From: Bacteroidota bacterium
Lineage (GTDB): Bacteria > Bacteroidota > Bacteroidia > CAILMK01 > JAAYUY01
Reading direction: 5' to 3'
DNA: 36,551 nt
Assembly (NCBI GenBank): GCA_018698135.1
Contig: JABINZ010000194.1
Span: forward strand, 1 to 36,551
Part shown: positions 1 to 36,551 of the stretch, one piece after another
Layout: every line of letters begins with the position of its first letter
Position numbering within the stretch: position 1 is the stretch's first letter
The notes under the pieces: generated by a model
The model's input: only the letters and a program-made list of their open reading frames with translations
Told to the model about the DNA's origin: nothing
The model's database searches: none
Made by a program: the position numbers and the translations under genes

Positions 1-1818
1 ACAACTAAAGGGTTGTTATTTCCGAGGATTGCCTTAACAAATACTTCTTCAGCTTCACCAGTGTCAAGTCCTGCTACTTCTCTTATTGTATATAATACAG
101 CTAGCACTGGAAATGTAACACCAGGCTGTTATTATTGGAATAGTGCTGCTTGGGTTCGGATTAGTGCTGCGGGTGCCAATAGTGATATAACCAGTTTAAC
201 GGGGCTCACAACACCGTTAACTGTTGCTCAAGGGGGTACTGGTGCGGCAACACTCACGGGGCTTTTACTAGGAAATGGAACTTCATCAATTACAGCTACA
301 ACATCCTCGTCAGGAATTTCAGGTGTTATATCTGATGAAACCGGAAGCGGTGTGTTGGTATTTGGCACTTCACCTACATTCACAACTTCCATTACAAGTC
401 CTTTGATTATTGGAGGCTCAGGAACAACTTCCGACTTGTACTTAAAAACAACTTCAGGTGTAGGAGCAAGCGGAGCTGATATGCACTTTTTGGTTGGAAA
501 CAATGGAGCTACTGAAGCTATGACAATTCTTAATTCAGGGAATATTTATGTTGGACAAACAGCTAATAGCAATTTCCATTTTTTCACTAAAACAAGCTCT
601 AACAGAGCAATAGGAGCTCAGGTTTCAACAACTTCTGGAGACAATTATGGTCTTTTTGGTCAAGCAGATGGATCGGGAGCTGATGACAATATTGGTGTTT
701 ATGGTTTGGGTACGGGAGCAACTACGGACAACTTTGGAGTTTATGGCAATACTACAGCTTCTGGAATATATAACTTTGGTGTAAATGGGAAAAGTACTGG
801 AACAGTAAGTTCTGGAACAAAATACAACTATGGAGTTAATGGATATGCCTCCTCAAATAGTTATTCTAACGTTGGTGTTTATGGAGTAGCTAATAATGCT
901 GGAAGCTATTTTAATGCAGGAGTTTCAGGACAGATGTCTGTTGCAGACGTAAACAATGTTGGTGTTTCAGGTAGTTGTTATGGATTAACTTCCTCTAGCA
1001 TTAATATTGGAGTTCAAGGTTGGGCATGGGACTATAATGCCGGAACTGGAGGAACAGCTTTAGACATTGCTTTCTATGGAATCAACGGTCATATTATTCT
1101 GGATAACTTAAACAATGCTTCTTCTGAACTTAGATTTGTTGAACCTAATACAAATTCTACAGATGGATTTTACAGTTCTTCCAATAATTATACTGCGTTT
1201 AAAGCACAAGCCCAATCTGGTGATGTAACCTATACCCTACCAGCAGCAGATGGAAGTAGTGGTCAGATTTTATCAACCAGTGGTAGTGGAGCGTTGAGCT
1301 GGGTAACCGCTGGCGCAGGCAGTGGTGATATTTCATCTGTAGGATCTATGACAGTTGGTGATGCTTTTTCAAATTCCTCGGCTGATGACGATTGGTTAGG
1401 TTTAGGTGCATCTGCAGGCAGAATAGAATTTGATGATCAAACAACCGATGAGGTAAATATTTTGGATGCTAATATAGGAATTGGCACATCAACACCAACT
1501 GGTAAATTAGATGTTAATGGCACCTTTGTTCAGAAAGCAGTAACCATTGTAACTGATGATGTAACTCCCGATGTTTCAGGTGGTAATATTTTTATTACAT
1601 CAGCGAACACAGGAGCTACAGTTATTACTGATATTGATAATCCAGTTGCAGGTCAAGTAATTTATATAATTGGAGGATCTGATACAAATCCTTCCACAAT
1701 CGCTGATAGTGGCAACTTTAAACTAAGTGGTGCGTGGACAGCTAATGCAAATGATGTGCTTATCCTTTATATTTTTGCAGATAATAATTATATTGAACTT
1801 AGCAGAGTTGATAATTAA
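1..1818 (+). CDS. Repetitive surface/fibre-like protein, 3' part
   Basis: The frame is open from base 1, so the N-terminus lies outside the window; 605 residues are visible. The visible start (TTKGLLFPRIALTN, then a segment ending ATSLIVYNTAS) resembles the head of Bacteroidota fibre-like proteins that carry a 'GLL(V)PR(M/I)' segment. The middle, about residues 215-345, is a run of short repeats of the form N-[FIYV]-G-V-x-G (DNIGVYG, NFGVYG, NFGVNG, NYGVNG, NVGVYG, NVGVSG, NIGVQG). A 'GIGTSTPTGKLDVNG' segment near residue 495 is followed by a compact C-terminal domain ending IELSRVDN. No T9SS type A or B sorting domain is visible at the C-terminus. The role is probably surface display or adhesion; a phage or contractile-tail fibre is an alternative. 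No function can be assigned firmly. It ends at a strong hairpin shared with mazG. Confidence 0.75.
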   Translation, partial: TTKGLLFPRIALTNTSSASPVSSPATSLIVYNTASTGNVTPGCYYWNSAAWVRISAAGANSDITSLTGLTTPLTVAQGGTGAATLTGLLLGNGTSSITATTSSSGISGVISDETGSGVLVFGTSPTFTTSITSPLIIGGSGTTSDLYLKTTSGVGASGADMHFLVGNNGATEAMTILNSGNIYVGQTANSNFHFFTKTSSNRAIGAQVSTTSGDNYGLFGQADGSGADDNIGVYGLGTGATTDNFGVYGNTTASGIYNFGVNGKSTGTVSSGTKYNYGVNGYASSNSYSNVGVYGVANNAGSYFNAGVSGQMSVADVNNVGVSGSCYGLTSSSINIGVQGWAWDYNAGTGGTALDIAFYGINGHIILDNLNNASSELRFVEPNTNSTDGFYSSSNNYTAFKAQAQSGDVTYTLPAADGSSGQILSTSGSGALSWVTAGAGSGDISSVGSMTVGDAFSNSSADDDWLGLGASAGRIEFDDQTTDEVNILDANIGIGTSTPTGKLDVNGTFVQKAVTIVTDDVTPDVSGGNIFITSANTGATVITDIDNPVAGQVIYIIGGSDTNPSTIADSGNFKLSGAWTANANDVLILYIFADNNYIELSRVDN

Positions 1819-1839
1819 ACTTTAAATCCAGTTTAATCT

Positions 1840-1876
1840 AAAAAGCCCTGTCCTAATCCCTCAGGGCTTTTTTTTT
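1840..1876. terminator. Bidirectional intrinsic terminator
   Basis: The left arm AAAAAGCCCTG (1840-1850) pairs with CAGGGCTTTTT (1862-1872) across an 11-nt loop. A T-run follows on the plus strand and a shorter T-run on the minus strand. It sits between the convergent surface-protein and mazG genes. The last mazG codons (A-L-R-D and stop) are spelled by the hairpin itself. Confidence 0.85.
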
Positions 1877-2635
1877 CGCCCTTTGCCAATATTCCTCCAT
1901 TTCTACCAAAGGCATATTGCTTAAACTTTTACTTTCTGCTTTGATTGCTTTCTCCATTTTGTTGAAACGTCCAATGAACTTCCTGTTTGTCTTTTCTAAT
2001 GCATCATCGGGATTGATGTTGTAAAAACGAGCCAAATTGACTATTGAGAAAAGAATATCTCCAAATTCAGCTTCCAGTTTGTCCTGATCTTGAATGTGCG
2101 CATCAATCTCCACTTTGAATTCATTCAGTTCTTCAAGCGTTTTATCCCATACCTGCTCTTTGTGGTCCCAGTCGAAGCCAACTCCTCTGGCTTTATCCTG
2201 AATACGAATTGCTTTAATCATGGAAGGAAGGCTATTTGGTACACCTCCCAAGGTCGTTTTATTTCCATTCTGGGTTTTTATCTTTTCCCAATTATCTTTC
2301 ACATCTTGGTCGTTTTCAACGATCACATCAGCGTAAATATGCGGATGACGCTCAACCAGTTTCTCTACCAAATCATTTGCAACATCCTTAATGGTAAATT
2401 TTTTCTCCTCTTCTCCAATTTTCGCATAAAATGCAATGTGTAGAAGCAGATCTCCTAATTCTTCTCTGATTTTATCCCAACTTTGCTGCTGAATAGCTTC
2501 CGACAACTCATAGGTTTCTTCAATCGTTAAGGATCGAAGTGTTTGTATCGTTTGTTTTTTATCCCAGGGACATTGACCTCTTAATGTATCCATGGTTTCG
2601 AGCACTTTAGCTAGCGCTGCTAATTTATCTTCCAT
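1853..2635 (-). CDS. mazG: MazG nucleoside triphosphate pyrophosphohydrolase
   Basis: This is a 260-residue two-domain MazG that hydrolyses (d)NTPs to the monophosphate and pyrophosphate and is cytoplasmic. The N-terminal half has the family signature LRGQCPWDKKQT followed by the metal-binding helix pattern EETYELSEAI and EELGDLLLHIAF. The C-terminal half repeats it as KTLEELNEFKVEI and EAEFGDILFSIVNLARF. The length matches full-length bacterial MazG. The ATG at 2635 is chosen because AAAAGGAG lies 3 nt upstream. A TTG 14 codons further upstream would add a segment absent from homologues I know. The gene is divergent from the small membrane protein at 2746 and ends inside a terminator. The family is well established as house-cleaning; the physiological substrate here is not known. 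Confidence 0.95.
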   Translation of the reverse strand: MEDKLAALAKVLETMDTLRGQCPWDKKQTIQTLRSLTIEETYELSEAIQQQSWDKIREELGDLLLHIAFYAKIGEEEKKFTIKDVANDLVEKLVERHPHIYADVIVENDQDVKDNWEKIKTQNGNKTTLGGVPNSLPSMIKAIRIQDKARGVGFDWDHKEQVWDKTLEELNEFKVEIDAHIQDQDKLEAEFGDILFSIVNLARFYNINPDDALEKTNRKFIGRFNKMEKAIKAESKSLSNMPLVEMEEYWQRAKKKALRD

Positions 2636-2638
2636 ATA

Positions 2639-2646
2639 CTCCTTTT
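2639..2646 (-). promoter_or_regulatory. Shine-Dalgarno sequence deciding the mazG start
   Basis: On the minus strand AAAAGGAG is followed by TAT and then ATG. Strong SD motifs are rare in this window, so this one supports the ATG at 2635 over the upstream TTG at 2677. The 3-nt spacing is short. Confidence 0.5.
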
Positions 2647-2727
2647 GAAATTTCTTTCGATTCACAAAGATTGTCAAATAACAAGCTAAAGATCAAGAAT
2701 AAATATCCTCAATTTAAATTATCCGTT

Positions 2728-2735
2728 TAATTTTG
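2728..2735 (+). promoter_or_regulatory. Possible Bacteroidota -7 element
   Basis: TAATTTTG matches the Bacteroidota TAnnTTTG consensus 10 nt upstream of the small membrane protein ATG at 2746. I see no convincing -33 TTG element at the usual distance, and the transcript would be nearly leaderless, so this may be a chance match in AT-rich DNA. Confidence 0.25.
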
Positions 2736-2745
2736 CATAAAAATT

Positions 2746-2979
2746 ATGATGTTCATTAAGCAATTAGTTCTATTTATCATACTCATCGGTTTAGCCGTGT
2801 TCCTATTAAATATCAAAGCAGTATTTAAAAAGAAAGGCAAGCTGGAAAAATCCTGTACTGCAAAACACAGACTCATGCATGAAAAGGGACTTGATTGTGA
2901 GGGTTGTAATAAAGGACCTATGCAGTGTAGCGCAGATGACAATGAGCACAAGCTACATCATCAGCATGTTACTCACTAA
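2746..2979 (+). CDS. Small Cys/His-rich single-pass membrane protein (NqrM-like?)
   Basis: This is a 77-residue protein with one N-terminal membrane segment (about residues 4-23), a basic KKKGK stretch, and a short soluble tail with four cysteines (C37, C51, C54, C61). The tail is rich in histidine (H41, H45, H68, H71, H72, H74, H77). The start is ATG-ATG at 2746. Its 3' end overlaps that of apbE by 11 nt on the opposite strand. A membrane anchor plus four cysteines next to apbE recalls NqrM, the small protein needed to mature the Na+-translocating NADH:quinone reductase. However, the cysteine spacing (C-x13-C-x2-C-x6-C) is not the NqrM spacing I remember. Metal binding is inferred from composition only. 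It is very likely a real gene because of its clean signal-anchor and coding composition. Confidence 0.7.
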   Translation: MMFIKQLVLFIILIGLAVFLLNIKAVFKKKGKLEKSCTAKHRLMHEKGLDCEGCNKGPMQCSADDNEHKLHHQHVTH

Positions 2980-3976
2980 TCAGTTGAATCATATCCAATA
3001 ACTCATACGTACAATAATCATTATCCTCTTCTCGTGAAATAAGATAAGTCATCAGACTTTCAGATTTATCTAAAACAATAATTGATTTTTCAGAACCTAA
3101 CACCATAAAGGCTGTAGCGTATGCATCAGCTATCATGCATTTGTCATGCAATACAGTTGCACTTAACAAATCATTAATAATGGGATAGCCAGTTTTAGGA
3201 TTGATTGTATGCGCAATTTTATTTCCTTGCTTCATGTAAAAATTCCTGTAATTACCCGAAGTGGCTATTGACTTATTCGATAAGGATACATATTTATCAA
3301 AAACCTGACTTTTGGTTTTGTTGTCAATTGGTTGCTCAATGGCTACACGCCAGACAATACTTTTTGGATTAAGTCCTTTTACTCGAACTTCGCCACCAAT
3401 TTCCACCATATAATTTTCAATACCGAAAGATTCAAGTAGTTCTGCAATTACATCAACACCATAACCTTTGGCAATAGCCGAAAAATCAAGCATGATATTA
3501 GGATTGTCCTTGATTATTTTACCATCATGGAGATTTACCTTGTCAAACCCGACATAATTCATTAGGCTATCGATAACCAGTGAATCGACATGGTTTAATG
3601 TGTCGAAACCAAAACCCCATGCATTAACCAGTGGCATAACGGTTGGGTCAAAAGCACCATTTGTTTGTTGAAACACTTCCTTTGCCGCAATAAAAACTTC
3701 CTCAAAAAAAGAATCTACTTCAATGGGCTTTGATGCTTTGTTGATTCTGGAAATGGTTGATTCCGGAATGTAAGTTGACAAAGAATTATTTACCGCTATC
3801 AATGCCTCATCAATTGCTTCCTGCACTCCTTTACTCCTCTCCGATTCGAATGTAATATGATAGTAGGTACCCATGGTTGCACCTTGAATTTGGTAATATG
3901 ACTTTTTACTACACGATACAAATAGGCTGGCAATCAGCAAGCTAACAATGACAATTCCTTTACTGTTAAATGACAT
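2969..3976 (-). CDS. apbE: FAD:protein FMN transferase (ApbE), lipoprotein
   Basis: This 335-residue protein transfers FMN from FAD onto a Thr/Ser of target proteins such as NqrB/NqrC and RnfD/RnfG, acting outside the inner membrane. A signal peptide ends in the lipobox LFVSC, with C22 as the lipidated residue. The family motifs are visible: QGATMGTYYHITF near residue 31, the substrate/cofactor loop IMLDFSAIAKGYGVDVI, HTINPKTGYPI, and the metal-binding ADAYATAFMVLGSEK near the C-terminus. The length is normal. It lies 74 nt downstream of the LolA-like gene and may be the last gene of that run. No nqr or rnf genes are in the window, so its client is unknown. The small Cys/His-rich protein that overlaps its 3' end could be a partner. 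Confidence 0.95.
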   Translation of the reverse strand: MSFNSKGIVIVSLLIASLFVSCSKKSYYQIQGATMGTYYHITFESERSKGVQEAIDEALIAVNNSLSTYIPESTISRINKASKPIEVDSFFEEVFIAAKEVFQQTNGAFDPTVMPLVNAWGFGFDTLNHVDSLVIDSLMNYVGFDKVNLHDGKIIKDNPNIMLDFSAIAKGYGVDVIAELLESFGIENYMVEIGGEVRVKGLNPKSIVWRVAIEQPIDNKTKSQVFDKYVSLSNKSIATSGNYRNFYMKQGNKIAHTINPKTGYPIINDLLSATVLHDKCMIADAYATAFMVLGSEKSIIVLDKSESLMTYLISREEDNDYCTYELLDMIQLISE

Positions 3977-4050
3977 ACTTTGTATTTCTATTTAATTGAA
4001 TAGCAAAAATAAGAATTGATTAATAAGAAATCGATTTGGGAATTGGGGAA

Positions 4051-4707
4051 CTAGTTTGTTAAGTCTACGATTTCGATACCAACATATTTCTTCGTATCAA
4101 AAGCAAAGAGTTTTTCGCTGAGTTTAGGATTTTTAGTAACCGTTTTAATTACAAATGTTAAAATTAACCCACTATTCTTATAAAATGTTTGAATTTTATA
4201 AATATCTCCTGTTTGTTTTTCTACTAATAATTTTACCTTGAAGTAAGACAAACTTTTATTTTCAGGAGTCAGTTCAATCAAACTACAGTTTTTGTTATTA
4301 TAGACTAACTCTTCGACAATCCGGTATAGATATCCATTTTCCCACATGGTGAAAATTTGGGAAGGATCAATTTCTAATTCATCAGGGTTGTAATTGCTAA
4401 TTTGAACCTCATTAACCTCTTTCATATAAGTCCAAACTGTTTTTTTATCCGAAATTATAATCTGGTCGCCAACACTTAAATGAAACTTTCCATCATTTAA
4501 ATAAACATGCCCCGATTGCTCCTCTTTATAATCTTCGCCTCTGTTTTCGAGTATATAATCAAATGTGAAATAGGCTGTTTTATATTGTTTGTATTTGGAA
4601 ACTGATTTCAGAATAATTTCTTTTGCCAACTCTTGAGAATTCTGCGCACTGAGCGTAAAAGTTGATAAAATTAAAATCAGTATGCTGATGGGTTTCGAAA
4701 CATTCAT
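4051..4707 (-). CDS. LolA-like outer-membrane lipoprotein carrier
   Basis: This 218-residue protein has a signal peptide (ISILILILSTFTLSAQ, cleavage near residue 21). What follows is a LolA-type fold pattern: SKYKQYKTAYFTFDYIL, GHVYLNDGKFHLSVGDQIIISDKKTVWTY (in pieces), a middle SQIFTMWENGYLY, and late strands around SYFKVKLLVEKQTGDIYKIQTFY. LolA shuttles lipoproteins through the periplasm to the outer membrane. Bacteroidota commonly keep a lolA-like gene directly after ftsK, as here, where the start is 4 nt beyond the ftsK stop, suggesting translational coupling. I do not use the symbol lolA because several LolA-like paralogues occur in the phylum and function is inferred from fold and position. 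Confidence 0.85.
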   Translation of the reverse strand: MNVSKPISILILILSTFTLSAQNSQELAKEIILKSVSKYKQYKTAYFTFDYILENRGEDYKEEQSGHVYLNDGKFHLSVGDQIIISDKKTVWTYMKEVNEVQISNYNPDELEIDPSQIFTMWENGYLYRIVEELVYNNKNCSLIELTPENKSLSYFKVKLLVEKQTGDIYKIQTFYKNSGLILTFVIKTVTKNPKLSEKLFAFDTKKYVGIEIVDLTN

Positions 4708-4711
4708 TGTA

Positions 4712-7102
4712 TCAGGGGTTAGATCGGAAATCTCTCAAAAACTGTTCCAAGGCATATTCATCAACAATTAAAACAGCTCTGGCCTTGGAACCTTCAAAAG
4801 GCCCGACAATGCCTGCACTTTCTAACTGATCAATTATTCTTCCGGCTCTGTTATAGCCCAATTTCAAACGCCTCTGTAGCAAAGATGTTGACCCTTGTTG
4901 ATGTTGTACAACTATTCTAGCTGCATCTTCGAAAAGCGCATCGAGGTCATTTAAGTCTGTTTCTCCTACTCCTAATTCGTTTTCAGATTTTACTTCAGGT
5001 AAAATATGTGCTGTTGCATAAGCTTGTTGCTTGGAAATGAAGTCAACCACATTCTCAACTTCAGGAGTATCAATAAAAGCACATTGAATTCGAGTTACAT
5101 CACTTCCAGCAGAAAATAGCATATCTCCCCTACCCACTAATTGCTCTGCACCTTTTGAATCCAAAATTGTTCGAGAATCAACTGTTGCACTTACCTTAAA
5201 AGCAATACGTGCTGGGAAATTTGCCTTAATGGTTCCTGTAATGATATTAACTGAAGGACGCTGAGTTGCCAAAATCAAATGAATTCCTATAGCTCGAGCT
5301 AATTGAGCTAATCTGGCTATTGGCATCTCTACTTCCTTTCCCGCAGTCATCATTAAATCAGCTAGTTCATCCACTACCAATACAATATAAGGAAGAAAAC
5401 GATGACCTTCTTTTGGATTTAATCTTCTGGCAATAAATTTCTTATTATACTCGACAATATTCCGCACATGCGCATCTTTAAGCAACATATAACGGGCATC
5501 CATCTCAATAGTTAAAGAGGTAAGGGTTTCAACTACCTGTGTCACATCAGTGATAATAGCATTATCATTATCAGGTAATTTAGCTAGGAAATGGTTTTCA
5601 ATTTTCTGGAATATGCTTAGCTCAACCTTTTTTGGGTCAACCATCACAAACTTAATTTGTGCAGGGTGTTTTTTATAAAGTAAGGATGCAATAATTACGT
5701 TTAAACCAACTGATTTACCTTGCCCTGTTGCTCCAGCAATCAATAAATGGGGCATTTTGGTTAAATCTGCAATAAAAACTTCATTGGCAATTGTCTTTCC
5801 TAAAACAAAAGGAAGCTCCATATTCGCATTACGGAATTTAAAAGAACCTAAAACTGATTTTGCTGAAACAATTTCCGGCTTTGTATTTGGCACTTCAATA
5901 CCCACTGTTCCTTTACCAGGAATGGGTGCAATAATTCGAATACCAAGCGCTGCTAAACTAAGCGCGATATCATCTTCCAGATTCTTAATTTTTGATATCC
6001 GAATACCCGCTGCAGGAATAATTTCATACAGTGTAACAGTAGATCCAACGGTAGCCTTAATTTTTTCAATCTCTATACCATAATTCCTTAAAGTCTGAAT
6101 GATCAGATTTTTCCTTTCCTCTAACTCTGCGCTATTTATGGATGTTTCAGCTTCATCATAATCATTTAATAAATCCAAAGGAGGATAATTGTAATTGGAT
6201 AAATCTAAAGTAGGATCATATGGAGGAAGCTCATCTGGTTTTTTGGGTTTCTCACCATTTTTAATTGTTTCCTCATCCAATTTTACTTCAACCTCAAATT
6301 CAACTTCTTCGAATTTTTGCTTAACACCTTCCTCTATTTTGACTTCTGTATCTTTCTTTTCTTCTTCGATGACAGGAATTATTAAGTCAATTTCTTCTTC
6401 AACATGCGCATCATTCTGTTTGGGGGTTTCTTCCTCAACCACATCTTCACTAGTATCTAGGACTTCTTTTTTCCTGACTGGCAACTTGAAAACGAAATTA
6501 AAACGGATGATCAGAAATAATAAAGCAACGAAAATCAAAACGACCACGGCTCCAAATGTTCCAAAAACACTTTTCAACCATAGTTGTGCATAAATCCCAA
6601 AACCACCAGCAATCAGATCGGCAGTTTGATGTAGCAATAGGCCCAGAAATGCTGAAATCCAGAAAATAACAAAAAGTACGGACGATATTGTTTTGCGAAT
6701 AGGAACTAGTGCAAAATCAAAAAACAATTTAAACCCAACGATAAAGAAAATAAAAATAAAAAAGTAGGATGCCACCCCAAACCATCTGGCCATAAATAAA
6801 TGCGAAAAATAAGCACCAATTAGTCCGGTTCCATTTTCGGCAAGTCCCGGCTTTAATTCTTTGAAACTTAAAACCAAGGATTGTAGGTCCTTGACCAAAT
6901 CCTGATCAAATTTCCAATTGAATAAAAAAGAAGTAAAGGCATATAATAAAAATATGGAAAATGTCAGAAATGTCAATCCGACTATTTTCTTTACTCGTTC
7001 TCTGTTTTCAGGAGGAAAGGAAAATTTTACTTTTCGTTTTTTCTTAGATTCCTTTATATCCGATTTGAAGGTATTTTTGGTAGAGTGTGTATTTCGAGCC
7101 AT
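4712..7102 (-). CDS. ftsK: DNA translocase FtsK/SpoIIIE
   Basis: This 796-residue protein is a septum-anchored motor that pumps chromosome ends at division. Its N-terminus carries about four membrane segments (near residues 40-62, 100-130, 140-160 and 180-205). An acidic, low-complexity linker runs from about 215 to 310. The motor follows, with Walker A GATGQGKSVG at about residue 455, Walker B IVLVVDELADLMM, and the conserved stretch ILATQRPSVNIITGTIK. The C-terminal gamma winged helix (LLQRRLKLGYNRAGRIIDQL to the end) would read KOPS-like orienting sites and contact XerD. The length fits the shorter Bacteroidota FtsK. It lies 18 nt after the GGGP synthase gene and 4 nt before the LolA-like gene. 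Confidence 0.97.
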   Translation of the reverse strand: MARNTHSTKNTFKSDIKESKKKRKVKFSFPPENRERVKKIVGLTFLTFSIFLLYAFTSFLFNWKFDQDLVKDLQSLVLSFKELKPGLAENGTGLIGAYFSHLFMARWFGVASYFFIFIFFIVGFKLFFDFALVPIRKTISSVLFVIFWISAFLGLLLHQTADLIAGGFGIYAQLWLKSVFGTFGAVVVLIFVALLFLIIRFNFVFKLPVRKKEVLDTSEDVVEEETPKQNDAHVEEEIDLIIPVIEEEKKDTEVKIEEGVKQKFEEVEFEVEVKLDEETIKNGEKPKKPDELPPYDPTLDLSNYNYPPLDLLNDYDEAETSINSAELEERKNLIIQTLRNYGIEIEKIKATVGSTVTLYEIIPAAGIRISKIKNLEDDIALSLAALGIRIIAPIPGKGTVGIEVPNTKPEIVSAKSVLGSFKFRNANMELPFVLGKTIANEVFIADLTKMPHLLIAGATGQGKSVGLNVIIASLLYKKHPAQIKFVMVDPKKVELSIFQKIENHFLAKLPDNDNAIITDVTQVVETLTSLTIEMDARYMLLKDAHVRNIVEYNKKFIARRLNPKEGHRFLPYIVLVVDELADLMMTAGKEVEMPIARLAQLARAIGIHLILATQRPSVNIITGTIKANFPARIAFKVSATVDSRTILDSKGAEQLVGRGDMLFSAGSDVTRIQCAFIDTPEVENVVDFISKQQAYATAHILPEVKSENELGVGETDLNDLDALFEDAARIVVQHQQGSTSLLQRRLKLGYNRAGRIIDQLESAGIVGPFEGSKARAVLIVDEYALEQFLRDFRSNP

Positions 7103-7120
7103 AAAGCCTAAGTGGTTTCT

Positions 7121-7876
7121 TTATGATTGTTTTGTGTCAAATGATTTTGCTGTAAGGTAGAAATCTTTCAACAATTCAGGATTATTTTCTATGCAATTTC
7201 CAACAACAACAACATCTGCACCTGCAAGAAATGCTTTTTTCATATCATCTGATTTTCTGATGCCACCGCCAACAATTACAGGAAGTTCAACATGATTGCT
7301 AACAGCCTGAATCATTTCTGCTGATACAGGCTTTAATGCCCCGCTACCTCCATCCAGAAAAATAAAACGAAGCCCAAGTAATTCACCAGCTAATGCCGTG
7401 CTGACAGCAATATCAGGTTTGTTGTAAGGGAGTGGAAATGTATTGCTAATATAGGATGCAGTTGTTGGAACGCCAGAATCTACAATAATGTATCCTGTTG
7501 GTAACACTTGTAGCTGGCTTTGCTTTAGCATATAAGCAACTTCGACATGGCGTCCGATCAAATAATCCGCATTTCTGCCTGAGATTAAAGACAAAAACAA
7601 TATTCCATCTGCATGATCATTAACTTGGTTGGTACTGCCGGGAAATAAAATAACAGGAATTGTCAAATGTTGCTTGATGATTTCAATAAAGCGATCAATC
7701 TGATTTTCTATCATTAAGCTTCCACCTAAAAAAATCAAATCGGGACAGTTTTGCTTGGCAATTTCTAATTGAGACACCAATAATTCTTCACTTAACTTAT
7801 CAGGATCTATCAACCAGGCAAAAAGTTTTTCACCTTTTGATTTACTTTCCTTAATAAGTTTTTCGATTAGAATCAT
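7121..7876 (-). CDS. Geranylgeranylglyceryl phosphate synthase family protein (group II)
   Basis: This 251-residue TIM-barrel enzyme of the GGGPS/PcrB family joins a prenyl diphosphate to sn-glycerol-1-phosphate to make an ether lipid precursor. Visible family motifs are WLIDPDK (21-27), FLGGS (49-53), LFPGST (77-82), YIIVDSG (129-135), FLDGGSG (173-179), VGGGIR (202-207) and VVGNCIE (224-230). The phosphate-binding glycine loops are intact. Group II members occur in archaea and in Bacteroidota, where the end product is poorly known. It is the first gene of the run leading into ftsK. A TAnnTTTG -7 match lies about 35 nt upstream of its ATG. Confidence 0.92.
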   Translation of the reverse strand: MILIEKLIKESKSKGEKLFAWLIDPDKLSEELLVSQLEIAKQNCPDLIFLGGSLMIENQIDRFIEIIKQHLTIPVILFPGSTNQVNDHADGILFLSLISGRNADYLIGRHVEVAYMLKQSQLQVLPTGYIIVDSGVPTTASYISNTFPLPYNKPDIAVSTALAGELLGLRFIFLDGGSGALKPVSAEMIQAVSNHVELPVIVGGGIRKSDDMKKAFLAGADVVVVGNCIENNPELLKDFYLTAKSFDTKQS

Positions 7877-7910
7877 ATTACTGACTATAAATATAAGCTA
7901 GATTGTTTAA

Positions 7911-7918
7911 CAAAGATA
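7911..7918 (-). promoter_or_regulatory. Candidate -7 promoter element for the GGGPS-ftsK-lolA run
   Basis: On the minus strand TATCTTTG fits TAnnTTTG exactly and would give a leader of roughly 30 nt before the ATG at 7876. A -33 TTG at the usual distance is not evident, so this rests on the -7 match and position. Confidence 0.4.
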
Positions 7919-8144
7919 ATTTTTTTTAGCTTTCTATCCGATGATAATCTTTTCAACCATATTGAATCAAAATATTAACTTGAGCTTGGGATAGCATTTG
8001 GTAGGATTACTCAAAATAACCTTTGCAACGAACTCTCATAACTAGCTAAAATGTTAGCAAGGAGAAGCTGTAATCTCTTGTGACATTTAGGTTCACAATT
8101 TGTTAATAATTTTGCCAGTTATTGATAATCAAAACTTAATTAAC

Positions 8145-8166
8145 ATTAGGTATTTTTACACCTAAT
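8145..8166. promoter_or_regulatory. 7-bp inverted repeat upstream of nrdJ (possible operator)
   Basis: ATTAGGT (8145-8151) and ACCTAAT (8160-8166) form a perfect inverted repeat separated by 8 nt. The geometry suits a dimeric regulator, and it lies about 240-315 nt before the nrdJ start. No regulator can be named. Confidence 0.3.
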
Positions 8167-8346
8167 TAGTTATTAATAAGTTATCAACAGCACACATTTT
8201 TGACACTAAAATCTAAATACATCAATATTAGTCATTTAATAAAAACCCACATATAAGATCAACAACCCACACGCCTGATTGCCTACTTCTTACGATCATT
8301 ATCTCACATGTTGAAAAGAATTTTTTCTTTTGAGAAATAGAGAAAT

Positions 8347-8354
8347 TACATTTG
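8347..8354 (+). promoter_or_regulatory. Candidate -7 promoter element for nrdJ
   Basis: TACATTTG fits TAnnTTTG and lies about 105 nt upstream of the preferred ATG (about 50 nt upstream of the alternative TTG). A second match, TAATTTTG at 8107-8114, could serve a longer leader. Neither has a well-placed -33 element. Confidence 0.3.
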
Positions 8355-8458
8355 ATATTCGTCAAAAATCCCTCTGAAATTTATCGGGTTATATTTTAGA
8401 ACGTTTGGCGAATAATTTACTAACCAAAACTGTATTGAACAAAAGCGCAAATTCAAAT

Positions 8459-11400
8459 ATGATACATCTCGACTCAAACTCAAAAGGATTAAAATTTAGC
8501 AGATATTATACATCCGATAAAAGCGGTCCAATTGAACAGTATAAATATGAAACTCGTTCATCCGTTATTCGTAATCCGAATGGGGAAGTACTTTTTGAGA
8601 TGAAAAACATCGAAGCTCCCAGCAATTGGTCGCAAGTGGCAACGGATATACTTGCTCAAAAGTATTTACGAAAAGCTGGCGTTCCTCAAAAAGATGGTTC
8701 CACAGGAAGGGAAAATTCTGTCAAACAAGTTGTTCACCGAATGGCCAACGACTGGATGTTCTGGGGTTTGGAGCATGATTATTTTAATTCAAAAAAAGAT
8801 GCTCAGGTATTTTATGATGAAATCGTATTTATGCTGTTGGGACAGTATGCAGCACCCAACTCTCCACAATGGTTTAACACAGGATTATACAGATCCTATA
8901 ATATCAAAGGCCATGCACAAGGGCATTACTATGTAGACCCTGCAACTGAGAAAGTTCAAAAATCAAAATCAGCCTACGAGAGGCCACAACCACATGCATG
9001 TTTTATTCTATCTGTTGATGACAATTTAGTTAATCAGGGTGGAATTATGGACTTGTGGGTTCGTGAAGCACGAATTTTCAAATATGGTTCAGGTGTTGGA
9101 ACAAATTATTCTAATATCCGATCAAATAAAGAGAAACTTTCAGGTGGTGGTCAGTCCAGTGGATTAATGTCTTTCCTCCAGGTTGGCGATCGTGCTGCAG
9201 GAGCCATTAAGTCAGGAGGAACCACACGCAGAGCTGCTAAAATGGTTATTCTTGATGTAGATCATCCAGAAGTTGAAGATTTTATTAATTGGAAAGTTGA
9301 AGAAGAGCGCAAAGTTGCAGCCCTAATTGAAGCAGGTTATTCCTCCGATTATGAGGGTGATGCTTACAGAACTGTATCCGGACAAAATTCAAATAACTCG
9401 ATTCGTGTATCCAATGAGTTTTTGAGTGCTGTGGAACAAGATACAGATTGGGATTTAATTGAAAGAACTTCTGGCAAAGTTGTTAAAACAGTTAAAGCCA
9501 AAGACCTTTGGGATCAGGTTTCAAAAGCAGCATGGTCGTGTGCTGACCCTGGTGTTCAATATGATAGCACCATCAACGAATGGCATACATGTCCTGAGGG
9601 AGGTAAAATTCGCGGATCAAATCCATGTTCAGAATACATGTTTTTAGATAATACAGCTTGTAATTTGGCCTCCTTAAACCTAAGAAAGTTTTATAATGAG
9701 ACCACTGGCGAATTTGATGTAACAGGTTATCAACATGCGATTCGTATTTGGACAGTTGTTCTTGAGATTTCGGTTTTAATGGCTCAATTCCCATCAAAAG
9801 AGGTTGCTGAACTTTCATATAATTACAGAACATTAGGACTGGGTTATGCGAACATCGGTTCTCTTTTAATGGTTAAAGGCATTCCTTACGATAGTGAAGA
9901 AGCTTATGGTTTAACCGGAGCATTAACCGCCATACTTACAGGCACATCTTATGCAACTAGTGCAGAAATGGCCAAATATATTGGTGCCTTTAAAGAATAT
10001 GACAAAAATAAAGAGCATATGCTTCGGGTTATTCGTAACCACAGATATGCTGCTTATAATACAAACGATGCCTACGAAGGAATTGAAATTAAACCTCGGG
10101 CAATTGATCCAAAATACTGCCCTGACTACTTATTAAAAGCCGCAGGAGAAAGTTGGGATAACGCCTTACAACTTGGTGAAGAATATGGTTATCGGAATGC
10201 TCAGACTACTGTATTAGCTCCAACGGGCACAATTGGCCTAATCATGGATTGCGACACAACAGGTATTGAGCCAGATTTCGCTTTGGTTAAGTTTAAGAAA
10301 CTTTCAGGAGGTGGATATTTCAAAATAATTAATCAGAGTATTCCGCCTGCTCTTGAAAAACTAGAATACAGCGAAAAAGCTATAAAGGCAATTATCAATC
10401 ACACAGTTGGAACTGCAAGTTTTAAAGATTCTCCATTTATTAATTACGAGTCGTTAATGTCGAAAGGTTTTTCTTTTGATGAATTAAAAAAACTCGAAGA
10501 AAATTTAAAAGCCAGTTTTGAACTAACGAATGTTTTCACACATTTTAATTTGGATGAAGATAATTTAGAGAGATTAGGCTTTGGTAAAAAACAATATTTA
10601 AGTCCGGGCTTTAATCTACTTAAAGAGCTTGGTTTTACCAATAAGGAAATTGAACTTGCTACTTTATATATTTGCGGAACAGGCACCATTGAAGGAGCTC
10701 CAGGACTAAAAGAAAAGCATTTGGCCGTATTCGATACAGCCAACAAAAATGGAAAAACAGGAAAACGCTTTATTCATCCAATGGGTCATGTTAATGTCAT
10801 GTCATCTGCACAATCATTTATTTCAGGTGCTATTTCAAAAACTGTAAACTTCCCAAATGAATCTACACAAGAAGAGATTCAGGAATGTTACAATGAATCA
10901 TGGAAACTCGGATTAAAAGCTATTGCTTTATATCGAGATGGCAGCAAATTAAGTCAGCCGTTATCAGCTAAATCAGATGATAAAAAAGAAGAGGTAACTG
11001 AAAACTCATATACAATAGACGAACTTACACAGGAGCAAGTTTTAGAAGCAGCACAAAACCTGATTCATAAGTCGAAGGATACTAAATTTAAAAGAGAGTT
11101 ATCACGAATTGTTGAAAGAAAACGACTTCCAAGTAAAAGAAATGGTTTCACCCAAAAAGCTAAAATAGGTGGACAAACAATATTTGTTCGCACCGGTGAA
11201 TACAGTGACGGAACATTGGGCGAAGTATTTATTGATATGCACAAGGAAGGAGCTGCTTTTAGATCCATGCTAAACTCATTTGCTATAGCAATTTCTTTAG
11301 GCTTACAATATGGAGTTCCACTGGAAGAATATGTTGATAAATTTACTTTTACCCGATTTGAACCATCTGGAAACGTAGATCATGCCAACATCAAATATGC

Positions 11401-11746
11401 AACATCAATAATTGATTATGTGCTGAGGTTACTTGCTTTCGAATATTTAAACAGAACTGATTTAGTGCAAGTAAAACCAGAAGAAATCAAAACGCAATTT
11501 GCATTAAACACACTTTCGAACGAAACACTTGAAAGTATTGACACTTTACCCAAGCCTGAATTGATTACAGTAAGCAATAGCGATAATCCTGTTAAATCAA
11601 ATGAGCAAACACTTTCGAGTCCAACAGCTCAGTTAACAAATTTAATGGGCGATGCTCCTCCTTGCGATACTTGTGGACATATTACAGTACGTAATGGTAC
11701 CTGCTACAAATGTTTAAATTGTGGCAATAGTTTAGGATGCAGCTAA
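8459..11746 (+). CDS. nrdJ: Adenosylcobalamin-dependent (class II) ribonucleotide reductase
   Basis: About 1095 residues. It reduces ribonucleotides to deoxyribonucleotides using adenosylcobalamin and needs no oxygen and no small subunit. Visible signatures are: the N-terminal SNWSQVATDILAQKYLRKAGVP; PNSPQWFNTG; the active-site region GSNPCSEYMFLDNTACNLASLNL; APTGTIGLIMDCDTTGIEPDF; the barrel segment KLGLKAIALYRDGSKLSQP; a TSCPD-type domain (RLPSKRNGFTQKAKIGGQTI onward); and a C-terminal cysteine cluster C-x2-C...C-x2-C-x2-C ending GCS that probably re-reduces the active site. The ATG at 8459 is preferred. A TTG at 8405 would add 18 residues (MANNLLTKTVLNKS...) but has no SD and homologues begin close to the GLKFSRYYT segment. 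It is monocistronic, closed by a terminator at 11771. Confidence 0.96.
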   Translation: MIHLDSNSKGLKFSRYYTSDKSGPIEQYKYETRSSVIRNPNGEVLFEMKNIEAPSNWSQVATDILAQKYLRKAGVPQKDGSTGRENSVKQVVHRMANDWMFWGLEHDYFNSKKDAQVFYDEIVFMLLGQYAAPNSPQWFNTGLYRSYNIKGHAQGHYYVDPATEKVQKSKSAYERPQPHACFILSVDDNLVNQGGIMDLWVREARIFKYGSGVGTNYSNIRSNKEKLSGGGQSSGLMSFLQVGDRAAGAIKSGGTTRRAAKMVILDVDHPEVEDFINWKVEEERKVAALIEAGYSSDYEGDAYRTVSGQNSNNSIRVSNEFLSAVEQDTDWDLIERTSGKVVKTVKAKDLWDQVSKAAWSCADPGVQYDSTINEWHTCPEGGKIRGSNPCSEYMFLDNTACNLASLNLRKFYNETTGEFDVTGYQHAIRIWTVVLEISVLMAQFPSKEVAELSYNYRTLGLGYANIGSLLMVKGIPYDSEEAYGLTGALTAILTGTSYATSAEMAKYIGAFKEYDKNKEHMLRVIRNHRYAAYNTNDAYEGIEIKPRAIDPKYCPDYLLKAAGESWDNALQLGEEYGYRNAQTTVLAPTGTIGLIMDCDTTGIEPDFALVKFKKLSGGGYFKIINQSIPPALEKLEYSEKAIKAIINHTVGTASFKDSPFINYESLMSKGFSFDELKKLEENLKASFELTNVFTHFNLDEDNLERLGFGKKQYLSPGFNLLKELGFTNKEIELATLYICGTGTIEGAPGLKEKHLAVFDTANKNGKTGKRFIHPMGHVNVMSSAQSFISGAISKTVNFPNESTQEEIQECYNESWKLGLKAIALYRDGSKLSQPLSAKSDDKKEEVTENSYTIDELTQEQVLEAAQNLIHKSKDTKFKRELSRIVERKRLPSKRNGFTQKAKIGGQTIFVRTGEYSDGTLGEVFIDMHKEGAAFRSMLNSFAIAISLGLQYGVPLEEYVDKFTFTRFEPSGNVDHANIKYATSIIDYVLRLLAFEYLNRTDLVQVKPEEIKTQFALNTLSNETLESIDTLPKPELITVSNSDNPVKSNEQTLSSPTAQLTNLMGDAPPCDTCGHITVRNGTCYKCLNCGNSLGCS

Positions 11747-11770
11747 AATATTGAAATGAAGAGTTTGTAC

Positions 11771-11797
11771 AAGCGACCTTAGGGTCGCTTTTTTTTT
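11771..11797 (+). terminator. nrdJ intrinsic terminator
   Basis: AAGCGACC (11771-11778) pairs with GGTCGCTT (11783-11790) around the loop TTAG and is followed by a T-run that reaches the 3' end of the convergent membrane-protein gene. There is no T-run on the minus strand, so it serves nrdJ. Confidence 0.85.
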
Positions 11798-13271
11798 ATC
11801 TGGTGACTTTGAATAAATAGAACTCTTCTCCCACTACACTAAAGGAGTCTGATTTATCTATTTGATAGGCATTAAAGAAATTTTCGTTCACTTTTTTACT
11901 CAATAGAAATGATCGATCCAGAGGCAGCAAATTCAAACAGTCAGTGTAAATATTTTTCCCACAGCTCAATCCATCAGCAATAATATGCCTTAAAGAATCC
12001 AAATCTCTTCCTCTTTCCTGAAACGAAAATGGCGATCTAATAATATTGTTTGGATAGTACTCATGTTCGTAATAAACTCGATTTTCTAACCTTTGAGAAT
12101 TTTGAATAATAAACAAATCGCTGTCCTTTTCAATTACTTTGGTGATTAGGAATTCATCAGCATTTAAATGCATTTTGCTATTCGGTACTATTGAAAAAGA
12201 TAAATTCCAGATCAAAAGAGAAGCAGCAATCCAATATAATGACTTGCTATTGAAATGAATAAAAGATGTTGAAACCAATAATAATAAGAGTGGTAACATG
12301 AGCATAAATTCAGCATTACCATAAGAATAAAAGGCAAATAATAGCTGCAAAAGAAAGATCAGAATAAAAAGAAATCGATGCTCTTTAATTAGCAAATTCT
12401 CTTTAACAGCTAAGCGTTTTCGACTTAGCCCAATGACTGCAAATAGTAAGGCGAAAAATGCTGGAATAGCAAAAACCCAATTATAGCTGATTAAAGAAAT
12501 TATCTGACCATGAATTTGAATGAAAGACCTGGCAAAATTCACTATACCAAATTTGAGATAGCCAATTGAAAAAGATGTGCTGACACCTTGAAAGTATTCA
12601 TAAAATACAAATTGAACCAAAGAGTTAACTCCACTTTCTTTTACATGTCCTATAAGAACCAAATAGTAAACAACAGGAACAATGGTAGCTGTGATTAAAA
12701 ATCGAAAAATTGTCTTGAAATTTCTTTGATAAAAAAACAAGCTTAGCAGAAATGCCAACCACCAGAAAAAATGTAATTGATGAAACAGGCAAGCCAATGC
12801 GGCAAAAAATCCGGATAAGAGAATTTTGTGCTTACTCTTCTTAGCATCTGAAATAAAGAAAACCGTTGCGATCAGCGAGAAGAAAAGTGCTAGTAGATAT
12901 GTTTCGTTTTCAGTTGCAAAACGAATGAAGACAAAACTAGATCCTGCTATTAAGATAAAACCTCCTATATTCCGCTCCTTCAACTTTAAGATCAATAGTA
13001 TTTTATGAAAAACGACAAGGCAAAGAGCAGCAATAACTGCATTAAAGGCTTGCATAAAAGCTAATGCACCAACATGAATACCTAAAAAAAGTAGTATTTC
13101 ATAAAACCCATAGTTCAGCGCATTATACAATAAGTGATGAGGTAGAAATAAATCCTGTCCATGTTTCACACAAGCAGCATAATACCATGAATCCGTTGTT
13201 GGGTTAGCGGATGGAAATAATAAATAAATAACGAATAGAAAGAAAATAATAAGGACTTCTCTGAGCTTCAC
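11796..13271 (-). CDS. Polytopic membrane protein, GT-C glycosyltransferase-like
   Basis: This 491-residue protein has about ten hydrophobic segments and a ~110-residue C-terminal soluble tail. The N-terminal membrane segment is followed by PTTDSWYYAACVKHGQDLF and LPHHLLYNALNY. An acidic residue in the first outer loop is the hallmark of GT-C transferases that use lipid-linked sugars, and a D-S-W-Y plus HHLLYN pattern recurs in Bacteroidota membrane proteins of this kind. No specific family can be named with certainty. The start is GTG (AGGA lies 3 nt upstream); an overlapping ATG is out of frame. It is the last gene of the envelope run, 52 nt after the barrel-protein gene. Role in surface glycan assembly is inferred. 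Confidence 0.75.
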   Translation of the reverse strand: MKLREVLIIFFLFVIYLLFPSANPTTDSWYYAACVKHGQDLFLPHHLLYNALNYGFYEILLFLGIHVGALAFMQAFNAVIAALCLVVFHKILLILKLKERNIGGFILIAGSSFVFIRFATENETYLLALFFSLIATVFFISDAKKSKHKILLSGFFAALACLFHQLHFFWWLAFLLSLFFYQRNFKTIFRFLITATIVPVVYYLVLIGHVKESGVNSLVQFVFYEYFQGVSTSFSIGYLKFGIVNFARSFIQIHGQIISLISYNWVFAIPAFFALLFAVIGLSRKRLAVKENLLIKEHRFLFILIFLLQLLFAFYSYGNAEFMLMLPLLLLLVSTSFIHFNSKSLYWIAASLLIWNLSFSIVPNSKMHLNADEFLITKVIEKDSDLFIIQNSQRLENRVYYEHEYYPNNIIRSPFSFQERGRDLDSLRHIIADGLSCGKNIYTDCLNLLPLDRSFLLSKKVNENFFNAYQIDKSDSFSVVGEEFYLFKVTR

Positions 13272-13323
13272 AATCCTGAGATAACATTATTTAAGAAGAG
13301 GCTAATTTACAAAATCCTTTTGA

Positions 13324-13893
13324 TCAAAAATAAATCTGTACTCTGGGCACCAATGGACTGGAATATGGAGAGTTGGGTTGAAAGTTCAGGTTATAAAGAA
13401 GCATTACTTGCAAATAGGATTTCTCATTATTAAAATATTGTCTATATCCTCCTCCTACTAAAAAGCTTCCTATCCACCTTCGGTTGAATTCCTGTGCAAG
13501 ATTATCATATTGCTCGAAATTCAACGCTTCGTACTCAGCATGTGCAAAAACATTTTTCAATAAAAGATAATTGGCAAATACCGAACCTCCATAAATACTT
13601 GTCTGATAAAGACCTCCAGAACCGTAAATCCTATCCAGGTTAATCTTGTAATAACTATAACTAACGCCAAGTCCTACATACAATTTATCCGTAATTTCAA
13701 TAGCTAATTTGGGGCTTATTTCAATAACAGTCCTATTACCGAACTGCACGCCCGCACCGCCTCCGAGATGTATCCTATCTTTAAAGGAAGGTTCTTCTTC
13801 ATCTCGATCCGATCGGTAAAAGTCATCTTGCGCAAATGCAAAAAAACCTATGGCAATCAATACGGCAAAAATGGAAATCTTTTTTCTTAGCAT
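13324..13893 (-). CDS. Outer-membrane beta-barrel-like protein
   Basis: This 189-residue protein has a signal peptide (SIFAVLIAIGFFAFAQ, cleavage near residue 21), a short charged linker DDFYRSDRDEEEPSFKD, and then alternating amphipathic strands rich in Gly, Tyr and Phe (LHLGGGAG-type, LAIEITDKLYVGLGVSYSYY, AHAEYEALNF, GSFLVGGGYRQYF, YLQVMLLYNLNF). It ends in an aromatic residue (VPRVQIYF), as barrel proteins usually do. About eight strands are plausible. The function is unknown. It sits 41 nt downstream of the saccharopine dehydrogenase-like gene. Confidence 0.75.
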   Translation of the reverse strand: MLRKKISIFAVLIAIGFFAFAQDDFYRSDRDEEEPSFKDRIHLGGGAGVQFGNRTVIEISPKLAIEITDKLYVGLGVSYSYYKINLDRIYGSGGLYQTSIYGGSVFANYLLLKNVFAHAEYEALNFEQYDNLAQEFNRRWIGSFLVGGGYRQYFNNEKSYLQVMLLYNLNFQPNSPYSSPLVPRVQIYF

Positions 13894-13934
13894 AATAAGG
13901 CAGATTGAATCAGCAAATCACAAGAATTATACCA

Positions 13935-15272
13935 CTAAATTGTCCGAATGCTGTGTTCTTTGCAATCAAATTCCTCATGCATCCGTATACCCATTGTTTC
14001 TAATTCATCTAATACCGGATTATAAATTTCTGGAATGTTTGGAATAAAAACACCTTTTAACTTGATTTTTCCTTCTAGAATCATTCTCACCGAAATGGCT
14101 GCTGGCAATGCAACTGTTCTTGCAACAGCAGTATTCTTATCATCACCAAACTCCTTTAAAGTAGCCTTAATAAAACGTATGTCACCATCAGAAGCCTTGT
14201 ATTTGAAACAATGCATCATAACAATCATATCCTTTTCTGACTTGTTGAGAATCATTTTACTGATCATCAAATCAGCAGAAATATCAAACCAGCTATTTGT
14301 ATTTTTATTGATAGGCTGATTACTAAAATATCCAGCATAATCTATAGCTACAATAACATTGGATGTCACATCTATTCCCAGATAAGCTGCCAAATCTAAT
14401 TTCAGTTTATCTGTATTTTTAACACCCATTTGCTCTGCGAGCAGATCTGCATATGTTTTGCCTGCTATTTCAACAATTTCTTCCGAAAATAAATCCAACT
14501 TTTTCATAGAATCAATAATCGCACTCCAGCCCGGATAACGAATGGTTCCTCTCATTACGGTTGTAGCCTCAGAAACTCCATACAAATCAATGTACTCCAG
14601 AGAATTTCTATTGGGATATACTTCCAAAGATCCAACTCCCTTAAAATCAATTATTCTCAAATCTTGAAATAGTTTTTTTGCACTTACTTCAATAATCTTG
14701 TTTTCCACTTTATAGGTAGCCGGGTTTTTCCCAGCTAACAACACACCTCTGGGACTCCACGAAAAACGATATTTAAATGGATTATTAATCGCCTCAGGAG
14801 CAGGTAGAGCGCCACAGAATGAATAGAAATCAATTATCTCACCACCATCATCATGGATTTTATCAATCAAACGCATTGCACTCATATGGTCGATACCCGG
14901 ATCAACACCCACCTCATTTAGCATAATGATTCCAGCTTCTTTAACTTGTGCTTCCATTTCCTTCATGATAGGTTTCAAATAGGAAGTGGTAACCATGTTT
15001 TTTTTAAGCTTTATACAAATCTTTAATATTTTAGGGTGATAAGCAAAGGGCAATAAGGATACTACTAAATCGACTTTAGAAGCCAGTTTCTCAATCGATT
15101 CTTCATCATTAGCATCTATTTGCTTGGCTTTTCCATTTGGATGATTGTCTATTATTTTGATTGCTTTCGAAATATCAACATCGGCCAGAGTAATAGCAAA
15201 TGAATGATCCAATAAATACTTTACCATTGGGCTTGCTACCATACCAGCACCCAAAATCAGGACTTCCTGCAT
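13935..15272 (-). CDS. Saccharopine dehydrogenase/reductase family protein
   Basis: This 445-residue protein has an N-terminal Rossmann fold with the dinucleotide loop GAGMVASP (residues 8-15) and then VVSLLPFAYHPKILK. The saccharopine-dehydrogenase C-terminal domain includes NEVGVDPGIDHMSAM, the glycine-rich FCGALPAPEAINNPF, and RGTIRYPGWSAIIDSMKKL. These match the glutamate-forming saccharopine reductase (Lys9-like) branch that is common in Bacteroidota. It may act in lysine metabolism or on another amino-dicarboxylate; the substrate cannot be read from sequence. It lies between a TPR lipoprotein gene (39 nt upstream) and an outer-membrane protein gene, with no lysine genes nearby. Confidence 0.9.
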   Translation of the reverse strand: MQEVLILGAGMVASPMVKYLLDHSFAITLADVDISKAIKIIDNHPNGKAKQIDANDEESIEKLASKVDLVVSLLPFAYHPKILKICIKLKKNMVTTSYLKPIMKEMEAQVKEAGIIMLNEVGVDPGIDHMSAMRLIDKIHDDGGEIIDFYSFCGALPAPEAINNPFKYRFSWSPRGVLLAGKNPATYKVENKIIEVSAKKLFQDLRIIDFKGVGSLEVYPNRNSLEYIDLYGVSEATTVMRGTIRYPGWSAIIDSMKKLDLFSEEIVEIAGKTYADLLAEQMGVKNTDKLKLDLAAYLGIDVTSNVIVAIDYAGYFSNQPINKNTNSWFDISADLMISKMILNKSEKDMIVMMHCFKYKASDGDIRFIKATLKEFGDDKNTAVARTVALPAAISVRMILEGKIKLKGVFIPNIPEIYNPVLDELETMGIRMHEEFDCKEHSIRTI

Positions 15273-15290
15273 AATTTTTAATAATTAATA

Positions 15291-15311
15291 GTTGTGTTGT
15301 TGTGTTGTTGC
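15291..15311. repeat. Short GTTGT-type direct repeat
   Basis: GTTGTGTT is repeated back to back in the 39-nt spacer between the TPR lipoprotein and saccharopine dehydrogenase-like genes. It is a simple low-complexity repeat that may vary in length between strains. Confidence 0.5.
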
Positions 15312-15884
15312 TTACTCCTCAATACTTTTCGCTACTTCAATGGGAATATCCGCATTGATTGAATCAATGTTGAGTGTATTAAATAGCTCCTCATCAGTTA
15401 GATTTAGTTTTTCTAATAAAATTTGGGCTTGCCAAGTAAACTCGTGATTTGGAAATTTCTCAATTAAAAGAGAATAATATTTTTCTGCATTTTCAAAATC
15501 CCCCAATTTGGTTTTGTACAAATCAGCAAGAATAAAATAAGTATAGGGAACATAAGCGCTTTCAGGATAGTTTTCTTGAATGAGTTTATACTTTTCAATG
15601 GCTTTTTCCGTATCAGCCAATAAACCAGTATAAATATTCCCTAACTGAATTAAATAATGGGGCGCTAATGAATCATCAGCATACTCCAAAACGAAAAGTT
15701 CATATTTTTCAGACAGAATCTTCCCTGCCTGAAAATCTACTTCTCCTGTTTCAAATGATTTTTCAAATTCTATTTGTTGAAGTTTTATTTCCTCAACCAG
15801 AGCATTTCGCTCCGCTTGTTTTTTCTTTGAATTACATGAAGAAAAAACAACTAGTATAGTCAGTAATAAAAATAATCTACTCAT
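15312..15884 (-). CDS. TPR-repeat lipoprotein
   Basis: This 190-residue protein has a lipoprotein signal ending FSSC (C17). A coiled segment (residues 22-60, rich in K/E/Q) is followed by tandem TPR-like helices: LAPHYLIQLGNIYTGLLADTE, AIEKYKLIQENYPESAYVP and AEKYYSLLIEKFPNHEF. This resembles the C-terminal TPR part of CpoB/YbgF and the first part of BamD, but it is too short to equate with either. It probably acts as a periplasm-facing scaffold; the partner is unknown. It starts 12 nt after the chaN-like gene and is likely co-transcribed with it. Confidence 0.8.
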   Translation of the reverse strand: MSRLFLLLTILVVFSSCNSKKKQAERNALVEEIKLQQIEFEKSFETGEVDFQAGKILSEKYELFVLEYADDSLAPHYLIQLGNIYTGLLADTEKAIEKYKLIQENYPESAYVPYTYFILADLYKTKLGDFENAEKYYSLLIEKFPNHEFTWQAQILLEKLNLTDEELFNTLNIDSINADIPIEVAKSIEE

Positions 15885-15896
15885 GATTTTTAGAAA

Positions 15897-16757
15897 TTAA
15901 TAGGTTTTTGTCATGTCGCCATCTACAACAATAATATAGTCTGCGGTATTAAGATTATCCTCTTTCACGCTGTCAATCGTATCTTGCTCCACTGTAGTAA
16001 TTGTCATGATTTTAATAGCTGGATTGTACTTTTTCAAATACCATACAATACCTTCGAAATTCTGTGAATGATAAGCACCATTAAAATGAAGAAACAAACT
16101 ATTTTCCTTCAAGTTTTTATTGATAAAATGAGCCATTGTTGCATCCTTAATTGCTTGAGCTTGTGGCAAATAAGGAAAACCGGGCATCCCTCCACCATGC
16201 ATCATTCCCTTATAACCAGATAGCTCAGGATCATAAGCTATTGGCAAAGGTGCAATAAACAGTTGGCTATGTTTATCTAAATTAAGCTTTAATGAATCCA
16301 ATCCATTTTTTGCCACATAAGAGGCATATCTTCTGGGAATATTCGTTGCAATAAAAGGATAATTATTGTCTTTGGCAAAATCTACCAAAGGTTTGTAATC
16401 CGTAGAATAGTTTTTCCAAAGATGAGTACCTGATTCAAAGTTTCTGCTAGAAACCATACCATCTAAGTATTCCGATAAAATAATTTGCTGATCGCTTTCG
16501 AACATTTCTGCTCCCAAAATAAGCGATTTGCCACTTTTTTCTTTCAATGCCTTAGCTACTTCCAACTGCAACCAATGCCCAATAGCATTGTTATGTAACT
16601 CACCAAAGAAAACAACATCTGCTTTTGATGCATCTTCAATCATATTTTTAAACTTTGCTTTTTTACCCTCTTTGTTAAATAGCTTGTAAGCTGGCATATC
16701 GGCCTGAACAAAAAGGAGTAATGCTAATACGGGTAATAAATACTTAATTTTTTTCAT
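15897..16757 (-). CDS. ChaN-like (Tiki/haem-binding uptake) protein
   Basis: This 286-residue protein has a signal sequence (KYLLPVLALLLFVQA). The ChaN/DUF399 pattern is clear: VVFFGELHNNAIGHWLQLEV near residue 48, LILGAEMFESDQQ near 80, a central HLWKNYSTDYKPLVDFAKDN, FIATNIPRRYASYV, and a closing LFLHFNGAYHSQNFEGI. The conserved GE-H and E-x-F residues of this metal-dependent superfamily are present. Homologues bind haem or act as Tiki-type metalloproteases; which applies here is not known. It overlaps the upstream O-antigen polymerase gene by 14 nt, an unusual link between a haem/Tiki-type protein and polysaccharide genes. Confidence 0.88.
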   Translation of the reverse strand: MKKIKYLLPVLALLLFVQADMPAYKLFNKEGKKAKFKNMIEDASKADVVFFGELHNNAIGHWLQLEVAKALKEKSGKSLILGAEMFESDQQIILSEYLDGMVSSRNFESGTHLWKNYSTDYKPLVDFAKDNNYPFIATNIPRRYASYVAKNGLDSLKLNLDKHSQLFIAPLPIAYDPELSGYKGMMHGGGMPGFPYLPQAQAIKDATMAHFINKNLKENSLFLHFNGAYHSQNFEGIVWYLKKYNPAIKIMTITTVEQDTIDSVKEDNLNTADYIIVVDGDMTKTY

Positions 16758-18195
16758 TTGCTTGAGTTAGTTTATTCGCATGCATATCAATTACAGTTAA
16801 CATAGCAATGAGCGCCCAAAATGGCACCGAAGCCTTATCTGTATGTAAGAAATTATTCATTACACCATGAGACAGATAGGTAGTTAACGACAACAATATT
16901 AGTAAAGTCAGATACTTTATCTGCCTATTATTTGAATTATAAAATATTTTCATTCCATAGGCTATTATCAGAACAACAATAACGATAAAAGATAACATGC
17001 CTAAAAAACCAGATTCGGATAATGGCCCAAGGTATTCTGAATGAGCATTGCCTAAAGTTCCAAAATTTGTACTGATAGCTGTTTTTTCACGATCTAATTG
17101 AAAGGGCGCATAATTGAACATAAAAGTTCCTGGACCCCATCCTAATAGTGGTTTTTCTTTAAACATTCGAATGGCTGACATCCACCGATTGATTCTTTCG
17201 GTATTGCTAACATCTGTTGTAATGTTGGAAATCGATTCAAAATGATCTTTCATATCATCAGAAGATACCGATTCAGTCCTATCCATTTTCATTTGGATTT
17301 TACTCCAGTAAGTAAGTGTAGTACCAATAGCTAATAATGCTACTATCATTAGATAAACGAATCGAACCCTTAGAAAAAGAATGATCATGAAAGCAGCTGA
17401 AATAATGATGCTAACCCAAGCTGCCCTTGTGTAAGAAAAGATTAAACCTACAATCAGAATAAGAGTAAAAATCCCAGCAAAATATCGCTCAAATCTGCTC
17501 AACTTGAATATTTTTGGTGCTATAAAAAATCCAATCATAAAAGGAAGAAGCAAAGCTATTATAGCCCCATAGATCGTATGATCTTTAAAAAATGGATAAG
17601 TGACTTTATTCGCCCATTCTTGCGTAAAAAAGTGCTGGGAATGCCTGATCAGGGTATAAATTACTGCAACCACCAGTGTAATTGAAAAAAACCAGATAAA
17701 CAGCTTCAAGGATTTGTAATTCTTAAAAAGCTCAACACCCATAAAATAAAATACAGCCACATACCAAATTCTTGCTGCTAAAAACTTCAGGGAAACCAAT
17801 GGAATTGTGCTACTTATGGATGTGATAAGCATCCAAAACAAGTTAAATAATATGGCAATAGTGATTGGATGCTTTAGTAACTCCTTGTTAAACTTTCCTT
17901 CAATGAGTACTTTTAAAATATACACAACGGTTAAAACCATTAACAAAGGCTCGGTAGGCAAACTAATAGAAGAGCCAAGCTCAGTTAACTCAAATGTAAA
18001 AGACAATGGAGTTAGTAATGACAAAAGAAGTAACAACCAATTAGGTGATACAAAAAGTATATAGACAATTATGCCAACAACAGGCAATAAGGCTAACCAA
18101 AACAACTCATGAATGAGTAACAAACTATTGGCAGCAATAAAAACTAAAAATAGTATTGCAGCTAGAATGTTTTTTCGTGAAAGGAAATTTTCCAA
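16744..18195 (-). CDS. O-antigen ligase/polymerase (Wzy_C family) membrane protein
   Basis: This 483-residue protein has about eleven membrane segments and one large outer loop (about residues 300-400). The loop holds the family signature LLGWGPGTFMFNYAPF and NAHSEYLGPLSESGFLG, which matches WaaL/Wzy_C proteins that polymerise or transfer undecaprenol-linked glycans on the outer face of the inner membrane. Arginine and histidine residues usual for the active loop (HSEY) are present. The start is TTG at 18195 with AAAAAGG just upstream; no ATG precedes the first membrane segment. It sits 14 nt after the wzz-like gene and overlaps the chaN-like gene. Ligase and polymerase cannot be separated by sequence alone. 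Confidence 0.88.
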   Translation of the reverse strand: MENFLSRKNILAAILFLVFIAANSLLLIHELFWLALLPVVGIIVYILFVSPNWLLLLLSLLTPLSFTFELTELGSSISLPTEPLLMVLTVVYILKVLIEGKFNKELLKHPITIAILFNLFWMLITSISSTIPLVSLKFLAARIWYVAVFYFMGVELFKNYKSLKLFIWFFSITLVVAVIYTLIRHSQHFFTQEWANKVTYPFFKDHTIYGAIIALLLPFMIGFFIAPKIFKLSRFERYFAGIFTLILIVGLIFSYTRAAWVSIIISAAFMIILFLRVRFVYLMIVALLAIGTTLTYWSKIQMKMDRTESVSSDDMKDHFESISNITTDVSNTERINRWMSAIRMFKEKPLLGWGPGTFMFNYAPFQLDREKTAISTNFGTLGNAHSEYLGPLSESGFLGMLSFIVIVVLIIAYGMKIFYNSNNRQIKYLTLLILLSLTTYLSHGVMNNFLHTDKASVPFWALIAMLTVIDMHANKLTQANEKN

Positions 18196-18209
18196 AGCCT
18201 TTTTAGAAA

Positions 18210-19217
18210 TTACTTTTTCTGTATATGCTTGAAATTCTCAATAAAAATAAAAAGAACTATTGCAAATAGCAATGCAGAGAAAAAGCCTACTATTGTAATG
18301 ATTGATCTGCGAGGAAAGGCTTTGCGCTCGGCTACTCCTGCTCTTTCTATTATAAATTTATTTGGGACAATGCTTTCTACATCTGCTTTTATCTGCTTGT
18401 ATTTTGTTCTGAGCTTTACAACTTCTTCTAATTCATATTCTAATTCGCCAGATAACCAAGCTTGTGTTGGGCCATACACGGCTAAAACCTTCAGCTTTTC
18501 ATCGATCGAACGGAGTGAAGCAGAACTCCCTCTTGAAATGGCATCTGCATAAGCCTGACTTAATGCATCTGATTGTCCCTCAAAATCAAGTACGCCCAAT
18601 TTTGCCAAAGCATTCAGGGAATCCACAATGCTTTGCACATATGCTTTTTTTTCATTGAAATCCTTTTCCACGATTTTCATTCCATCGTTTGCCCTTTGTT
18701 TGAGAATACTATTTCGGATGGTATCCATAATCTCCACAATATCATTGGCAATATTGGCCGCCATCACAGGATCTTCATCTCGAACACTAACTTTAATGGA
18801 TGTGTATTCCGTTAATGCCGATTTAACATTTTTATGAAACTTAATTCCAAATTTTGTATTCGCATATTTTTCATCAGGATCAATCCCATAATGCTCCATG
18901 AGATTATATCTTTTCTTAATTTTTGCACCTATGAGATCTGATTGCAGAATTTGCAATAATTGCTCTGCTTCTTCGCCTTCACCAATAGTCAAAAAATCAT
19001 TATCACCATATTGATTTTCACTTAATAAACCTTTGGATACTGACATTTGTATTGTTGGATAAAAAATTACATAGGACTCATATTTGGGGGTAATAAATTT
19101 AGGACCAGAAAAAATAGCAACAATAATTGCAGCTACTATACTTATTGCAGCTAAATAAAATTTCCATTTCCAGATAAATCTTAAAACTTCTATAAAATCA
19201 TTCTTCTTCTCGACCAT
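18210..19217 (-). CDS. Wzz-type polysaccharide chain-length determinant
   Basis: This 335-residue protein has two membrane segments, at about residues 20-40 (WKFYLAAISIVAAIIVAIFSG) and 300-322 (IITIVGFFSALLFAIVLFIFI). Between them is a large periplasmic, helix-rich domain with YESYVIFYPTIQ near its start and a proline-containing RRSIITIVG just before the second segment. This is the Wzz/PCP topology that sets the length of exported polysaccharide chains; there is no kinase domain. The ATG at 19217 is preferred over the TTG at 19229. It is the promoter-proximal gene of the minus-strand envelope run and is followed 14 nt later by the polymerase/ligase gene. Confidence 0.87.
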   Translation of the reverse strand: MVEKKNDFIEVLRFIWKWKFYLAAISIVAAIIVAIFSGPKFITPKYESYVIFYPTIQMSVSKGLLSENQYGDNDFLTIGEGEEAEQLLQILQSDLIGAKIKKRYNLMEHYGIDPDEKYANTKFGIKFHKNVKSALTEYTSIKVSVRDEDPVMAANIANDIVEIMDTIRNSILKQRANDGMKIVEKDFNEKKAYVQSIVDSLNALAKLGVLDFEGQSDALSQAYADAISRGSSASLRSIDEKLKVLAVYGPTQAWLSGELEYELEEVVKLRTKYKQIKADVESIVPNKFIIERAGVAERKAFPRRSIITIVGFFSALLFAIVLFIFIENFKHIQKK

Positions 19218-19255
19218 GCGATATATCAATAAAACTAGTTTTAAAAGTACTCAAC

Positions 19256-19271
19256 CGACTTTTATAAGTCG
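19256..19271. promoter_or_regulatory. Inverted repeat in the wzz-like leader
   Basis: CGACTT-TTAT-AAGTCG is a perfect 6-bp inverted repeat 38-54 nt upstream of the wzz-like ATG. It could be an operator or a leader hairpin; the role is not determined. Confidence 0.3.
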
Positions 19272-19423
19272 CTTAAGATATTATTTTCAGAGCAAAACAA
19301 ACGCAAATTTCTTAAAAAAAGCAACAAAACAATAAAAAGAATAAACGATGCCATATTGCTTTTCTTATATGCTGTTGATAACTTTAGAATTAATGAATTT
19401 AGGGCAGTCTTAACAAAAGAGTG

Positions 19424-19431
19424 TATTTTTG
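19424..19431 (+). promoter_or_regulatory. Candidate -7 promoter element for the glycosyltransferase
   Basis: TATTTTTG fits TAnnTTTG exactly and lies 30 nt upstream of the ATG at 19461. A weak -33-like TTTA at 19398-19401 is about 22 nt further upstream. Confidence 0.4.
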
Positions 19432-19460
19432 TATCATTCTTTTAAATCCACATAAAAATC

Positions 19461-20582
19461 ATGAGAATTGTAGTCAATACACGATTTCTAATCAAAAATA
19501 AACTGGAAGGAATTGGTGTGTTTACTGCAGAAACTTTCAAGCGAATTTGTAAAAACAACCCTGATCACGAATTCATTTTTTTATTCGACAGGGCATTTGA
19601 TGAGGAATATATTTTTGCTCAAAATATAAAAGGAATTGTTTTAAGACCTCCAGCAAGACATCCTTTTTTGTGGTTTTTGTGGTTTGAGTTTTCTGTTCAC
19701 AGATTTCTTAAACAAGCCAAAGCCGATTTGTTTATTTCATGTGATGGCTATGTAACTCTTCGAACTAAAACAAAAACGCTAGCTATAATTCATGATTTAG
19801 CGTTTGAACATTATCCTAAGGATGTTCCATGGATTGCTCGAAAATATTACCGCTACTTCTTTCCGAAATTTGCCTGGAAAGCTGATCGTATTGCAAGCGT
19901 TTCTGAATTTAGTAAAAATGACATTTGTGAATGGTATTCGACTGATCCAAACCTTATTGATGTCGTTTACAATGGATCTTCCGATCATTTCAAACCTATT
20001 TCAGAAGATCATAAAATAGAAATTCGCAATAGATATACAGACGGGAAGGAATACTTCATTTATATTGGCGCACTACACCAGCGAAAAAATATTGTAAATC
20101 TGCTGAAAGCATTTGATCGATTTAGAACAAAATCAGATCAGGATATTAAGCTATTAATTGTTGGGACAAAAGCATGGCGTTTGGCTGAAATGGATCAAGT
20201 CTTTGAATCGATGAAATACAAATCAGATGTAATTTTCACTGGTCGATTATCAGATAATGATTTAGCACAAACGCTGGCATCGGCACTTGCTTTGGTCTAC
20301 ATTTCCTATTTTGAGGGTTTTGGAATTCCACTACTCGAAGCCATGAATTGTGATGTTCCCATTATTACTTCTGATCGATCTTCGCTTCCAGAAGTGGCCG
20401 GAAACGCAGCATTAATTGTTGATCCATTTGATTTGGATGATATCAGTGAGGCTATGCATAAAATATCCACCAATTCAGAACTTCGAAACTCTTTAATTGA
20501 AAAATCTAAAATTCAAAGACAAAAATTTAGCTGGGATAAAACAGCTGAATTGATGTGGGAATCTATATTAAAAACGATATAA
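19461..20582 (+). CDS. Family 1/4 glycosyltransferase (GT-B fold)
   Basis: This 373-residue cytoplasmic transferase uses a nucleotide sugar as donor. The N-terminal acceptor domain begins MRIVVNTRFL and contains LEGIGVFTAETF. The C-terminal donor domain begins with YFIYIGALHQRKNIVNLLKAF and carries LLIVGTKAW, VIFTGRLSDNDLAQTL, the E-x7-E motif in YFEGFGIPLLEAM, and SDRSSLPEVAGNAALIVDPFD. The length is typical. It is divergent from the wzz-like gene by about 240 nt, which places it with the polysaccharide genes. Sugar specificity cannot be inferred. It ends 80 nt before the transposase gene. Confidence 0.93.
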   Translation: MRIVVNTRFLIKNKLEGIGVFTAETFKRICKNNPDHEFIFLFDRAFDEEYIFAQNIKGIVLRPPARHPFLWFLWFEFSVHRFLKQAKADLFISCDGYVTLRTKTKTLAIIHDLAFEHYPKDVPWIARKYYRYFFPKFAWKADRIASVSEFSKNDICEWYSTDPNLIDVVYNGSSDHFKPISEDHKIEIRNRYTDGKEYFIYIGALHQRKNIVNLLKAFDRFRTKSDQDIKLLIVGTKAWRLAEMDQVFESMKYKSDVIFTGRLSDNDLAQTLASALALVYISYFEGFGIPLLEAMNCDVPIITSDRSSLPEVAGNAALIVDPFDLDDISEAMHKISTNSELRNSLIEKSKIQRQKFSWDKTAELMWESILKTI

Positions 20583-20602
20583 TTTTTCTGATGGAGAAAT
20601 GA

Positions 20603-20645
20603 TATTGTAGTGCAATAAATTACGTTTAATAATTCCGCTGGGAAT
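20603..20645 (+). repeat. Hairpins at the left end of the IS200-like element
   Basis: Two small hairpins precede the transposase gene: TATTG-TAGTG-CAATA (20603-20617) and ATTCC-GCTG-GGAAT (20632-20645). IS200-type elements are recognised through subterminal hairpins, so one of these is the likely left-end site. The second has the same CC-4 nt-GG plan as the hairpins downstream of the gene. Confidence 0.45.
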
Positions 20646-20662
20646 GATAAAAACATATCATC

Positions 20663-21124
20663 ATGGCAAACACATATACTCAAATTCATATTCAAGCTGT
20701 ATTCGTTGTAAAATATCGTGCATGTTTAATTCAAAATAGCTGGAAAGAAGAATTGTACAGATACATCATAGGTATTATTAAAGAAAATAATCATAAGCCA
20801 TTAATCATTAATGGAATGCCTGATCACATTCATATTTTGCTTGGTTTACGTCCTGCTCAATCCATATCAGATTTACTAAAAGATATCAAAGGGAGTTCAT
20901 CAAAATGGATCAATGAAAAAGGATTTCTTCCTGTACAATTTTCATGGCAGGGGGGCTATGGTGCATTTTCATACAGCAAGCAAGATTTACCGAAAGTTAT
21001 TAAGTACATCAAAAATCAGGAAATTCATCATAAGAAGAAAAGCTTCAATGAAGAATATGTAGAATTACTTCATGAATTTGATATTGAATATGATAATCAA
21101 TTTCTTTTTAAGCCCTTGATTTAA
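20663..21124 (+). CDS. tnpA: IS200-family Y1 (HUH) transposase
   Basis: This 153-residue single-domain Y1 transposase has the metal-binding HUH motif in GMPDHIHILLGL (HIH near residues 54-56) and the nucleophilic tyrosine in the helix KVIKYIKNQE near residue 115. The opening TYTQIHIQAVFVVKYR and the stretch KGSSSKWINEKGF are typical of Bacteroidota IS200/REP-associated transposases. Length is complete and no catalytic residue is lost, so it may be active. The gene is flanked on both sides by hairpins and followed by two copies of a hairpin-rich module, the arrangement expected if the enzyme mobilises or mobilised those sequences. Confidence 0.92.
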   Translation: MANTYTQIHIQAVFVVKYRACLIQNSWKEELYRYIIGIIKENNHKPLIINGMPDHIHILLGLRPAQSISDLLKDIKGSSSKWINEKGFLPVQFSWQGGYGAFSYSKQDLPKVIKYIKNQEIHHKKKSFNEEYVELLHEFDIEYDNQFLFKPLI

Positions 21125-21127
21125 TGT

Positions 21128-21368
21128 CGTACCTAAAGGTACTTAATGCAACATTAATCTTTTGAGCAACCGGGATATTATCCCTAACGGGATAAACAGA
21201 ATCTTTAGCATCCACTCGTCAATTACGAAAAATAAAAAGTCCCAAACAAATTCGCCAATATTCCTTGGGAGATAAGACTTGTATCAAAATCATATACTTG
21301 TCCTGTAAGGACAGTATATTGGTCATTTCCAAAAAAATCCAAGAATAAGTCCCATAGGGACGGAATAT
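21128..21368. repeat. Hairpin module, copy A
   Basis: A ~240-bp non-coding module with five stems: GTACC/GGTAC (21129-21142), TTATCCC/GGGATAA (21178-21195), TCCCAA/TTGGGA (21240-21270), TGTCCT/AGGACA (21299-21313) and GTCCC/GGGAC (21349-21361). Most have a 3-4-nt loop. It shares a 46-nt exact match (21248-21293) with copy B and starts 4 nt after the transposase stop codon. Confidence 0.8.
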
Positions 21369-21426
21369 TATACCCTTTTTTCAGCTTAACATGATTACCT
21401 GCTACTGTCTCTCTGTAAGATGATTT

Positions 21427-21664
21427 CGTACCTAAAGGCACTTCCTACAGCATCAATCCTTTGAGCAACCGGAATATTGTCCCTAGCGGGACAAATAGGA
21501 TCTTTAGTATCCACATAATTACAAATAATCAATAGTCCTATCCCAAATTCGCCAATATTCCTTGGGAGATAAGACTTGTATCAAAATCATTGCTTGTCCT
21601 GTAAGGACAGTAAATTGGTTACTCCCAAATAGAACTTAAAAAAATTCCCGTAGGGACGAAATAG
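21427..21664. repeat. Hairpin module, copy B
   Basis: Second copy of the module, offset by 296-299 nt. The same five stems occur in the same order: 21428-21441, 21477-21494, 21541-21567, 21595-21609 and 21645-21656. Stem 2 reads TTGTCCC/GGGACAA, a compensatory A-T to G-C change relative to copy A, which argues that pairing is under selection. Stems 1 and 5 each carry one mismatch, so this copy may be the older one. Confidence 0.8.
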
Positions 21665-21697
21665 TTAATTACTTTTAAATCAATGGATATTAATAAA

Positions 21698-22702
21698 CTA
21701 CTTGCTTACTAATACAAACATTCCTTCAGCAACAAATTCAAACGCTTCTGGACTTCTTTCATCAAAATAAGCAATTGAAAACCTCAATTTACCTGGTATT
21801 TTGGGACATATTTCATATTGCCCGGGTAAATTTGTCCTTCTTATTGTCCCATTTGTAATTGAAATTCTTAACAATGTAGCAGGAACACCTTCTACTTCAA
21901 TTTGCACCAAAAACCTCCTTTTAAAAACTAAGGTGTCATTGTAAACCTCTTCTCCTATAAAGGTAATCACAGGATTTGCTCCCTGATAATTTAGTGTGCT
22001 ATTAATACTACTTATATCTCCTCCCTTTATTAAATCAATGACTTTGTTTCTAATATGTAGCTTTTCAATTTGTTGTTTTCCACCAGAACCTTCTGCAAAT
22101 CCATTGAAATTCCCATAAATGTAAACATTAACATTTTGTGTTAGGATTGTATCTAATCTAAGCCCTAAGTCCGTAATCTCATAAAATAATATTGGGTTGT
22201 AATAAGTAAACTCATTTTTATCATCAAGAGGTTCTGTCCAATTCCAATATCCTGCAAATTCTAGGTTTTTGTCATCATCAAGATTAGTGGCTTCTCTTTC
22301 AAATGAAGGAACTTGTTCCCTAGACATGACATTATTGTTTTTTATATACAATTTTATTAACCTGCTTTTTGAAGGTGGCTGATGTTCTTCAAAGAGTATT
22401 TCGAATTCATTTTCTTCTTTAAGCGGGATTAAATAAACCTCTAGCTTTTCAATATTAAACTCATCTACATTGTCGTAATCATATATAACTATACCATCTC
22501 TCAGAATTTCAAGTTTTGTGAACACTCCATATTTCCTGTAAGTCTCAATATCAGATCCTTCAATTGTAAATCCATGACCCAAGTCTAATGTAGGAATATT
22601 TTCATTTCGTTGACTTTGAACCTCAGTTTCAGTTTTTACATTATTGCTCTGACAGCTAACAAGAGATGTAATAATGAATAATACAAGTAGCTTTTTTTTC
22701 AT
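21698..22702 (-). CDS. Lipoprotein of unknown function
   Basis: I do not recognise this 334-residue protein. It has a lipoprotein signal peptide ending SLVSC (C17), so it should be anchored in the envelope. The mature part is mostly beta-strand-like and acidic, with no internal repeat or catalytic motif that I can see. Segments such as LGHGFTIEGSDIETYRKYG, IEKLEVYLIPLKEENEFEI and LRISITNGTIRRTNLPGQY suggest one or two beta-rich domains. It begins 4 nt after the aspS stop codon, so it is probably co-transcribed with aspS. Its 3' end lies about 30 nt from the hairpin modules, and no conventional terminator is visible between them. Confidence 0.75.
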   Translation of the reverse strand: MKKKLLVLFIITSLVSCQSNNVKTETEVQSQRNENIPTLDLGHGFTIEGSDIETYRKYGVFTKLEILRDGIVIYDYDNVDEFNIEKLEVYLIPLKEENEFEILFEEHQPPSKSRLIKLYIKNNNVMSREQVPSFEREATNLDDDKNLEFAGYWNWTEPLDDKNEFTYYNPILFYEITDLGLRLDTILTQNVNVYIYGNFNGFAEGSGGKQQIEKLHIRNKVIDLIKGGDISSINSTLNYQGANPVITFIGEEVYNDTLVFKRRFLVQIEVEGVPATLLRISITNGTIRRTNLPGQYEICPKIPGKLRFSIAYFDERSPEAFEFVAEGMFVLVSK

Positions 22703-22706
22703 GATA

Positions 22707-24449
22707 TTATTTCAATTTCAAGCCCAACTCATCCAACTGCTCCTGGGCAATTCGTGAGGGAGATTCTATCATCACATCTCTACCTGAATTGTTTTTTGGA
22801 AAAGCAATATAATCTCGAATAGAATCGCTACCACCGAATAATGCACACCAACGGTCAAATCCAAAGGCTATTCCACCATGTGGAGGAGCTCCATATTCAA
22901 AAGCATTCATTAAAAAACCAAACTGGTTTTGGGCTTCTTCATCTGTAAAGCCTAATGCTTTAAACATTTGCTTCTGCAATTCCCTATCATGAATCCTGAT
23001 TGATCCACCACCTATTTCAACACCATTTATAACCAGATCGTATGCATTGGCTCTTACCTTTCCGGGTTCTGTTTCAAGTAATGCAATATCTTCCTCTACA
23101 GGAGAGGTAAATGGATGATGCATAGCATGGAATCGTTGACTTCCTTCATCCCATTCCAATAATGGGAAATCAGTTACCCAAAGAGGTTTAAATGTTTTTC
23201 TATCTTTAAGGTTCAATCTATCAGCCATTTCCAAGCGAAGCTCAGACATAGCAAATCGAGTTTTGTTCAGATCTCCTGCTAACACCAATATCAAATCACC
23301 TGCTTTTGCATCCATTGCTTCTGCCCATGATTTAAGCTGTTCCTGATCATAAAACTTATCTACTGAGGACTTGAAAGTTCCATCTTCATTGCATTTTACA
23401 TACACCATTCCATTTGCGCCAACTTGTGGTCTACGAACAAATTCAGTTAGCAGATCCAAATCTTTACGGCTATAGTTTCCGCACCCCTTTGCATTTATAC
23501 CAACAACCAATTCTGCATTATCAAAAACATTGAATCCTTTATTTTTAACAAGTTCATGGAGCTCAACAAAACGCATATCGAAACGGGTATCAGGTTTATC
23601 ACTTCCATAATATTTCATCGCATCTGCATAGGCTATGCGGTCAAACTCAAGACCTTCGACACCAAGAACTTTGCTAAATAAATGTCTGGCTAATCCTTCA
23701 AAAGTTGAAAGAACGTCCTTCAGTTCAACAAAAGCCATTTCACAATCGATTTGTGTAAACTCAGGTTGACGGTCAGCTCGTAAATCTTCATCTCTAAAAC
23801 AACGCACAATCTGGAAGTATTTATCCATACCACCTACCATTAGCAATTGCTTGAAGGTTTGAGGCGATTGAGGCAAGGCATAAAAGTCATGCACATTCAT
23901 ACGTGAGGGAACAACAAAATCGCGTGCACCCTCTGGTGTAGATTTTATTAAGAATGGTGTCTCAATTTCAATAAAGCCCTGATTGCTTAAATATGTTCTT
24001 GTTTCAGTCGACATTTGATGTCGGAGCAACAAATTGTTTTTAACAGGATTCCTGCGAATATCCAAATAACGATATTTCATCCGTATTTCATCGCCTCCAT
24101 CCGTTTTATCTTCGATAGTAAAAGGAGGTAGTTTGGATTTATTTAAAACACGTATTGAATCCACTATGATTTCAATTTCACCAGTTGGCATTTTGAGGTT
24201 TTTATTGCTTCTTTCAGCAACAACACCATCAATGCTAATCACATCTTCTCTATTTAGTTTTCTGGCTTGCTGACACAAATCAGCATTGGTTTCCATATTA
24301 AAAACCAGCTGAGTAATTCCATAACGATCTCTCAAATCAACAAAGGTCATTCCTCCTAAATCACGGGATTTTTGCACCCAACCACTCAGCTTTACTATTT
24401 GCCCAATGTGCTCAACATTCAATTCCCCACAAGTGTGTGTTCTATACAT
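22707..24449 (-). CDS. aspS: Aspartyl-tRNA synthetase
   Basis: This 580-residue class II synthetase charges tRNA-Asp. The N-terminal OB-fold anticodon domain is seen in [26 protein letters not shown] (in pieces, residues 18-45). Motif 2 is [20 protein letters not shown] near residue 217, and motif 3 is [10 protein letters not shown] near residue 533. The bacterial-type GAD insertion occupies the middle (about residues 290-420). Length is normal for bacterial AspRS. The ATG at 24449 is firm ([11 protein letters not shown] is the usual start). A perfect 14-bp palindrome lies 15 nt upstream of the start. Whether it is discriminating or also charges tRNA-Asn cannot be told here. Confidence 0.98.
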
Positions 24450-24463
24450 TTTTCTTCATATTT

Positions 24464-24477
24464 ATTCGAGCTCGAAT
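24464..24477. promoter_or_regulatory. 14-bp palindrome upstream of aspS
   Basis: ATTCGAGCTCGAAT is a perfect palindrome with no spacer, 15-28 nt before the aspS ATG. Chance palindromes of this size are expected about twice in a window of this length, so operator function is only a possibility. Confidence 0.25.
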
Positions 24478-24519
24478 TTCTGCAATTTCAGCCAAACTAT
24501 TCCATCCATACTGAAATAA

Positions 24520-26643
24520 TCATTCAATTATAATAGCTGCACCTGATTTAAGGTCTGAATAATTCAATTCCGTTTCCTTCAACAAACTTAGAATTGCATT
24601 TCGTTTTTTGTATTTGAGTGATTGATCCAATACAATCAGGTCAGGCTTAAACACTTCTTCCAACTTTTGAAAATCAATATAATGCTTCCCATAAAGAATC
24701 AGCTTATTACAATCAATTTTCTCATCGCTGGCATATTCAATTTCTCCATTATATAAAATAAGTTTTTGATTCATGAATTGGATGAAACTTCTATTAATAT
24801 ACAAACGATCTGAATTATATTGACTCCCAATAGTCAGATTCGTCACATTTGCAGACTTAACCCCATGTCGCCATAAATCTCTGAAGGTGTTGTATTTTCT
24901 TAATTCATAATTCGAGAGAATGGCCGAATCACCTAAAAAGGTGACCGACTTCCCATCAAAAAAGCCAATTAATGTGCTATTGGGAATTGCATAAATTACT
25001 ATTCGTTGATTGGTGTGGTTGCGCACATTCCAGATGCTAAAAATACTTACAAATACAAAAATTGATAGTAAACTAAAATAAAGGTAAACTTTGTGCTTAT
25101 TGATTAGAAATAATGCTGATGAGAATATGATAACATAAACAATAATCATCATTTCAGCGCTGATATATACCTCTTCAATCAATCCTTTTGGCCAATCTCT
25201 GATTAACAAAATAGCCTTATTTAAGGTTGTAATAATTTGATCTAAAGCCAATACCAAATACTTACTAATAAATACCAAACCTATTGCTTCAAATATCAGA
25301 TAAGCAAAACCTACATAAATAATTATACTTGCAGCAGGAATAACAATAAGGTTGGATATTAGAAAGTAAACGGGAAATATTGTAAAATAAAACAAGGCTA
25401 GCGGAAAGGTTGCCAACTGTGCAGAAAGTGAAACAGTTGTAAGCGCCCATATTTTGTCGCCTAACCAGAATCTCTTCCAATCAAGCCATTTGTAAAATCG
25501 AGGTTGGAAAAAGACAATTCCAAATACAGCAGCATAAGAAAGTTGAAAACCCACCTGAGTTACTAAATATGGGTTTAAAATCAACAGGAATATTGCTGAC
25601 GTAATTAATGAGCTATAAATATTGGGCGCTCTTCTTAAATGTTTTCCAATAATGACAAAGGAGAACATAGAACAAGCACGTAAAACCGAAGGAGACAAGC
25701 CCGTTATGACAGCATAGGTCCAAAGTAGGCTTAGATTAATTATCAGATAAAGCCATTTGCCATTGGGCCTTTTACGCAAGCCTTTAAACATGAAACTAAA
25801 AACAATAAAGATGATACCCACATGCAAGCCTGAAACAGCCAGCACATGCATGGCTCCGGTGCTGGCAAAGGATTCCTTGACCTCATCACTAAGCTCTGCT
25901 TTGTATCCAACTAATAAAGCCGTTGCAATTGCACTCTCGTCTTTTCCACTAATGTTTTCTTCAAGTAAGTTGACTATGGAAATTCGTAAATCGTAAATAT
26001 ATTTTAATAAAAAGAAACCTTTGTTTGAGGAAGTTTGTGTCCATTTGGTATTTTCTAAAAATGCCTGATGATAAATCTGTTTGTATGATAAGAATCTTTT
26101 AAAATCAAATTGCCCTGGATTTTTAGGTTCCTCAACCAATTGAGCATTATTTGAACATACCAATATATCGCCATACCTGATTTCTGCAGCTAGACTATCT
26201 TTTCGGATATAGGTTAACAGCTTTCCAGTGCTTGATTGAATATGACTGGAGTCGCAAACACTTATTACTTTGCAAAGCATTTTATAGGTGTTCTCTTTTT
26301 CTTCTGGAGTTTCCTTTACTTTTAGAATTAAAAAGGAATCATGCTTAGCAAGATGAGAAAAGTGCTTATTAAAGGCTATTTGATTTGTTGAAATAGTCAG
26401 CAATAAGGAAGCTGAAAATATGGCTGTATGCATTAAAATTCCCTGAACAATTCGGAATCTAAAGGTTAAGGAGATTCTAATTTTATTAATAAGTAAGCTA
26501 ATTGCTATAGAAAAAAACAGTATCAGTAAACAAGCAAAAATTGGAAACTGAGGAAATACAATAGCCAGTAGTATTCCCGCTAAAAAAGGAATTATTGCCC
26601 GCATAACAGGCACTTTCTCCCATGCATTCCTGTAATAATTCAA
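24520..26643 (-). CDS. comEC: ComEC/Rec2-family DNA uptake channel protein
   Basis: About 707 residues. N-terminal membrane segments (AIIPFLAGILLAIVFPQF) are followed by an OB-fold domain (DUF4131-like, about residues 95-190). The polytopic competence domain includes GTALLVGYKAELS-type and STGAMHVLAVSGLHVGII, then ITGLSPSVLRACSMF. The last ~160 residues are a degenerate metallo-beta-lactamase-like region without a HxHxDH motif, as is usual for short Bacteroidota ComEC. The protein would form the inner-membrane channel for single-stranded DNA during transformation. The start is uncertain: TTG at 26643 keeps the conserved WEKVPVMRAIIPF head, while the ATG at 26604 begins inside it. Confidence 0.88.
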   Translation of the reverse strand: MNYYRNAWEKVPVMRAIIPFLAGILLAIVFPQFPIFACLLILFFSIAISLLINKIRISLTFRFRIVQGILMHTAIFSASLLLTISTNQIAFNKHFSHLAKHDSFLILKVKETPEEKENTYKMLCKVISVCDSSHIQSSTGKLLTYIRKDSLAAEIRYGDILVCSNNAQLVEEPKNPGQFDFKRFLSYKQIYHQAFLENTKWTQTSSNKGFFLLKYIYDLRISIVNLLEENISGKDESAIATALLVGYKAELSDEVKESFASTGAMHVLAVSGLHVGIIFIVFSFMFKGLRKRPNGKWLYLIINLSLLWTYAVITGLSPSVLRACSMFSFVIIGKHLRRAPNIYSSLITSAIFLLILNPYLVTQVGFQLSYAAVFGIVFFQPRFYKWLDWKRFWLGDKIWALTTVSLSAQLATFPLALFYFTIFPVYFLISNLIVIPAASIIIYVGFAYLIFEAIGLVFISKYLVLALDQIITTLNKAILLIRDWPKGLIEEVYISAEMMIIVYVIIFSSALFLINKHKVYLYFSLLSIFVFVSIFSIWNVRNHTNQRIVIYAIPNSTLIGFFDGKSVTFLGDSAILSNYELRKYNTFRDLWRHGVKSANVTNLTIGSQYNSDRLYINRSFIQFMNQKLILYNGEIEYASDEKIDCNKLILYGKHYIDFQKLEEVFKPDLIVLDQSLKYKKRNAILSLLKETELNYSDLKSGAAIIIE

Positions 26644-26690
26644 ATTGAAGATCAGGTATTAGAACTTCAAGTTACAGAAATTTTTACATA

Positions 26691-26721
26691 AAAAAAGGCT
26701 GGCTCTAAAATAGAACCAGCC
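26691..26721 (-). terminator. Terminator of the giant PKD gene
   Basis: On the minus strand GGCTGGTTCT pairs with AGAGCCAGCC (one G-U pair) around a short AT loop and is followed by six T residues. It lies 25 nt beyond the stop codon of the PKD protein gene. Confidence 0.88.
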
Positions 26722-26745
26722 TGTAAATTATTGGATAATACTGTT

Positions 26746-29700
26746 TTATCTAAGTACAGTAACTGTACCTGAACGACTCTTGAACTCTTCTCCTCTTAAT
26801 TGGTAGTTCAATGTCCAGTAATATGTACCGTCAGCACAGCGGTTTCCAGTATTAGTCATCAAGCCATTCCAATGAACTGCAGGATCGTCTGACTCAAATA
26901 CTTTTTCACCCCATCTGTTGAACACCTGTACTTCCCAGAAAGTAACACCATGTGGAACATCATAAGTACCTTGAGGATCTTTGAAATTCAACTCATCGTT
27001 AATTCCGTCACCATTAGGAGTCATGATATTCGGGAAGCCAACAGAAACCTCAAATGTATTATTGATTACAACACATGAAGTATCTAAACATCCATTCAGA
27101 CCCGGAGTTTCAATCCATGCCCACAAGCATACTGTATATTCTCCTTTATAATCTTCAAAGTCGAACACATAAACATCTTGCGACTGCGTTAGGTATGACT
27201 CATCAAATACATGACCTTCTTCAGATGTTCCAGTAACCGTCCACTCGTAATGAGTGGCACCTTTTGCACTATTTTCAAAGGTGAATACCGGCATTGAATT
27301 ATCTTTGACAGCCATTACAGCATCTGTTTTCATAACACGCACTGGCAGAGTCTTGATTTTATCAGGACAAGACAAACTATCAGGATGAATTTTAGCATCT
27401 ATTTCAACACTATAGGTTGTATCGTATGAAGTAGCACCCGTTGTAAATATATGCGTTACAGTTTCTCCTTGCTTATGTGCAGAATATCCTGATCCATCTC
27501 CAAAGTTCCAAATGATATCATCAAATTGAACTGCAGAACTATCTATATAAGTAGCTACATCTCCATCACAAAGTATTGTATCTCCGCCAAAAGCAGAAGC
27601 TTTAACAGGCATAACCACTACCGTAAAGAAGGTATCTTCCGGATTATCTGTCCTGGCATAATTTGCCGTACAATCTCCCCAATATCCTGGAGGAGGTGTT
27701 GGATAGAATACTTTTGCGGTTGCATTTAGATAAATATTATACGTACCTGGTTTTGTATACTGGATAGCAAATTGATGGTTTGCTGGTCGGCTAGTGTCTG
27801 CCATAATGGTATTATCACCTTTCACAAACTGCCAGTCAGTAGTTGAACCAGATGAATCCAGAACAACAATAAACTCTCCAGCACAAATGGTATCGTTATA
27901 ACGCTTCTCACCATTTTTGTAGAGCCAGAACTTAGGCTGTGGCCCTGTAATATTTATGTAAGCTGGTTTTGTAATCGTATCGACACAACCGTTTAGCATA
28001 CGCACAATAAGCGTAACATCATAAGTACCGTTAGTAATATAAGTATGTGTAGGTGACTTAATATATGAAATTGAGTTACTACCTCTGTCATCATGGAAAC
28101 TCCATGTCCAGTAAACAACACTATCAACCATGGTACTGTCGATAATTTGTCCGTTTTTATCAAACACATAGGTGTAGTTATTCAACGACATTGACAAATC
28201 AACGAATTTAACTGGTTGAGGAGCACAAACAGCTGGAGCATTGATTGTATCGAAATCAGCAACAACACCCATCACTTTAACATATGCTTTCCTCTCCAAA
28301 TCCTGAACACATCCATTACTGTCTGTTGTTCTCATGGTAATCGTATAATCACCGGGCTTATTAAATACCCAGAAAATAGTATCAGTTAGCATGGCATTGG
28401 TATGCCATCCTGTACCGTCTCCGAAATCCCACTCTACACGCTCAGGAACAGAAGGAGCTACAGGAACACCTGCTCTTGTACCAAACATAGCATCATTGGT
28501 TGGTGGGCCTATAATACCTGTAGTATTGGCGGGGTCAACCCAAAACTCATTTGGATTTAAATCTGGCTCAAATGGAGTTTGCTTAATCCAGAAATAACGC
28601 ACGTCATGCGTAAATATAACGGTATCTCCACCACCTTCATAACAAATTATGCGATCATCAGCTTCAAAGTTAGAATAGTGTCCTACAACTATTCGTGCAG
28701 CACTACCGGTTGCACAACCATACACATTCTTTATTGTAGATGTTACACGGTATTTACCGGGAACATTCAAACTCCAATCATGCTCAATATCAGTTAAATG
28801 TGGAGCTCCATCCTGCTTCATATAAAATGAATCAGTTAATGTAAGCTGAGGGAATGTATCAGCAGGGAAATATCCTCTTGCAGCAAAATCAGCCCACTCT
28901 ATTGGATCAACTTTTTTATTTCGTGTAAAATCAGGATACATAAAACAGCCGAAATAAATCTTTTTCTTCGGATTAAATGGATCGATAGTAAATGAATCCT
29001 TGTGACACATCCACCAAATAGTATCCGGTTTGGTTATTTGACAACTGTCTTCCATATGTACAGAAGGCCATAATGGTGAGGCTCCCGGGAAGTATTTGTC
29101 GACAAAGAATCTAAAATCAACAATACCAACCTGATCGGTATCGCCAACCGTTAATATAGATTGTAAATTAGGACATAAACGCAGATGCTGGTTAGCAGCA
29201 TAATCCATCGGCAAATATTTACCTGTGGCTGCATTATAATTATATGGATCATTAATGTTGAATGCATTATTTAAATCGGCAATATACTTATAGTCATGGT
29301 AGAAAAATGTATCAAAACAATCACCAGTTTTGATGATTAAACCGATTGTTTTCCAACCACCATCACCATATATCCACTGATTACCCATCATCATAAAGGT
29401 AATTTCATCAACCCATGCACAATCATACTGTGTGTGATTTTCTATAGATTCACGAACACCATCTCCATCAATATCCAATTTGGTTTGATCTGTACAGATA
29501 GCAGTTGGTGTACCACAACCTCCAAATCCATTTGATACTGAGTCAAAAACCATCCACCATGTTTGACGTGCACAAGATGGAAGTGTCTCATTAAAAGAAG
29601 GAACTTGAGGATAGTTAATTCCTACGCAGGGTGTACCATTCAATATAACACCTCTTCGCCCTAATGCTGGAGGAGTTGATAATTGTTTGGCCCAATCCAT

Positions 29701-31755
29701 TGCTGGAACATCCTTTTTCCACATACCAAATTTTGCTACTTCCCAACCTGCATCAGGTGCTTCCATAACAATATTAACACTGGCTTCACTCACACAATTT
29801 GTGACTGTATCTGTAACTGATAATGTTACACTATAACATCCATCTTCTTTGTAAAGATGCCAAGGCTGTATTTCTGTAGAAAACTGACAATTAATATTGG
29901 GAACAGCTTCTGTTGAGGTACAAGGATCTCCATCAGCAAAACTCCACAAATACTGCATACTATCACTAGCCCATGGATAGGACGGATTGTAGCAATTATC
30001 GAATTTCATATCAGGATTTGCACCAGCACCTGTGCGCATGGCAAAAACAGGGAAATACAATAATGGATTATCATCAATGGCATAATACCATCTATATTTT
30101 ATTGAATTATTTGTAAATCTAACGTAGTTAGGTCCAGAGCAATCATGCTTAAACAAGTCCGTGTCATGCATAGTCTGAATGTTAGCTCCTCCCGATTTAG
30201 GGAAGTAAACAGTCTCAAATTGCACACCTGGAGGAATATTATTCCCCGGATTCCACGTTTGTACAGTCGAATCAACTACAACATCATAAATATAGGTTGT
30301 ACTGATAGGAGGTGAAAGCATGGGGAAATCACGTGAAACTAAATGCGGACTTCCAGCCGGACAAGGATGTGGCTTATAATTATCTGCAAAATTTGCAGAG
30401 TCAAGCAAACTATTACAAAATGAATCAACCTGACCTATTACTAGCGGAGCTTTAGCTGATCTGATCACATAATCAACCGGATCACCAGCAGGGTTCCAAC
30501 AAGTACTTGACATGGTATGCCAGAATGAAACAGGAATAGGCTTGGCCTGTAACTGATCGTTTGCTGGGAAAGCAGGAGGAGGAGGCATGTTGATCATTGC
30601 CTGAGGTCCTAATAAAGGAATGTAGGTACAGAATGTTGTATCTCGAATACAGTTTGGCTCCCAAATTTTCAAACTAATATGATAAACACCAGGTGCTGTA
30701 TAATGGTGACATGGCTCCCATTCCTCATCATTTGTATTTAACAACATAGATGGAGGATCATCAAAGTTCCATAACCAATAATATGCATTTCTTCTGGGTT
30801 TTTGAGCGAAACACAGGCTATTATCTTGCCAGCACTGTGGAGGATTAGATTTTTGAACAATATCGAAATAGTAGAAAATATTTTTAGCTCCGGAAAACTT
30901 TTTAAGACTGTCGACACAACCATGACAGGTTCGAACAGTTAAAGTTGGATTAAAAGTTCCATCTTTTTTATAAATATGAACAAACGAAGGCTTTCCCCAA
31001 AGGGTATCGCTATCGGATGTGATGACAGTACCATCACCAAAATCCCAAGTCCACTCGGTAATACATTTTCCGACAGTATCCATGGTGTTTTTGAATGTAA
31101 CTGGTGTTTCAGGACAACCAATTTGAAAATGAGTTTCAAATTTTGGATTCAGTTTAGGAAGAACCGTAATACTGGTTGTTTTCATCGAAGTATCCCAACA
31201 ACCATTTGTATCGGTAACCGTCAAAATAATGGTATACGTTCCATCATGTGTATACGACCAACAAGGATGCTGTGTTGTACTGGAGTCTCCTGAACCAAAA
31301 TCCCATAAATAGGTTTGGATTGGTGCAGAATTAAAAACGCCCGGTAGAGAATTGTCCTTAAAGCAGAAACTATTCTGCTCAAAACACATAATTTTCTCAA
31401 GTGGAAGTATTAAATCTGCTTTCGGATTGTCATAAATAGTTATGGTTAAACAACTAGGACCACATTTGATAGATCCATCAGAATTGAAAAGGGTAACACA
31501 GGCATTAAATGTCCCAAATGTATCGTAAATATAGTTTACGGTACTGGTAGGCTGAACACTACTGTCGCCATTACCAAATGACCATTTAATAGAGCTGAAA
31601 GTTGTCGTAGCAGGAATAGAGAAATTAATTGAACTTCCCCGACATGCTGTGATTTTGTCAGCTTTTAATGTACATTGTGCTTGTGCATAACTGCCCATAA
31701 GGCTAAGCAAAAACACCCCTAGTACTAAATTCCGGATTTTCTTAAACTTTTTCAT
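26746..31755 (-). CDS. Secreted multi-PKD protein with T9SS type B sorting domain
   Basis: About 1669 residues with a classical signal peptide (KIRNLVLGVFLLSLMGSYAQAQ). At least eight PKD-like units can be counted from their cores: WSFGNGDSS, WDFGSGDSS, WDFGDGTVI, WNFDDPP, WSFADGDP, WDFGDGTGW, WSFHDDRG and WNFGDGSGY. Most end in a TV-type strand and a conserved cysteine. A central insert holds the calcium-type loop DIDGDGVRESIE. The C-terminal ~90 residues, from FPNIMTPNGDGINDELNF to SGTVTVLR, are a gliding-motility-associated (type B) CTD that directs T9SS export and surface attachment. The ATG at 31755 is chosen over a TTG at 31776. It is the third gene of a sigma factor operon, 39 nt after the membrane PKD gene. 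The role is probably adhesion or matrix; no enzyme domain is seen. Confidence 0.92.
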   Translation of the reverse strand: MKKFKKIRNLVLGVFLLSLMGSYAQAQCTLKADKITACRGSSINFSIPATTTFSSIKWSFGNGDSSVQPTSTVNYIYDTFGTFNACVTLFNSDGSIKCGPSCLTITIYDNPKADLILPLEKIMCFEQNSFCFKDNSLPGVFNSAPIQTYLWDFGSGDSSTTQHPCWSYTHDGTYTIILTVTDTNGCWDTSMKTTSITVLPKLNPKFETHFQIGCPETPVTFKNTMDTVGKCITEWTWDFGDGTVITSDSDTLWGKPSFVHIYKKDGTFNPTLTVRTCHGCVDSLKKFSGAKNIFYYFDIVQKSNPPQCWQDNSLCFAQKPRRNAYYWLWNFDDPPSMLLNTNDEEWEPCHHYTAPGVYHISLKIWEPNCIRDTTFCTYIPLLGPQAMINMPPPPAFPANDQLQAKPIPVSFWHTMSSTCWNPAGDPVDYVIRSAKAPLVIGQVDSFCNSLLDSANFADNYKPHPCPAGSPHLVSRDFPMLSPPISTTYIYDVVVDSTVQTWNPGNNIPPGVQFETVYFPKSGGANIQTMHDTDLFKHDCSGPNYVRFTNNSIKYRWYYAIDDNPLLYFPVFAMRTGAGANPDMKFDNCYNPSYPWASDSMQYLWSFADGDPCTSTEAVPNINCQFSTEIQPWHLYKEDGCYSVTLSVTDTVTNCVSEASVNIVMEAPDAGWEVAKFGMWKKDVPAMDWAKQLSTPPALGRRGVILNGTPCVGINYPQVPSFNETLPSCARQTWWMVFDSVSNGFGGCGTPTAICTDQTKLDIDGDGVRESIENHTQYDCAWVDEITFMMMGNQWIYGDGGWKTIGLIIKTGDCFDTFFYHDYKYIADLNNAFNINDPYNYNAATGKYLPMDYAANQHLRLCPNLQSILTVGDTDQVGIVDFRFFVDKYFPGASPLWPSVHMEDSCQITKPDTIWWMCHKDSFTIDPFNPKKKIYFGCFMYPDFTRNKKVDPIEWADFAARGYFPADTFPQLTLTDSFYMKQDGAPHLTDIEHDWSLNVPGKYRVTSTIKNVYGCATGSAARIVVGHYSNFEADDRIICYEGGGDTVIFTHDVRYFWIKQTPFEPDLNPNEFWVDPANTTGIIGPPTNDAMFGTRAGVPVAPSVPERVEWDFGDGTGWHTNAMLTDTIFWVFNKPGDYTITMRTTDSNGCVQDLERKAYVKVMGVVADFDTINAPAVCAPQPVKFVDLSMSLNNYTYVFDKNGQIIDSTMVDSVVYWTWSFHDDRGSNSISYIKSPTHTYITNGTYDVTLIVRMLNGCVDTITKPAYINITGPQPKFWLYKNGEKRYNDTICAGEFIVVLDSSGSTTDWQFVKGDNTIMADTSRPANHQFAIQYTKPGTYNIYLNATAKVFYPTPPPGYWGDCTANYARTDNPEDTFFTVVVMPVKASAFGGDTILCDGDVATYIDSSAVQFDDIIWNFGDGSGYSAHKQGETVTHIFTTGATSYDTTYSVEIDAKIHPDSLSCPDKIKTLPVRVMKTDAVMAVKDNSMPVFTFENSAKGATHYEWTVTGTSEEGHVFDESYLTQSQDVYVFDFEDYKGEYTVCLWAWIETPGLNGCLDTSCVVINNTFEVSVGFPNIMTPNGDGINDELNFKDPQGTYDVPHGVTFWEVQVFNRWGEKVFESDDPAVHWNGLMTNTGNRCADGTYYWTLNYQLRGEEFKSRSGTVTVLR

Positions 31756-31794
31756 AACTATCGAATTTGATTTCAAATTTATAAAATTATATCT

Positions 31795-33099
31795 TTATCT
31801 CGTTAAATAAATAGTTCCAGATTTCTTTTCCGAAACTAATTGTCCTTTATATTTATAGGTAAGCATATAGTAATAGTTACCCTCAAGACATTCTTTGCCA
31901 GTTTTCATATCTTTTCCATCCCATTTTTGATTCGGATCGGAAGCGTTAAATAATATGTTTCCACTCCTATCAATTATAGTTAATTGGAATATTTCTGTGT
32001 TTTCAAGGCTAATGTAATAATAATCGTTTTTGCCATCACCATTTGGTGTAAAGTAATTGGGTGGATAAACTTTCTCATTTTCAGTAACAATATCAATATA
32101 TTTTGATAGATCATTCGAACAGCCTTCTTTTGTTTTAACTGTTAAAATAACCATGTAATTTCCTGATGAAGTATATTGATGAACAGGTGAGTTTTCATTT
32201 GAATTATTGCCATCACCAAAAGACCAGATTGATGTACTTATATTGCTCGATAAATTTTCGAAATTTATGGTTTTTGAATCGCTATTCTCATAACTAAATT
32301 CAGCCTGAGGTAATTCAAAAACTCTTATTCTTTGCTTTCTACTTACTTCTTGTACATTATCTGTGCAAACAATCTCCACAAAATAATCGCCTGATTTATT
32401 AAATTTATGTGAAATTTCACCATTGATAATTTGCTTTTTCTGATTCGGCAGTAACACATAAACACGCATTCCCATACTACTTGCTGGTTGGTAGAATGAC
32501 ACTTTAAGAACTTCTCCAAGGCAAATAAATGTATCTGAAAAGCTGACATCAGCAACTTTAAGTAAATCTTCTTGACTGTTTGAACAAATGGTGACAGTTG
32601 GAGGGTTATCAGATACGACATCTTTTTTCTCAATGCCGCTACTAGAAGCAATAGAACTACTAGCTGTTGATGATTTTTCTATAATAGAATTATCTTTTAG
32701 TTCAGATTTTTCAGAAATAATAATTTCTTGCTTTGCCTCTTGATTATAATTCGTGCTTTGATCTTCAGGGATATCTATGGATACTTGATCTTCAATAAAT
32801 AATTCTGTTTTGTTAATCTCTTCTATTACTGCTGATTCGATATCATTTTCAGGTTTTGACGTAAGAAGGAAAATAGCCGTAGTCACAACAGCAACTCCAG
32901 CAATACCAAATCCAATAGTTTTTAACCCTACTCCTTGCATACCACTCATGCCTGTTGAAGGCTGTGGCGTACTGATGTTAGATTCAATCCTACTCCAATC
33001 AGCATCCATATTTGCTTCAGGAATATTTGGATTAAAATCTTTTAGTCCTTTATTAAAGGCTTCAAATAATGGGTCAGTATGTTGAATTTTATCTGGCAT
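31795..33099 (-). CDS. Putative anti-sigma membrane protein with PKD and T9SS sorting domains
   Basis: This 434-residue protein lacks an N-terminal signal peptide. Residues 1-58 are cytoplasmic and contain FNPNIPEANMDADWSRIES, resembling the short W-x-x-I segment of Bacteroidota anti-sigma-like proteins. A membrane segment spans about 59-80, followed by a Ser/Glu-rich linker to about 155. A beta-rich domain (155-270), one PKD domain (WSFGDGNNSNE) and a type B CTD (PNYFTPNGDGKNDYYYI to SGTIYLTR) complete it. Its ATG overlaps the sigma factor stop codon (TAATG), so the two are translationally coupled. Anti-sigma function is inferred from this coupling and topology. A T9SS sorting domain on an inner-membrane-anchored protein is odd: it cannot be a normal secreted cargo unless it is cleaved. 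Confidence 0.75.
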   Translation of the reverse strand: MPDKIQHTDPLFEAFNKGLKDFNPNIPEANMDADWSRIESNISTPQPSTGMSGMQGVGLKTIGFGIAGVAVVTTAIFLLTSKPENDIESAVIEEINKTELFIEDQVSIDIPEDQSTNYNQEAKQEIIISEKSELKDNSIIEKSSTASSSIASSSGIEKKDVVSDNPPTVTICSNSQEDLLKVADVSFSDTFICLGEVLKVSFYQPASSMGMRVYVLLPNQKKQIINGEISHKFNKSGDYFVEIVCTDNVQEVSRKQRIRVFELPQAEFSYENSDSKTINFENLSSNISTSIWSFGDGNNSNENSPVHQYTSSGNYMVILTVKTKEGCSNDLSKYIDIVTENEKVYPPNYFTPNGDGKNDYYYISLENTEIFQLTIIDRSGNILFNASDPNQKWDGKDMKTGKECLEGNYYYMLTYKYKGQLVSEKKSGTIYLTR

Positions 33100-33647
33100 T
33101 ATTTAAATAGTTCGTTTACCATGCCTTGAAGCATTTGCTTTGCTTTGAACAATTGTGATTTGGAGGTACCTTCATTAATTCCCAATTCGCGTGCAATATC
33201 CTTATGAGAATATCCTTCAATTACATACATATTAAAAATAGTACGGTAACCATTCGGTAATTTTTGAACGCATTTTAACAAATCTTCTTTTTCAAGACTT
33301 GCATAGACATCAGCTTTAGTGCTTATGTTTTCGTTATTTTCGAGATCAATTTTATCAGGCTCACTAACCGTTTTGCGATATCTGTCAATGGCCGTATTGA
33401 TCATAATGCGTTTTATCCAGCTGCTAAGGTTCCCTTCAAATTTAAACTTGGCAATATTGTTAAATACTTTGATATAGCCTTCCTGCAAAATTTCTTTTGC
33501 GTTGTCCTGATCGTTGGTATATCTTAAGCAAATGGCAAACATTAAATTATAGTATTTTTTAAACAATCTTTTTTGAGCTAATGAATCTCCTTTAAGGCAA
33601 GCTTCAATAAGTTTTTTATCTTCGTTATTGAGCTTTTTTTCATTCAT
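33099..33647 (-). CDS. ECF-type RNA polymerase sigma factor
   Basis: This 182-residue sigma-70 family factor has only regions 2 and 4. Region 2 is LMFAICLRYTNDQDNAKEIL followed by EGYIKVFNNIAKFKFEGNL and SSWIKRIMINTAIDRYRK. Region 4 is LPNGYRTIFNMYVIEGYSH then DIARELGINEGTSKSQLFKA, a helix-turn-helix for the -35 element. Length is typical of ECF factors. It is the first gene of the operon with the coupled membrane PKD protein and the giant PKD protein, and may autoregulate it. The start codon is ATG at 33647. Just upstream lies the 262-bp inverted-repeat element, so promoter elements of this operon are probably near or within it. Confidence 0.95.
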   Translation of the reverse strand: MNEKKLNNEDKKLIEACLKGDSLAQKRLFKKYYNLMFAICLRYTNDQDNAKEILQEGYIKVFNNIAKFKFEGNLSSWIKRIMINTAIDRYRKTVSEPDKIDLENNENISTKADVYASLEKEDLLKCVQKLPNGYRTIFNMYVIEGYSHKDIARELGINEGTSKSQLFKAKQMLQGMVNELFK

Positions 33648-33740
33648 TTTCCCTTTCTGTTTTTGTAGACGTAGACTTGATTAAGTAAGTTGCCTGCGCA
33701 GTTGCTTTTTTTTGATATTATTTTCAGTTCTAAAGATACA

Positions 33741-34002
33741 AACCTGAGTTCGGGATAAGAAATAAATAACAGAGAGCAAATAGGGGATAAGATTTGAAGA
33801 AGAAATTTTGAAGTTATAACTGGTTATTTCAAGAGATTTCTTTTTTAAAGTTTGTGCTCTATTTGCTCTCCCTTTGGGCTTCATGAGGTTTCCCATACAC
33901 ATTCCCAGATTTTATTGAATTATCACGATAGTCCTGAAAAATCTGGATTGTCTATGAAAAACCTCAAGAAGCTGTAAATATTTGTTATCCCGAACTCAGG
34001 TT
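33741..34002. mobile_element. 262-bp structured MITE-like element with 18-bp TIRs
   Basis: Perfect terminal inverted repeats AACCTGAGTTCGGGATAA (33741-33758) and its reverse complement (33985-34002) bound a 262-bp non-coding segment. ACA flanks both ends directly (33738-33740 and 34003-34005), a possible 3-bp target duplication. Inside are two imperfect hairpins. The first pairs GAGAGCAAATAG (33772-33783) with CTATTTGCTCTC (33859-33870) and continues inward. The second pairs CTTCATGAGGTTT (33879-33891) with AAACCTCAAGAAG (33959-33971) and CCAGATTTT (33905-33913) with AAAATCTGG (33938-33946). With the TIRs paired the whole folds as a three-stem junction. No transposase is present. It lies 94 nt upstream of the sigma factor start, in the gap that ends at the EF-G2 terminator. 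Confidence 0.75.
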
Positions 34003-34011
34003 ACAAGCTTA

Positions 34012-34047
34012 ACTAAAACAAAAAACCCACTTAAATAAGTGGGTTTT
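34012..34047 (-). terminator. Terminator of the EF-G paralogue gene
   Basis: AAAACCCACTTA (34022-34033) pairs with TAAGTGGGTTTT (34036-34047). On the minus strand a T-rich run follows. It starts 20 nt after the stop codon of the EF-G gene and just before the MITE-like element. Confidence 0.88.
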
Positions 34048-34066
34048 CAAATGTATTAATGAAAAT

Positions 34067-36202
34067 TTAATCTTCTTCATTTTTACTTTCTTCGTACTCT
34101 TTCAATAATCTATCCTGAACATCTGGTGGTACTTGCTGATATTCTACATATTTCATTGAGTAAGAAGCTCTTCCATTTGTAATGGAGCTTAAAGTTGTTG
34201 AATATTTATTCATATCGGCTAATGGCACATTAGCTTTAACCTTCTGATATATACCTTCCCCTTCCATACCCAGGATCATTCCTCTTCGTCCCTGAATATC
34301 AGTAATAACATCTCCCATTCTTTCTTCAGGTACAACAACTTCTACCAAATAAATAGGTTCAAGTAATTTGGGTCCAGCATTTTTGAATCCTCTTGCAAAC
34401 GCATGTTTCCCTGCTAATTTAAATGAAATTTCATTTGAATCGACAGGATGCATCTTTCCGTCATAGGCCGTTACACGAATATCACGAGCATAAGATCCTG
34501 TTAACGGACCTTCTTCCATTTTCTCCATGATACCTTTCAGAACAGCTGGTAAATAACGAGTGTCGATTACTCCACCAACAATACCATTGATAAAAACAAG
34601 CTTTCCACCCCAAGGTAAAGTAATTTCTTCTTTTCCACGAACGTTATACTTATCTTTAGGTGGATCAGGCATACCTTCTACAAATGGTTCAATCATTAGG
34701 TATACTTCACCAAATTGTCCAGATCCTCCTGATTGTTTTTTATGTTTATAGTCAGATAGTGTTTGCTTTGTGATTGTTTCACGATAGGAAATTCTTGGAG
34801 GGAAAAACTCCACAGGAATTTTTTGTTCTGTTTCCAAATGCCATTTGGCAATATTAATGTGCAATTCCCCTTGACCATGAATCAACATTTGTTTCAATTC
34901 TTTCGAATACTCAAATATAATGGTTGGGTCAGCTACATTCATTTTCAAAAGATAAGCAGCTAGTTTTTCATCATCTGAATTATTAATTGCTTTAACTGCT
35001 GTTCTGATTTTTGGTTCTGGAAAATCAATAGGTGAAGCAACAACTGATGATCCTTTTGCATTGAGGGTATTGTTTGTTTTGGTATTCTTCATTTTAATGG
35101 TAGCAAACAAATCACCGGCACAAGCTTTATTTACCTTTTCTCTTTTCTTACCAGCTATCATATATAACTGACTGATTCTTTCTTTAGAACCTGTCTGTAC
35201 ATTTTCAAAATCAACTCCTTCTGTTACATCTCCGGTTACTACCTTCATAAAGGAAACCTCACCTAAATGCTCTTCAAAAGCTGTTTTATAAACAAATACA
35301 GATGCAGGTTTTGAACCTTCACATACGATATCTTCACCCTGATCAGATTTCATTGGATTCTCATCTGGGGATGGAATAACATTAATGATGAATTCCATTA
35401 AACGAGTAATTCCAATGTGGTTTTTGGCTGAAGTACAAAATACAGGGAAAATGTCACGATTTATCAGTCCAAGTTTAATACCTGACCTCATTTCATCTTC
35501 ATTGAGTGTTCCTTTGTCGAAAAACAATTCCATGAGGGCATCGTCATTCTCTGCTGCAGCTTCAACTAATGCATTTTGCAATTCTTCAGCTTTTTCTTTT
35601 TCTTCAGATGGGATATCCAGAATCTCAGGTTTTCCTCCACCAACAGGATATTTATACAATTTCATTGTAATAACATCAATAATAGAGTCGAATCCTTTTC
35701 CAGCATTGTAAGGGTATTGTACTACAATAACTTTATTTCCGAAAAAGTCTTTAGCCTCTTTCACCAAATCATCGAACTCAGCTTTTTCATGATCCAGATG
35801 ATTTGCGACCAATACAATAGGTTGTTTATATTTTGCTGCGTGTCTCCACGAAAGTTCTGTACCGACCTCAATACCATTGTTGGTATTCATGAGTAGCAAA
35901 CTCACATCTGCAACTTTCATCGAAGCAATGGCTTCACCAACAAAATCATCAAAACCCGGATTATCAATAAAATTAATTTTGCGATCATTGTATTCTGCAA
36001 ATAAAACTGTTGAATAAACAGAGTTTAATCTTTCATGCTCAATAGGCTTGTAATCGGATGTTGTATTCTTACTTTCAACATTGCCTTTTCTGTCAATCAC
36101 GCCACCTTCGAAGAGCATACACTCAGCTAAGGTCGTTTTGCCCGAACCTGGTCCACCCATAAGTGAAACATTCCTAATCTCTTTGGTCTGATAAACTCTC
36201 AT
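34067..36202 (-). CDS. fusA2: EF-G paralogue (EF-G2 type), catalytic His replaced
   Basis: This 711-residue protein has all five EF-G domains. The P-loop is GGPGSGKTT (G16-T24). The switch I threonine motif RGIT of canonical EF-G is replaced by RLNSVYST. The G3 motif DTPGH is DNPGF, so the catalytic histidine is F84. G4 is NHLD (134-137) instead of NKxD. Domain IV is well kept (KKQSGGSGQFGEVYLMIEPF, HPVDSNEISFKLAGKHAFARG), as is domain V (RRGMILGMEGEG). This pattern fits the second EF-G of Bacteroides, reported to promote translocation without GTP hydrolysis during carbon starvation. GTPase loss here is inferred from the residues. It is monocistronic with its own terminator. Confidence 0.92.
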   Translation of the reverse strand: MRVYQTKEIRNVSLMGGPGSGKTTLAECMLFEGGVIDRKGNVESKNTTSDYKPIEHERLNSVYSTVLFAEYNDRKINFIDNPGFDDFVGEAIASMKVADVSLLLMNTNNGIEVGTELSWRHAAKYKQPIVLVANHLDHEKAEFDDLVKEAKDFFGNKVIVVQYPYNAGKGFDSIIDVITMKLYKYPVGGGKPEILDIPSEEKEKAEELQNALVEAAAENDDALMELFFDKGTLNEDEMRSGIKLGLINRDIFPVFCTSAKNHIGITRLMEFIINVIPSPDENPMKSDQGEDIVCEGSKPASVFVYKTAFEEHLGEVSFMKVVTGDVTEGVDFENVQTGSKERISQLYMIAGKKREKVNKACAGDLFATIKMKNTKTNNTLNAKGSSVVASPIDFPEPKIRTAVKAINNSDDEKLAAYLLKMNVADPTIIFEYSKELKQMLIHGQGELHINIAKWHLETEQKIPVEFFPPRISYRETITKQTLSDYKHKKQSGGSGQFGEVYLMIEPFVEGMPDPPKDKYNVRGKEEITLPWGGKLVFINGIVGGVIDTRYLPAVLKGIMEKMEEGPLTGSYARDIRVTAYDGKMHPVDSNEISFKLAGKHAFARGFKNAGPKLLEPIYLVEVVVPEERMGDVITDIQGRRGMILGMEGEGIYQKVKANVPLADMNKYSTTLSSITNGRASYSMKYVEYQQVPPDVQDRLLKEYEESKNEED

Positions 36203-36318
36203 CCTATTTAATTATTAAGTATCTAAAAAAGTGCGTAAAAATAACAATTTAAAAATGCTAAGGTACACATTTAGTGAAAAAAAATAAGATGGGGAGAAAT
36301 GAGATAGTCCTAAATAAC

Positions 36319-36341
36319 AAAACCCCACTATTGTGGGGCTT
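36319..36341 (-). terminator. Terminator downstream of the tRNA-Phe-like gene
   Basis: On the minus strand CCCCAC-AATA-GTGGGG is followed by TTTTGTT. It begins 5 nt past the tRNA 3' end, consistent with a transcript ending there. Confidence 0.8.
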
Positions 36342-36343
36342 TG

Positions 36344-36416
36344 TGGTGAAAGGCAGAATCGAACTGCCGACACAAGGATTTTCAGTCCTTTGCTCTACCA
36401 ACTGAGCTACTCCTGA
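36344..36416 (-). tRNA. tRNA-Phe (GAA), acceptor stem imperfect
   Basis: Read on the minus strand, it has a D-arm (GCTC/GAGC), an anticodon stem AAGGA/TCCTT with loop CTGAAAA (anticodon GAA), a variable loop GTGTC and a T-arm GGCAG-TTCGATT-CTGCC. These four parts are ideal. The acceptor strands are TCAGGAG and TTTCACC: positions 4-7 pair (two as G-U), but positions 1-3 do not pair at all. No CCA is encoded. It may be a pseudogene, an attachment-site remnant, or a gene whose 5' strand was altered. The anticodon assignment is firm; function is not. Confidence 0.7.
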
Positions 36417-36438
36417 CTTCGTCAATGCGCCACCCAAT

Positions 36439-36551
36439 TTAAAACAAAAACAATTTAGCTAATTGTTTTTGTTTTTCAGTGAGCAGTAAAACTTTCTCTA
36501 TAGTTTCTTCAGAGTTAGGAACAGTCACTTTAATCGTACATATCGTTTTTG
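36439..36551 (-). CDS. 3' end of an unidentified gene (right edge)
   Basis: The frame is open to the window edge and ends at TAA (36439-36441), giving 36 residues: KTICTIKVTVPNSEE, then TIEKVLLLTEKQKQ, then LAKLFLF. The composition looks coding (amphipathic helix after a beta-strand), like the tail of a small soluble protein. No family can be named. The last residues are encoded by an AT-only hairpin. Confidence 0.45.
   Translation of the reverse strand, partial: KTICTIKVTVPNSEETIEKVLLLTEKQKQLAKLFLF
36441..36475. repeat. AT-rich 15-bp perfect hairpin
   Basis: AAAACAAAAACAATT (36441-36455), loop TAGCT, AATTGTTTTTGTTTT (36461-36475). It overlaps the final codons of the right-edge gene. It lacks the G+C core of an intrinsic terminator, but its T-rich arm could still end transcription. 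Confidence 0.6.

Follow-up and report, generated by a model that had tools for sequence, protein, structure and literature searches.

A predicted anti-sigma factor with a T9SS type B domain in an ECF sigma factor operon of Bacteroidota

Described systems with related parts

The closest described precedent for the operon analysed here is the Dma architecture, in which an anti-sigma domain, a helix, a disordered tether and a β-barrel are joined in one protein and the gene adjoins that of an ECF21 sigma factor (PMC13088901). Dma1 and Dma2 of B. thetaiotaomicron repress their cognate ECF sigma factors, as shown by deletion (PMC13088901), and a similar Dma-type pair is present in Phocaeicola (PMC9308784). 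The window, i.e., the whole stretch of 36,551 nucleotides that we analysed from a Bacteroidota bacterium (contig JABINZ010000194.1), carries on its minus strand a three-gene unit composed of an ECF sigma factor, a membrane protein of 434 aa and a giant multi-PKD protein of 1669 aa. The 434-aa protein resembles Dma in its adjacent ECF gene, its homologous cytosolic segment, its one helix, its long disordered tether and a C-terminal module presumably directed to the outer membrane. By contrast, this C-terminus consists of Ig/PKD domains and a type B C-terminal domain (CTD) of the type IX secretion system (T9SS) whereas that of Dma is a β-barrel, and the third gene encodes a giant type B surface protein where Dma loci have a NigD-like lipoprotein. 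Because it lacks the defining β-barrel, we set the 434-aa protein beside the Dma class, not in it.

In its C-terminal half the protein is similar to T9SS type B cargo (SprB, PG1035; TIGR04131), with which it shares a type B CTD with a conserved core and preceding PKD/Ig domains. Unlike this cargo, it has no signal peptide and possesses a long cytosolic N-terminus and a permanent membrane anchor. In addition, a porP/sprF-like gene adjoins sprB but is absent from the window operon, the PorP_SprF matches of this genome being located on other contigs. In P. gingivalis and F. johnsoniae, PorP-like barrels serve as surface anchors to which type B CTD proteins bind (PMC9143113). The original prediction drew a parallel with the PorXY-SigP/PorA pathway of Porphyromonas gingivalis, where T9SS control likewise links an ECF sigma factor with a CTD protein (PMC7712824, PMC4800418). 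This likeness stands, but only as a distant one with Dma as the closer precedent: PorX, a response regulator, activates SigP, which controls T9SS components (PMC7712824, PMC4800418), whereas here the exact promoter matches lead back to the operon, and PorA has a signal sequence, acts upstream of PorXY and is not reported to be paired with a sigma gene (PMC7712824). FlgM of flagellar type III secretion is a conceptual relative, being an anti-sigma factor that carries a signal for the very machine that secretes the products under its control, although it is soluble and exported whole and the proteins are unrelated. RsgI proteins of clostridia also combine an anti-sigma segment, a membrane helix and extracytoplasmic carbohydrate- or Ig-type domains, but they belong to Gram-positive bacteria, have unrelated domains and involve neither an outer membrane nor a T9SS. 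We found no description of an anti-sigma factor bearing a T9SS sorting domain or a PorP/SprF barrel in the searchable literature, outside which lies the founding Dma paper (PNAS 2024), which may mention such variants.

Operon structure and domain content

Pfam and TIGR02937 matches identify the first gene as an ECF sigma factor (Sigma70_r2, 4.8e-15; Sigma70_r4_2, 2.8e-17; TIGR02937, 2.1e-28; Table 1), which shares 59–65% identity with the sigma factor of the same operon in genomes G003 and G002 and 39–42% with those of Dma1-like loci, its class being given here as ECF. Its junction with the partner gene reads AAATAATGCC, the last A of the stop codon TAA doubling as the first base of the next ATG (TAATG).

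The first 58 residues of the 434-aa protein are hydrophilic. There is no signal peptide and no hydrophobic N-terminus, the highest 12-residue mean within the first 30 residues being −0.08. The W-x-x-I segment corresponds to W35-S-R-I38, with W35 found in 11 of 11 first homologues and in >90% of the 46 related partners described below. The positive-inside bias around the membrane helix is weak (67 versus 51 K/R). An AlphaFold model consists of two short helices, the membrane helix and a disordered tether (pLDDT < 50 over residues 37–185), followed by confident Ig, PKD and CTD sandwiches. The PKD_4 match is significant at 9e-16, and the type B T9SS domain can be considered real since both of its models score above their curated cut-offs (CHU_C over residues 347–432, 5.5e-17 and 62.1 bits against a cut-off of 27; TIGR04131, 2.5e-14 and 53.2 bits against 35). 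No β-barrel match was detected in this protein, which has PKD and CHU_C instead. A fold search against the PDB retrieved mostly generic Ig-like matches, with PorU among those listed and GhpA, a giant grappling-hook protein of the bacterium Aureispira, as the best one.

The third gene most likely starts at the ATG at 31755, 39 nt past the stop codon of the 434-aa protein, and we rejected the TTG at 31776 taken as start by the ORF tool. Its product possesses a signal peptide, at least eight PKD stretches and a CHU_C domain (residues 1574–1662, 4e-16), and its TIGR04131 match fell just under the curated cut-off in one search and over it in another. Full-length orthologues are encoded at the same position in genomes G003 (60%), G002 (54%) and G006 (35%). 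These data confirm the earlier observation of a sigma/CTD-protein operon in all its elements, namely the overlapping ECF gene, the signal-less single-pass protein with W-x-x-I, PKD and type B CTD (hydropathy, PKD_4, CHU_C and TIGR04131) and, after it, the secreted multi-PKD protein with a type B CTD of its own.

Table 1. Features of the sigma factor operon and its boundaries (window coordinates)
Feature	Coordinates (strand)	Size or residues	Basis or details
Terminator-like hairpin of upstream EF-G-like gene	34021..34048 (-)		Parts the EF-G-like gene from the operon
Candidate ECF-type promoter	33668..33694 (-)		-35 GGCAAC, 17-nt spacer, -10 CGTC; ~20 nt before sigma start codon
ECF sigma factor	33099..33647 (-)	182 aa	Pfam Sigma70_r2/r4_2 and TIGR02937
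Predicted anti-sigma factor	31795..33099 (-)	434 aa	Start overlaps sigma stop
Predicted cytosolic anti-sigma domain	32926..33099 (-)	Residues 1-58	Two predicted helices (10-22 and 31-42), conserved W35
Single membrane segment	32863..32919 (-)	Residues 61-79	Hydropathy; only hydrophobic segment
Disordered tether	32545..32859 (-)	Residues 81-185 (~105)	Rich in Ser/Glu/Ile/Asp/Lys
Ig-like and PKD domain	32089..32532 (-)	Residues 190-337	PKD_4 at 281-332
T9SS type B CTD of anti-sigma	31801..32061 (-)	Residues 347-433	CHU_C and TIGR04131
Multi-PKD surface protein, predicted secreted	26746..31755 (-)	1669 aa	Third operon gene
Type B CTD of giant protein	26779..27039 (-)		TIGR04131, 9.3e-10, 40.3 bits, over cut-off
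Terminator-like hairpin 3' of operon	26696..26722 (-)		12 pairs and T run

Directly upstream of the operon lies a gene for an EF-G-like translational GTPase (711 aa, 34067-36202), a neighbour that is kept in G002 and G003, whereas G004, G006, G007 and G011 have a biotin carboxylase-like gene in its place. A gene-free, MITE-like element of 262 bp (33741-34002) is located just upstream of the candidate sigma promoter. It has terminal inverted repeats of 24 nt that are 96% complementary (AACCTGAGTTCGGGATAAGAAATA), and its repeat end is present in ~24 copies genome-wide (control 1), with several facing pairs 260–320 bp apart.

The sequence GGCAAC-N17-CGTC looks like the sigma factor's own promoter. 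The looser pattern GCAAC-N14..18-CGT precedes 22 of the 46 sigma genes whose partner belongs to the CTD class (0.4 expected in shuffles) and 10 of the 66 others (0.3 expected), and it does not occur on the reverse strand of the same sigma-upstream regions. In G004 the promoter consensus was found once, before this sigma gene. The proposal that the sigma factor governs surface-protein expression more generally received no support from the promoter matches. Exact GGCAAC-N15..18-CGTC matches number five in the genome, as in the reversed control, and none of them precedes a T9SS component gene, with the proviso that this consensus may not be the sigma factor's true one. Since such matches are scarce and no commoner than in the control, we claim no broader regulon and retain the operon with its giant protein as the only supported target. 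Apart from the match at the operon, one (contig C171) is situated 45 nt before the gene of a secreted protein with a T9SS type A-like C-terminus, and two more fall within a gene or have no clear gene following them. Another (GGCAACC...GCGTC, contig C146:958-984, L321) points at the 3' end of a convergently oriented gene and has no clear forward gene behind it; it could correspond to an antisense or small RNA or to chance.

Recurrence of the design and exchange of its C-terminal module

The distribution of this architecture was assessed in 112 sigma/partner pairs, comprising the first homologues, which share the gene order and come from the same family, order and class, and 100 further sigma loci selected by sigma similarity alone, the downstream partner of which was inspected. 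The succession of anti-sigma segment, helix, linker and type B CTD is found in 46 of these 112 pairs, distributed over 38 genomes and 21 families, and in 34 of the 99 pairs picked by sigma similarity alone and not through the anti-sigma. With 46 pairs having it, the design is not a product of chance. The search across Bacteroidota that the original prediction had called for thus shows that the pairing with a sigma factor is not unique to this genome. Homologues with a cleavable export signal, which that prediction had counted against itself, were not seen among those inspected. Crocinitomix catalasitica ATCC 23190 (L251) and Bacteroidetes bacterium UKL13-3 (L247) are among the named carriers, and several genomes have two pairs of this type. 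Pfam searches on the 46 partners retrieved CHU_C in 45 and PKD_4 in 28, and some members have a short span from helix to CTD (127–150 residues, Ig included). One locus (L071:2755-5869) contains tandem ECF/anti-sigma pairs, the first with a type B CTD and the second short and without an outer-membrane module.

A profile of the cytosolic part alone of the CTD-class proteins matched 45 of the 66 non-CTD partners (of β-barrel, PorP and short types) and none of the background ORFs of the 112-pair sample, so that these partner types have one anti-sigma domain in common. The matches extend to Dma1-like loci (L287, 4e-8; L292, 1e-10; L308, 6e-8), which in Tannerella/Parabacteroides have a lipoprotein gene next to them, like dma1 and nigD1. 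Given this homology to Dma-like anti-sigmas and the constant pairing with ECF genes, the 434-aa protein very probably acts as anti-sigma factor to the neighbouring sigma factor, as had been supposed. Among the 63 non-CTD partners scanned for C-terminal domains, 27 end in OMP_b-brl_2 and four in PorP_SprF (L121, L127, L183 and L193), the others being short or unmatched. In two of these PorP_SprF-ended anti-sigmas (L183:1352-3771 and L193:1250-3789) the match passes its cut-off, with up to 71 bits, and the gene is followed, after a one-base overlap, by that of a protein of ~215 aa combining a lipoprotein-type signal with a type B CTD. This layout is the mirror image of the arrangement in the window. 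Judging from these domain matches, the C-terminal part of the family is an exchangeable module, which can be a β-barrel, a PorP/SprF barrel or a type B CTD. The best reading of the 434-aa protein is that of an anti-sigma factor on a Dma chassis whose β-barrel has been replaced by a T9SS type B domain.

When mapped on the sigma tree, the CTD label requires nine changes, compared with 35.9 in shuffles, and the starred branches force at least three changes. We therefore rejected a single origin of the CTD type and consider the CTD module to be old, to track the sigma lineage and to have been swapped more than once; swaps between partners took place, in whichever direction. The third gene also differs with the class of the partner: among the resolved loci it encodes a type B CTD in 21 of 36 when the partner is of the CTD class and in 0 of 38 when it is not (Fisher p ~4e-9, without correction for relatedness).

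Possible roles of the type B domain

The module exchange, the known binding of type B proteins by PorP, the L183 and L193 loci, the third-gene contrast and the presence in this genome of SprA (2497 bits) and 11 PorP_SprF stretches make a T9SS or outer-membrane role for the anti-sigma CTD likely, and T9SS coupling of the anti-sigma plausible. On balance, the whole is probably best explained by an anti-sigma on the Dma chassis whose type B docking gates the sigma factor and the operon of the giant protein. The cytosolic segment would bind the adjacent ECF sigma factor, the single helix would anchor the protein and the tether would span the periplasm. Given its length, the tether should bridge the distance to the outer membrane, where the type B domain, like type B cargo, is expected to dock on components of the T9SS or of PorP/SprF type. 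Its docked or undocked state would be relayed across the envelope and the sigma factor held or released; once released, it would activate its own promoter and, with it, the operon that includes the giant type B surface protein. Docking could represent the "off" state, as in Dma, with disturbance freeing the sigma factor, or the "on" state in an FlgM-like manner, engagement by a free translocon freeing it. We infer the sigma binding, the docking, the reach of the tether and the direction of signalling with its "on" state. More tentatively, at less than even chances, the anti-sigma may itself be a secretion-coupled client of the T9SS, so that a translocon or PorP-like barrel engaging its type B domain would set both sigma activity and the supply of giant cargo; the PorP-ended anti-sigmas and their type B CTD lipoproteins would be the mirror version.

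The original prediction was more specific, proposing a CTD that gauges how far the T9SS is occupied or that the machine cleaves. In such an FlgM-like gauge, a free translocon would engage and pull or process the anti-sigma CTD, releasing the sigma factor for cargo synthesis, and a saturated machine would displace the anti-sigma, so that the sigma factor is held. Anti-sigma and cargo do share the class of export signal and the operon, giving a natural negative feedback, and most members conserve the core residues of the CTD. SprA is present in 37 of the 38 design-carrying genomes, but 95 of 100 sampled genomes have it anyway, so this co-occurrence does not discriminate and was rejected as evidence. 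Likewise, we rejected cognate matching of bait and cargo CTDs: the mean identity of the anti-sigma CTD is 0.33 with that of its own neighbour versus 0.29 with others, and within this genome the CTD of the giant protein comes no higher than 8th of 24 in likeness to the anti-sigma CTD. A few members (L109, L170, L244, L248 and L255, most clearly L109 and L170) have a lost or degenerate N-G-D-G-x-N-D core, which indicates that export competence is not needed in all of them. The count of 25 of 46 with this core comes from a too strict expression, most of the others keeping by eye a P-N-x-D-G-x-N-D-like core. Moreover, a substrate tethered in the inner membrane might jam the T9SS pore, and we know of no precedent for a type IX substrate anchored in this way. 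With such weak likeness to the neighbouring cargo and these core-less relatives, the occupancy gauge appears somewhat unlikely. Four of the core-less proteins (L244:8550-9845, L248:6754-8049, L255:8558-9859 and L170:2656-3789) keep the W-D/T-G and terminal patterns and may represent a lineage that has abandoned the T9SS signal.

The CTD could alternatively be a plain periplasmic Ig-like module without any T9SS role, the anti-sigma being subject to ordinary regulated proteolysis. The sandwich fold of type B CTDs is Ig-like, many anti-sigmas function with any periplasmic domain and the degenerate motif of several members would fit such a module. We nevertheless judge it unlikely, as it predicts neither the exchange of three outer-membrane or T9SS modules on one chassis nor the link with type B third genes (21/36 versus 0/38), and the core motif is kept in most members. 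An RsgI-like surface sensor, whose PKD/CTD part is carried to the surface by the T9SS and where an external ligand frees the sigma factor, seems quite doubtful. The tether could reach, the PKD/Ig domains precede the CTD as in surface adhesins and type B proteins are surface-anchored (PMC9143113); yet the PKD model matches only ~60% of the partners (28/46), in a region too poorly conserved for a shared ligand site, and the protein would have to cross both membranes through the T9SS. Finally, an ordinary type B cargo lying by chance beside a sigma gene, with the hydrophobic segment as a late signal anchor, is hardly credible despite the bona fide type B CTD, given the repetition of this gene order at 46 loci, the homologous cytosolic segment, absent from every other ORF sampled, and the lack of a signal peptide.

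The docking anti-sigma that we favour changes the standing of the Dma class from a β-barrel curiosity to a general chassis, made of an anti-sigma domain, a helix, a tether and an exchangeable outer-membrane module, which may report on different outer-membrane machines. The widespread CTD anti-sigma, together with its PorP mirror version, makes it directly testable how Bacteroidota match the output of giant surface proteins to T9SS capacity. The recurrence of this design in many Bacteroidota suggests a possible coupling, in these bacteria, between the synthesis of such proteins and the state of the outer membrane or of the export machine.
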